Below, one piece after another: positions 1 to 64,000 of a stretch of 64,000 bases of DNA. Within the stretch, counting starts at the first letter, position 1. Each line of letters starts with the position of its first letter. The stretch is taken from positions 1,674,001-1,738,000 of the forward strand of contig JAPNXP010000014.1 of the NCBI GenBank assembly GCA_028753945.1, written 5' to 3'. The translations under genes were made by a program, and so were the position numbers. Source of the stretch: Hexactinellida sp. DTS-2022 (taxonomy: Eukaryota > Porifera > Hexactinellida). The notes under the pieces were generated by a model. The model had not been told where the DNA came from. It did not search any database and saw nothing but the letters and a program-made list of their open reading frames with translations.

Positions 1-415
1 TGGAAACCTGCTTGGAACATGAATTGAGCTTGAAAAGTGTCTTCCAACATAGGTCGTTTCAAAATATATCGCCAAATCATATGCTTCTGTCGGCAATTCC
101 ATAAACACCTCCGTAAATAAATCAGGTACGTCTGTAGGAGTAGCAAACGCAAGTGCTGGTAGTAATCTGAGTTTTAATGCAAAAATAGGATCTTGGGTAT
201 ATCGCGACTGTAGACCAAATTCTTGGATCTTCCGCCACGCATTCTGTGTCAAATGGAAAAAACACCCTAGTACCCTTTGATTGTTGTGTGAGGAAAGTTC
301 TCTCTAAAAGCAGTAATTGATCATTGATGCCTTTTCAAAGTCGACGATAATGTGTGAAGGACAAGCTGTTGGACATAAATCCTTTATTTTGCGCCACATT
401 ATTTTCTATATGTTC
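1..415 (-). pseudogene. MULE transposase fragment, cut by window start
   Basis: On the minus strand, reading from about 415 down to 1, the translation contains IIVDFEKAS (the second catalytic Asp motif of MULE transposases), then GCFFHLTQNAWRKIQEFG and, near position 1, LAIYFETTYVGR. These match, in the same order, the DFEKA, CFFHLSQ and AQYFEANYIGK stretches of the intact MULE transposase at 7653-9065. An in-frame stop and a frame change lie between DFEKA and CFFH (about 290-330), so it is broken. The C-terminal part lies outside the window. Family assignment is solid; activity is unlikely. Confidence 0.8.
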
Positions 416-451
416 TCAGATTTTGATGGCAATAATACAAATAAGCTTGGC

Positions 452-724
452 CGTGGCCTTCGTTATATAAAGCCTTACTACTGAGGAGATTTTGCTGGAC
501 CATGGATTACTTAAAGTCCATTGATTATTAGCTGTCATATCTTTATCTCAATAGCTAGTAATGACAGCCTTGAGAAATGCATTATAATTATATAGGAAGT
601 TAGGAACATGATATCAAGGCATACATAACACACTTTAGAATTGTGATTTGACGTAATTTGATTACGTAATCGCTATTTTTCGTGGGAATTCTCGTGTTTT
701 TATAGCCTTCTTTTAACATAGTTA
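452..724. mobile_element. Diverged left end of P-type non-autonomous element
   Basis: Starts CGTGGCCTTCGTTATATAAA, a diverged form of the CGTGACCTACGTTATATAAG terminus of the elements at 30420-35673 and 39405-41129. It has the same internal landmarks: TGGACCATGGATT about 45 bp in, then a TAGTAATGACAGCCTTGAGA-like segment and GATTACGTAATCGCTATTTTT. The right part is lost where the insertion at 725 begins. Confidence 0.65.
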
Positions 725-2221
725 CAGGGCCGGATTAAGGGCCTAGTAGGCCTGGAGCTGAATAATTTTGATGGGCCTATCACGAAATATTATGTCCGTG
801 TTGTTTATGGTCCGAATGGACGTAATCTGGACGAAATATTTCAGACACCGATAAAAAAAGGAGCCGATAAAAGAGGATAAAAATGATAAAAAGGAGAGTA
901 AAAAGGGTCACTAGTTTACAAAAAAGTAGCGCTCTCTCGCTCTCGCTCCTGAAAAATTGGAGCGCGCTCACTTTCCGCCCCTTATTTCTTGTGAACCAAA
1001 TATACTAAATATACAAATATATTTATTTAATTAATTAATTCTGATTCGTGCTTAAAAACTGAGAAACCTCATGGAAACTTAGTTAGGTTCATATTATTAA
1101 ATTATCTATAAATATTTAATATCGGCTAAGCACACCTCTGGAATTTGAAAAACCTAACTATCTTCCTTAGTTTGTATTCTATTTTTACTCTCTATATTAT
1201 CTATCATTTAAAACAAAGTTTGACTCTCTAGCTCATATACATTCCGAGTTACAGTCAGGTATTTGAATATGGAACATTTAATATCAAACTATACGTGCCC
1301 TTATTAAATATGTTGTAATTGTACATTCTTCCTGCTCTAATTTCCAATTTATCGATGTTTCGTGATTACTCTATTATTTAGGTAATTTGTATTGGATTAG
1401 TGATATATATTTGAAAAATGAGTGCGCTCCAGTAGGCGCGCTCCACCTATAGGCTATAGCTCTCCTGAAAAATGGAGCGCACTCCTTTAATGCTCCTCCT
1501 ATTGAACACAATAATATATTGCTTATACCCGGAATGAAATAATTAGTCCTGGGGATCAAAAATGTAAACCGGGGAACAAAATGTAAACCCGGACCCTTAA
1601 TGTATGAAATATTTGGTCGGAGTTAATATTTGTCCGGACGGACCAAATATTTCGTGACAGCCATAACTACTTGACAATTCCATACACGACAAAACAGATT
1701 TTTTTTATTTTGTACCTATATATTTTTTGTACATCATAAAGTCACTTTATGTGCTTTTCTACTTGCAAAATCTCTAATCGTAGACTCCACATCGATTTGT
1801 TGCAAATAAGGCAATGAAGTAAATTATAAATACAAAGCACGTATGCTGGTGGATCACATTGTTTTCTGATATTTAATAAGATACTATACCGTCTAATAGA
1901 AGAAGAAATTAATCGCACAATGAAAACCTAAACGTATAAACGGCTTGTTAGTCAAAGATTTATTGGACACCTGTAGAGGGATTAGAAGTTTAGTACATTC
2001 ATATAAATCATTGACATTTTTCAATGAAATAGTCGACTTAAAATCATGAAAATTTGACTAGGTCTACTTGAAGCCTGCATATGAAATCCGGGTGCTTCTA
2101 GTGCCCAACCAAAACAGACTATTGGCTAAGCCTTAAGGGCCTATGGCACAAGCGGTGGGCCTATTTTCCTAGATGGGCCTGGGGCTGGAGCCCCATCAGC
2201 CCCCGCCTTAATCTGGCCCTG
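725..2221. mobile_element. hAT-like element, CAGGGCCGGATTAAGG ends
   Basis: Terminal inverted repeats CAGGGCCGGATTAAGGGCC at the left and a matching CCTTAATCTGGCCCTG at the right. CAGGG...CCCTG ends are typical of hAT elements. Flanking 8-mers (catagtta and tttagagc) do not match, so the target duplication is lost. Different repeat families lie on the two sides, which suggests rearrangement at the insertion. There is no transposase ORF. It contains the inverted-repeat element at 780-1657 and GGGCCT-rich arms near both ends. Confidence 0.6.
780..1657. mobile_element. Inverted-repeat element with TCACGAAATATT ends
   Basis: TCACGAAATATT at 780 and AATATTTCGTGA at 1646-1657. Both ends continue into GTCCG/CGGAC-containing sequence, as in the MULE termini elsewhere in this window. 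AT-rich interior. Several gagcgc/gcgctc motifs (about 960, 1420-1440, 1475) form further short inverted repeats. No ORF of note and no clear duplication. MULE-like is the best guess. Confidence 0.45.
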
Positions 2222-2757
2222 TTTAGAGCCATTTATCAAGTTGTTACGGGACAAAGGAACGATTGATAAATTGCAAGTTAGTTTCATCTTAAACCATTAG
2301 AGTTTAATGACGTTCATTAATTATGTATTGATAATAAATTATATAAATAGTTAACTATTTAAATAGTTAATTATTTAGCATTGTTAACCACGGTGAGTTG
2401 AGTTAAGTCAACAAATTCCTTATATAATTCAATTTGTTTTAATCCATTGTATATTTTAATACTACAATTAAATAGAAGCCAGCTGGATTTTGTAAGTTAA
2501 ATCAATATACCTACGTATTTATCGCAAGTTGAAACAATAGAGTAAGATTTAACAAGTTAAATCAATATAATTATTACAAGTTGAAACAATAGAATTAGAT
2601 TCAATAATATTATTACAAGTTGAAACAATGGAAATTGATTTAACAGTTTTACTGAATCTGAAGTGTGAGGAAAACAGTAGATTAGCACCCCAATTATCTC
2701 ACAAACCTAGGCCTAATTGAATATTTGTGATTAGCCAAAAGGTGTAGAATTTAATTC
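2222..2757 (+). repeat. Fragment of the hairpin-array repeat family
   Basis: Contains the shared blocks of the 13-30 kb array: GGAACGATTGATAAATTG, GCATTGTTAACCACGGTGAG, GTCAACAAATTCCTTATA, AATAGAAGCCAGCTGGA and repeated AAGTTAAATCAATATAATTA / AAGTTGAAACAATAGA units. It ends in GGTGTAGAATTTAATTCTCT, which resumes after the P-type element at 5844. No gene. Confidence 0.8.
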
Positions 2758-3170
2758 TCTATACCATAGCATTCTAATATACTAAGGCAATGGCACTCAT
2801 ATATTTTTTGGACCATGGACTGGTTAAACGAGTTAGTAGATAGTATTCGATAATATACCTAATACGTTATGTATAATATAGATTGTCATTGTTTATAGTC
2901 AGGTTACATTGTTGATGCATATTTCTTAGGATTTTCTTATATCTTGTTCCCCTTCTGATATTAATTAAATCCCTAATAGTAGTTAGTGAAGATTTGAACT
3001 AACACTACATAGTTAATTAATTCATAAAATAAATATACAAGACACAATGAACTAAGTGTAAATTAAACAACAATAGAGTCTCTCTGTAAAGTAATGAGAT
3101 TAGGAGTGAAACTTGTATTTGCAGTATAATTCGTCAGAGGAACTCTTCACTTAACAAACATCTGATAGAG

Positions 3171-3316
3171 CAGCGGTTCTCAAATTGGGTCCGCGGATGG
3201 AAGTAGAGGGTCGACAATATCTCTATATTAGTATTACGGGCAATGGGAGGGGGTCCACAGAACGTTTGGTATTTGCTAAACGGGATCCACGGTTGAAAAA
3301 GGTTGCGGTTCGCCTT
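3171..3316. mobile_element. hAT MITE, CAGCGGTTCTCAA type
   Basis: Left end CAGCGGTTCTCAAATTGGG; right end has a decayed GTTGAAAAAGGTTG complement, the form seen in SPIN-like hAT MITEs of many animals. Interior pairs GGGTCCGCGGAT with GGGATCCACGG. Duplication no longer recognisable. Confidence 0.55.
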
Positions 3317-3427
3317 TATAGTCTGTATCTAGAAGCAAATAAGAATTAATTAAAAGTTAAAACTCATTAAACTAGTTTATTTTACAAAAATTGATACAGG
3401 CCTGTAGCCATAAAGGGATAGTGAGTG

Positions 3428-3600
3428 CAGGGGCGTCCTGGCCAGGGGGGGCCCATCGGGGAACTTTCTGTGCTTTTGTACAGATAGAATAGTCTGATAA
3501 GGCCCCAAGGGGGGCCTTATCAAACTAGGAGCCCAAATTAGGAACCCCCAAGGGGGCCCAGTGGGGATTCCCCGCTGGGTTGTATGGCCAGACGCCCCTG
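3428..3600. mobile_element. hAT MITE, CAGGGGCGTCCTGGCC ends
   Basis: Ends CAGGGGCGTCCTGGCC and GGCCAGACGCCCCTG. The 8-bp duplication AGTGAGTG is at 3420-3427 and, displaced by a later insertion, at 4161-4168. GC-rich GGGGGCCC interior. A sister copy is at 43312-43461. Confidence 0.85.
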
Positions 3601-3602
3601 AG

Positions 3603-4154
3603 CAGAGTTGTGGATTTGATTTGGATTTGATTTGGATGGATTTGATGCATTTTAAAAGGAAAATGATTTGATTTGATTTGGATTTGATTGACTATTATTT
3701 GATTTGATTTGGATTTGATTTAATGTTTGAGTCAAATCATTTTTAAAATTTAATTTACGTACTATACAATATGTAACACAAATTATATTGATGATATTAT
3801 ACACTAACAGTAGACTAGTAAATCCGAATTTTGGGTAATTCGAACAGATTTTGTTGGCTGGCGTTCGTATTAACGTGAATAAATATCTGTATAATACAGT
3901 AGTATATATTATATTATATTATATCTAACTAAGTACGCTTCTCAATTAATTATCTCTGTAGTATTTGGATTTGATTTAGATGGATTTGATTTGGATTTGA
4001 TTTGGATGGATTTGATTTGGATTTGATTTGGATGGATTTGATTTGTATTTGATTTGATTTGGATGGATTTGATTTGGATTGAATTTGATTTGGATTTGAT
4101 TTGGATGGATTTGTTTTGGATTTGAATGAAATATCAATCAAATCCACAACTCTG
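3603..4154. mobile_element. hAT MITE built of GATTTGGATTT minisatellite
   Basis: Ends CAGAGTTGTGGATTTGA and TCAAATCCACAACTCTG, with a perfect 8-bp duplication CCCCTGAG (3595-3602 and 4155-4162). It inserted across the right end of the element at 3428-3600. Both arms are tandem GATTTGGATTTGATTTGGAT-type repeats around a unique AT-rich core. The Lys/Ser/Asn/Gln reading frames here are repeat artefacts, not genes. Confidence 0.85.
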
Positions 4155-4390
4155 CCCCTGAGTGAGTGGGGCTATGAGACTTGCAGGAGGGCTGAGTCTC
4201 AAAATATTCCAAATGTTAATCCAAAGTTTAGATATACCATCACAAAGTTAAGAAAAATCTCAGGGGCACAAATTTCGCATGGGGCAGGCGAATACCTAAT
4301 GGAATCACAAAACTCGATCTTAATTAATTCAGAAATATACTAATAACTAACTTGAAAATATTTGCAAAGCCTTTTCAACACAATCATATT

Positions 4391-4616
4391 GGTTAATACG
4401 AATCCCGGTATAAGCGCGCTTCGGGGATCCCAGCGTTTTAGGGCCCCTGTTCGTAAATCCCGAACATTTTAGGAACCCCGTCCCCATATCGCTAATGTTT
4501 TAAAGCCCAGGGGGCCCAAAACGCTGGGGTCCCCATAACGCGCTTACACCGGATAAGGCGAACGAATGCATATTGATGGTCCCCTGGCTGGTATTCGTAC
4601 TAACGAGATTCTACTG
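4391..4616. mobile_element. Probable pogo/Tc1-type MITE
   Basis: Right end GAGATTCTACTG followed by TA; left side GGTTAATACGAATCCCGG pairs loosely with GTATTCGTACTAACG. Contains AAAACGCTGGGGTCCCCATA, the complement of TGGGG...AGCGTTTT near the left end. The left boundary is uncertain. Confidence 0.35.
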
Positions 4617-5070
4617 TATATTACTTTACCCGGCCAAAAGTATTTTGAAAATCCGAAATTTTGTGCCACAAGTGGATGATGATAGGGATACATATACCTG
4701 TTCAAATATCGACATAACATAACCTAAAAACACTAGGTTTTCAAGTTTATAACGATAGTAATCATGGTATAATATTTTAACTAACTCATATCAATTTAGC
4801 GACATTTGTGTTCCTGTCAATGTGCCACTTGTGACACAAGTGGCGCAAAAAACCGCGTTGCTACGCCGATGCAGGCAGAGTATATCCTACAACCCACTTA
4901 TTTATCGAAAGTGGAGAATACACCTTACACTGGCTTGAACAGAGATCAAATTTACTAACAAGTAGCCACTACCATGATGCTATAGTATTCTATACGAGGA
5001 TGTATAAAGCTATATTAATCGGGATACCATAATGACCAATTTTCAGGGAGGGAACTAAATGAGAACTTAC

Positions 5071-5416
5071 CTTGCATCTTCTTTGTATGACTCAGGATAA
5101 GTGATAGAGCTGATAAAACTATTCATCTTCATCTGATTCGAGACTACTGTGCATGTGACAAATTGAGAATAGTAGGAGGGAAATCCCGGTAGATAAACTT
5201 GTGAAGAATATCTCTCAGCTTTAGATTCACACGTGTAATGTTGCGGCGCGCGATGTATCGCCTCCATTGGGAACCGGTGTGTCTCTTCTCTGCAAATATC
5301 CCGAATAAACCTTGTCTGAGTTGATCTGCTTTCTGGTGCATCTTGAAATGCGCGAACCGGTCATTTGATTTGTAGTAACCCTTACAATTTGGAGCCGAAC
5401 AACTACGTAGTGGCAT
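5071..5416 (-). pseudogene. THAP-domain exon of P-like element, frameshifted
   Basis: The minus-strand start at 5416 reads MPLRSCSAPNCKGYYKSN, the CxxxxC beginning of a THAP zinc finger. The frame then shifts near 5300. Further on, another frame gives VYLPGFPSYYSQ, matching the LLPGCPAYYS segment after the THAP finger at 56907-57387. The exon ends in a consensus donor (GTAAGT, minus strand, 5070-5065). The Cys-x2-His half of the finger is not readable in one frame. Probably the first exon of a dead P-type transposase. Confidence 0.65.
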
Positions 5417-6138
5417 ATTTCACTTAGTAGCTAGCATAACCACAAGAAATCAATACAAATATGACAAACAGGAGTGTAATAATTCGTAAAACAGAATTTA
5501 TATGGAAATTCTACTTCGTTTTTACATTAAACTAATCGTATCGTGACCAAATACAAACATAATGGGTGTATAGTAAATAAAATTGAACATAAAAATAACT
5601 TGTGGTTGTTTAATAAGTTCCCATTCCACTGAATTCAGGTTCAAAAATATTATTCGATTGTGACGCCTGACATCAGTATGCTATGACATAATGATGCTAA
5701 CAATATACAATAATGAGGGGATCTATAGGGGACTAAAAATTTGCAAATCAAAGGCATATGAAAATGACTCGTTTAACCAGTCCATGGTCCAAAAGAAAAC
5801 ATGAGTGCCATTGCCTTAGTATATTAGAATGCTATGTCTATACAAATATGTAAATTTTAGCAAGTTCAATATTATTTATTTCCATAGCCTACTAAACATA
5901 AGGCCATTTCACTGAGCCAAATGCCCCTGGACCAGGAATAAGATGAAGGGGATTTTCTGTATACCCATAATGTAAACATATATATTTAGATTAAAACTAA
6001 AATGCTTATCTGGTTTAGAAATATAGTTAATGAGATTCGTCTATGTAAATATTAGCTATTCTGATTATAATTTATCTATAATTCAATCATACTTTGCCTT
6101 TATAATGCTAGCTCCTTGTTTATTTATATCCTGGAACC

Positions 6139-6808
6139 ATGCCCAACTCTTGTTCTGCTCCCAGGTGTGCTGCTGGATACTATAGTGATCATAGTGGTGT
6201 TGCAGTATTTCACATTCCTTCTGGCCCGCAAGACATCGTCCATAAGTGGAAACGTTTTCTGCATATAGATGGTGAGTATGACTTTACTAGTTGGACAAGC
6301 TAAATTAATTACTTTACCAGTTTTCCTTTAAGCTTAACATCACTTAAATACTTTAATTCATCATTACGTAATTATGTAATTATATGCTAGATCTTCACAG
6401 ACTTAAAAACATCTTCGTTTGTGCTAAACACTTTGATCCTGATGATATCATTGACACACAAACTTATCTTGACACTGATGGTCAAACGAAGATACGACCA
6501 ATAAAAACTACATTTAAGAAAGTCTCAGTATCTAAATACCTTCCTGGCGGCCCTGATCGTCTTAATGATCACACTATCAAGTATCAGCGGCTTGATACAT
6601 ACAAAAAGGAGCATGATTTACAGATCCAAGTATGTCAAGTTGTGCTAAATGTAAAAGTTTTGTATTTTAACATGTTGTACGTTATTGTATATAGGCAATG
6701 AAACAGAGTGTTGACTCGTACGAAGAGCAGAGAAAATTCACTGTATCTAAATTAGATTACATAATCACTGACATTAAGATCCCCAAGGATGTATTTTTGG
6801 CACCTTGA
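6139..6808 (+). CDS. THAP-finger protein, three exons, 161 aa
   Basis: Exons 6139-6271, 6391-6629 and 6695-6808, joined by GTGAGT/TAG and GTATGT/TAG introns with phase kept, stopping at TGA 6806-6808. The THAP finger (C2CH, DNA binding) is intact: C5 and C10 in SCSAPRC, W37 in HKWKRF, C55 and H58 in VCAKHF, then the VSKYLPG segment in place of the usual AVPT box. The last exon (KQSVDSYEEQRKFTVSKLDY) is short and the catalytic domain is absent, because the element is deleted and interrupted downstream. It could therefore make a stand-alone DNA-binding protein, like truncated P-element proteins that act as repressors. That role is inference. Splice sites were read by eye. Confidence 0.7.
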
Positions 6809-7477
6809 TACCACATTTATATTGTCAATATGACATCAGATACAGTAGTTATTTTAGTAAAAACATTATTATTATTGACAAGTTTCTTCAAGTTAAGTGT
6901 TATAATCGTGAAACCCTTGCGAATCACTCAATCAGCTGTATGTTTGAAAACCGATAGATATGGACATTGATTGATTAATCAACACTCTTGGAAGGGAGTT
7001 CGTCTCAAGGACCGAGATTCTTGCCACGTACACATAATGATGCCATATTTAATTGAATGTCTACTCTAGTTCGTTGGTTAGAGTCTGGGGAAGCTTGCCA
7101 GTTCATGAGGAAAATTAACAGTTCAAACCTTCACGAGATTTCACCATTCAAGTATTGCACTGCCTAAACATTTGGAATATTGACCTGCGAATGTGGAATT
7201 ACCTAAGTAGTATTGTCATCATTTATACAAATTGATCTTATTGAACACCATTTTGGATTATACAATCAGATGTAAAACTACAATGTATTGGTTTGTCAAG
7301 TCCTGGAAAATGAGAGGGCACTTAAACAGTCTAATATTCTCAAGTTGTATAATAGAAAAGATTATGTCCATAAAGATTGAGATTCGTTTATGGAATTTAT
7401 CAGCAGCTTCGAAACCCATGAAGATGGTCTTTATCGCAGCCATCCTGAGAATTTTGATATCACACATTATCTGTGTG

Positions 7478-9331
7478 GATTGGCGGACATTTCGTCCCTT
7501 GGACACTTCGTCCCCGGACAGTTCGTTCCGGACATTTCGTTCCCTGGACTTATTGTCCCAGGACATTTCGTTCCCTATTCGGAACAAATTTGTTTCACAA
7601 TATAAATATAGACGTAGCATAAACATGGAAACATATATTCTCTACAATTTTCATGGCCACTCCAAATGTTGTAATTGAAATACTGAAATCAAGCAGAGGA
7701 AAAGAAAAGGCTTACATAGATTGTTTTGTGTACACTCTAACTAAGTCTTGTTATCCACGCTTACATTGGCTCTGCGAAAACCGTGCAACCTGTAAAGCCC
7801 GTCTTTCTACAAAAGAAGGAGTTGTGATAAAACCTGAAAGTAGATCTGATATTCATTCATCTCACACCCATGGCCCAAATCCTATGCGAGCTGAGATAAT
7901 TAAAGGTCTCACTCAAATGAAAGAGCGAGCATTGAATTCTGAAAGCAGCACCAGGTCCATACTTGCTAGTGGATTGGAATTAATGAATGAGTCAAGTATA
8001 GCAGCACTACCTAAATTTGATTCAATAAAACGGACAATTCGTCGCTCAAAATCCAGAGCAGAGAATTTTAATAACTTGGCTACTGCCGGAGAAATTGTAA
8101 TCCCTGAAAAATATAAATTGACTTCGAAAGGACAGCAGTTCTTGCTATATGATTCAGGCATCCATGAAACGAGCAGACTGTTAGTATTTGGCACTCGTCA
8201 AATGCTCAATCTCTTACGGGACACAAGTGATTGGTATGCAGATGGTACATTTAAAGTTGTTCCCATTCAATTTTTCCAGTTATACACGATTCATTGCGAG
8301 AAAGATAGATACATCATTCCATGTGTATATGCACTGATGTCAAACAAGCTTCAATCAACATACGATGAACTACTCAAAAAATTGAAAGAAATCGAACCAG
8401 ACTTAGATCCATCATCAATCATGGTTGATTTTGAAAAGGCTCAACTTAATGCTCTAGAAGAAAACTTCATAGCTGTTGTATCTGGGTGTTTCTTTCATTT
8501 ATCGCAGAACATTTATCGTCAAATACAGTCGAAAGGTTTAACTGCACTATATCTTGAAGACGAAGAATTTGCAATAAAAATGAAAATGTTAGTAAGTCTA
8601 GCTTTTGTACCGGAGCATGACGTCATTGACTGTTTCACAATATTGATGGGAGATTTTCCGGAATCGGGTAAAGAGATAGCTCAATATTTTGAAGCTAATT
8701 ATATCGGTAAGAGAATTGTAGATCAAAGTAGACGAATACCACCCTTTCCGATTCGAATTTGGAATATGTTTACACGATTAAGATCCAGACTACTCCGAAC
8801 TAATAATTCAATTGAAGGGTGGCATAATGCTTTTAAATCTGGAATCACTTGTTCACACCCAAGTTTTATGAAGCTCTTAATGCACCTGCAACGTGAGCAA
8901 TCACTACAGGAGGCAAAGCTAGTTAGATGGGAAACTGGAGAAATGCCGAAAACTTCAAAACAGAGTGAATCAAGAAATCTCAGACTCCTGACATTAGTTG
9001 AAGATTACACCAATAGAGAAATTCTGACATATTTAAGAGGAATAGCGTATAACTTCGATTTCTAATATGGAAATTACACTTCTAAGTTCTAATACAATCT
9101 ATCCTTCACTTTTATCCTTCACTTTACTATCTATTACATTAAATTAACATATTATCTCACTACTTTTATCAATATTCTTGAATAATTAACACGTAATTAG
9201 ACGTCAGGGTGGTCGGGGAACAAAATGTCCAGGGAACGAAATGTCCTGGGAACGAAATGTCCTGGGACAATAAGTCCAGGGAACGAAATGTCCAGGGACG
9301 AAGTGTCCAAGAGACGAATTGTCCGTTACCC
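7478..9331 (+). mobile_element. Complete FLYWCH-MULE transposon
   Basis: A 1,854-bp element flanked by a perfect 9-bp duplication ATCTGTGTG (7469-7477 and 9332-9340), the size expected for Mutator-like elements. Ends GATTGGCGGACATTTCGTC (left) and, read inward from the right, GGGTAACGGACAATTCGTC. Each terminal repeat (about 7478-7575 and 9212-9331) is itself a tandem run of ~14-bp GGACATTTCGTTCC units. It contains one intact ORF at 7653-9065. The P-type host sequence reads through when the element and one duplication are removed. Confidence 0.93.
7653..9065 (+). CDS. MULE transposase with FLYWCH-like finger, 470 aa
   Basis: Uninterrupted single-exon ORF. N-terminal FLYWCH-type zinc finger: C41 and C47 in WLCENRATC, H71 and H73 in SSHTHGP. 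MULE transposase core with all three expected acidic residues: D197 in YADGTFK, D259 in MVDFEKA and E388 in NNSIEGWHNAFK, plus the CFFHLSQ motif (C279, H282). This is the DDE nuclease that cuts and joins transposon ends, acting in the nucleus. The start at 7653 lies about 80 bp inside the left terminal repeat. Length is that of a short but complete MULE protein. With no stops, all catalytic residues and a perfect target duplication, it is probably recently inserted and may be active. Confidence 0.92.
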   Translation: MATPNVVIEILKSSRGKEKAYIDCFVYTLTKSCYPRLHWLCENRATCKARLSTKEGVVIKPESRSDIHSSHTHGPNPMRAEIIKGLTQMKERALNSESSTRSILASGLELMNESSIAALPKFDSIKRTIRRSKSRAENFNNLATAGEIVIPEKYKLTSKGQQFLLYDSGIHETSRLLVFGTRQMLNLLRDTSDWYADGTFKVVPIQFFQLYTIHCEKDRYIIPCVYALMSNKLQSTYDELLKKLKEIEPDLDPSSIMVDFEKAQLNALEENFIAVVSGCFFHLSQNIYRQIQSKGLTALYLEDEEFAIKMKMLVSLAFVPEHDVIDCFTILMGDFPESGKEIAQYFEANYIGKRIVDQSRRIPPFPIRIWNMFTRLRSRLLRTNNSIEGWHNAFKSGITCSHPSFMKLLMHLQREQSLQEAKLVRWETGEMPKTSKQSESRNLRLLTLVEDYTNREILTYLRGIAYNFDF

Positions 9332-10084
9332 ATCTGTGTGTGTGGCCACTCTTTTAAAGTTTTTCCTGAATTCATACACAAGACAACCTCTAGCTTTTAT
9401 CGGAGGATATGCTGCCAATCTTATTAAGGAAATTGTCTAAAATCCCATATTTGTACCCGGTTGTTGTTCAGTACTCAGTGAAAATATATGGAATTGAATG
9501 GAAATTGAAGACCCGGATTTTGTCTTTTGCCTTTTGCCTTGATTGGCCTTTTTGATCGCGGCTGCTTAAAATGGCCCTACCAATTACGTGCTAAATGTGG
9601 TGTTTCTCCTTGGAAAGTGTTTACAATAATGTTTTCAATCGGATTCAAGCAACTCCTCCTAAAACTTGATAGTGAAAAGTGCGAAGACTTCGTTGATGAG
9701 TGAATAGATTGCTTAGTACAAAAGGAAAATCAATTTATTACTTTAAATTTTAACAATAATAGCCAATTGTTACTTAACAAGAACAAGGCAAAGAACCATA
9801 ATGTTCCTACTACCTGCCCCAAAGAAACTGATAAGAAATTCCTCTAAATATTTGCTTAGTTTTCACATTTCTACTATCTAGTTTGCATGTAATAATATAC
9901 TTGAGCTTGAATTTATGTTGGGAGACAACTATGAACCATATATACTACTTTGATATGTGTAGTTGATATAATGAGTCTAGTATTAATCTGGTAATTGGTT
10001 ACAGTTAGAAAAATAAATCCGCCTTTATCTTATCGCTGGTCCAAAGCAGTGAAATAGCATTTATATAGTAGGCTATGTTATTTC

Positions 10085-10318
10085 ATGTAATGAGCCATAA
10101 TTAGCTAATATAGCTGCCAAAATTATTTGATCAAAAATCGTAACCCCAGGTGCAAATTAGAAGGTCGTTTCGCACCTATATGCCAAGTTTTAGATCTTTA
10201 TTTATTAAGGTGTAGGAAGGGCACCGTATACGGAGAAATAAAAAATCCAAAATTGCAGCCTGTGCCGACGCATGTTCCTTTGGTGGCACTATATTTTGGT
10301 GTGGTTTATTGATAGTGC
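10085..10318 (+). repeat. Hairpin-family repeat, left half with hairpin arm
   Basis: Carries the array landmarks GATCAAAAATCGTAACCCCA, GGTGCAAATTAGA, CATGCCAAGTTTTAG, GGGCACCGTATACGGAGAAA and the left hairpin arm from 10244 to GTGC at 10318. The right arm resumes at 13276 after the 3-kb insertion. Confidence 0.85.
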
Positions 10319-10844
10319 TGTTGTATGAGATTCTTACTACCATGAGATTCCTACTACTTTGTATACAAGGACCATGGATGTTACATTGCTATGAGATTCT
10401 TACTACCATGAGATTCCTACTACCACTGTTATTCTTTCTCACCTGTTTTCTCATTATCTATTATCAATATAATTAAGTGTTAACCACATGAATAACCTAT
10501 TTATAATGGAATAACAAGAGTTTGATTGTGATATTGTAATGGAATAAATTCCATTTGCTAATAGAATTAGTATTATTTAGTTACTAACTAAATTCTAAAT
10601 TGCAAATACATACATTGCTAAAACTGTAATTCGTAAAATATGAAGGCTAACGACCATTTCTGAGTTCAGCAACAGGATGAAAATGGTGATCAAAATTTGC
10701 TGACTATATTGCTTGGCTAGTGTTTTCTCCACGTGTTCATTATATTTAAATGATAATTAGCACGAATCATCCACTAATTGTACATCGGTTGCCAAAATCT
10801 GACCAGAATTCATTTGAGAATTCTGAAAATATTCTGTCGGTGAG

Positions 10845-11588
10845 CATAGGCGTCAACCATGCCGGGCGGACGGGGCGTGCCCCGGCATGAAAGAATCATG
10901 CCGGGCGGCCACTGTTTCGCCCCAGCATAAATCTTCCGAAATTCGGTGATTTTTTGGTGGTGTTTCGTGATAATTTGGATGTATCTATCATGGATTGCTA
11001 TTTTTTAATGTTTCTAAACTCGTTTGAGCAAATTTACTGCATGTTTGGACCCACTGCGAAAATCGCTGGAAAAGTTTCATACGTTTTTTTTGACACGAAC
11101 CTAATTGGTTCGGGTGAACATATTTAGACTAAGTTAATTCGAGTGGAACCCAACAAATTTGGTTCGGCTGAACTAAAAATTCTAAATCGATCCATATCAT
11201 CTCTGCTCGAAAGGTAATTAATTAACATAAATCGGTGACAGTCGAAATTCAGCCCGGGAAAGTTTTTTTGCGCCTAGTTCTGCACGAACCTATTTGATTC
11301 GGATGGATGAACCTATTTAGTTAATCTAGAACTATGCTAATTAGGTACGGCCGGACTTAATTCGAACCGTTAAAGTTAAAGAATGCTATGTATGTGTTGT
11401 GTCAGAATAGATAGCGATTTAGCGGGTAATTTTCATCAACATAAAACAGACTTTTTGGAAAAAAGTTACACAATAGGTAAACAACTTTTCGGAAAACATG
11501 CTTTATACTAGGTGAAATTTTTAAAAATTTACAACTCGCCCCGGCTCCCGGCATGATTTTCCGAAAAATGGAAAGTTCGACGCCACTG
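10845..11588. mobile_element. hAT-like element, CATAGGCGTC ends (copy 1)
   Basis: Left end CATAGGCGTCAACCATGCCG, right end CGGCATGATTTTCCG...TTCGACGCCACTG. Imperfect 8-bp flanks tcGGTGAG and ttTGTGAG. Interior has GCCGGGCGG inverted blocks and repeated GAACCTAATTGGTTCG/GAACCTATTTG motifs. The same element lies at the same place in copy 2 (32197-33923), so it was there before the 3-kb element spread. Confidence 0.65.
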
Positions 11589-11674
11589 TTTGTGAGTGTC
11601 CACTAACTTGACTTCCAAGTAAGGCAAATAAATCCAGCTCCTTGTATTCCAATGAATCTGTATTTCTTTATATA

Positions 11675-12120
11675 TAGTAGATGCTGGATATAAGAACATT
11701 AACCGTTCTTAGGGTCCGGTTGCGAATCGATTTATCGACATGGTTAACCGGTTAACCGCCCATGCTACTCAATACAACTAATCCTCTAGAAAATCCAGAT
11801 TATACTACTGAATAAGACTCAGCTTTAAAAGTATTACCCAAAAATACTACATTAATTGAATGATACATTTAAAATAAATTAAATTAAATATATTATGCGG
11901 TGATGCCGTGATGGGAAATGGGTTTATGATATTATTTTCTAACACAATTCAGATAATTATAATTATTTATTCAATAATTTCCAACTAATACTGCTGATTT
12001 TCAACAGACCGGAAAACTGGCTAACGAGATCTGTAACCGCTAACCGATATTAGCAACGGTTTACCGAATCCAGCCTTGATATGCAGTTCCCGACGATGTT
12101 CTTATAACCGGCATCTACTG
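11675..12120. mobile_element. pogo/mariner-type MITE in copy 1
   Basis: Ends TAGTAGATGCTGGATATAAG and CTTATAACCGGCATCTACTG, flanked by TA. TA target and CAGTAGATGCCGG ends suit Tc1/mariner-pogo MITEs. Interior has GGTTAACCGGTTAACCG-type inverted motifs. Also present in copy 2 at 31650-32109. Confidence 0.8.
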
Positions 12121-14440
12121 TAGTGTATTTTTTTCGAATACTGCAGATATTGCTAGAAAAAAAAAAACAGTTCCCATGTGGTTCAATAGACTCTGGGCGA
12201 GTGGAATAAACATTGCCAATAATTGCTGGATTTAATAATCAAGTAGGTTGCATTTTGATATTTGTCACTAATGACTCACTATAGTTACTGGAAAGTTGGA
12301 ATGGAAGTTAGAGAAAGCAGTATACAGCAAGTATTTTCTTCTTTTGCTACAGTGTTTTATTCATATTTCGAATATAAATACCGAAGGGGCAAGAGAAAAT
12401 AGAATTCACTTCCAATATCAGGTAGAACGAACTATAACCAGTGCCACGTTTTTATTTACTGTTTACTGATAATACTGGAGGTTGTAACATTTTATGTAAC
12501 TCTATACCAGCCTCAGCTATAATCTTTTTTCCTATTAATTGTCTAAATTTCTAATTCTCGAAGAAATTGGACAATAATCAATTCTCAATTAATTAATAAT
12601 TTTGTTGTGGTCATTCCCTTGAGGTCCATAAGCGGTAGTTGCACGATTGTCAACTTGAAGATATTATGATAATCTTTTAATTCCGATAAAGTGAGTATAT
12701 ATGATTTCATAAATGTCAAAGTATTGTGTCCTAGGCCATGTATAATTGATAAATTCATGTATAGCTATTGAAAACAACTTTATACGAACATTTTTAACAT
12801 TTTGATAATAGATTCACATTTTAAAAATTTTGGGAAAAATTACCTAAAAATATTTTGGTTTTTGGATATAAAATATTATTCTATTAAATTTTTAAAGTGT
12901 TCTCATTTCTTAGCCGATCTATGTACATAGTTTAAAATAAACAAACAGATACAAAATGCACATAACGAACGATTTTAAAATATAAATTGATACTGTACAA
13001 TAAGAACAAATATTGTAGTAATAATTATACGTATATTAGCAAATTGAGATATTGGCATGGAATATATTCCATCTCAATATCACAATTAAGCTCTTGTTAT
13101 TCCATTATAAATAGGTTATTCATGTGGTTAACACTTAATTATATTGATAATAGATCTTGAGAAAACAGGTGAGAAAGAATAACAGTGGTAGTAGAAATCT
13201 CATGGTAGTAAGAATCTCATAGCAATGTAACATCCATGGTCCTTGTATACAAAGTAGTAAGAATCTCATACAACAGTGCCTCCAATGGAACAGGCTGCAA
13301 TTTTGGAATTTTTTCGCCATGTCATCATCACTGTGAAGGTGTTAAATAATTTCATAAAGGTGTTTCAAATGGCAACGACCCTTAGTGAGTTGGAATTTTC
13401 GTTTTTGCTCACTTCATTTTAAAGATATTCAAGTTTCAGTAGAATATAATTAGTGATGAGTCAGCATTTTTTATGTGCGTGTTGGGTGGTCACCCAACAC
13501 CAACTAACCCATTCGAAATATAGAATTCACAAAATTGTAAAACAACATTTCTTTGTCGATGTCATCATCACCTCAAAGTGTCAAAACCGATTTGTAGAGG
13601 TGTTACGGGTCTTAAGGGTCAATTGATAAATTGGAAGTATGTTTCTATTTTCTATAATCTCTGATATATATGATATTTAACTAATTAGTATAAATAATTA
13701 TAAATATTATTTTAATATAACACCAATTTCAATGTCAACTTACAATTATTAAATTAAATTATTTTGTCATGAATAATTAATTAATTAATTTGGCTATCAA
13801 ATTTCAATTCCGCACAATCGATAACCCTAATAAAGTTTAAATAAACAAATTGGAAGCATCTGCATAAGTCATGTACTGACTGAATTAATTATAATTAATT
13901 ACGTCAGTATATTAACAGTGCAATTATATTCTCGCAGAAGTAAATATAATCACATAATCTGTCGTTGTTATGAAATATATAATCTATTTTTCAATAGGAA
14001 ATTAGAAGCCTACTCGATCTCACAAGTTGGATCAATAGACTAGGATTTAACAAGTTAAATCAATATAATTATTACAAGTTGAAACAATGGAATTAGATTT
14101 CACAGTTTTACAGAAACTGAAGTGTGAGTAAACAAATAAATTTCAACCCCGATTTGTGGCATGAATTAAACCCACTATAAAAATATGTCTTCTCCCATGA
14201 GACGCAGAATTTTATGGTGAATCCAAATGTGAAATAAAATTTTGGGGTTTAGTAAAACTTCTTTTGAGTTATGAATCAGACAAATTTTGAAAGGTGTCAA
14301 AGATGTGTCCAAAATTTGTTAATCAAAAATCGTAACCCCAGGTGCACATCTGTAACCCATGAGACACAGATCCTAAAAATTTGGGCTCTTAGTTGATAAA
14401 ACTCTGTTCTGTGGAGTGGCTACGGATAAATAAATAAAAA

Positions 14441-14560
14441 AATCCAAAATTGTAGGTTGTGCCGACGCATGTGTCTTTGGTGGCACTATATTTTGATGGT
14501 AGTTTATTGATAGTGCCTCCAAAGGAACATGCTGTCGGCACAACCTGCAATTTGGATTTT
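14441..14560 (+). repeat. Array hairpin 2
   Basis: Inverted arms AATCCAAAATTG...CAATTTGGATT around GTGGCAC...GTGCCTCC loop; left arm TAGGTTGTGCCGACGCATG matches right arm CATGCTGTCGGCACAACCTG. Confidence 0.9.
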
Positions 14561-15867
14561 TTTCGCCTAGTCATCATCACTATGAAGGTGTTAAAATTTT
14601 CAGAAAGGTGTTTTCCGTAGGCAACGACTCTTAGAGTGGTGGAAGTTTCCATTTTCTCACTTATTTGAGAGATATTCAAGTTTCAGTAGAATATAATCTG
14701 TGATGACTCAGCATTTTTAAAGTGCGTGTTGGGTATTCACCCAACTCCAACCAACCCATGCGAATTATTTAATTCACAAAATTGTAAAAATACATTTTTT
14801 TGACGATGTCATAATCACCTCAAGGTATCAAGACCCACTTGTATAGGTGGTACCTGGCACAAGGACCAATTGATAAATTGAAAGTTTGTTTCTATCTAGA
14901 ATCATCTCTGAGATTAATGAAATTTAGCTAATTAGTATAAATATTTAATGAATCAATTAATTATTTAACACCATTATTATATACAGCTAGACAGCAAAAT
15001 TAATTAGGTTGAATTATTTGCAATTATTATTAATATAAATTGAATTTCACTATAATATTTGAATTCCACGCACTCGATAACCCCAATAATCTAATTGGAA
15101 CCGTCTATAAGTTAAATACAAAAGGAATTAATTATAATTAATTACGTCAGTACATTAATTGTGCAAGAATATTCTCGCCGAAATAAATATAATCACTTAA
15201 TCTGTCGTTGTTGTGGAATGTAAAATCTTAACGGTTCTATCATAAACCATCTTTAGTTTAATGCCATTCATTCATTACTTATTGATAATAAATTAAATTA
15301 TTAGTTATGTATTTTCGCAATGTTATCCACGGTGAGTTGAGTAAAGTCAACAAATTCCTTATATAAATTAATTTAATTTAATTCATTGTATAGTAATGCT
15401 ACAATTAAATAGAAGCCAGCTAGAATTTATAAGTTAAATCAATATAATTATGCAAGTTGAATCACTAGAGCAGGATTTAACAAGTTTAATCAATATAATT
15501 ATTACAAGTTGAATTAAAGGAATTAGATTTAGCACTTTTACTGAAATTGAAGTGTGAGTAAACACAGAAATTTCAACCCCCATTTATGGCAGAAATTAAA
15601 CCATTTATTGAAAATTTTCTTCACCCATCAGAAGCAGAATTTTATGGTGAATCCAAATATGAAATAAAATTTGGGGGTTTAGTAAAACATTTTTTTAGTT
15701 ATGGACTAGACAAATTTTGAAAGGTGTCAAAAATGTGTCCAAAATTGGTCAATCAAAAATCGTAACCCCAGGTGAAAATTAGACGGTCCATACGCACCTA
15801 CATGCCAAGTTTTAGCCCATCAACAATTAAGATCTGGCCAGGGCACCGTCTACGGAGAAAAAAATAA

Positions 15868-15986
15868 AATCCAAAATTGCACCCTGTGCCGACGCATGTT
15901 CCTTTGGTGGCACTATATTTTGTTGGTTGTTTATTGATAGTGCCTCCAAAGGAACATGCTGTCGGCGCAGGCTGCAATTTTGGATT
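15868..15986 (+). repeat. Array hairpin 3
   Basis: Same hairpin; arms AATCCAAAATTGCACCC and GGCTGCAATTTTGGATT. Followed by the short AAGTCATCAACGCCC tail. The two arms differ at several bases. Confidence 0.9.
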
Positions 15987-16701
15987 TTTTTTCGCCAAGT
16001 CATCAACGCCCAAGGTGTGAAGAAGCATTTGTTAATTGGTCCGAGTCACAAGGAACGGTAGATAAATTTGAAGTTTGTTTCTATCTTAAACCATCTTGAG
16101 TTTGATGCCATTCATTCATTATGTATTGATAATAAATTATATTATTAGTTATTTATATTAGCATTGTTATCCACGGTTGAGTTGAATTAAGTCAACAAAT
16201 TCCTTATATTATATTATTTTATTTAATCCATTGTATGGTAAATTAATAGAAGCCAGCTGCAATTTATAAGTTAAATCAATTTAATTATCGCAAGTTGAAT
16301 CAATAGAGTAAGATTTAACAAGTTAAATCAATATAATTATTACAAGTTGAAACAATGGAATTAGATTTAACAGTTATACTGAAACTGAAGTGTGAGTAAA
16401 CAAAGAAATTTCAACCCCCATTTATGGCAGAAATAAAACTCTTTATTGAAAGTTTTCTTATCCCATCAGACGCAGAATTTTATGGTGAATCCAAATGTGA
16501 AATAAAATTTGGGGGTTTAGTAAAACATATTTTGTGTTATGGACCAGACAAATTTTGAAAGGTGTTAAAGATGTGTCAAAAATTTGTTAATCAAAAATCG
16601 TAACCCCAGGTGCAAATTAGACGGTCCCATCGCACCTACATGCCAAGTTTCAGCCCATCAACTATAAAGCTCAGGCCAGTGCACCGTCTACGGAGAAAAA
16701 A

Positions 16702-16820
16702 AATCCAAAATTGCACCCTGTGCCGACGCATGTTCCTTTGGTGGCACTATATTTTATTGGTTGGTTATTGATAGTGCCTCCAAAGGAGCATGCTGTCAGA
16801 CAGGGTGCAATTTTGGATTT
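16702..16820 (+). repeat. Array hairpin 4
   Basis: Same hairpin with near-perfect arms (AAATTGCACCCTGT...ACAGGGTGCAATTT). Followed by the long GTCATCATCACTATGAAGG tail. Confidence 0.9.
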
Positions 16821-17989
16821 TTTTTCGCCCAGTCATCATCACTATGAAGGTGTTAAATTATTTCAGAAAGGTGTTTCAGAAGGCAACGACCCTTTAGAGT
16901 GGTGGAAGTTTCCATTCAGCTCACTTCATTAAAGAGATATTCTAGTTTCAGTAGAATATAATCTGTAATGACTCAGCATTTTTTAAGTGGGTGTTGGGTC
17001 ATCAACCAACATTAACTAACCCATTTTAAATATCGAATTAACAAAATTGCAAAAACACATTTTTTTAACGATGTCATCATCACCTAAAGGTGTCAAGACC
17101 CACTTGTATAGGTGGCACGTGTCATAAGGACCAATTGATATATTGAAAGTTTGTTTCTATCTTCTATGATCTCTGAGATTTATGATATTTAATTAATTAG
17201 TATAAATAATTATTAATATTATTTATAATATGACACCAATTTCAATGTCAACATACAATTATTAAGTTCAATTATTTTGTCATAAATAATTAATTAATTA
17301 ATTTATCTATCAAATTTCAATTCCGCACACTCGATAACCTCTAATATACAAATTGGAAGCTTCTATATAAGTTAAATACAAACTGAATTATTTATAATTA
17401 ATTACGTCAGTATATTAACAGTGCAATTATATTCTCGCAGAAGTAAATATAATCACATAATATGTCGTTGTTATGAAATATATAATCTTAATTTTCAATT
17501 GCAAAATAGAAGCCAGCTTGAATTCACAAGTTAAATCAATATAATTATAGCAAGTTGAATCACTAGAGTAGGATTTAACAAGTTAAATCAATATAATTAT
17601 TACAAGTTGAAACAATGGAATTAGATTTAACACTTTACTGAAACTGAAGTGTGAGTAAACAAAGAAATTTAAGCCCCCATTTGTGGCAGAAATTAAACCC
17701 CTTATTGAAAGATTTCTTCTCCCATCAGACGCAGAATTTTACGGTGAATCCAAATATGAAATAAAATTTGCGGGTTTAGTAAAACATATTTTGAGTTATG
17801 GACCAGACAAATTTTGAAAGGTGTTAAAGATGTGTCCAAAATTTGTTAATAAAAAATCGTAACCCCAGGTGCAAATTAGACGGTCCCATCGCACCTACAT
17901 GCCAAGTTTCAGCCCATCAACAATTAAGCTCTGGCCATTGCACCGTCTACGGAGAAAAAAAAAAAAAATAATAAAAATAATAATAAAAA

Positions 17990-18108
17990 AATCCAAAATT
18001 GCACCCTGTGCCGACGCATGTTCCTTTGGTGGCACTATATCTTGATGGTGGTTTATTGATAGTGCCTCCAAAGGAACATACTTTCGGCACAGGGTGCAAT
18101 TTTGGATT
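17990..18108 (+). repeat. Array hairpin 5
   Basis: Same hairpin, preceded by a 40-bp A/AAT-rich tract. The arms are near-perfect complements (CACCCTGTGCCGA and TCGGCACAGGGTG). Long tail follows. Confidence 0.9.
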
Positions 18109-19439
18109 TTTTTTTCGCCATGTCATCATCACTATGAAGGTGTAAATTATTTCAAAAAGGTGTTATAGAAGGCATCGATCCTTAGAGTGGTGGAAGTTTC
18201 CATTTAGCTCACTTCATTTGAGAGATATTCAAGTTTCATTAGAATATAATATGTGATGACTCAGCATTTTTAAAGTGCGTATTGGGTATTCACCCAACTC
18301 CAACCAACCCATGCGAATTATTTAATTCACAAAATTGTAAAAATACATTTTTTTGACGATGTCATCATCACCTCAAGGTGTCAAGACTCACTTGTATAGG
18401 TGGTACGTGGCATAAGGACCAATTGATAAATTGAAAGTTTGTTTCTATCTTGTATCATCTCTGAGATTAATGAAATTTAGCCAATTAGTATAAATATTTA
18501 ATTAATAAATTAATAATTTAACACCATTATTATGTACAGCAAAATAAATAAAGTTCAATTATTTGCACTTATTATTAATTTAAATCGAATTTCACTATCA
18601 TATTTGAATTCAGCGCACTCGATAACCCCAATAATCCAATTGGAACCGTCTATAAGTTAAATACAAAAGGAATTAATTATAATAAATTACGTCAGTACAT
18701 TAATTGTGCAAGAATATTCTCGCGAAATAAATATAATCACTTTATCTGTCGTTGTTGTCGAATGTAAAATCTGAACGGTTCTATCATAAACCATCTTTAG
18801 TTTAATGCCATTCATTCATTACTTATTGATAATAAATTATATTATTAGTTATTTATATTAGCATTGTTATCCACGGTTGAGTTGAATTAAGTCAACAAAT
18901 TCCTTATATTATATTATTTTATTTAATCCATTGTATGGTAAATTAAATAGAAGCCAGCTGCAATTTATAAGTTAAATCAATTTAATTATCGCAAGTTGAA
19001 TCAATAGAGTAAGATTTAACAACTTAAATCAATATAAATATTACAAGTTGAAACAATGGAATTAGATTTCACAGTTTTACTGAAATTGAAGTGTGAGTAA
19101 ACAAAGAAATTTCAACCCCCATTTATGGCAGAAATAAAACTCTTTATTAAAAGTTTTCTTCTCCCATTAGACGCAAAATTTTATGGTGAATCCAAATATG
19201 AAATAAAATTTGGGGGTTTAGTAAAACATTTTTTGAGTTATGGACCAGACAAAATTTGAAAGGTGTTAAAGATGTGTCAAAAATTTCTTAATCAAAAATC
19301 GTGACCCCAGGTGCAAATTAGACGGTCCCTCCGCAACTACATGCCAAGTTTCAGCCCATCAACTATAAAGCTCTGGCCAGGGCACCGTCTACGGAGAAAA
19401 AATAATAAAAATAATAATAATAAAGGCAGTGATTCTAAT

Positions 19440-19474
19440 ACTGGGCCACTATACTATAGTATAGTCGGCACAGT
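19440..19474 (+). repeat. 35-bp ACTGGGCC...GGCACAGT palindrome
   Basis: ACTGGGCC + ACTATACTATAGTATAGT (perfect 18-bp palindrome) + CGGCACAGT, placed in the AAT tract just before hairpin 6. Preceded by AAAGGCAGTGATTCTAAT as in the cluster at 22600-22935. Confidence 0.9.
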
Positions 19475-19481
19475 AAAAAAA

Positions 19482-19600
19482 AATCCAAAATTGCACCCTG
19501 TGCCGACGCATGTTCCTTTGGTGGCACTATATTTTGTTGGTTGTTTATTGATAGTGCCTCCAAAGGAACATGCTGTCGGCGCAGGCTGCAATTTTGGATT
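19482..19600 (+). repeat. Array hairpin 6
   Basis: Same hairpin with arms AATCCAAAATTGCACCC and GGCTGCAATTTTGGATT; short tail follows. Confidence 0.9.
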
Positions 19601-20324
19601 TTTTTTCGCCAAGTCATCAACGCCCACGGTGTGAAGAAGCATTTGTTAATTGGTCCGAGTCACAAGGAACGGTAGATAAATTTGAAGTTTGTTTCTATCT
19701 TAAACCATCTTGAGTTGATGCCATTCATTCATTATGTATTGACAATAAATTATATTATTAGTTATTTATATTAGCATTGTTATCCACGGTTGAGTTGAAT
19801 TAAGTCAACAAATTCCTTATATTATATTATTTTATTTAATTCATTGTATGGTAAATTAAATAGAAGCCAGCTGGAATTTATAAGTTGAATCTATATATTT
19901 ATCTCAAGTTGAAACAATAGAGTAAGATTTAACAAGTTAAATCAATATAATTATTACAAGTTGAAACAATGGAATTAGATTTAACACTTTTACTGAAATT
20001 GAAGTGTGAGTAAACAAAGAAATTTCAAACCCCATTTATGGCAGAAATTAAACATATTTTTGAAAATATTCTTCTCCCATCAGACGCAGAATTTTGTGGT
20101 GAATCCAAATGTGAAATACAATTTGGGGGTTTAGTAAAACATATTTTGAGTTATGGACCAGACAAATTTTGAAAGGTGTTAAAGATGTGTCAAAAATTCG
20201 TTAATCAAAAATCGTAACCCCAGGTGCAAATTAGACGGTCCATACGCACCTACATGCCAAGTTTCAGCCCTCCATGTATTTAGGTGTGGCCAGGGCACCT
20301 GCTACGGAGAAAAAATAAAAATAA

Positions 20325-20442
20325 AATCCAAAATTGCAGCTGTGCCGACGCATGTTCCTTTCGTGGCACTATATTTTGTTGATGGTTTATTGATAGTGCC
20401 TCCAAAGGAACATGCTGTCGGCGCAGGCTGCAATTTTGGATT
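20325..20442 (+). repeat. Array hairpin 7
   Basis: Same hairpin, short tail. A variant leader TCCATGTATTTAGGTGTGG replaces CATCAACTATAAAGCTC upstream. Confidence 0.9.
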
Positions 20443-21169
20443 TTTTTTCGCCAAGTCATCAACGCCCAAGGTGTGAAGAAGCATTTGTTATTTGGTCCGA
20501 GTCACAAGGAACAGTAGATAAATTTGAAGTTTGTTTCTATCATAAACCATCTAGAGTTTAATGCCATTCATTCATTATGTATTGATAATAAATTATATTA
20601 TTAGTAATTTATTTTAGCAATGTTATCCACGGTTGTTTGAGTTGAGTCAACAAATTCCTTATATTATTATAATTTATTTAATCCATTGTATAGTAATACT
20701 AGAATTAAATAGAAGCCAGCTGGAATTTATAAGTTGAATCAATTTAATTATCGCAAGTTGAAACAATAGTGAAAGATTTAACAAGTTAAATCAATATAAT
20801 TATTACAAGTTGAAACAATGGAATTAGATTTCACAGTTTTATTGAAATTGAAGTGTTGAGTAAACAAAGTAATTTCGACCCCCATTTATGGCAGAAATTA
20901 AACCAATTTTAACAAATTTTCTTCTCCCATCAGACGCAAAATTTTAAGATGAATCTAAATATGAAATAAAATTTTGGGGTTTATTAAAACATATTTTGAG
21001 TTATGGACCAGACAAATTTTGAAAGGTGTTAAAGATGTGTCAAAAATTTGTTAATCAAAAATCGTAACCCCAGGTGCAAATTAGACGGTCCCATCGCACC
21101 TACATGCCAAGTTTCAGCCCATCAACAATTAAGCTCTTGCCAGGGCACCGTCTACGGAGAAAAAAAAAA

Positions 21170-21288
21170 AATCCAAAATTGCTGCCTGTGCCGACGCATA
21201 TTCCTTTGGTGGCACTATTTTTTGGTGGTGATTTATTGATAGTGCCTCCAAAGGAACATGCTGTCGGCACAAGCTGCAATTTTGGATT
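21170..21288 (+). repeat. Array hairpin 8
   Basis: Same hairpin with long tail. Next unit (about 22.5 kb) lacks a hairpin; a palindrome cluster stands in its place. Confidence 0.9.
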
Positions 21289-22599
21289 TTTTTTCGCCTA
21301 GTCATCATCACAATGAAGGTGTTAAATTATTTCAGAAAGGTGTTTCAGTAGGCAACGACCCTTAGAGTGGTGGGAGTTTCCATTTAGCTCACTTCATTTG
21401 AGAGATATTCAAGTTTCAGTAGAATATAATCTGTGATGATTCAGCATTTTTAAAGTGCGTGTTGGGTATTCACCCAGCTCCAACCAACCCATGCGAAATA
21501 TTTAATTCACAAAATTGTAAAAATACATTTTTTTGACGATGTCATCATCACCTCAAGGTGTCAAGACTCACTTGTATAGGTGGTACGTGGCATAAGGACC
21601 AATTGATAAATTGAAAGTTTGTTTCTATCTTGTATCATCTCTGAGATTAATGAAATTTAGCTAGTTAGTATAAATATTTAATTAATAAATTAATAATTTA
21701 ACACCATTATTATGTACAGCAAAATAAATAAAGTTCAATTATTTGCACTTATTATTAATTTAAATCGAATTTCACTATCATATTTGAATTCAGCGCACTC
21801 GATAACCCCAATAATCCAATTGGAACCGTCTATAAGTTAAATACAAAATGAATTAACTATAATTAATTAAGTCAGTCATTAATTGTGCAAGAATATTCTC
21901 GCCGAAATAAATATAATCACTTAATCTGTCGTTGTTGTGGAATGTAAAATCTTAACGGTTCTATCATAAACCATCTTTAGTTTAATGCCATTCATTCATT
22001 ATGTATTGATAATAAATTATATTATTAGTTATTTATTTTAGCAATGTTATCCATGGTTGGTTGAGTTGAGTCAACAAATTCCTTATATTATATTATTTAA
22101 TTTAATCAATTGTATAGTTATACTAAAATTAAATAGAAGCCAGCTGGAATTTATAAGTTAAATCAATATAATTATCGCAAGTTGAATCACTAGAGTAGGA
22201 TTTAACAAGTTAAATCAATATAATTATTACAAGTTGAAACAATAGAATTAGATTTAACACTTTACTGAAATTTGAAGTGTCAGTAAACAAAGAAAATTCA
22301 ACCCCCATTTATGGCAGAAATTGACCCCTTTATTGAAAAATTTCTTCTCCCATCAGACGCAAAATTTTATGGCGAATCCAAATGTGAAATAAAATTTTGG
22401 GGTTTAGTAAAACATTTTTTGAGTTATGGACCAGACAAATTTTGAAAGGTGTTAAAGATGTGTCAAAAATTTGTTAATACAAAATCGTAACCCCAGGTGC
22501 AAATTAGACGTCGACTCCGAATCTACATGCCAAGTTTCAGCCCTCTATGTATACAGGTGTGGCCAGGGCACCTGCTACGGAGAAATAATAATAATATAA

Positions 22600-22935
22600 A
22601 TAAAGGCAGTGATTCTAATACTGGGCCACTATACTATAGTATAGTCGGCACAGTAAAAAAAAATAAAAAATAAAGGCAGTGAGATTAGAACTGGGCCACT
22701 ATACTATAGTATAGTCGGCACAGTAATAATAATAATAATAAAGGCAGTGATTCCAATACTGGGCCACTATACTATAGTATAGTCGGCACAGTAATAATAA
22801 AAATAATAAAGGCAGTGATTCCAATACTGGGCCACTATACTATAGTATAGTCGGCACAGTAATAATGATAACTAACCAAAGCACTAAGATTAGAACTGGG
22901 CCACTATACTATAGTATAGTCGGCACAGTAACATT
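22600..22935 (+). repeat. Cluster of five 35-bp palindromes
   Basis: Copies start at 22620, 22690, 22758, 22826 and 22895. Each is preceded by GGCAGTGATTCNAAT or GAGATTAGA and separated by TAA-rich tracts, giving a unit of about 63-70 bp. The cluster sits directly after GGGCACCTGCTACGGAGAAA, the position normally held by the hairpin. Confidence 0.92.
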
Positions 22936-23195
22936 CGTGCACTGTGAAAAGGTGTAGAATTTAATTCTCTATCGAATGCATATAAATTAAATATTCGCGC
23001 ACTATTTATTATTCTTTTTCAAATATTAAACAGGTGCAAAAATGTGTCCAAAAAAATGTAATAAAAAATCGTGACCCCAGGTGCACATCTGTAACCCATG
23101 AGACACCTATCCTGAAAATTTGGGCTCTTAGTTAATTAAACTCTGTTCTGGGGAGAGGCTACGGACTAATAACTAACCATGGCAGTAAGATTAGA

Positions 23196-23296
23196 ACTGG
23201 GCCACTACTATACTATAGTATAGTCGGCACAGTAATAACTAACCAAGGCAGTAAGATTAGAACTGGGCCACTATACTATAGTATAGTCGGCACAGT
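23196..23296 (+). repeat. Two further 35-bp palindromes
   Basis: Copies at 23196-23233 (with a 3-bp CTA insertion) and 23262-23296, separated by AATAACTAACCAAGGCAGTA. They again precede a hairpin (23310). Confidence 0.88.
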
Positions 23297-23309
23297 AAAA
23301 ATAATAAAA

Positions 23310-23427
23310 ATCCCAAATTGCAGCCTGTGCCGAAATTATTCCCTTTTTAGGGCCTATATTTGGTGGTTTGGGTATATAGTAGTGCCTCTAAAGAGAAATA
23401 ATTTCGGCACAGGCTGCAATTTGGGAT
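23310..23427 (+). repeat. Variant array hairpin 9
   Basis: Arms AATCCCAAATTGCAGCCTG and CAGGCTGCAATTTGGGATT. The middle differs (CCGAAATTATTCCCTTTTTA / AAAGAGAAATAATTTCGG). The arms have changed together and pairing is kept, so this is a distinct subfamily. Confidence 0.85.
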
Positions 23428-23635
23428 TTTTTTGGGCATGAGCCAAAGGAACGATGGATAAATTGGAAGTTAGTTCCTATCTTAAAACATTTGAATTTAA
23501 TGCCATTCAATAAATATGTATAGATAATAAATTATATAAATATAGTTAATTATTTTAGCAATGTTATCCACAGTGAGTTGAGTAAAGTCAACAAATTCCT
23601 TATTTTATTTTAATTGCTTTAATCCATTATATATT

Positions 23636-23806
23636 ATGAGAATACTTATCCACCGATCATCGGTAGCACCGATCATCGGAGTTAGTATTAAAAATCCTCG
23701 CTACTTTCTACCGATGATGTTTTTTATACACATAAAAAAACAATCGGTAGAAAGTAGCGAGGTTTTTTAATACAACCGCCGATGATCGGTGGATAAGTAT
23801 TCCCAT
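23636..23806. mobile_element. Palindromic MITE with TATGRGAATACTTATCC ends
   Basis: Inverted ends TATGAGAATACTTATCCACC and GGTGGATAAGTATTCCCATA, with inner inverted CCGATCATCGG and CCTCGCTACTTTCTACCGAT / ATCGGTAGAAAGTAGCGAGG. The duplication may be TAT but is not certain in AT-rich DNA. Confidence 0.65.
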
Positions 23807-23922
23807 ATATTATTAGTACAATTAAATAAAAGCTAGTGGAACTCACAAGTAGAATTAATATAATTATCGCAAGTTGAAACAATAGAGTAAGATTTAACAG
23901 TTTACTGAAATTGAAGTGTGAG

Positions 23923-24067
23923 CAGTGGCGGCGCCAGGAGGCCATGGCCCCCCCTCTTTTGAGGCTGGCCCCCCCTAGAATAACATTGTACTACAGTGTG
24001 GCCCCCCCTGAAATCCCCCCTGGCCCCCCCAGAGCTCCCCTACCTGAAAATCCTGGCGCCGCCTCTG
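23923..24067. mobile_element. hAT MITE, CAGTGGCGGCGCCAGGA ends
   Basis: Ends CAGTGGCGGCGCCAGGA and TCCTGGCGCCGCCTCTG. Perfect 8-bp duplication AGTGTGAG (23915-23922 and 24068-24075). C-rich interior (GGCCCCCCCT). Sister copy at 63443-63595. Confidence 0.92.
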
Positions 24068-24161
24068 AGTGTGAGTAAACAAAGAAAATTTCAACCCCCA
24101 TTTGTGGCATGATTTTTTAAAGTTTTCTTCTCCCATCAGACGTAGAATTATATAGTGAATC

Positions 24162-24460
24162 TGTTATGAAGCTTTGGGACCTCATCAAGTTGCCACAGTT
24201 CCTGACTGCGGGCGGTCCAAGTGGTGTCGCCACCACTCAAGGGTTTCGGCCTTCCAGGCCTCATCAGGAGGACGGTCTAGTCCTCTACCCTCGGTACGTT
24301 CACTACGACCGTTGTGCCTGACCACTGCTCCCTAGGAGCTCCGTAAGCGCTCACTCTAGGTCTGCTCTCGCTCCTGTCCCTCGCGGACTCTAGCAGCACT
24401 TAGGCCTCCTGGGAGTGACTCATCTTTTAGTAGCGCATCTCGCCATGCCGCTACATGACA
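24162..24460. mobile_element. GC-rich 299-bp insertion, TGTYATGWAGC ends
   Basis: Sharply GC-rich against its surroundings. Ends TGTTATGAAGC and GCTACATGACA pair with two mismatches, flanked by the 4-bp repeat AATC (24158-24161 and 24461-24464). The host repeat GGTGAATC|CAA resumes after it. No ORF, and I do not recognise it as a known small RNA or tRNA-derived SINE. TGTNR ends and a 4-bp duplication resemble the 3-kb elements. Confidence 0.6.
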
Positions 24461-24683
24461 AATCCAATGGTTAAATAATAACTGGGGAGTTAGTTAAACA
24501 TTTTATGAGTTAAGGAACAGACAAATTTTGAAAGGTGTCAAAGATGTGTCCAAAATTTGTTAATAAAAAATCGTACCCAGGTGCAAATTAGACGGTCACT
24601 CCGCACCTAAATGCAAAGTTTCAGCCCATCAACTATAAAGCTCTGGCCAGGGTACCGTCTGCGGAGGAAAATAAAAAAATGAT

Positions 24684-24808
24684 AATCCAAAATTGCAGGT
24701 GTGCCGAGTCACTGCCGACCTTGTTCCTTTGGTGGCACTATATTTGGTGGTGGTTTATTGATAGTTCCTCCAAAGGAAATGCTGTCGGCACAGCTGCAAT
24801 TTTGGATT
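24684..24808 (+). repeat. Array hairpin 10
   Basis: Arms AATCCAAAATTGCAGGTG and CAGCTGCAATTTTGGATT; the left arm has an 8-10 bp extra segment (CCGAGTCACTGCCGACC). Last forward unit. Confidence 0.85.
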
Positions 24809-24900
24809 TTTTCGCCATGAAGAACGCTTCAGTGTGATTAGACCCATTTGTCCAGATGTAACTTACGGGAGAAGGAACGATTGATAAATTAGAAGCTTTT

Positions 24901-24935
24901 ACTGTGCCGACTATACTATAGTATAGTGGCCCAGT
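24901..24935 (-). repeat. 35-bp palindrome at the orientation switch
   Basis: ACTGTGCCG...GGCCCAGT, reversed relative to the copies upstream. It sits exactly where the array changes direction, and the following sequence (CTCCACAGAACAGAG, GGGGTCACGATTTTTGAT) is the complement of array sequence. Confidence 0.88.
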
Positions 24936-25510
24936 TCTAATCTTACTACCTTGGTATATTATTGGTCCGTAGATCCTCCACAGAACAGAGTTTTATCAAC
25001 TAAGAGCCCAAATTTCAGGATCGGTGTCTCATGGGTTACAGATGTGCACCTGGGGTCACGATTTTTGATTACATATAATTGGACACATTTTTACACTTGT
25101 TAAACGTTACAACAGCATCAATAAGTAGTCCCCAAATATTCAATTTATATGTATTTGATGTAGAATAAAATTATACACCTTTTCACAGTGCACGAATTTT
25201 CAAATTGAGCTTAGTTTGTGCCATAATTGATTTGCTAATTTCGTTTGTTTACAAACACTTCAGTTCATTTGAAAGTGTTAAATCTAATTCTATTGTTCAA
25301 CTTGTGATTATTATATTGATTTAACTTGTGAGATCGAGCTGGCTTCTATTCAATCGCAGTAACACTACGTATACAATGGATTGAAGCAAATTAAATTAAG
25401 TAATTAAGGAATTGGTTGAATTTTACTCAAATCACCGTTGAAATCATTGCTAAATAATTAACTATTTATATAATCTATTATCAATACATAATTAATGAAT
25501 GGCATTAAAC

Positions 25511-25747
25511 CAGGCCTTCATCTGGGTGCGCGGCGCGCACCCAGGGGTGCGTGATTTTAAGGAAAATGTTGGAAGGGTGCGTGAAATTGAATTAATTTGG
25601 GTGTTCAATGCGCAACCAGAGTATTTTTAATACTAATTTTGGTCTTTTTTTTGGCATATGTATTATTTTTGGAAAATTTGGGTGCGCGATTTAAAAAAAA
25701 AACATTATCTAGGGTGCGCGGATCTCTTAGCGCTAGATGAAGGCCTG
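25511..25747. mobile_element. hAT MITE, CAGGCCTTCATCTGG ends
   Basis: Ends CAGGCCTTCATCTGGGTGCG and GCGCTAGATGAAGGCCTG; perfect 8-bp duplication CATTAAAC (25503-25510 and 25748-25755). Interior has repeated GGGTGCGTGA/GGGTGCGCG motifs. Confidence 0.92.
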
Positions 25748-25866
25748 CATTAAACTCAAGATGGTTGAAGTTAGAAATAAACTAAAATTCAACAATCGTT
25801 CCTTTGTCCCGTAACAACTTGTTAAATGTGTCTAAACACCATGAGGAGTTAATGACATGGCGAAAA

Positions 25867-25984
25867 AATCCAAAATTTCAACTCTGCCGACAGCATGTTC
25901 CTTTGGAGGCACTATCAATAAACCACCATCAAGATATAGTGCCACCAAAAGAACATGCGTCGGCACAGGCTGCAATTTTGGATT
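25867..25984 (-). repeat. Array hairpin 11 (reverse)
   Basis: Arms AATCCAAAATTTCAACTCTG and GCTGCAATTTTGGATT; followed by a (TTA)n tract, the mirror of the forward units. Confidence 0.88.
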
Positions 25985-26679
25985 TTTTATTATTATTATT
26001 ATTATTATTTCTCCGTAGACGGTACCCTGCCCTCACCTTTATACATAGAGGGCTAAAACTTGGCATGTAGGTGCGGAGTGACCGTCTAATTTGCACCTGG
26101 GGTTACGATTTCCGTTCAAATTTCTTAACACCTATTTAATCTAATTATACTTCATAACATTAAATAATAAATAGTGAGCTTCATAAAATTTACATATTTG
26201 GATAGAGAATTAAATTCTACACCTTTTCACAGTGCACGAATTTTCAAATTGGGCTTAGATTGTGCCACAATTGAGTTGCAAATTTCCTTTGTTACTCACA
26301 CTTCAATTTCAGTAAAACTGTTAAATCTAATTCCATTGTTTCAACTTGTAATAATTATATTGATTTAACTTGTTAAATCCTACTCTATTGATTCAACTTG
26401 CGATAATTAAATTGATTCAACTTATAAATTCCAGCTGGCTTCTATTTAATTGTAGCATTACTATACAATGGATTAAATTAAATTAATTTATATAAGGAAT
26501 TTGTTGACTAAACTCAAATCACCGTGGATAACATTGCTAAAATAACTAACTAATAATATAATTTATTATCAATACATAATGAATGAATGGCATTAAACTC
26601 TAGATGGTTTATAATATAAACAAACATCAAATTTATCTACCGTTCCTTGTGACTCGGACCAATTAACAGCTGGTTTTTT

Positions 26680-26794
26680 ACTGTGCCGACTATACTATAG
26701 TATAGTGGCCCAGTATTGGAATCACTGCCTTTATTATTATTATTATTATTATTATTTTTACTGTGCCGACTATACTATAGTATAGTGGCCCAGT
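26680..26794 (-). repeat. Two 35-bp palindromes (reverse)
   Basis: Copies at 26680-26714 and 26760-26794 separated by ATTGGAATCACTGCCTTTAT and (TTA)n, just before TCTCCGTAGCAGGTGCCC. Confidence 0.9.
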
Positions 26795-27535
26795 ATTGGA
26801 ATCACTGCCTTAATTTTGATTTTTTTAATTTCTCCGTAGCAGGTGCCCTGGCCACACCTGTATACATTAAGGGGTGAAATTTGGCATGTAGTTGCGGAGT
26901 GACCGTCTAATTTGCACCTGGGGTTACGATTTTTGATCAAATAATTTTAACACCTATTTAAACTAATTATGGCTCATAGCATTAAATAATTAATAGTTAG
27001 CTTGATAAATTTACATATACGGATGGAGAATTAAATTCTACACCTTTTGGCAATTCGCAAATGTTCAACTTAGCCTAGGTTTGTGCCATAATTGGGATGC
27101 CAATCTCCTGTGTTTCCTCACACTTCAGATTCAGTAAAACTGTTAAATCTAATTCTATTGTTTCAACTTGTAATAATTTTATTGATTTAACTTGTTAAAT
27201 CTTACTCTATTGATTCAACTCGCGATAATTATATTGATTTAACTTATAAATTCCAGCTGGCTTCTATTTAATTGTAGCATTACTATACAATGGATTAAAT
27301 ATAATAATATATAATATAAGGAATTTGTTGACTTAACTCACTCACCGTGGATAACAATGCTAATATAAATAACTAATAATATAATTTATTATCAATACAT
27401 AATGAATGAATGGCATTAAACTCAAGATGGTTTAAGATAGAAACAAACTTCAAATTTATCTACCGTTCCTTGTGACTCGGACCAATTAACAAATGCTTCT
27501 TCACACCTTGGGCGTTGATGACTTGGCGAAAAAAA

Positions 27536-27652
27536 ATCCAAAATTACAGCCTGCGCCGACAGCATGTTCCTTTGGAGGCACTATCAAAAACCACCAACAA
27601 AATATAGTGCCACCAAAGGAACATGCGTCGGCACAGGCTGCAATTTTGGATT
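27536..27652 (-). repeat. Array hairpin 12 (reverse)
   Basis: Same arms and loop (GGAGGCACTATC...AGTGCCACC), short-tail type (TTGGGCGTTGATGACTTGG precedes). Confidence 0.9.
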
Positions 27653-28735
27653 TTTATTATTATCCTTCCGTATCCTCTCCACAGAACAGAGTTATATTTA
27701 CTAAGAACTAGAATTTTCATGACAGGTGTCTCATGGGTTACAGATGTGCACCAGGGGTCACGATTTTTTATTACATTTTTTTTTACTCATTTTTAAACCT
27801 GTTCAATGTTAGAAAAGGAACAATAAATGGTGCCCGAATATTTAATTTATTTGCATTCGATAGAGAATTAAATTCTACACCTTTTCACAGTGCACGAATT
27901 TTCAAATTTCGCTTCGTTTGTGCCACAATTGAGTTGCAAATTTCCTTTGTTTATTAACACTTTAGTTCTATTGAAAGTGTTAAATCTAATTCTATTGTTT
28001 CAACTTGTGATTATTATATTGATTCAACTTGTGAGATCGAGTAGGCTTCTATTTTCTAATTGAAAACTAAGATTTTACATTCCATAACAACGACAGATTA
28101 TGTGATTATATTTACTTCTGCGAGAGATTATTGTACTGTTAATATACTGACGAAATTAATTATAATTAATTCAGTCAGTACATGACTTATATAGATGCTT
28201 CCAATTTGTTTTTAGGGGTTATCGGGTGTGCGGAATGGAAATTTGATAGCCATATTAATTAATTTATTATTTATTACAAAATAATTTAACTTAATAATTG
28301 TAAGGTGACATTGAAATTGGTGTTATATTATAAATAATATTAATAATTATTTATACTAATTAATTAAATATCATAAATCTCAGAAATTATAGAAGATAGA
28401 AACAAATTTCAAATTTATCAATTGATCCTTATGCCACATAACACCTCTGCAAATGGGTCTTGACACCTTGAGGTGATGATGACATCGTCAAAAAAATGTA
28501 TTTTACAATTTTGTGAATTCTATATTTCGAATGGGTTGTTTGGTGTTGGGTGATCACCACACACGCACATAAAAAATGCTGACTCATCACTTATTATATT
28601 CCACTGAAACTTGAATATCTTTGAAATGAAGTAAGCTAAAACGAAACTTCCTACACACTACGGGTCGTTGCCTTTTGAAACACCTTTCTAAAATAATTTA
28701 ACACAGTCATGGTGATGATGACATGGCGAAAAAAA

Positions 28736-28853
28736 ATCCAAAATTGCAGCCTGTGCCGACATCATGTTCCTTTGGAGGCACTATCAATAAAAGACCATCA
28801 AAATATAGTGCCACCAAAGGAGCATGCGTCGGCACAGGCTGCAATTTTGGATT
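28736..28853 (-). repeat. Array hairpin 13 (reverse)
   Basis: Same hairpin, long-tail type; the 1.2-kb spacing on both sides matches the long forward units. Confidence 0.9.
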
Positions 28854-29942
28854 TTTTATTATTAGTCCGTAGCCTCTCCCCAGAACAGAGTTTAATTAAC
28901 TAAGAGCCCAAATTTTCAGGATAGGTGTCTACTGGGTTACAGATGTGCACCTGGGGTCACGATTTTTTATTACATTTTTTGGACACAATTTTGTACCTGT
29001 TTAATATTTGAAAAAGAACAATAAATAGTGCGCGAATATTTAATTTGTATGCATTCGATAGAGAATTAAATTTTACACCTTTTCACATTGCACGAACTTT
29101 TAAATTGGGTTTCGTTTGTGCCACAATTGAGTTTCAAGTTTCCTTTGTTTACTAACACTTCAGTTCAATTGAAAGTGTTAAATCTAATTCTATTGTTTCA
29201 CCTTGCGATAATTCTAGTGATTCAACTTGTGAGATCGAGTAGGCTTCTATTTTATAATTGAAAACTAAGATTCTACATTCCATAACAACGACAGATTATG
29301 TGATTATATTTATTTCTGCTTAGAATATTCTTGCACAATGGATACATGACGAAGTTAATTAACTTAATTCTAATTAATTCGCTCTGTGTTTAACTTATAG
29401 AGATGGTTCCAAATAGATTAGTGGGGTTATCGAGTGCGCTGAATTCAAATATGATAGTGAAATTCAATTTAGATTAATAATTATTGCAAATAATTGAACT
29501 TAATTTATTTTGATGTACATAATATTGGTGTTAAATTATTAATAGATTAATTAAATATTATACTAATTATCTAAATTTTATTAATCTCAGAAATGATATA
29601 AGATGGAAACAAACTTTCAATTTATCAATTGGTCCTTATGGCACGTACCACCTATACAAGTGGGTCTTGATACCTTGAGGTGATGATGACATCGTTAAAA
29701 AAATGTGTTTTTACAATTTTGTGGAATTCTATATTTAAAATGGGTTGGTTGGTGTTGGGTGATGACCAAACACAGACATAAAAAATGCTGAGTCTTCACC
29801 TTTTATATTCTACTCAAACTTGAATATCTCTAAAATGAAGTGAGCTAAATTGAAACGTCCACCACTCTAGGGGTCGATGCCTTCTGAAACACCTTTCTAA
29901 AATAATTTAACACCTTCATAGTGATGATGACATTGCGAAAAA

Positions 29943-30061
29943 AATCCAAAATTGCAGCCAGTGGCGACAGCATGTTCCTTTGGAGGCACTATCAATAAAC
30001 CACCACTAAAATATAGTGCCACCAAAGGAACATGCGTAGGCACAGGCTGCAATTTTGGATT
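29943..30061 (-). repeat. Array hairpin 14 (reverse)
   Basis: Same hairpin, long-tail type, followed by (TTA)n and TCTCCGTAGCAGGTGCCC. Confidence 0.9.
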
Positions 30062-31649
30062 TTTTTATTATTATATATTAATTTTTTTTCTCCGTAGCAG
30101 GTGCCCTTGTCACACCTATGTACATAGAGGGCTGAAACTTGGCATGTAGGTTCGGAGTCGACGTTTAATTTGCACCTGGGGTTACGATTTTTTATTAACA
30201 AATTTTGGACACATCTTTAACACCTTTCAAAATTTGTCTGGTCCATAACTCAAAATATGTTTTACTAAACCCCCAAATTTTATTTCACATTTGGATTCAC
30301 CATAAAATTCTGCGTCTGATGAGATAATAAAATTTTAATAATGGGTTTAATTTCTGCCATAAATGGGGGTTGAAATTCCTTTGTTTACTCACACTTCAAT
30401 TTCTGTAAAAGTGTTAAATCGTGACCTACGTTATATAAGGCCTGTTGTATGAGATTCTTACTACCATGAGATTCTTACTACTTTTGTATACAAGGACCAT
30501 GGATGTTACATTGCTATGAGATTCTTACTACCATGAGATTTCTACTACCACTTGTTATTCTTTCTCACCTGTTTTCTCAAGATCTATTCTCAATATACTT
30601 ACGTGTTAACCACATGAATAACCAATTTATAATGGAATAACAAGAGTTTGATTGTGATATTGAGGTGGAATATATTCCATTCCAATATCTCAATTTGCTA
30701 ATATACGGTACGTATAATTATTACTACAATATTTGTACTTATTGTACAGCATCAATTTATATTTTAAAATCGTTCGTTATGTGCATTTTGTATCTGTTTG
30801 TTTATTTTAAACTATGTACATAGATCGGCTAAGAAATGAGAACACTTTAAAAATTTAATAAAATAATATTTTATATCAAAAACGAAAATATTTTTAGGTA
30901 ATTTTTCCCCAAAAATTTTAAATGTGAATCTAATATCAAAATGTTAAAATGTTCGTATAAAGTTGTTTTCAATAGCTATACATGAATTTACCAATTATAC
31001 ATGGCCTAGGACACAATACTTTGACATTATGCAATCATATATACTCACTTTATCGGAATTAAAAGATTATCATAAGATCTTCAAGTTGACAATCTTGCAA
31101 CTACCGCTTATGGACCTCAAGGGAATGACCACAACAAAATTATTAATTAATTGAGAATTGATTATTGTCCAATTTCTTCGAGAATTAGAAATTTAGACAA
31201 TTAATATCGCTATTTATCTGCGTACTAGGAAAAAAGATTATAGCTGAGGTAAATGAGGCTGGTGTATAGAGTTACATAAAATGTACAACCTCCAGTATTA
31301 TCAGTAAACAGTAAATAAATACGTGGCACTGGTTATAGTTAGTTCTACCTGATATTGAAAGTGAATTCTATTTTCTCTTGCCCCTTCAATATTTATATTC
31401 GAAATATGAATAAAACACTGTAGCAAATGAAGAAAATACTTGCTGTATACTACTTTCTCTAACTTCCTTTCCAACTTTCCAGTAACTATAGTGAGTCATT
31501 CATTAGTGACAAATATCAAAATGCTAACCTACTTGATTATTAAATCCAGCAATAATTGGCAATGTTTATTCCCCTCTCCCAGAGTCTATTGAACCACATG
31601 GGAAGTGTTTCTTCTAGCAATATCTGCTGTATTCGGAAAAAATACACTA

Positions 31650-32109
31650 CAGTAGATGCCGGTTATAAGTACATCGTCGGGAACTGCATATCAGGCTGGA
31701 TTCGGTAAACCGTTGCTAATATCGGTTAGCGGTTACAGATCTCATTAGCCACTTTTCCGGTCTGTTCAAAATCACCAGTATTAGTTGGAAATTATTGAAT
31801 AAATAATTAAAATTATCTGAATTGTGTTCGAAAATGATATCATAAATCCATTTCCCATCAAGACATCACCGCATAATATATTATATTTTATTTATTTTAT
31901 TTTAAGTGTATCAATTAATGTAGTATTTTTTGGGTAATACTTTTTAAAGCTGAGTCTTATTCAGTAGTATAAACTGGATTTTCTAAAGGATTAGTTGTAT
32001 TGAGTAGCATGGGCGATTAATCGGTTAATGTCGATATATCGAATCGCAACCGGAGCCTAAGAACGGTTATTGTTCTTATTACCGGCGTTCTTATATCCAG
32101 CATCTACTA
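31650..32109. mobile_element. pogo/mariner-type MITE in copy 2
   Basis: Ends CAGTAGATGCCGGTTATAAG and CTTATATCCAGCATCTACTA with TA on both sides; counterpart of 11675-12120. Confidence 0.8.
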
Positions 32110-32575
32110 TATATAAAGAAATACAAATTCATTGTAATACAAGGAGCTGGATTTATTTGCCTTACTTGGAAGTCAAGTTAGTGGACACTCACCAAACAGT
32201 GGCGTCGAACTTTCCATTTTTCGGAAAATCATTCCGGGGCGAGTTATAAATTTTCAAAAATTTCACCTAGTATAAAACATGTTTTCCGAAAAGTTGTTTA
32301 CCTATTGTGTAACTTTTTTTCCAAAAGTCTGTTTTATGTTGATGAAAATTACCCGCTAAATCGCTATCTATTCTGACACAACACATACCCTGCATTCTTT
32401 AACTTTAACGGTTCGAATCAGTGTTCGGAAAAAACCGCCCTTTTCTAGAAAAGACCGGGGCAGGTGGAAAAAACCGGTTTTTTCCGGAAAAAAACGCCCT
32501 TTTCTGGACTTTTCTGCCTTTTTCTATTGACTGGCCTACGCGTAATTAATATACGTATTTCGGTGTACTTAGTGG

Positions 32576-32756
32576 CATTGTTGCATTATACGTAACGTAT
32601 AACGTATATAAACCATTATACGATAGGTGAACGTATAATGCCATCATACGTAACGTATAATCATCATACAACTTATAACGTATAACGATTTTAACGTATA
32701 TATGGTCCATTATACGCTCCCCGAACGTATAACGTATAATCGTATAATGCATCATG
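32576..32756. mobile_element. 181-bp hAT MITE made of CGTATAACGTATA motifs
   Basis: Ends CATTGTTGCATTATACG and CGTATAATGCATCATG; perfect 8-bp duplication CTTAGTGG (32568-32575 and 32757-32764). Interior is a run of self-complementary TATACGTAACGTATA motifs. Confidence 0.88.
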
Positions 32757-32917
32757 CTTAGTGGTTAATCCACTAACCTTTGTATAACATTAGGGATCCA
32801 CTCTCAAAAGTCCTAAATTTAACAATCGTTGGTGTAGAATCTCTATAAAATATCTGTCTCTTGCATATAGAAGCTGACCATAAATGGGCCTCTAGTGTTG
32901 CCATATATGGTCATAGG

Positions 32918-33300
32918 CAGTGTTCCCCCTAAGCCAAGTTATGGGTCTCATTCGACCGGCCTCGTGCCAGCTTCATCGACTTATAAATTTCAAAAAGGAC
33001 AATAAACGGCTGAAGAATACGACACTATTTCAAAACATGAATAAAATATATGACGCTCTCACGGTAAAAACTCTAAAAGGCGTGCTTTTAATATGCTTAC
33101 ATACTACACTCAAACTTTAAATTAAATAGGAACCAATCCCCCATCCCGGTAAATTGTCTTGCTTTCGATTTTGAGGGGTGAAACATACATTTTGGAAGTC
33201 ATTATGAGCGACTGCATAGTCTATTTGACCGGCCGCTGGGTGATTAAATTGGCGTTTTGACCGGCCAGCCGGCCGGTCAAAAGGCTTAAGGGGAACACTG
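32918..33300. mobile_element. hAT MITE, CAGTGTTCCCCCTAAGCC ends
   Basis: Ends CAGTGTTCCCCCTAAGCC and GGCTTAAGGGGAACACTG; 8-bp duplication GTCATAGG / GTCATAAG (one mismatch). GACCGGCC-rich subterminal motifs. Confidence 0.9.
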
Positions 33301-34454
33301 GTCATAAGTGTTTTTTTCCAAATTTACTGCCCTTTTCCGGGGTGGAAAAAAACCGGTTTTTTCCAGGGGTTTTTTTCCGGGGTGGTCTTTTCTGGCAACA
33401 CTGGTTCGAATTAAGTTCGGCCGAACCTAATTAGCATAGTTCTAGATTAACTAAATAGGTTCATCCGAATCAAATAGGTTCGTGCAGAACTAGGCGCAAA
33501 AAGTTCCCCGCGGGTGAATTTCGACTGTCACCGATTTATGTTAATTAATTACCTTTCGAGCAGAGATGATATGGATCGATTTAGAATTTTTAGTTGAGCC
33601 GAACCAAATTTGTTGGCTTCCACTCGAATTAAATGACTCTAAATATGTTCACTCGAACCAAATAGGTTCGTGTTGAACTAAACGTATGAATACTTTTCCA
33701 GCGATTTTCTCAGTGGGTCCAAACATGCAGGAAATTTGCTCAAACGAGTTCAGAAATAATAAAAAATTGCAATCCATGATAGATACATCCAAATTATCAC
33801 GAAACACCATCAAAAAATCACCGAATTTCGGAAGATTTATGCCGGGGCGAAACAGTGGCCGCCCGACATGATTCTTTCATGCCGGGGCACGCCCCTTCCG
33901 CCCCGGCATGGTTGGCGCCTATGCTCACCAAGACACCAACAGAATATCTTCAGAATTCTCAAATGAATTCTGGTCAGATTTTGGCAACCGATGTACAATT
34001 AGTGGATGTTTCGTGCTAATTATCATTTAAATATAATGAACACGTGGAGAAAACACCAGCCAAGCAATATAGTTAGCAAATTTTGATCACCATTTTCAGC
34101 CTGTTGCTGAACGCTGGTCGTTAGCCTTCATATTTTACGAATTACAGTTTTAGCAATGTCTGTATTTGCAATTTAGAATTTAGTTAGTAACTAAATATAC
34201 TAATTCTATTTGCAAATGAATTTATTCCATTACAATATCACAATCAAACTCTTGTTATTCCATTATAAATTGGTTATTCATGTGGTTAACACGTAAGTAT
34301 ATTGAGAATAGATCTTGAGAAAACAGGTGAGAAAGAATAACAAGTGGTAGTAGAAATCTCATGGTAGTAAGAATCTCATAGCAATGTAACATCCATGGTC
34401 CTTGTATACAAAGTAGTAAGAATCTCATGGTAGTAAGAACTCATACAACAGACC

Positions 34455-34927
34455 TGTTGTATCGTATTTTGAGGCGCTATCGTATATTGAGGCGCTGTAT
34501 GATACACTAATATAAACCATGGATATGCTATTACAAATTATACAGTGGTATTTTGAGGCGCTCTAGTAGATTGAGACGCTACTATAAATGTGATTTCCAA
34601 TCATTTTACGAGATAATTTTTCGTAGTTAGTCAGAAAATTTAAGGTAACTAATCTATTTTACATTAAATTAACTGAATTCTCGAAATAGAAAATTGTTTA
34701 CTACGCACCTCAAATTAGTAATTACTACAATATAATTTTAATAGCGCATCCATGGTTCACTTATACAGAGTCTAGAGTTCATGATATAATGCAAAATGAT
34801 TGGAAATCACATTTATAGTAGCGTCTCAATCTACTAGAGCGCCTCAAAATACCACTGTATAATTTGTAATAGCATATCCATGGTTTATATTAGTGTATCA
34901 TACAGCGCCTCAAAATACGATACAACA
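34455..34927. mobile_element. 473-bp TIR element with TGTTGTATCGTATTTTGAGG ends
   Basis: Ends TGTTGTATCGTATTTTGAGG and CCTCAAAATACGATACAACA; perfect 4-bp duplication GACC (34451-34454 and 34928-34931). Arms carry repeated TTGAGGCGCT units and AAACCATGGATATGC. It inserted at the edge of copy 2, into its target duplication. Same terminal class as the 3-kb elements. Confidence 0.85.
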
Positions 34928-35680
34928 GACCTATGCACCAACTTTGTGAAACTGGACCATGGATTAAAGGAAGGCTAATGATTAATAGGTTATTTATCGT
35001 TATCTAAATAACTAGTAGTGATAGACCTCATAAATGTTCTATAACTATATAGGAACATGATATGAAGGTATACATAGCACCCTTCAGAATTGAGCTATGT
35101 CATCATTTGATTACGTAAATAATTAGACTTAATTCCTTATGAGGTAATACACTCATTATCTCAAAGATTATTGTAGTTAGGCATATATAATGTATTATCA
35201 ATGAATAGGAAGTTACCTATTTCGGATAGATCAGCACTAGCCTAGTTTACATAAAATAGATAGTTTTTGAGTTATTGCTCATTTTAGGAAATATTCATTT
35301 CCTTGGCAACCGAGGAATGTGTCAACATTCCGTTTATAATTTCGATATATTTCATCTAACTAGTTATGGGCATCATCATGTTCCAATTTTGAACATGTAT
35401 AACGCGTTTAACTATGTTAAAAGCAGGCTATAAAATAACGATATTACCCACCAAAAATAGCAATTACGTAATCAAATGATGACATAGCTCAATTCTGAAG
35501 GGTGCTATGTATACCTTCATATCATGTTCCTATATAGTTATAGAACATTTATGAGGTCTATCACTACTAGTTATTTAGATAACGATAAATAACCTATTAA
35601 TCATTAGCCTTCCTTTAATCCATGGTCCAGTTTCACAAAGTTGGTGCATAGGCCTTATATAACGTAGGTCACGGTTAAAT

Positions 35681-36230
35681 CTAATTCCATTGTTTTAACT
35701 TGTAATAATTATATTGATTTAACTTGTTAAATCCTACTCTATTGATTCAACTTGCGATAATTAAATTGATTCAACTTATAAATTCCAGCTGGCTTCTATT
35801 TAAATGTAGTATTACTATACAATGGATTAAATAAAATATAATAATATAAGGAATTTGTTGACTAAACTCAAATCACCGTGGATAACATTGCTAAAATAAC
35901 TAACTAATAATATAATTTATTATCAATACATAATGAATGAATGGCATTAAACTCTCGATGGTTTATGATAGAAACAAACTTCAAATTTATCAACCGTTCC
36001 TTGTGACTCGGACCAAATAATAAATGCTTCTTCACACCTTGGGCGTTGATGACTTGGCCAAAAAAAATCCAAAATTGCAGCCTGCGCCGACAGCATGTTC
36101 CTTTGGAGGCACTATCAATAAACAACCAACAAAATGTAGTGCCACCAAAGGAACATGCGTCGGCACAGGCTGCAATTTTGGATTTTTTCTATTATTACTT
36201 TCTTATTCATTGATAAATGCTTATAGTTAA
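35681..36230 (-). repeat. Hairpin-array repeat continues after nested insertion
   Basis: Resumes the reverse array: CTAATTCCATTGTTTTAACT, CCAGCTGGCTTCTATTTAAA, the short tail CACCTTGGGCGTTGATGACT and hairpin 15. Confidence 0.88.
36067..36184 (-). repeat. Array hairpin 15 (reverse)
   Basis: Arms AATCCAAAATTGCAGCCTG and CAGGCTGCAATTTTGGATT, short-tail type. Array similarity ends about 36190. Confidence 0.9.
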
Positions 36231-36249
36231 ATTCATATTCTAAATAATC

Positions 36250-36765
36250 CGTCGACGAAATGTCCGTCAATAATTGTCCTGTTTTGACAAAAAGTGTCCG
36301 GCTAAAAAAACTGTCCGGCCAAACAGTTTTTGTCACATTTATCAAAAAAAATTGCCTACAAAAACTTAATATTTTTCTTATATTTTTCAGCATATTACGC
36401 AAGAAAGAGAATCTGTGATAATACAGTAAATACGTATACTAGAAAATGACAAGTGAGAATCTAACTTTGTTTTAACTCCTCTAATAATCTAATACAGTAT
36501 AACCTTGATCATCCGAACTCTTTGGGATTACTCAAAACAAGTTGGGATAATTAGGATAAACACATTGTATTAAATTAACCAAGGGTTCCCGGATAATCGA
36601 AAAATCCGGATATTCAGGATTGTATTTAGTGTTTGACAAAAACTGTCCGACCGGACACTTTTTGTCAAAACAACGTTTTTTGCTAAATTTGACAAAAACT
36701 GTCCGGCCGGACAGTTTTTGTAGCCGGACACTTTTTGTCAAAACAGTCCGTTTACCATCTATTAC
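36250..36765. mobile_element. MULE-like MITE with GTCCGGC-repeat ends
   Basis: Inverted arms: TGTTTTGACAAAAAGTGTCC, GGCTAAAAAAACTGTCCGGC on the left; GCCGGACAGTTTTTGTAGCC, GGACACTTTTTGTCAAAACA on the right. The outermost right segment, read inward, is GGTAAACGGACTG, close to the GGTAACGGAC start of the intact MULE. It contains the pogo-type MITE at 36495-36622. No duplication identified. Confidence 0.6.
36495..36622. mobile_element. pogo/Tigger-type MITE
   Basis: CAGTATAACCTTGATCATCC at the left, GGATATTCAGGATTG at the right, TA on both sides; 128 bp. Confidence 0.6.
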
Positions 36766-37250
36766 TTATCTAGTTTAGTTTCTGTAGATTGATAAGAATA
36801 CTTGGATAAATATTTAAGTCCTTCTTTAATACATACAGGCCAGATATAAGTTTGAAATGTGTTTAATTGAGTGTAAGGTTACTAATATAGATAATTAATT
36901 GGGTCAACTTTCCTCGGACCTATTCAAAGTCCACTGTATTATAATTTAGATATTGATTGCTTGTCTATACTTTGTAATGTGACTTGTCTCAAACTGTCTA
37001 AATAATACTATTATCTGGAAATTTGTTAATTAAATATGCTGACTGGCTCTCAGTTAAGTTTACCGTAGTTACTCAAATAGCAGTCGGATTGATTATTTAT
37101 TATTGGATTAATAGTTTGTCCGTCCGCGTAAAAATTTAATACAGGGAGCATCATTTAGGACTATCAAATTATGACGCTAAAATCTATTAAAAATTTCTTA
37201 TTTACATATGTAATTTTTGACCACATACCATTTAGACTGGAATATTTGAT
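36766..37250. other. Upstream region of the TIP30-like gene
   Basis: AT-rich, no repeat recognised. A possible splice acceptor (CATACCATTTAG, ending at about 37232) lies just before the start codon, so a 5' UTR intron is possible. No convincing TATA box can be singled out. Confidence 0.4.
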
Positions 37251-39035
37251 ATGGCTGAATCAGATATACCAACAGTTGACATTCTTATGAAGCAAGAGTC
37301 ATTGGATAACGATGTTGAACCTAAGTCAAAGCCTAGAGTTGAACAATCACCAGCTGCATCAACTGGTAACATTAGTGTAGTAGTGATAGGCGCGACAGGT
37401 GTGACCGGCAGGTATGTGGTGGCAGAGCTGCTGCTCTGTCCTGAGATAGCCAATGTGCGGGTAGTGACGCGTAGGAAGTACGAGGTTCCGCGGGAATACG
37501 CTAACTCTGTGATAGTGTCAAATGCTGCAAAAGAAGGGAAGCTAGTGGAGCATATCGTGGATTTGGAGACAGTGAGTGGTGAGGAGCTGAAAACTATCTT
37601 CGAAGGAGTACACACATTCTTCAACTGTTTGGGCTCTACCAGAAGTAAGGCGGGATCTAAAGAACGGTTTATCCAGATAGATATGGAAATACCAGTTCAA
37701 TTTGCACAAACAGCCAAAGAGCAGGGAGTGAAGCACACCAGTCTGCTAACATCTGCTAGAGCTAATGAAAAGTCCGTCATGTTTTATTTCAAAGTGAAAG
37801 GTCTAATTGAGAATGCTTTCCGTAATCTTGAATTCCCAGCTCTTTCCATATTCAGACCGGGTCTGTTGGGCCGTAAAGAGCAGATGAAGTTTGGTGAGAA
37901 AATGTTCAGCCTGTTTCAAATCCCTCTCCAGACAGATGATTTAGCTCGTGCTATGGTACAGGACTGTTTGAATATTATCAGAGGTTTGGATACACATCTC
38001 AACCCACTGTACACTAATCCACAAATAAAAGCTATGAACACTGAACGATTGAAAGAACTACGTTCACTCACCAACCCTTATCTTGAGAATCCTGAATATA
38101 ACGAAGATGATACTGGAGTGGTACCACCTGTTGTGATGGAATACTCACAAGAGCGGAATGAATCAGGCAGTATTAAAGCAACTAGAGATAATCCTATTGA
38201 CTCTGTAACAACTGGTGAAAGTAACAGTTCTGAGAAACCTATAGGTGATTTCATCCCTGCTGCTTGTAATGATGTTCCAATTTTAGCTGAAAATACCAAT
38301 ATTGATGGAATTGATTCTGGGTTGAATAAATCTGTTGAGGTGGAATCTATCGCTGTGAAACCAGATATTGTAGAAGAGGAAATTGGTACTACTGTTGAAG
38401 TTATCACAATCACAGATCCAGAAAAGGTTACTGAACCTATAATTCGTACTATTACAGAGTCTATTGAACCTACTACAGATACCACAGAGCCTATTTCACA
38501 GGCTACTGAACATATTACAAAGTCTACTATAATTATAGAGACTACTGAACCCATTATACAGAGTAATGAATCTACTACATATTTTTTTGAGCCTAGTATA
38601 GAGCCTATCCCATTGCCTACTGCACCTATTTCTGAAACTACTGAACCATGTACATATACTATTGAACCTATGATACAGACTCCTGAGTCTAATTCAGAAA
38701 CTGGAAAAGTGAAAGATACAGTTACAAACGACTCCTTTTTTGCGCCAAATAAGTCAATTCATTCTGATCCTGACATAACTCCCACACCAATGTCACCTGG
38801 TTCTATCCAGGCTCTAGAGCAGGGTATATCCCCGAGCAGTGACAGGCTACAGCCAGAGGATGTAACTCTACCGGAATGTGACATTTCTAAAGATCCTAAC
38901 TTCTCTGCTGGAGACACGGACGTGACCAGTCCTTCAACTAAACCGGACACAACAAATTCTTCATTTCAGACAGCTAACAGCTCTGACGCTAGTGACCCGA
39001 TCACTCCTCAAGCCCCAGATACTAACAGCCCTTAG
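37251..39035 (+). CDS. HTATIP2: TIP30/HTATIP2-like reductase with long acidic Thr-rich tail
   Basis: 594-aa open frame. Residues 1-40 are a low-complexity leader. Residues 42-250 match atypical SDR proteins of the HTATIP2 (TIP30/CC3) family: nucleotide-binding GATGVTG (47-53), NCLGSTRSKAG (126-136), LLTSA with S169, YFKVKG with Y180 and K184 as the Y-x3-K pair, and IFRPG (201-205). The family binds NADPH and has been linked to nuclear transport, transcription and growth control. The family domain is about 240 aa. Here another ~330 residues follow, rich in Thr, Glu, Pro and Ser, with repeated TEPI/IEPT-type motifs around residues 395-480. That part looks disordered or mucin-like, and I know of no such tail in vertebrate TIP30. 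It is the only clearly intact host gene in the window. The stop codon overlaps a strong splice donor, so the true C-terminus may differ. Confidence 0.85.
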   Translation: MAESDIPTVDILMKQESLDNDVEPKSKPRVEQSPAASTGNISVVVIGATGVTGRYVVAELLLCPEIANVRVVTRRKYEVPREYANSVIVSNAAKEGKLVEHIVDLETVSGEELKTIFEGVHTFFNCLGSTRSKAGSKERFIQIDMEIPVQFAQTAKEQGVKHTSLLTSARANEKSVMFYFKVKGLIENAFRNLEFPALSIFRPGLLGRKEQMKFGEKMFSLFQIPLQTDDLARAMVQDCLNIIRGLDTHLNPLYTNPQIKAMNTERLKELRSLTNPYLENPEYNEDDTGVVPPVVMEYSQERNESGSIKATRDNPIDSVTTGESNSSEKPIGDFIPAACNDVPILAENTNIDGIDSGLNKSVEVESIAVKPDIVEEEIGTTVEVITITDPEKVTEPIIRTITESIEPTTDTTEPISQATEHITKSTIIIETTEPIIQSNESTTYFFEPSIEPIPLPTAPISETTEPCTYTIEPMIQTPESNSETGKVKDTVTNDSFFAPNKSIHSDPDITPTPMSPGSIQALEQGISPSSDRLQPEDVTLPECDISKDPNFSAGDTDVTSPSTKPDTTNSSFQTANSSDASDPITPQAPDTNSP

Positions 39036-39040
39036 TAAGT
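39035..39040 (+). promoter_or_regulatory. Splice donor GTAAGT overlapping the stop codon
   Basis: The frame ends CCT TAG at 39030-39035, and the G of TAG begins GTAAGTAT, a consensus 5' splice site. If used, the stop is removed and translation continues in a later exon. If not, the gene ends here. Confidence 0.5.
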
Positions 39041-39397
39041 ATACTTAAATTACTTTCTTTCTTGTAATTCTGATTTAGTGAATTGTTAGTTTAGTTTATT
39101 TCAACAGTAACTCGATATTATAATCATTATCTATACTACGGTTATCTTCCTTGTATTGAAATTGTATTGAAACATTTGAGATCTAATTTACTTTGTTATT
39201 TTGTATGCAAATTACATTATTGTTCACTATTAATATTACTTGCTTACTTATTTTCCTGAGGGGTAGTTATCTGAGTTCTGCTGTTTTGCCTTATACTTTG
39301 GTCACATAAATTATTAAAATAAATTAACATGCAGTAGTTTGGAAAAATGAAATGTTCATAGTAGAACATCACTTTTTATTCACAACAGTATAACTAT
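39036..39397. other. 3' flank of the TIP30-like gene
   Basis: AT-rich, no ORF or repeat recognised. An AATAAA at 39318-39323 could be the polyadenylation signal if the gene ends at 39035. Confidence 0.4.
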
Positions 39398-39410
39398 ATT
39401 GGGTCGTGAC

Positions 39411-39947
39411 CAGAGCTGCACGCGGGCCGAATTTTTGTAACCGCAGCCCGCCCCGCGGCCCGCCATTTAGGTTAAACTGACCCGCAGCCCACACGGCCCG
39501 CGGGCCGATATGAAAAATAGGCCCACGGCCCGCCCCGCAACCGGCCCGCAAATAATCAAGTACCTTGTGTATTCCCTTAAATTTACATAACGAAGTACAT
39601 TGTAAATGCTCGGAAAGCGCAATATACTTCAATGCATACAATCATAGCATGGCCCTGGTTTAATATAATAATGATTTCATTCTAAAGTTTAGACGAACAA
39701 ACAACAAACACATAACAAGGAGTTATGAGCTGAAAATAGTAATTACAGTAAATTGAGGTAAATCGCTAAAGTTTAACAAGATATTGAGTTAATTGGCCAT
39801 TGAACTACTTCACTGTCCTGACCGTTGTTGAGTTAACGTATTGTGCGGGCCTATTGCGGGGTGTTGCGGGCCAACGGCCCGCAATAAAGATTATCGGCCC
39901 GCAAGGCCCGCGGAATTGCGGGCCAGTCCGCCCTGCGTGCAACTCTG
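39411..39947. mobile_element. hAT MITE, CAGAGCTGCACGCGGGCC ends
   Basis: Ends CAGAGCTGCACGCGGGCC and GCCCTGCGTGCAACTCTG; perfect 8-bp duplication GTCGTGAC (39403-39410 and 39948-39955). Arms repeat CGGCCCGC motifs around an AT-rich core. Confidence 0.93.
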
Positions 39948-40320
39948 GTCGTGACCTACGTTATATAAGGCCTATGCACCAACTTTGTGAAACTGGACCA
40001 TGGATTAAAGGAAGGCTATTGATAAATAGGTTATTTATCGTTATCTAAATAACTAGTAGTGATAGACCTCATAAATGTTCTATAACTATATAGGAACATG
40101 GTATCAAGGTATACATAGCACCCTTCAGAATTGAACAATGTCATCATTTGATTACGTAATCGCTATTTTTTGTGGGTATTATCGTGTTTTTATAGTCCGA
40201 TTTTAACATAGTTAGACGCGTTATAAATGTTCAAAATTGGATCAGGAGGATGTCCATAACTAGTTGAATGAAATATATCGAAATTATAAATGGAATGTTG
40301 ACACATTCCTCGGTTGCCAG

Positions 40321-40706
40321 CAGGGTTGTTTGATTTAAATCAAGTGATTTAAATCATTGATTTAAATCAAAAATCTGATTTTAATCAAAGAAGTCTGATT
40401 TAAATCAATAAAGTCGGACTTTTTTGATTTAAATCAAACTTTTTTGATTTAAATCAGATTTTTTTATGTCTATTGTTTTTTGCGAAAAAGAAAGAAATAC
40501 ATTGATAATGAATCAAATTACATTGATAATGAGTCATTAACAATGTAATTAATCTATTAGCCAAATAATATACGCCAGTGTGATATAGATTGCAAAAAAA
40601 ACAATTAAAATCAAAATTCTGATTTAAATCAAAAAAATCTGATTTAAATCAAAAAAATCGGATTTTTTTGATTTTTTTAAAAAAATCATGATTTTTATCA
40701 ACCCTG
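40321..40706. mobile_element. hAT MITE of GATTTAAATCA repeats (copy 1)
   Basis: Ends CAGGGTTGTTTGATTTAAAT and TGATTTTTATCAACCCTG; perfect 8-bp duplication GTTGCCAG (40313-40320 and 40707-40714). Mostly repeats of palindromic TTGATTTAAATCA around a unique core. Confidence 0.93.
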
Positions 40707-41411
40707 GTTGCCAGGGAAATGCAATTTTATTAAAATGAGCCATAACTCAAAAACTATCAATTTTATGTAAACTATGCTAGTATTGATCTATCCGCAATAG
40801 GTAACTTCCTATTCATTGATAGTACATTCTATATGCCTAACTACAATAATCTTTGAGATAATAAGATAATTAGCACTTAATTCCTTATGAGGTAATACAC
40901 TCATTATCTCAAAAATTATTGAAGTTAAGCCTAGAAAATGTAGCTCAATTCTGAAGGGTGCTATGTATACCTTGATACCATGTTGCTATATAGTTATAGA
41001 ACATCTATGAGGTCTATCACTACTAGTTATTTAGATAACGATGAATAACCTATTTATCAATAGCCTTCCTTTAGTCCATGGTCCAGTTTCACAAAGTTGG
41101 TGCATAGGCCTTATATAACGTAGGTCACGATTGGGTGTATTAATTGAGACTAATTTGAGAGTAGAAATCGAGTTTATTTGCTTGCTAATAGGCGAACTTG
41201 CTGTCGAATCCCGGAAGTTTCGTCCCCGGGAATATATAATTTATTTAGAGAGTAGATATGGTTTAATTAATGAAATAGGCATATGAGGAATAATACAGTA
41301 TTCAAAACTCAAAATTATATGCGGTTCCCCTAAGATAAGTTGTTATATCCCGGTTTCCATAATCTCCAACAAGTAACTGTATACGCTTATCTCGTTGAAT
41401 CGACTTTATAG

Positions 41412-41788
41412 CAGGGTTGATAAAAATCATGATTTTTTTAAAAAAATCAAAAAAATCCGATTTTTTTGATTTAAATCAGAGTTTTTGATTTTAATTGTTT
41501 TTTTGCAATCTATATCACACTGGCGTATATTATTTGGCTAATAGATTAACTACATTGATAATGACTCATTATCATTGTAATTTGACTCATTATCAATGTA
41601 TTTCTTTTCTTTTCACACAAAAACAATAGACTTAAAAAATCTGATTTAAATCAAAAAAGTCTGATTTAAATCAAAAAAATCCGATTTTTTGATTTAAATC
41701 AGACTTTTTTGATTTAAATCAGATTTTTGATTTAAATCATGATTTAAATCAATGATTTAAATCACTTGATTTAAATCAAACAACCCTG
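41412..41788. mobile_element. hAT MITE of GATTTAAATCA repeats (copy 2, inverted)
   Basis: Ends CAGGGTTGATAAAAATCATG and ATTTAAATCAAACAACCCTG; perfect 8-bp duplication CTTTATAG (41404-41411 and 41789-41796). Inverted relative to the copy at 40321-40706 and only 0.7 kb away. Confidence 0.93.
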
Positions 41789-41984
41789 CTTTATAGTACC
41801 ATCGTACTACCAGACTCCCACTTTATCAGTTTGGCTTCTTGTATTGATTGTTCTCGTTGCAAGAATTTGAAAAGCTTTGACACGCTTGGGTGCGAACAAC
41901 CAAGACTAGAATTAAATACATTGTGCCACCCCTCAACAACATTATTAGTTCGTGGTAGTTGTTTGTTTCATTATTCTGATTGCA

Positions 41985-42130
41985 GATTTACCAGAATCTG
42001 CTCTACATGTTTGATGTTGCTACTTATTTTGAAGATACGTATATTGGTAAACGACTTCCTAATAACAGTAGAAGGATCCCACCCTTTCCTATCAGAATCT
42101 GGAACATGTATAAAAGGGTTTCATTTCCTC
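41985..42130 (+). pseudogene. MULE transposase fragment
   Basis: VATYFEDTYIGKRLPNNSRR then IPPFPIRIWNMYKR, nearly the same as AQYFEANYIGK... and IPPFPIRIWNMFTR at residues 343-374 of the intact transposase. No catalytic motif remains. Confidence 0.85.
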
Positions 42131-42930
42131 TCGTATGCATACGAGCTTTACACGTCCTCCGCTTTTCACATACCCAATGTTGTACACACGAAACCTTGGA
42201 AAGTAGCTTTATCTTTACCCCTTATACTTTTAACCAATTCAATTTTGAGAGGAGCAGCGGCCATCACAATGTTAAGTTTTGAGAAGATAATTCATGGATT
42301 CTTTTTGAAATTACTGAAACACTATCTTATTCTAAATATATGCATCCTTATATACTATTTATTTTTGCCAAGACAGTGGTCAGGAAGTTTACCTTTCACA
42401 CCCACAATACACGGGCGTCGCACGGCTCTGAAAAATCTCCGGCCAAAACCGGACCGTCCTATATAATATAGTAGAATAAATGAAAACTGGTCCGGCCATG
42501 GCCGGACCAGCCGGACCGCGTGCTACACCGATGCAATATGACTAGTGTAAATCAAATACATCTATTATTTGCAAGACTAGTTTAGTTTCACTAAGTATAA
42601 TGGGTTTTTTAGTGGTATCATACTATTTAACTTAATATAATAACATATGTCCAAAAGAATACGAATTTTCCTGGGAAGAATATTTCGGGGGACGAAACTT
42701 CCGTTACCCCTTGCTGTAGAGGACAGAATAAAACATTAAATGCTCGCTTGCGGGCTAAAAATAAGTTGCTAATAGAGCAATATAATTAATGGTATTAGAG
42801 CAATTGTTATTTAATATATAATTATTTTATGTTTGTTGTAAAATATATTTATTAAATCATTCTAATATACTATTTAAACTCTTAAGCGAAATGAATGCAT
42901 GACAGGGGTTAATTATTGTAGACCCGGACA

Positions 42931-43144
42931 AATTGAAAAAGGTTTACTTGTGTGCTAAGCATTTTGATGTTCAGGATTTAATCGACACACATAAGTTTCT
43001 AGATATTGATAGCACATATAAAACACGACGTATCTGGCTAGATTGAAGAAAGGAGCAATTCCTAAATTTCTTCCAGATTGCCCTAAGTACTTGAATGACA
43101 ACTCGATCAATAGGGACAAAAAGGAAACCGAATTACACTTTCAG
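42931..43144 (+). pseudogene. Second half of a THAP finger, frameshifted
   Basis: Reads DKLKKVYLCAKHFDVQDLID (the Cys-x2-His half of a THAP finger), then, after a stop and a frame change near 43040, LKKGAIPKFLPDCPKYLNDN. It ends in a GTAATT donor-like site at 43145. It probably belongs to the plus-strand P-type transposase whose body is at 48240-51990; the first THAP exon was not found. Confidence 0.7.
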
Positions 43145-43181
43145 GTAATTATATTGATTCCTAATATCCTATTAATTTTTT

Positions 43182-43209
43182 ACTGTGCCAAATACTGTAG
43201 TGGGCCAGT
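43182..43209. repeat. Worn single copy of the GGCACAGT palindrome
   Basis: ACTGTGCCAAATACTGTAGTGGGCCAGT: the shoulders match the 35-bp palindrome but the centre is degraded. It is outside any hairpin-array sequence. Confidence 0.55.
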
Positions 43210-43263
43210 GTTTAATTCTTATTTTACTTTGTATTTATACATTTCTAGTTCATCGATCTAAGT

Positions 43264-43881
43264 CAAGGGTGCTCAAACGGTGGCCCGCGAGACCATTCGC
43301 AGTGGCTCGCGCAGAGGCGTGCTGGGTCCAAGGGGCCCAGGCGGGATTATCTTCCAAAAGGGCCCGAAATTTTTTCGTGGGCCCGTAGGGCCCACGGTAA
43401 GCAACTTTCCGGGTGGTCCGGGCGGGATTCCCGCCTGCAATGTATGGCCAGCACGCCCCTGGGCCCGCGGATAATTCGCTTCCTTGCATTTATATATACT
43501 CTACAAATGCATCAATGTTCCTAGTATGAATACAGTATTTGGTAACTATAGTTTGGTAGATTTTTATGCAATGTTATTCTACTATGAACAGTACATAGTA
43601 TACCCCAAATCTAGGTTTAGTACTATTGTCCACTTGCTAGAAAACAAGCTGAGTTCAAAAGAGACATCAAATTATTCGAATCCATTCAAAAGATTATAAT
43701 TTAATTTTAAGTCAATAACTTGAATTTACAAGTAGAATCCATTGTTAATGCAATATGAGGTCAAATAGTATAGCTGGAAAATTGATTAAACTAAAGCCAG
43801 TGGCGATCTATGATTTGTGGCCCGTAAGGCGGAGCCTAATTTTTAAAGTGGCCCGTAGATTTAAAAGTTTGAGCACCCCTG
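43264..43881. mobile_element. hAT MITE, CAAGGGTGCTCAAAC ends
   Basis: Ends CAAGGGTGCTCAAACGGTGG and GTTTGAGCACCCCTG; perfect 8-bp duplication ATCTAAGT (43256-43263 and 43882-43889). Subterminal GGCCCG motifs. Confidence 0.9.
43312..43461. mobile_element. hAT MITE nested in the previous one
   Basis: Ends CAGAGGCGTGCTGG and CCAGCACGCCCCTG; 8-bp duplication GGCTCGCG / GGCCCGCG (one mismatch). Same family as 3428-3600. Confidence 0.85.
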
Positions 43882-44459
43882 ATCTAAGTAATGAGTTCTT
43901 TGAAGCAGAACAAAAGAAGTTTTTCAGTACACAATTTTGATGACCTTACACTATCGCATCCGATTACAGTCCAAAATTATTTATCTATTGACGAATCTCT
44001 ACATGTCATATCTTATCATAATGAAACACCAGTTAGTCTTCAATTTAATACAATTAATGATATTCGTCAGATAGGTAGTTTGATAGATTAATTGACAGAT
44101 TACAATGCTGATAGAGTTGTTATCGGTTAGTATTTATGAATTAGTTTTGGGAAATACAGTAAACTCCGCTTAATAGTCAGTATTTTGTCACTTGTCCGAA
44201 TCGTTTTTCAGTATGTTGTCACTTGTCCGAATCGTTTTTCAGTATACTGTCACTTGTCCGAGAATGTACTGATGTTTTTTATATGGGATTGATTTAAAAA
44301 TGTATGTAATTTTGGAACAATTGTCCGTACTTGTATTTAATAAATTGATTACGTATTTTAAATTAACATGCATAGGTAAAACAAGGAAAATAGAATCAGA
44401 GAAAACGAAGGAAATGAAGTAGGTGTATCCCGTGTATTGAGTATGATTAATTGTATATC

Positions 44460-47129
44460 TTGAAAATTGAACCAATGGTGGAGCGGCACACTTATGGAAG
44501 TTTGTGCTAGATTCTCTATCTCTTGGCAGCGATCAGAGCAACAATTTCCATGCCTGCATGACATAAATACCCAAGTTTCCAGTCGTGGTCCAAGACGTAC
44601 AATATATTGGTTCCCCATTGTTGGAGCATCATCGCTCTCACCTTCATCTTCAGAACTACTTGAGAATGCATCTTGAGTACTCACCAAAGCTGGGCACTAA
44701 TCCGTTAATCCGTTAATCGTTAATTAACGGAAGTTAAATTTTTCGTTAACGATTAACTTTTAGTTAACTTTGAAATCGTTAACGGACTTAATTAACTTCC
44801 GTTACATTTACAAGTCCGTTAATAGTCCGTTAACGCATTTATGAATTATTGATAGTTTCTATTACAATAACCGAACAAATGTTTTTGAACAACAGGAATT
44901 TTATCCCACGCACAATGTGCTTCTTGTAGCGTATTATCGGCTGTTTAACCTACTTTGGAAGACTTTAAATATCTTGCTATAGTTATAAACTTCATAAACT
45001 TTCGATTTTAAGTATTTTTTTTCCAATATCCATGAATACGTGTCCCTCAAATGGGAATGTAACTGTATTTCAGTGGAAAAGAATCGCAATGGTTAGAAAA
45101 TAAGCACCTATAGTATTCGATCATGTGGTATTCAAATCTGAAATCAGAATTTGTATATTCTAATTCTCTCATAATGATCATAAGTTGTATATTTCATTAC
45201 TTATTTTATAATTAATGAGTTTATATGTAAATTTTATAATAAAATGTAAATTAAAATTGTTTTGGTCAACTTATCGTTTTATGTAAACATCAATGTTGAC
45301 GCATCTACAAATGTTATTATCGTTCTAGAATGTATGAATACAATTATTCTTGTTTAAATACTTTTGACCGTTTAGTGCATTTTTAGATTTTCAATAGTGA
45401 CATTCATGTGAATTTGAATCTTATATCTATATTAGTCAACATCCCTGTCTGATGAAAACTTTGACATGTTATTTTTCATGAAGGGAAACATGCGTTTCAT
45501 GGAATTTTCTCAACACTCCTTCTAAGATCCCTTAAACAGCTTATTTCCCTTATTATTCGCTGATTATACGATATAAAGGTTGTGCTAGCATAAATCTTAG
45601 CTTGAATCACCCAACAAAGGAACATTTTATAGTTAGAGCACTTTTTGAGATGTCTTATAGCAAAAAAACAAATTTTGTTGTTGTTTGTATAATATAAATT
45701 AACTGTAACGGATTAACGTTAACTTCCGTTACATTTTTAACGTATTAACGGATTAACTGTTAAAGAAGTTAACTTTTTGGTTAACGGATTAACGATTAAC
45801 GAAGTTAACTTTTTGATTAACTGTGCCCACCTTTGGTACTCACAACATTGCCAGTTGTATGGCTCATAGCTTTCAGAAATTATAATGGATTGTATACTCC
45901 ATCTTTGAGTTTCTGTTTACATTTCATCCTATCTTCATCGTGTTTTAAGTCCTTCTTCCTTGGCCTACTGATTTCCCTTCCCTCGCGCAATCTACCAATG
46001 TCATTATCAGTGTCCTCTATTATTTGATTAATTGATTCCATAAAGGTCCATATTCGTGGATGACAGGTTTTTACTATAGATTTTATTTTGGAATGGTAAG
46101 ATTCAGCTGCATTGTAGTTAGATCATATATTGATAGTTCCTGCGGTGTAACTTGCCTTAGCCAACGTGTTTTGAGATATACTTGCAACTTTTCCAATTTC
46201 GACCTTTCGGAATGATGTCTGTTGGAATTTGAAGGAGACTAGCTGTGGGATATATTAGAGCTTTTGGAAAAAATGGTATTGCCATTAGTTGTCTTATTTA
46301 AGTAGTTGTCTGTAATTCATTACGTAACCTTGGCTCAATCCAAGCTTCTGTGCTTTGGCCCATATCCGTTGAGTATAATGGAACCAGCAGCAATACATCT
46401 TGATTTCCGGGTACACAGCTTAAATTCATTTCTGGCTGCTGCTTCCCAATCAGACATCGTAGCAAGAGGTCGGAACAGAGGGACTACATTCGCAATTTTT
46501 CCCAAAACTGCTTTGTATAAATCTTGACTTTTCGATGACATTAAGCTGGATTGCTGGTAGACTGTGACGCCCAACTGGAACAAATATAGTCCATAGTTTA
46601 AAAAACTGTTTGGGTACCGTGAAAAAGTTCCATAATATTGCCGTTTGTAATTTCTGCTAAAAACATACTCATCTGATCAGAATAGAATACTGCTGCAATT
46701 TTGATCTCCAGATCTTGCAGTGAATTTGAAATATTCCTTATACTGAGTTGTAGGGAGCATGTCAATAAATTCGTTTGCTGTTAATGGGATTTTAGGCTGT
46801 ATCATCCTTCTAGCTCGATACATCGATGACTCACATTCCGGAAAAGAGATATGATTCGCACCAGGATGTCTTCTAGTCACATCATCGAACACCATTCTCA
46901 AATTTGTTTGGGTACTTTTGTGAACAGATTTACATTTCGTTTTAAGTTGATAAACTTGAGTCTTGTAAAGCTCAACACTGTGATCGTGATTTTTCAAGGG
47001 AGTGATTGGATTTGTTTCTCTGTTCAACCTGTTCTTGCCTCGGCAACCGGTTCGAAATATAGCGCACTTCAGGTAGATATAATTCTCCATAGGTTTAGAT
47101 TGGACATACTTGTTTGAAGTTGTTTCCAT
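44460..47129 (-). pseudogene. MULE transposase, FLYWCH type, interrupted
   Basis: Reading down from 47129: FLYWCH-like finger (YLKCAIFRTGCRGKNR ... NHDHS; C and H ligands present); a linker; GTFSRYPNSFLNYGLYLFQL near 46600, where the first catalytic Asp of the usual DGTF motif is not seen (YYGTF); VVPLFRPLATMSDWEAAARN at about 46440, with the second Asp kept; NYNAAESYHSKIKS near 46110, with Glu kept; then an acidic tail (SSSSEDEGESDD, 44640). The last part is separated by the hAT MITE at 44685-45835. Frame changes occur between segments, so it is not a working gene as it stands. Confidence 0.75.
44685..45835. mobile_element. hAT element, 1,151 bp, CAAAGCTGGGCACTAATCC ends
   Basis: Ends CAAAGCTGGGCACTAATCCG and TGTGCCCACCTTTG; perfect 8-bp duplication GTACTCAC (44677-44684 and 45836-45843). 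Arms are dense GTTAACG/CGTTAAT repeats; the 800-bp core is AT-rich with no ORF. Confidence 0.92.
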
Positions 47130-47369
47130 CAGGAGTATAAAAGATGTTGCCTGAGGTTCGTTTATATTCTTCTCTAGTGTATTCCATCTTGTTTCAAAGA
47201 AAACAAATTGATTTTATTTATATATGTTGATAAGTTGGTTTTAGAACCGCAAAACCATATTCAAACTTGCATTTGAAAAACAATCAGGAGTATAAATTTA
47301 ATAACAATAGAATGATATAGTGTCAAAAAACAATAAGAGTATAAAATGATTTAGTGTCAAATAACAATC

Positions 47370-47613
47370 AACAATTCGGACAAGTGACAGTATACTGAAA
47401 AACGATTCGGACAAGTGATAACATACTGAAAACGATTCGGACAAGTGACAACATACTGAAAAACGATTCGGACAAGTGACAAAACATTCTGAAAAACGAT
47501 TCGGACAAGTGAAAACATACTGAAAAACGATTTGGACAAGTGACAACATACTGAAACGATTTGGACAAGTGACAACATACCGAAAAACGATTCGGACAAG
47601 TGACGGTCCCACA
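47370..47613. repeat. ~31-bp minisatellite, terminal array of the MULE
   Basis: About eight units of GATTCGGACAAGTGACAACA-TACTGAAAAAC with small indels and GATTTGG variants. The complementary array is at 44175-44270. Confidence 0.9.
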
Positions 47614-47797
47614 TTTTCGGACAAATGCAGGCACCTCAAAACCCCGGCTTGAATCCATGGTCCTACAATTCAAAATTGAAAGTCGAACTATTTCCTATTT
47701 TGAAAAATCGAACCATTTCCGCATTACCGGTCAAAACAACCTGGTCCCTAGGTGGCTCTATTAAGCGGAGTCGACTGTATCGAACACTTGCTAAATA

Positions 47798-47971
47798 CAG
47801 TAGATGTCGGATATAAGCACACCGGTTATAAGAACATATCGGATATAAGCACACTATGTTGGAAAACGGTTGCCATGTACCCTGTATTATTTATGTCGGT
47901 TATAAGAACATGTCGGTTATAAGCACCTTAAGTGCTGTTCCCGACGAAGTGCTTATAACCGGCATCCACTG
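47798..47971. mobile_element. pogo/mariner-type MITE
   Basis: Ends CAGTAGATGTCGGATATAAG and CTTATAACCGGCATCCACTG, TA on both sides. Repeated CGGTTATAAGAACAT motifs inside. Same family as 11675-12120. Confidence 0.85.
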
Positions 47972-47975
47972 TACT

Positions 47976-48110
47976 CATAGGCGCCGATTTGGGCGGGTCC
48001 GGACCCGCCCAAATTTTAGAGGAAATCATAAGAAATCGGCGCCTATGGCTCAGAATCTGAGATGGACCCGCCCAAATTTTAGAGGAAATCAAAAGAAATC
48101 GGCGCCAATG
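47976..48110. mobile_element. hAT MITE, CATAGGCGCCGATTT ends
   Basis: Ends CATAGGCGCCGATTTGGG and AAATCGGCGCCAATG; perfect 8-bp duplication ACTGTACT (47968-47975 and 48111-48118), whose left copy overlaps the end of the pogo-type MITE. Contains an internal duplication of CCCGCCCAAATTTTAGAGG. Confidence 0.9.
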
Positions 48111-49148
48111 ACTGTACTTCATATTTTAAAATTCAATTGTATTATTTCATGTGTAAGACGGTCAATTTACTGCTTGAAGAATCGTTATCAGAGTCAGGCA
48201 CGAGGCTACGAGCATAATATTTTATATTATTATTATAGATACCTTGATTACCTCTTTATTATGTACATACAAGATTCCAGAATTGTTACAACAGCTTTAC
48301 TCTATAGTGGGTCAACTCGATAATTCTATTGTTAAGAAGACTTGGCGACGTTATAATATATGACTACGATGATTTTATCGCTAAATTAAATCACATTTGT
48401 TATCACATACTTATTATAAACAACTCCGTAATATGGAGTGTATATCTCTACCACACGAGTCATCTTTACGACGATTATACTATAGATTTGGATTGGATAC
48501 ATAATTTCTAACTTTTCTGAAAGCTGAGACGAGCGGATTTAATACGTTTGAGCGTCATCTCTGTCTAAACATCGATGAAATGCAATTAAAATCTAACATT
48601 ACCTATAAAGGTTCGTTGGATATTGACCCATATTTTTAATATTCTAATATTTCTTTTATGACCTATTCTTAGGTGAAAGTTTTTGGGTAATGCTGAGTGT
48701 TTCAACTCTTCCGGTTCCGGTGAGATAGAGCCTGCCAAAACAATTCTTTGTTTTATGGTATCTAGTTTATCTAAAAGATGGTCTTCAGTTGTACGTTTTC
48801 TCCCGCTGTTGAATCCAAAAGCGTCTGATCTACTCCCTATTATTATCCAAGTGGTCAAGGATACTGAATAGTATGGCCTCTTTGTAGATGTTATAGTTTC
48901 ATATAATTATCCGCTTAACGTTAATGTCTTCAAATTGCTTGGGAAAAATATGGAACTTTTATCACATGTGCCACATCCTACTAATAGTAAACGTTCCCTT
49001 TTCTTGTTATTCGATTTTGTGTACATAATAAAGTGTATTAGAAATAATTGGTTGAATCAAAAAGACTTCAAATGTACTTTCCTTTCCCCAAACTTTGAAG
49101 ATATTGTCAACTCTAATTATCCAATGAGATTGTCTCAGGCAACTTTTT

Positions 49149-50406
49149 AGGTATATTTACATTTAGTTTCAATTTAATACCTAACTAGCGCGCTTCGCTT
49201 GCTAGGTCGCTTCGCGGCAGAACTCAACCACACACCAACCGCTTCGCGGTTGGTGTGTGGTTTTATATACTCCTAATATTGATCATAAAGCGTAAATAGG
49301 CCTAAATAATCAAATTTAACAATATGAAATTTTAGTGATTACGTCATCATGCGATAATGAGTAAGCATATTGGCAATCTGGTGTGACCAACGTGTCCGCA
49401 TCATTAATGTACACGTTCTATTAAATTTTCAGATTCTTATCTCTTAAAGGGCGCGAATTATGTGCGATTAAGTGACTTTCCAGGGTTCTCAAAATGTGAC
49501 AATGACGTCATAACTTGTCGAGGTGTGATAAATTTTGAGTGGAAACCTCAACTTGTTGGCGGGTGCCAAATTTACCCCTATATGCCAAAAATCACATTTG
49601 GAAACCGTCCACTTTCTTCAATCAACTCGTAACATACAAACAAATATAGCACACACCCAGGCTTGTGTTTTAATAGTATAAACTAGTCAATTGCCCGTCG
49701 CTTTGCTGACGTAATATGGAAATATTTTCATGATTCATTTGATATGGATTTATATAGCGGAAATATATACTAAGAGGTGGCTATGTACAGATTACTGATA
49801 ATTTATACATATCAGTCATTATAGCAAGCCCACCTACAGAACCTCTTTGTATACTACATTTCGGGTGTATTTTACATTAGTGCTCCCTGTCTGAGCCATT
49901 TTCAGCTGCGCGAACTTCAGGATTAAGGCGTCTCCTTTTCTGATTATTTCTATTGGAGGGATTATCAGCTCGCGAACTTTGGGATTAAGGCTTGTTTTTA
50001 TTTTCAACATTTATTGCGCCATAAACGCTTTATGGCACACATTGCCTTAGGTCTATGTTGTATTTTCAATGAGTTTCCCGGGTTTGTAAAAACTTCCATT
50101 AAATATTCAACAAAATGATTTTTGTTTCCGTAGGTGGTATTTATTCAAAAAATGAATGTCAACAATCCATATTAGGAGATAAATATTAGTGGTTGAATTG
50201 GGCCAATCAAAATGCGATCAGCAGTATCAAAAATGAATGTAAACAATGCATATTAGAGAGGTAAATATAAATATTAGTGGTTGAATTGGGCCAATCAAAA
50301 TTTGAGATCGGTTGCGGACACACAGACACTGCTCTATTAATAGTATAGATTGGCAATAATTGTACTTACATATTTTCTATGTTTTTATGTTTCATCAAAA
50401 TTATAG
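49149..50406 (+). other. Intron of the P-like gene, filled with repeats
   Basis: Between donor-like GTATATTT and acceptor TTATAG. Contains a palindrome CACCAACCGCTTCGCGG / CCGCGGTTGGTGTG-type hairpin at about 49225-49262 preceded by TAGCGCGCTTCGCTTGC. Contains a duplicated segment (TGAATGTMAACAATSCATATTA at 50150 and 50235) and an end CACAGACACTGCTCTATTAA-TAGTATAGATT like the 3' tails of some RTE-type non-LTR elements. No ORF of note. Confidence 0.45.
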
Positions 50407-50413
50407 GATTTGA

Positions 50414-50706
50414 TGGGGAGCACGACAACTGGCAACGCGACAACTCGCAACAAATCTGATTGGTCAATTACTGCAAAAATTGTAAGGTTAATAATATATG
50501 TTGTAAATAACAAGATCTATTTACATACGAGAATTCCTATTGACAACAAAAAATTTCTTATGGGAAAAATAGAGGTGTATGGGATGCACATCTATTGTTC
50601 CTATACTAATGTTGTTCCAACATTGTACGAGTTCAGTAATTGACCAATCAGATTTGTTGCGAGTTGTCGGTGTTGCGAATTGTCCGTTGCGAGTTGTCGT
50701 ACACCC
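50414..50706. mobile_element. Foldback MITE, CGACAACTCGCAAC repeats
   Basis: Left arm GAGCACGACAACTGGCAACG, CGACAACTCGCAACAAATC; right arm is the complement plus an extra TGCGAATTGTCCGTTGCGAG unit. Flanked by GATTTGA (50407-50413 and 50707-50713), possibly 8 bp with a terminal mismatch. Inserted exactly at the acceptor side of P exon 2. MULE-like by its tandem arm structure. Confidence 0.7.
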
Positions 50707-52170
50707 GATTTGAAGCGACAGTATAAATCTGAACAATTTTCAGTTGAAAAACTTGCGCCGAAGTTGACTTGCAATACTTGTTGGTCACATAATGTGAGCC
50801 TGGCTCTGAGGATATACGATGATTCAAATGTAGCTGCGCTTACTATCCATCAATCACATTTTTACCAAGTTGACCAGATACAAACTCATAATTTCATAAA
50901 TTGATTAGTCGTGTTTGGAAAATATTTAATATTAATACCCCTTGGAAAGGCTGCCGCTCAACGCTCAACGATCTATCTTGCCATTGAAGATCATTGACTC
51001 CCGATTTCAGTTCTTATCTTCAATAATTCGTTGGCTAGAAAACCGGAGAATATTATCATATCCTCAAGGCAAATTAACACCTCAAACCTTCACCAGCTTT
51101 CGGCATTCATGTCTAGCGCTACCCAAACTGGTTGAATATTTAACTGGTGATTGTAGCTTTTCTTATGTACTTTCTTCATTTGTTCAGAATGATCCTATTG
51201 AACATCATTTTGGACTGTAGCGACATATGTCTGGATCAAATTATAATGTATCTGTTTGCCAGGTACTGAAGAGCAAAATAACGCTAAAGTTATCCAATAG
51301 CCTTAAACTTTATAAGCAGCAGACTATTGCTCGAAAGGATAGGGCTTCCTTCAAGGAATTTCTTAATACATTCGTAATAGAACAAGTTAATCCTACTGAA
51401 TGTAGCGAAACTCATGACTTGACAATCTATTTATCAATCATCACAATGGACACAGTGGACCCAGATTTAGGAACACAACAGGCCTTGGTTTATATTGCTG
51501 GTTATAGACTTTTCAGCAAAACTTCGGAATTGTGCGGAATTGTGAAATCTCTGGACGTTGAAGAAATTCAACCAACTTTTCAATTATAATTCTACTTTCA
51601 GATCGTGGTGGGCTAAAGCGGACCTCGGACCAAGTTTTGAATGCAGTTATGACACTGGAAAATATTTCTCGAGAAAGAGCACTCTCCTTTTCTCTTGAAA
51701 GATTTTCTCATTTCAAACTCACGTGGTAAATTAGTACAGATCACAATCCTTAAGCTCGATGTGAAGACTGGGATTATGAGTGTTCGCAATGTTTTATTGA
51801 AGGAAAAGAAATATTACATGGAATATTAGTAACTGCAAGCTATTGTTTCTCAATAATATGGCGAAGAACATCAATTCGAGTAGGATCAAAGCCATTCGAA
51901 AGAATCTGGGAGGAAGATCCTCAAACTTAGTTCGAAATAATTATGTAATTTTGTATTTTGTTTTTGTTGTCTTATGTTTAAGGAGGAAAATGTATAATAT
52001 GTACATAACAAATACTCGTGAGCTAGTTTCTGAAACCTTAACAAATTCTACTTTATCTATCCCTGGTCCAAAGTAGGGAAAAGGCCTTCTAGTAGACTAT
52101 GATGCTTCCAATTTGATTATTAGGGGTTATCGAGTGAGAGGAATTGAAATATGGTAGGAAAATTATTTTT

Positions 52171-52319
52171 GCCTTGCCGACTATACTATAGAATAGTGGC
52201 CCAGTATTGAAATCACTGCTTTATTACTGTGCCGACTATACTTTAGTTTAGTGGGCCAGTGTTGAAATGACTGTCTTTAATTTGAGTGTGAAGACTATAC
52301 TATAGTATAGTGGCCCAGT
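52171..52319 (-). repeat. Three diverged 35-bp palindromes
   Basis: Copies at 52171-52205, 52226-52260 and 52286-52319. In the second copy both arms changed (ATACTTTAGTTTAG), so central pairing is partly lost. Confidence 0.82.
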
Positions 52320-53047
52320 ATTGAAATCACTGCCTTTATTTATATTTCTCCGTAGACGGAGCCCTGCCCATGCGCCCACACCTTAGGATATAAAGAGCTG
52401 AAACTTGGCATGCAGGTGCGGAGTGACAGTCTAATTTGCACCTATTTAAGCTATTTATGGCTCATAACATAAAATAATTAAAAGTGAACTTGATTAAATT
52501 TACATATTTGGATAGAGAATTTAATTCTACACCTTTTGGCAAATCACACATATTCAATTGAGTATATTTTATGCCATAATTGAGGTGCCAATCTCCTATA
52601 TTTCCTCACACTTCAGATTGAGTAAAACTTTAGTGAAACTGTTGTTACAACTTGTAATAATTTATTGAATCTAATTCTTTTGTTTCAAATTGTACTATAT
52701 ATATTGATTTAACTTGTTAACATTGTTTGAACTTGCGATAATTATATTGATTTATCTTGTGAATTCAGGCTGGCTTCTATTTAATTGTAGTATTACTATA
52801 CAATGGATTAAAGCAAATTAAATTAAATAAGGAATATGTTGAGAGTTAATGCAACTTACCGTGGATAACATTGCTAAAGAATTAACTATTTATAATAATT
52901 TATTATCTATACATAATTAATGAATGTCATTAAATTCAAGATGGTTTAAGATAGAAACAAACTTCAAATTCATAATCGTTCCTTTTTCCAGTAACAACCT
53001 GACAAATCGGTCTAATCATCCTGTGGCGTTAATGACATTTCGAAAAA

Positions 53048-53366
53048 ATCCCAAATTGTTTCCTGTTCCGACGACATTTTGCTTTGGAGGCACTATCCAT
53101 TAACCAATCTGTTGTCACCAAAAGATAGTGCCTCCAATGGATATGCATCGGCCAGGCTTGGGGCTGATTACGATTACAACATTTCCTATAATCGTAATCG
53201 TAATCACTCACTAGTAATCAACCCGAACCTAGGGTGGGGTTGATTACGATTACAATCGTAATTGATTGTAATCGATTACAACATTTCTTGTAATCGTAAT
53301 CGTATCGTAATCACTCACTAGTAATCAGCCCCAGGTCTGGCATCGGCACAGCTGCAATTTTGGATT
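53048..53366 (-). repeat. Array hairpin 16, split by a hAT MITE
   Basis: Arms AATCCCAAATTGTTTCCTG and GCTGCAATTTTGGATT; insertion at 53153-53339. Confidence 0.8.
53153..53339. mobile_element. hAT MITE with GATTACGATTACAA repeats
   Basis: Ends CAGGCTTGGGGCTGATTACG and GTAATCAGCCCCAGGTCTG; perfect 8-bp duplication GCATCGGC (53145-53152 and 53340-53347). It holds a near-repeat of itself (two TCACTCACTAGTAATCA copies). Confidence 0.9.
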
Positions 53367-54061
53367 TTTTAATATTATTATTTATATTATTACTAGCTGT
53401 ACCCTCTACACATAACAGAGTTTAATTAACTAGAAGCCCAAATATTTTGGATGGGTGTCTCATGGGTTACAAATCTGCAACTTGGGTTACGAATTTTGAA
53501 GAACAAATTTTGGACACTTTTTAACACCTTTCAAAATTTGTCTACTCCATAACTCAAAAAATGTTATGCTAAACCCCCATTTTCATTTCACAATTGGATT
53601 CATCATAGAATTCTGCGTCTGATAGGGAGAAGTTAAATCATGCCATACTGTATATGGAGGCTGAAATTTCTTGGTTTACTCGCACTTCAGTTTCAGTAAA
53701 AGTGTTGAATCATAGCCTACTCTATATATGGCCTGACAGTAGATGTACCAGGGATGCACAAGAAGATGGGAAATTTTAATTTTTAATGTTTTCTATATTG
53801 AACTACTAAGTTCTTTATGGGTCTCTAGGTCGTAAACATAACTCAGCAGTGCTAGCCCGTGATTAATATTAGCTGTAATGAGAACGGTGATTGGATTTTC
53901 ATAATTTAATAGTAATAATAAACACAAACAGTACAATTTCTAATATTAATATACAGTAAATAATACACAATTATTTGCTTTCTTTCCTCTCTCTGGCTCT
54001 AGCAGTGACACACGACACACTTAACTACATAATAGAAATAAGAATAACAGAGTAATACAAA

Positions 54062-54758
54062 TCATGGTAAATACAAATAAGTAGACACATAATTAAGAGA
54101 ATTTCTTAAATTTACGCTTTCTATACTTTTTGAAAGAACCAGCGAGTTATAATTCTTAACTTTGTTTGCAAGAAAGCAATTCGCTGCAGTAAAGACGAGC
54201 TTCGATAAGATGTTCCAACTAAACACACCACATCTAATACAAGTAGACTTCCAAATACTTGGATCACGATTATCACTATCTTCCGAATACATCAACGTGA
54301 GTTCAACTAGTAATAATTATTCTAGAAGGTCCACTTACAAGCTTCGCCATCAGCTCTTTATTGTTTTCGATGGCACTAAAGGTCTTCCATATAACAAATA
54401 TGGAATTCAAAACTGGCTCAGATGGATATTTAATCCGCCACGGTCCGTTAGCTGCATAAGTTTATACTAGGAGTCCAGGTCTAAATCAAGGAGAAATTCT
54501 TTATCAACTGTTAGCATATGTACAGACATGACACGGTTTTGTTTGTTTCAGGTACTGATGGACAGTATAGCCTGCAATAAAGGCTAATGATTGAAGAAAC
54601 TGTGAACCACAATCAATTGTTGATAAATCATTAATCGCATCAAGAAATGGCTCCAAATTGAACTCACCATCAGTAGTGGAATACGCTATACGTAGAAGAA
54701 ATGACTTAACAAATGACTGAATACATAGATTGAAAGGAAGTGTCTTGTTGGTCAGCAA
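54062..54758 (-). pseudogene. C-terminal P-like transposase pieces
   Basis: LQSLAFIAGYTVHQYLKQTK followed by PCHVC (54504-54570), equivalent to QALVYIAGYRL at 51480. Then, lower down, CIRCGVFSWNILSKLVFTAA (about 54200), the Cys-rich C-terminal part. The frame is broken between them. Confidence 0.7.
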
Positions 54759-54856
54759 ATATGTTTGATTATGCTAGAAAGTTTAAGTCGACGCTCGGTT
54801 CAAGGAATTGAAGATAGGAGATGTGATAATTAGAACCCGACATCATACGGTATAGA

Positions 54857-55022
54857 CAGTAGCGTAGCCAGCTTTTTTATTCGGGGGGGGCCAATGTAGT
54901 TTCAAATTCTAGTATAGTTAGTCTCATTAGTTACTAGAAGCTATAGATATAATTGTATCTAATCATCAAAATATTTCGGGGGGGCCATGGCCCCCTTGGC
55001 CCCCCCCCTGGCTACGCCACTG
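54857..55022. mobile_element. hAT MITE, CAGTAGCGTAGCCAGC ends
   Basis: Ends CAGTAGCGTAGCCAGC and GGCTACGCCACTG; perfect 8-bp duplication GGTATAGA (54849-54856 and 55023-55030). GGGGGGGCC interior. Confidence 0.93.
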
Positions 55023-56906
55023 GGTATAGATCGAAATGGTCCAAGGGATTCGTCTGTAGAAAGGAGGACAAGACAACAGATATGTAATTCCACAAGATTG
55101 AGTCAAATGATTGGTAATTTGTGGTAAGGTAATACAAGCATGTCTAAAGCTGGTGTATGTTGTTTACTCAGTTTGCCAAATTTTTCTGGTAAAGTTGCCA
55201 AGCATCTAACCAAAACTACATGAGTAAAAATAGAAATCGCTCGTCATTAAAAGTCAAAGGTCTAGAGAAATTATCGTTCAAACGTATTCCTTTAAAAATG
55301 GTGTGTTAAAGCAAGTTCCTGCAAAACAGATTCAATTTCTCGGATGTCACTAATTGCAGCAATGGAAACGGATATACTCTGTCTATTAAAATAGGCTGAG
55401 GTGGATGATAAATAAGCATTGATTTCAAGGTACAAATCTACGGAGATATTTTTTCAGCCATTTTAGCGAGAACAAACGTTATGTTGCTTTCATTACGGAA
55501 CCACACCAACCAACTATTAGGTAAATAAATCAAGGTTAACGGTGTCCGGGGATAGGATTTTTTGATTAATGAAAGGATTATCCAAATGAGCATTTATTTC
55601 CATTAGTGAAGTATCACTGAGGGCTGGGGTGAGCATAACTTAGAAGTCAGTAATAGACTTCTAGAACAAATTTTTGTGGCTAAGTATAGATACTTTCAAT
55701 ATTAGAATAAGAGCGTCTATCTATATAACATAGTTTAAATGCATTAGTAAACTGATTCATACTTGTACTATAATGTTCTAATTCAATACTTAACTTCTAA
55801 TAGGTCTATTATTACCGCCCCATTGACTCAGGTAGCGATTAATTACTTTTATGAGGCAATAATTAATTATGAAGGCTCCGGAGTCCTAAAAGGATGTATT
55901 TATCAACGAAATTTCATTGTAAGCGCATTATCTCCATGAAATATTGCTGATTTCTGCGAAAAAAAAAATTCGGGCTTGAAGGTAAGTGTCATTCATTGTG
56001 TATAAAAATTTTTGAGTCTTAATCGATTGTATCTTTCTCAAAAAAGTCTGGCATTTAGTCCGGCATCTGGTCAATCCAAATATTCGTGGAAAAATGGTAA
56101 AGAGGGGTTGCAATCTTGTGGAAAATTGTTTTATACCTTATAAAACTTTACCTTCAAACTTGCAATAGATCATTGATATTTCTGGGAAGTTAGAGCTAAG
56201 CTCTAGCAAATTAATTAATTTGAGGGTTTATGGGCACAGTGTTGAGAGGACACCACCATATATGGGTATGTGAATTTATAGGAATGTAACTAATTGGATA
56301 ATGGTCTCATTTGTTATTCCAATGAGTTTGTATTGGGATATTGATGTGATTATATGTTTAGTACTAAGTTCTAGAGTTTATACTTTAGGAGATAAGAAAT
56401 TTGCTGTGTCATCAAAAATGGGCACATTACATGCCCATATATGGACCATTTTGAAAACGGTGCGTGTTAGGGTCACAAAATGTATTATTGACGGATAGGA
56501 AGTCGGGTATTGCGAGTATTTTGAGACGTTTAAATTGATTATAGCACCTCGGGTGTCTGAGATAGAAAATTGAGAAGAAAACGTACCCTCGAATGTGATT
56601 ATAGGCCATAAAAGACTGAATTTTCACTTTTTTATTATTTTTTTTGATCAATTGTTGATTATTTTCGTCAGTGATTGCTTGGATAGAGTAATGATATCGC
56701 CACTCCTACCATTGTTGAGGAATACATTACAGATAATCGTTAAAAGTGGTGAAACCAGTGATTCGCAGTACAAAATAGCTCATAACTCTGAATATACGCT
56801 TTTTAGAGATTCTAAACTATGTACAAACGTTAGTTATCGTCCTTCTGCCGTGCTTGGTCAATAAATAAATATTTGAATTCACTGTTTTTCTTACGGATAT
56901 TTCCCA

Positions 56907-57387
56907 TTATTCTCCTTCCATGGACACCCTTAACTTATCTTTCAAGTCCTGTGGAGAGTTGACCACAAACTTCTCTTTCTCTTGACTCTCGGATCTCAAG
57001 CTGAGTTGTAGTGTTTGGTTCATCAATTCTTCCTCTTTTGCATCGTATGAGAAGCGATTCCGTTTGTAAGGTTTGGATGAGTAATATGCTGGGCAGCCGG
57101 GCAGTAAACTTGGTACAGCGCCTTCTTTCAGCTTTGGCTTTGCCCGCGGTACTTCAGTAAAAGTACCATCTCCTCTTGGGACTTGGAAAGTGTAGTCTAT
57201 GTTTTCTTTCTGAAAATGGTTGATACATACATAGACCACCTTCAGGTCACCGATATCCTCGCGACGAAGAGCGCATGTCCAGGCATGATTCAGGGTTGGT
57301 GGATTTTGAGGCATCTTGAACACAAGGAACATGGTCATCAGGGTTGTAGTTGCTCTTGCATCCGGGGACAGAACACGAGTTAGGCAT
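56907..57387 (-). pseudogene. THAP-domain N-terminus of P-like transposase
   Basis: Start at 57387: MPNSCSVPGCKSNYNPDD (C5 and C10). A one-base excess near 57330 shifts the frame, after which it reads VFKMPQNPPTLNHAWTCALR, VVYVCINHFQKENIDYTF (Cys-x2-His) and AVPSLLPGCPAYYSSKPYKR, ending at 56907. All four zinc ligands are present across the shift. Family: THAP (C2CH) DNA-binding finger of P-type transposases. Confidence 0.78.
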
Positions 57388-57689
57388 GAATAGAAGCTAA
57401 TATGAATAAAATACCAAAGCGAAATTAAAAGGATGAGATTTTACGTCAATAGAAGAGTTTGGAATAAAATATGATCAATAATTGTATATATTTCAAGAAT
57501 ATTTCTAATTAATGTGGTTGATTATGATTATTATTTTTGAAATTAAATATTGTGGTTGGATAAATATTACCATCTTCTCCTTCATCCTTGGTCCACATTT
57601 TCTAGGTTACTGTCAGGCCATATATAGAGTAGGCTATGGTTGAATCTAATTCTATTGTGTCAACTTGTAATAATTCTATTGATTTAACT

Positions 57690-58026
57690 CAGGGTTCTGC
57701 AAATTTCATTTTTATCAGGCCACATAATCTTAACAATATTTTCCTCAGGCCGCAAACAATATCGATAAATTTTTTGAAATTTATAACAAAACTATTATGT
57801 TGTTGTAATACTAGAACAATACTAATTTCTAAGCAAAAGTGCATAAAGGACTCTAGTCAAAAGGTAATAATCAGTCTGTATATGAGTATATGTGAACAGG
57901 CCAGATGAAAATTAGAAATGTCTCTCAGGCCACACATGATGCAAATTTCCATTCGGCTATCAGGCCACACATAAGGTTGTTTCAGGCCGCGCATGCGGCC
58001 TGAAAAACCTAGTTTGCGGAACCCTG
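57690..58026. mobile_element. hAT MITE, CAGGGTTCTGCAAA ends
   Basis: Ends CAGGGTTCTGCAAATTTC and AGTTTGCGGAACCCTG; perfect 8-bp duplication ATTTAACT (57682-57689 and 58027-58034). Repeated CAGGCCACA motifs. Confidence 0.93.
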
Positions 58027-58379
58027 ATTTAACTTGTTAAATCAAACTCTATTGATTCAACTCGCGATAATTATATTGACTTGGGAATTCAAGCTGTCTT
58101 CTTTTTAATTTTAGCATTACTATACAATTGATTAAATAAAATATTATAATAAAATGAATTTGTTGACTTAACTCAACTCACCGTGTATAACATTGCTAAA
58201 ATAATTAACCTATAATATAATTTATCATCAATAAACAATTAATGAATTGAATTAAAGTGATTAAATTCAAGATGGTTCAATGTAGAAATACACTTCAAAT
58301 TCATTAATTGTTCCATTGTCCCGTGACAACTTGTTGAATGAGTCTAAACACCATGAAACGTTCATGACATGGCTAAATA

Positions 58380-58502
58380 TATCCAAAATTGCAGCTGTGC
58401 CAACAGCATGTTCCTTTGGAGGAACTATCAATAAACCACCACCAAATATACTCTATAGTGCCAACAAAGGAACATGTGTCGGCACAGCTGCAATTTTGGA
58501 TT
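58380..58502. repeat. Array hairpin 17
   Basis: Arms AATCCAAAATTGCAGCTGTG and CACAGCTGCAATTTTGGATT with the usual loop. Confidence 0.88.
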
Positions 58503-58778
58503 ATTAAAATTCTTCTGTTCCCATCAGTCGCAGAATTTTATGGTGAATCCAATGGTAAATAACAATTTGGGGTTTTGTATAACATTTTTTGAGTTATGGA
58601 CCAGACAAATTTTGAAAGAGCTAAAAATGTGTCCAAAATGTGTTGATCAAAAATCGTAACCCCAGGTGCAAATTAGACGGTCCAACCGCACCTACATGCC
58701 AAGTTTCAAAGCTCTGGACAGGGCACCGTCTACGGAGAATACATAAATATTAATAATATTAAAGGCCGTCAGATTAGA

Positions 58779-58882
58779 ACTGGGCCACTATACTATAGTA
58801 TAGTCGGCACAGTAAAAATAATATTCAATAAAGGCAGTGATTTCAATACTGGGCCACTATACTATAGTATAGTCGGCACAGT
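58779..58882 (+). repeat. Two 35-bp palindromes
   Basis: Copies at 58779-58813 and 58848-58882, after GCACCGTCTACGGAGAA and an AAT-rich tract, as at 22600. Confidence 0.9.
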
Positions 58883-58889
58883 AATAATA

Positions 58890-59640
58890 ATGTTTTGCGT
58901 CGTGGATTTTAACAGTATAGAAATTTGATGACTATATTGTGAGTTTAAGGAATATATATATAGTAAATATAATGATTGTCCTATTCAAGTTCGCACTGGA
59001 AGGTCTGTTGTATCACTTTTGTGCGATCTAACATTAATGTGCAAAAACTCTAGGCCGGACGTATTTTGGCAAGCTAGGACCATTTATGGCCGGCCAAAAA
59101 TTGGTCCCGGACCATTTTTGGCCAATCCAAAATTGGTTCGACATGACCAGTTTTTTCGTGACTGGGCCATGGCCCTATCAGCCCTACCGGAGCCTACGCC
59201 TATGATTATGTATTATGGCCATAGGCGTCGTAAATGCAAAGGTCAATCCTTCGGGCCGCCCGGAAATTCCGGGTAATTTCCGGGTAAACTCCGGGTATAG
59301 TATTAGTAGCATAGGGGCAACCCTTCCGGGCCGCCCGGACATCCGGGCGGGTTACGACGCCTATGATTATGGCTAATACCTCTAGGGTGCCGGAAAATAT
59401 CTACCTCCATAATAAAGTGCCATCCACGAAAATCCTAGATAAACCCCTGTCCGTTATATACCTACAGTGCAATTAATGATCAAATATTATTCAAAACTCA
59501 TATGAATATTCACTATCTTTTCTTTTCGAATCTTTCTGAATTATTACTACCTTTTTTGATAAGTTATCACTACCTTGGTTCTGTTGGTTTTTGGTTTTGT
59601 TCCTGGATGCAAAATCTAACTACCCGGTTGATTATATTCC
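58890..59640. other. Spacer with small GC-rich insertions
   Basis: No gene. The segment 59052-59200 is rich in GGCCGG/TTGGTCC/GGACCA motifs and may be a decayed MITE, but I could not place its ends. The clear element is at 59220-59365. Confidence 0.4.
59220..59365. mobile_element. hAT MITE, CATAGGCGTCGTAA ends
   Basis: Ends CATAGGCGTCGTAA and TTACGACGCCTATG; perfect 8-bp duplication ATTATGGC (59212-59219 and 59366-59373). CCGGGTAA / GGGCCGCCCGGA repeats inside. Confidence 0.93.
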
Positions 59641-59880
59641 AGTTTTCAAGATGCATGAAGCCCACCAAACCTGAAACATGCTTGGACATGAACTCTATCT
59701 CGTGCGGATATAGGTGACCAAAGAACACCTGGACTATACATTCAAAGTTCCAATCCGCGCGCGAAGCCTAGGCTGAAGGAAGATGCTGTCCAATGTTTTC
59801 GTAATATCTGGCTGTCTAGCTTACTACTCAGTTAAACGTCCTACTAAACGGCATAGTGATGAATCAAACCCTGCAACTTA
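59640..59880 (+). pseudogene. THAP-type exon remnant
   Basis: Short matching pieces in changing frames to the THAP exon at 56907-57387: TKPETCLDMNSISCGYR resembles its frame-shifted copy, then EHLDYTFKVP and a lone AYYSVKRPTKRHS. No surrounding transposon ends found. Confidence 0.5.
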
Positions 59881-60218
59881 GTTTGAGATTGAGAGTGAGT
59901 TAATTTTGTGGTAAACTCTTTATAGTCTTGGAAGATAAGTTAGCCTTGATTTAATTGCATAATAATTGGTTAGTATGGTTTCGTGGTAATCAGTTGTTTA
60001 TCTAGCCTAGCACCTTTAGGTGCCAGCCAGGCATCGGTTGAGATACCAAGGTATTTGCAGTTTGATTTGATTTAGGTGCCGGGTTCGCACTTAACTTGGT
60101 GCCGGTTGCCACCCCATATTTTCTGACCCAGCAGAATCTCCTGAATATGTTTATTATTTCTTGTGTCCAGATTGTATTTAAGTGATAGGAGGATAAATAC
60201 CCCAATCATATTATAGTT

Positions 60219-60219
<1 letters not shown>

Positions 60220-60263
<44 letters not shown>

Positions 60264-60401
60264 GGTAAATGTCCTCATATCCGGTTTTTGTCCTCATATC
60301 CAATTTTTGTCCTCATATCCAATTTTTTGTCCTCATATCCAAGTTTTTGTCCTCACATCTATAGATACGAGGACAAGTTTTTGCGATATGAGGACATCCT
60401 C

Positions 60402-60442
<41 letters not shown>
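60220..60442. repeat. AC microsatellites flanking a 20-bp minisatellite
   Basis: (AC)n at 60220-60260 and 60405-60442. Between them are five tandem GTCCTCATATCCAATTTTT-type units (60267-60355), then two inverted ones (ACGAGGACAAGTTTTTGC, GATATGAGGAC), so the block can fold back. Confidence 0.88.
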
Positions 60443-60443
<1 letters not shown>

Positions 60444-60698
60444 CAGACAACAATTCTGCTTTTAATTTATAAATCCATATAATATGAGGTACACGCACAA
60501 TCTTTTAATACTTTATTCAAATTTAGATAGATAACATGCTTAGATTGTTTTGAAATAGAAATGCGAAGCTTAGCAATAACTGGTTGTAGCCGTATTTTCC
60601 GTTAACTAATAACAGCTTAGTTTGATTCATCCCTGAATATCAGATATATACGTATTATAAATTATAATTTTCACAAAATTAGCATTTAATTATATTGT

Positions 60699-61567
60699 AT
60701 GAAAAGATTAACACGAATACTCTTTATTGTATGTATTTTCAGTCTTCTGAACATTCTTATCACAACAATATTCAGATCAAATACAGGAACATCAGTATAT
60801 CGAGTTTTTGAAGGTACAAGAAAATTGTTATATATAAATCACAAATTCCCCATGAAAATGTTTGTCAAAAATGGATTGTCATAACTGCAACACAATCTCC
60901 TGGTAAAGTTATCCTGGAATATAAGAAAATCGTAGATGAAGACAAATCAGAATGGTGTTGTGTTGTGATTCTCCTGACTAATAAGAAAGTTGAAGAGAAA
61001 TATTCAAATTTGAATAGCACAAATTTCATAATAGTAAACAGAGAAGATCAATTACGTCTCGCGAATACAAATCCTGTATTTAATTCTGTAATAAGTACTT
61101 TTCTAGATAAATCCTTCTCAAATACTTTTGGCTATCTCTACGCAATCAATCATGGTGCAATTGTCATATATGATGCTCATGAGGATTATAGCATTGAAAG
61201 TGAAGTACCATCTACAGAAATAGTACGCGATTATGTGATGGTGTCCAGTAAAGATCATGTTTACGATCCTTACCATTACTATTATTCCAATGTAAGTGTT
61301 ACACAAAATATTTCTGCACTGCCAATGGGCTTTTGGGGATTATCTAACTACTATCAATTTGCGAGAATAGTTGGTGATAATTGTAACAGGAACGATATTA
61401 TGAATCTAGGTGTCATTCAATTGTTAGCTAATCAGGATCCTCCAAATGCGAGATATTTTAATAGAAAAACTACTACATCAAATCATTTAGTCCTAGATAA
61501 AGGTTTGTTTTATTATGCTAATACAATATTTGGTGAATTTTTTAAATATAATTTATTAATCCGATAA
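60699..61567 (+). pseudogene. DUF288/STELLO-like glycosyltransferase, frameshifted
   Basis: The N-terminal frame from 60699 gives a basic start and a hydrophobic signal anchor (ILFIVCIFSLLNILITTIF, residues 7-25), as in Golgi type II proteins. About 150 bp later the domain is in another frame: CQKWIVITATQSPG, EWCCVVILLTNKK, TFGYLYAINHGAIVIYD, ISALPMGFWGL, MNLGVIQLLANQDPP and a C-terminal VLDKGLFYYAN. These match DUF288 landmarks (W-I-V-I-T, NxGYLYAIxHGAxxIYDxDDD, P-R-G-F-P, HxDPD, Q-x-T-F). The expected acidic cluster reads YDAHEDY. The frame change near 60820-60870 could be a frameshift or an unrecognised short intron, so it may still be a gene. No repeat similarity. Confidence 0.62.
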
Positions 61568-61681
61568 TAATATGACACCACAAATGTTGTTTCAATAATC
61601 GAATATGTTCGAATCTGCAATAAGGCATAGCCTACTATATACAGGTCATTTCACTACTTTAGACCAGGGACCAATAAATGC

Positions 61682-62880
61682 CTAATCTTGACGCGTTTCT
61701 GAATTTGGATTCACATTCTCGATTGTAAGTATAGAATTGTTGTGTATTAGGTCAATATCGTCACCTTTGTTAGAATCTAGATCAGTCTCTTGTTCAGATT
61801 CGAACGTACTAAGAAAGTGCATGAAAGAAGCTCTATCTTTGCGGATGACACTCTGCTGGTTATACAGTTTGAGAATCTTAGATAATTTCAAGACCCTTCA
61901 CTCCCAATCACTAGGAAAACTGAGACGTTATAGTTTGGCCCGGACATCTGTCGATATAATCCAAAATGATGCTCGATTGGGTCATTTTGCGGGAATGAGA
62001 GAGGACATAAGAAAATCCTCCCTCACCAGTCAAATAATTAACAAGTCTTGGTAGTGCAATACATGAATGTCGAAAACTAGAGAATGTTTGAGCTGTCAAC
62101 TTCCCTTATGTATTGGATAAACTCTTCCAGTATTCTAGCCTACGAATAACTGAAGATATTAGTTGAAATCTTGAATCATTGTATTCGAGGGGTGAACTAT
62201 CTTGTGTCATTAAGCCGATGGCCCATCATTGGGCTTCTGACGTATAATATTTTCCAGACACGACAAATCAAAGAAAGAAAATCACAAGTGTGATTATTAT
62301 CCACGCAATTGCTCTTCGATTGCAGAATGGTAAGAGCTGCTACATTCGTTTCATCGAAAATACGAAGATCTATATTCATATTCTGCCTTCTAAGCTAGAT
62401 GGCCAGCAAGCTTTGAAAGATAACCTAGGGGCCAGTTTAGCAACAGAAAACTGCTCAGATGTATCAAAAGCCTCAAGTCCTACAAATTATTTAATAAAAG
62501 GTCATACTTATGTACGAGTTACAAGGTGGGTTACCTGAAACGTAGCCTTAGATAATCTTACTGGATAGTTAGAATGTAGATATATAAGTCAAGCATGATC
62601 CTTTTGATTGATCCAATTGTTCCTGATTGTCTTGATAATGTGCACGAAATCGAAAATTAAGTAGAGAGACTGCTCACAATTATTTGGTTGAGGCACCCAG
62701 GGAATAAGTTGTTTCCATCGCAAAGGAGTTTGAAAAGGTGCACATTGAGCGGATAATGGTCTGAGATAATTACATCAACAAAAAGGTCACAGTGTTCAAC
62801 ATCTCTAATAATGTATTGTGTAATAGGAAGTAGGTCTGAAGCTTTTGGATTTGCTATCGGGAGCAAGCGAACCACTTCTT
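61682..62880 (-). pseudogene. P-like transposase body, degenerate
   Basis: Reading down from 62880: NPKASDLLPITQYIIRDVEH, VDVIISDHYPLNVHLFKLLC; a donor after ATFQ (GTAACC, about 62535) and acceptor TAG; SEQFSVAKLAPRL, LRIFDETNVAALTILQS; TAQTFSSFRHSCIALPRLVN YL; ILKLYNQQSVIRKDRASF. Colinear with the copy at 48240-51990. Broken by several frame changes. Confidence 0.75.
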
Positions 62881-63442
62881 ACATAAGCTGGTTACCATAA
62901 AACAGAGGATACTCTTCGCAGGTTCTAACGAGTGAGAGGTAGTTGCGCTACAATCAGCAGTGCCAAAGAACCTCCCACCTAAGCAAAATAGATTGAATAG
63001 TGAATACTACTATATAGAAAATGATATACAACCGTCTTTTATATCTAATGTTGGCTTTACATGAATTTCATCTATATTAAGGAAGAGACGACTTTCAAAT
63101 TGAGTAAAGCTACTTGTTTCAGTTTTAAGAAAAGGTAAAATTCAGTATTCAACCCAAAACTACTATACATTCGTCGTAGTGACGATTCATGCGGTAAAGA
63201 GATGCAGTCCATTTGACTAATTTATAACAGGGACTTCTTTAATATAGGGACTGTAAACTTCGTTTTACGGTAAAATTAGCGTAGTCCGAAAACAGTATTG
63301 TGTAATTATTGATATCCCGTAATCCGCTAATGCTAGACACAGGAAATGTATTATTGCGTATAGGAATTCATATTTTGGGTGTCCAACGGTCATTTTGGTT
63401 TATCAGAAATATTTGTGGAATGTAAGTTATGCGATGTTCACA

Positions 63443-63595
63443 CAGAGGCGGCGCCGCCAGGATTTTCAGATAGGGGAGCTCTGGGGGGGGGGGGGGGCCA
63501 GGGAGGATTTTAGGGGGCACACTGTACAACATTGTTATTCTATGGGGGGGCAGCCTAAAAAAGGGGGGCCATGGCCCCCCCTGGTTCCGCCACTG
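63443..63595. mobile_element. hAT MITE, CAGAGGCGGCGCC ends
   Basis: Ends CAGAGGCGGCGCCGCCAGG and CTGGTTCCGCCACTG; 8-bp duplication TGTTCACA / TATTCACA (one mismatch). Long G runs. Same family as 23923-24067, inverted. Confidence 0.85.
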
Positions 63596-64000
63596 TATTC
63601 ACACCTTTACAAATAAGGTAATGTTGTTAAAATTTCGACATCAGTTAGCTGCAGACATTTGAAATGTATTATTGACGAATGGGAAGTCATATTTAGGTAT
63701 AGAGATGCCCGGATCCTGGATCCGGCGGGATTTTCCCAATTTTGAGGGGACCCGGAATCTGGCTGGATCCAGAATGGGAATCACCGGATCCGAATTCGTA
63801 TACGAATTCATAGTTAATTTGGTTACATTTACCCAATCATTAAATATACAGTCAGGTTCTTTTATTATGAACATTCAAGGGACCAAAAACTGTGTTCATA
63901 ATAGAGAGACTTCATAATAAGCGAACTCAACTTAATACAAACCCTATGTAAATTGTTAAATTGGGACCGTAGGGTTTGTTCATAATAAAAAACCTTCATA

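What the first reader, a model, noticed from the sequence alone, without database searches (positions are those of the whole stretch)
7478..9331. Complete, possibly active FLYWCH-MULE inside a P-type transposase
Seen: perfect 9-bp duplication, an uninterrupted 470-aa transposase with all three acidic residues (D197, D259, E388) and a FLYWCH-like finger, and readable P-type host sequence on both sides. The other MULE copies in the window are broken. Low decay suggests recent movement.
Basis: partly seen in the sequence, partly recalled or inferred. Interest (0 to 1): 0.72.

Follow-up and report, generated by a model that had tools for sequence, protein, structure and literature searches.

The report
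Intact-looking Phantom-type jumping gene copy
This is a real, cleanly inserted jumping gene of a known animal family (Phantom/Mutator-like) sitting inside the remains of another jumping gene; its protein reads through without a break, but a sister group elsewhere in the same genome, not this copy, shows the clearest signs of having moved recently.

Summary
A 1,854-bp element (7478-9331) between perfect 9-bp duplications carries a 470-aa open frame with Pfam FLYWCH and MULE domains, D197/D259/E388, and the CxxH and W residues that the active relative Muta1 needs. It lies in an internally deleted P-type element; 13 of 14 other host loci examined align through the site without an insert. 'Complete and possibly active' is only partly supported. 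(1) It lacks about 120 bp between the left terminal repeats and the ORF: 92 bp here, 211 bp or more in 23 of 23 other measurable copies. (2) Its protein differs at two residues (24, 219) that are glycine in 11 of 11 other copies compared. (3) Its nearest relatives differ by 2-5% in the coding region and are broken. It is, however, the least decayed of the five subfamily copies put in a tree. The best sign of recent movement is a sister subfamily: five copies of 1,964 bp, 1-6 differences pairwise, all with open frames and perfect 9-bp duplications. The architecture is that of Phantom MULEs with Foldback-like ends (Tm1, Muta1): a new member of a known kind. A modest extra: the two ends carry different 7-bp motifs, and the coding interior faces the other way in two subfamilies.

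The parts
7469..7477 (.). left copy of the 9-bp target site duplication ATCTGTGTG
   Evidence: other host loci run through the site without an insert
7478..7484 (+). left terminal 7-bp motif GATTGGC (GAATGGC type)
7485..7576 (+). left terminal repeat: 6 tandem units of 15-16 bp, GGACATTTCGTCCCT type
7601..7607 (+). TATA-like box 52 bp upstream of the ATG, kept although the upstream block is missing
   Evidence: aligned stretch in L002 and L003
7653..9065 (+). 470-aa FLYWCH-MULE transposase ORF (stop codon included); D197, D259, E388; C279-x-x-H282; W370
9216..9324 (-). right terminal repeat: 7 tandem units of 15-16 bp
9325..9331 (-). right terminal 7-bp motif (read inward GGGTAAC, GGTAATC type)
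9332..9340 (.). right copy of the 9-bp target site duplication
6127..7477 (+). left part of the host: matches to the THAP part (6127-6647) and C-terminal part (7012-7437) of P-type transposases; internally deleted P-type element
9341..9631 (+). right part of the host: continuation of the P-type C-terminal part (matches at 9381-9631)

Best explanation
The feature is one copy of a Phantom-type Mutator-like DNA transposon with Foldback-like composite ends. Shown: it sits between 9-bp target duplications in a copy of an internally deleted P-type element family whose other copies lack the insert, and it is the least decayed of the five subfamily copies compared. Inferred: the FLYWCH finger binds the 15-16-bp units arrayed at both ends, the RNase-H-like DDE core cuts the element out and joins it to staggered target cuts, and repair makes the 9-bp duplication (cut and paste, as shown in yeast for Muta1). 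This copy lacks about 120 bp of left subterminal sequence and has two private changes at residues that are glycine in the other copies compared, so today it is more likely a passive or weakened copy than a driver. The recently mobile members are a sister subfamily of five nearly identical open copies, which could in principle act on related ends in trans (inference; the ends are similar, not identical).
For: Exact ends, duplication and ORF. Other host loci: 13 of 14 align through the site in one piece with no insert; three of them (L018, L024, L016) differ from the target 9-mer at one base. Domain order and key residues as in active Muta1: CxxH, and a W exactly 18 residues before E (focal C279/H282, W370, E388). 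Low dN against dS between subfamilies (focal against L025 0.138 and 1.04; against L005 0.129 and 0.858) and similar dN and dS within them: a family spread by functional transposases whose copies then decay. Sister subfamily: five copies of 1,964 bp, 1-6 differences in all 10 pairs, 5 of 5 perfect 9-bp duplications, 5 of 5 open frames; no sixth copy (40 of 217 candidates scored; next body matches 85-88%). One of the five sits inside a copy of the focal subfamily (L029).
Against: No transcript, polymorphism or assay data. The fold was not predicted: five submissions met a busy machine. The missing left block may be dispensable, since a TATA-like box and the whole ORF remain, so the copy could still be autonomous. 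The two private changes were not tested for effect. None of the 13 uninterrupted host loci has the exact target 9-mer: several have gaps of 2-6 bases or a GT run at the site. dN/dS of focal against L002 and L003 is about 0.6, so weak constraint is not excluded.
Confidence: 0.82

Rival explanations
1. The focal copy is itself autonomous and currently active; the missing left block is dispensable.
For: Open 470-aa frame with counterparts of the D, D, E, H and W residues needed in Muta1; perfect 9-bp duplication, and donor-site duplications favour excision of Muta1; TATA-like box kept; shortest branch of the five subfamily copies in the tree.
Against: No near-identical relative (nearest coding identity 97.9%, broken); two private changes at residues that are glycine in 11 of 11 other copies; about 120 bp missing on the left; private changes 5 non-synonymous to 2 synonymous, no sign of constraint, though counts are small.
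Confidence: 0.15
2. The transposase is kept as a host gene (domesticated) rather than as a transposon.
For: Uninterrupted ORF; FLYWCH factors derived from Mutator transposases are reported in animals, expanded in ctenophores (passages of PMC10027918).
Against: Both ends and the target duplication are intact; the copy is young and its private changes show no constraint.
Confidence: 0.02
3. A chance open frame in a long-dead copy.
For: After 7-11 random substitutions the frame stays stop-free in 68-54% of simulations (indels not simulated).
Against: Little divergence on its branch (0.0076) and a perfect duplication point to a young copy rather than a long-dead one.
Confidence: 0.1

Closest known systems
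Tm1 (Meloidogyne root-knot nematodes; Phantom subclass; PMC3169594, passages read)
   Same: FLYWCH at the N-terminus plus MULE domain in one ORF of similar size (496 aa), composite Foldback-like ends with 13-15-bp tandem units, different 7-bp motifs at the two extreme ends, 8-10-bp (mostly 9-bp) duplications.
   Different: Repeat units and terminal motifs differ in sequence; the Tm1 authors judge their family inactive and decaying, whereas here a sister subfamily has five open, nearly identical copies. Sequence relationship to Tm1 could not be computed (its protein is not held).
Muta1 (Aedes aegypti, shown active in yeast; PMC5225508, abstract and passages read)
   Same: FLYWCH plus DDE, 504 aa, CxxH histidine, a tryptophan 18 residues before the glutamate, 8-9-bp duplications; 10 of the 12 mosquito families with long TIRs have short subterminal tandem repeats.
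   Different: Different host; activity of the present element untested; the focal copy lacks part of its left region. A further Muta1 residue named as potentially important (E373) was not examined here.
Phantom family, group 20 of the 2019 MULE survey (PMC6446971, passages read)
   Same: Animal hosts, 8-10-bp duplications, TIR 18-613 bp or none, one or two ORFs, FLYWCH in some.
   Different: The survey's main text does not contain 'sponge' or 'Porifera'. Placement of this element in that tree was not testable here. The founding paper (Marquez and Pritham 2010) is not held and is known to me only through citing papers and recall.

Membership tests
Mutator-like (MULE) superfamily | MULE transposase domain | tested here: met
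   PF10551 44.9 bits against cut-off 27.6
Mutator-like (MULE) superfamily | DDE triad with CxxH and a W before the E | tested here: met
   D197, D259, E388, C279/H282, W370, set beside Muta1 D214, D283, E419, H307, W401 as read; no alignment to Muta1 was possible
Mutator-like (MULE) superfamily | 8-10-bp target site duplication | tested here: met
   9 bp at the focal copy; of 25 family copies whose ends were examined, 10 have a perfect 8-10-bp duplication at natural ends, 2 one with one mismatch, 13 none or unclear (L039, L040, L044 and the outer copy of L029 were left out)
Mutator-like (MULE) superfamily | RNase-H-like fold of the catalytic core | not tested
   Structure prediction was busy in five tries
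Phantom | N-terminal FLYWCH finger | tested here: met
   PF04500 model positions 2-62 of 62, over cut-off, in focal, L033 and L025; L007, frame-shifted at its start, has no match. Among solved structures only FLYWCH1 (2rpr, E 0.023) fits, weakly; the other hit, a galanin receptor (E 0.42), is taken as chance
Phantom | transposase groups with named Phantom transposases in a tree | not testable with these tools
   no named reference sequence was found in what is held; viral contigs gave no relative (two peptide patterns, 75 stretches, none confirmed)
Foldback-like ends | inverted repeats composed of short tandem units | tested here: met
   6 and 7 units of 15-16 bp; one pair of 46-bp arms 100% complementary
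autonomous active copy | complete element with near-identical siblings | tested here: not met
   left block missing; nearest relatives 94-95% over the matched part and broken
autonomous active copy | expression and insertion polymorphism | not testable with these tools
   no reads, one genome

The most novel reading that the evidence does not exclude
The genome, probably of a non-bilaterian animal, carries a living Phantom family whose interior has repeatedly been turned round between two fixed, different ends. In the 19 copies where both ends were seen, a GAATGGC-type motif marks one end and a GGTAATC- or GGG(T/A)AAC-type motif the other, but the transposase gene faces the other way in the five-copy subfamily and in L025/L026 compared with the focal copy, L002, L003, L005, L006, L008, L036-L038 and L041-L043. 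This would mean that the transposase needs one end of each kind while recombination between the inverted repeats turns everything inside, and that an inverted form seeded the latest burst.
Probability: 0.4. Interest if true: 0.42.

Novelty: new member of a known kind. Interest (0 to 1): 0.27.

Why it matters
Mutator-like elements shown to move experimentally are few outside plants (the Muta1 paper of 2017 calls itself the first such report in a heterologous system). A compact 1.96-kb family with five open, nearly identical copies would be a good candidate for another, and its two unlike ends offer a way to ask which end motif the FLYWCH finger and the catalytic core need. The focal copy itself is an ordinary, slightly incomplete member.

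Tried and rejected
Organism: 18 contigs and 112 Mb suggested Xenoturbella bocki (recall), but a search with an Antennapedia-type homeodomain gave only three hits at 45-46% identity, which I read as NK-like (recall); a sponge is suspected but unproven, and no taxon is claimed. A cysteine-peptidase search for silicatein gave nothing clear.

Viral relatives: none confirmed in viral contigs (two peptide patterns only). Weak repeat pairs inside the ORF were taken as chance. Folding the left terminal repeat as single-stranded DNA was not convincingly better than shuffles (z -1.36, 16 of 200 shuffles as good), so no hairpin role is claimed.

Non-coding relatives: the terminus pattern GAATGGCGGACANNTCGTC has 42 exact matches against 0 for the reversed control. 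24 of the 42 lie more than 3.5 kb from all 50 coding-body matches that I entered. Those two searches scored only 40 candidates each, so coding copies may have been missed, and I could not read the 24 places.

Full report
Observation. The element occupies 7478-9331, between two perfect copies of ATCTGTGTG (7469-7477 and 9332-9340), the only two in the window. Pfam finds FLYWCH at 11-73 and MULE at 195-286, both over their cut-offs. The ends are inverted repeats built of 15-16-bp units of the GGACATTTCGTCCCT type: six on the left, seven on the right, with one pair of 46-bp arms fully complementary.

Host. Eight P-type loci of the same genome (L065-L072, found; some of them with open frames of 800-1,000 codons) were used as protein queries. 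They match the left flank at 6127-6647 (the THAP part) and 7012-7437, and the right flank at 9381-9631. Pfam by itself gives only a sub-threshold THAP match in the left flank. About 500 residues in the middle of the P-type protein have no counterpart; in L065 the RNase-H-like domain lies at residues 172-295, outside the stretch matched in the host (464-600). The flanks belong to a repeat family whose scored copies are mostly about 90% identical (40 candidates scored in each). So the host is an internally deleted P-type element. Of 14 other host loci examined (L010-L016, L018-L024), 13 align through the insertion point in one piece with no insert, and L012 is interrupted there. Three (L018, L024, L016) differ from the target 9-mer at one base; the rest have small gaps or a GT run there. 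This is good evidence of insertion.

Relatives in the same genome. A DNA search with the element gave 130 matches (40 of 162 candidates scored). L002 and L003 (94-95% over the matched part), the fragment L004 and the outer copy in L029 form one subfamily with the focal copy (100/100 support, unresolved inside). Further fragments such as L027 were not put in the tree. Both full-length relatives have broken frames. Coding identity to the focal copy is 97.9% (L002), 96.6% (L003), 94.9% (L004, partial) and 97.0% (L029 outer, partial). Private changes judged against other subfamilies: focal 7 of 1,410 sites, L002 12 of 1,401, L003 23 of 1,395, L004 23 of 790, L029 outer 10 of 768. The focal copy is thus the least decayed of the five.

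What the focal copy lacks. From the ORF start to the start of the innermost left repeat unit the focal copy has 92 bp; the 23 other copies that could be measured have 211-384 bp, L002 and L003 219 (which refines). Five copies could not be measured: L004 and L007 show no units in the stretch held, and L027, L028 and L030 lack the ORF start. The alignment with L002 and L003 shows the gap directly. At residues 24 (inside the FLYWCH domain) and 219 (inside the MULE domain) the focal protein differs from 11 of 11 other copies compared, all of which have glycine. L007, not among the 11, is frame-shifted around residue 24 and differs there too. Whether either change matters was not tested.

The recent mover. 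L029 (inner copy), L031, L032, L033 and L034 are 1,964 bp each and differ at 1-6 positions in all ten pairs; all five have perfect 9-bp duplications and a 485-codon stop-to-stop frame, which gives 470 aa from the ATG (L031, L033; L033 also passes Pfam FLYWCH and MULE). A search with one of them found no sixth such copy; the next body matches are 85% over most of the length and 88% over parts (40 of 217 candidates scored). The protein is 66% identical to the focal one. One of the five inserted into a copy of the focal subfamily. Other subfamilies also have short end branches: L005-L008 0.0007-0.0029 and L035/L036 0.0014-0.0036, but their frames carry breaks in this assembly; L007 has a nearly full frame that is shifted at its start.

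Selection. Between subfamilies dN is far below dS (focal against L005 0.129 and 0.858; against L025 0.138 and 1.04; dS is saturated against L031 and not computable against L036). Within subfamilies they are closer: focal against L002 0.017 and 0.029, against L003 0.031 and 0.047; L005 against L008 0.011 and 0.012; L035 against L036 0.0056 and 0.0034. The family was therefore spread by functional transposases, while individual copies decay. The focal copy's open frame is not by itself evidence of activity: with 7-11 random substitutions 68-54% of simulated frames stay free of stops.

Two unlike ends. In the 19 copies where I saw both ends (L001-L003, L005, L006, L008, L025, L026, L029 inner, L031-L034, L036-L038, L041-L043), one end has a GAATGGC-type motif and the other a GGTAATC-, GGGTAAC- or GGGAAAC-type motif, with small variations, outside the inverted repeat (the left end of L026 is judged from its match). 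In the focal copy, L002, L003, L005, L006, L008, L036-L038 and L041-L043 the ORF start lies by the GAATGGC end, and so does the one end seen in L035. In L029 (inner), L031-L034, L025 and L026 it lies by the other end. L041, the closest long relative of the five-copy group (85%), has the common orientation. At least two inversions of the interior are the simplest account; this is inference from end motifs, not a demonstrated event. Unlike 7-bp end motifs outside the inverted repeat are also described for Tm1.

Comparison with the known. The architecture is that of Phantom elements with Foldback-like ends: Tm1 and Muta1, which excises and reinserts in yeast. The five Muta1 residues whose change to alanine abolished or nearly abolished activity in the passages read (D, D, E, H, W) have counterparts here at similar spacing; a sixth, E373, was not examined. 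Formal placement in the Phantom clade was not testable. The 2019 survey's main text does not contain 'sponge' or 'Porifera'. In two library searches with Mutator or Phantom plus sponge terms (listings and starts of abstracts, of which I opened only passages of PMC10027918 and PMC3169594) I saw no description of such an element in a sponge; as the host is not identified, I claim no first report.

Verdict. The element is a new member of a known kind, slightly incomplete, and probably not the driver of current activity; a sister subfamily is the better candidate.

Noticed in passing
G000 genome-wide; L065-L072: P-type transposases (TNP-like RNase H domain) are very abundant: 150 matches scored of 928 candidates, many in open frames of about 940-1,040 codons, several with identical scores, which suggests a large recent P-type expansion.
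   Followed up: partly
L050, minus strand: A 252-residue open stretch that reads like a MULE C-terminal half followed by a RING-type finger (by eye, no domain search).
   Followed up: no
window 46677-47213, minus strand: A 178-aa open frame that looks FLYWCH-like by eye but has no Pfam match at E 0.01.
   Followed up: partly
window 37236-39035, plus strand: A 599-aa open frame with NmrA and NAD-dependent epimerase matches over their cut-offs, probably an ordinary host gene with a long repetitive tail.
   Followed up: no
L003, around the left end of the element copy: A short inverted duplicate of the terminal motif (TTGTCCGCCAATC) sits just outside the left end, a possible aberrant end or recombination product.
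   Followed up: no
   Followed up: partly
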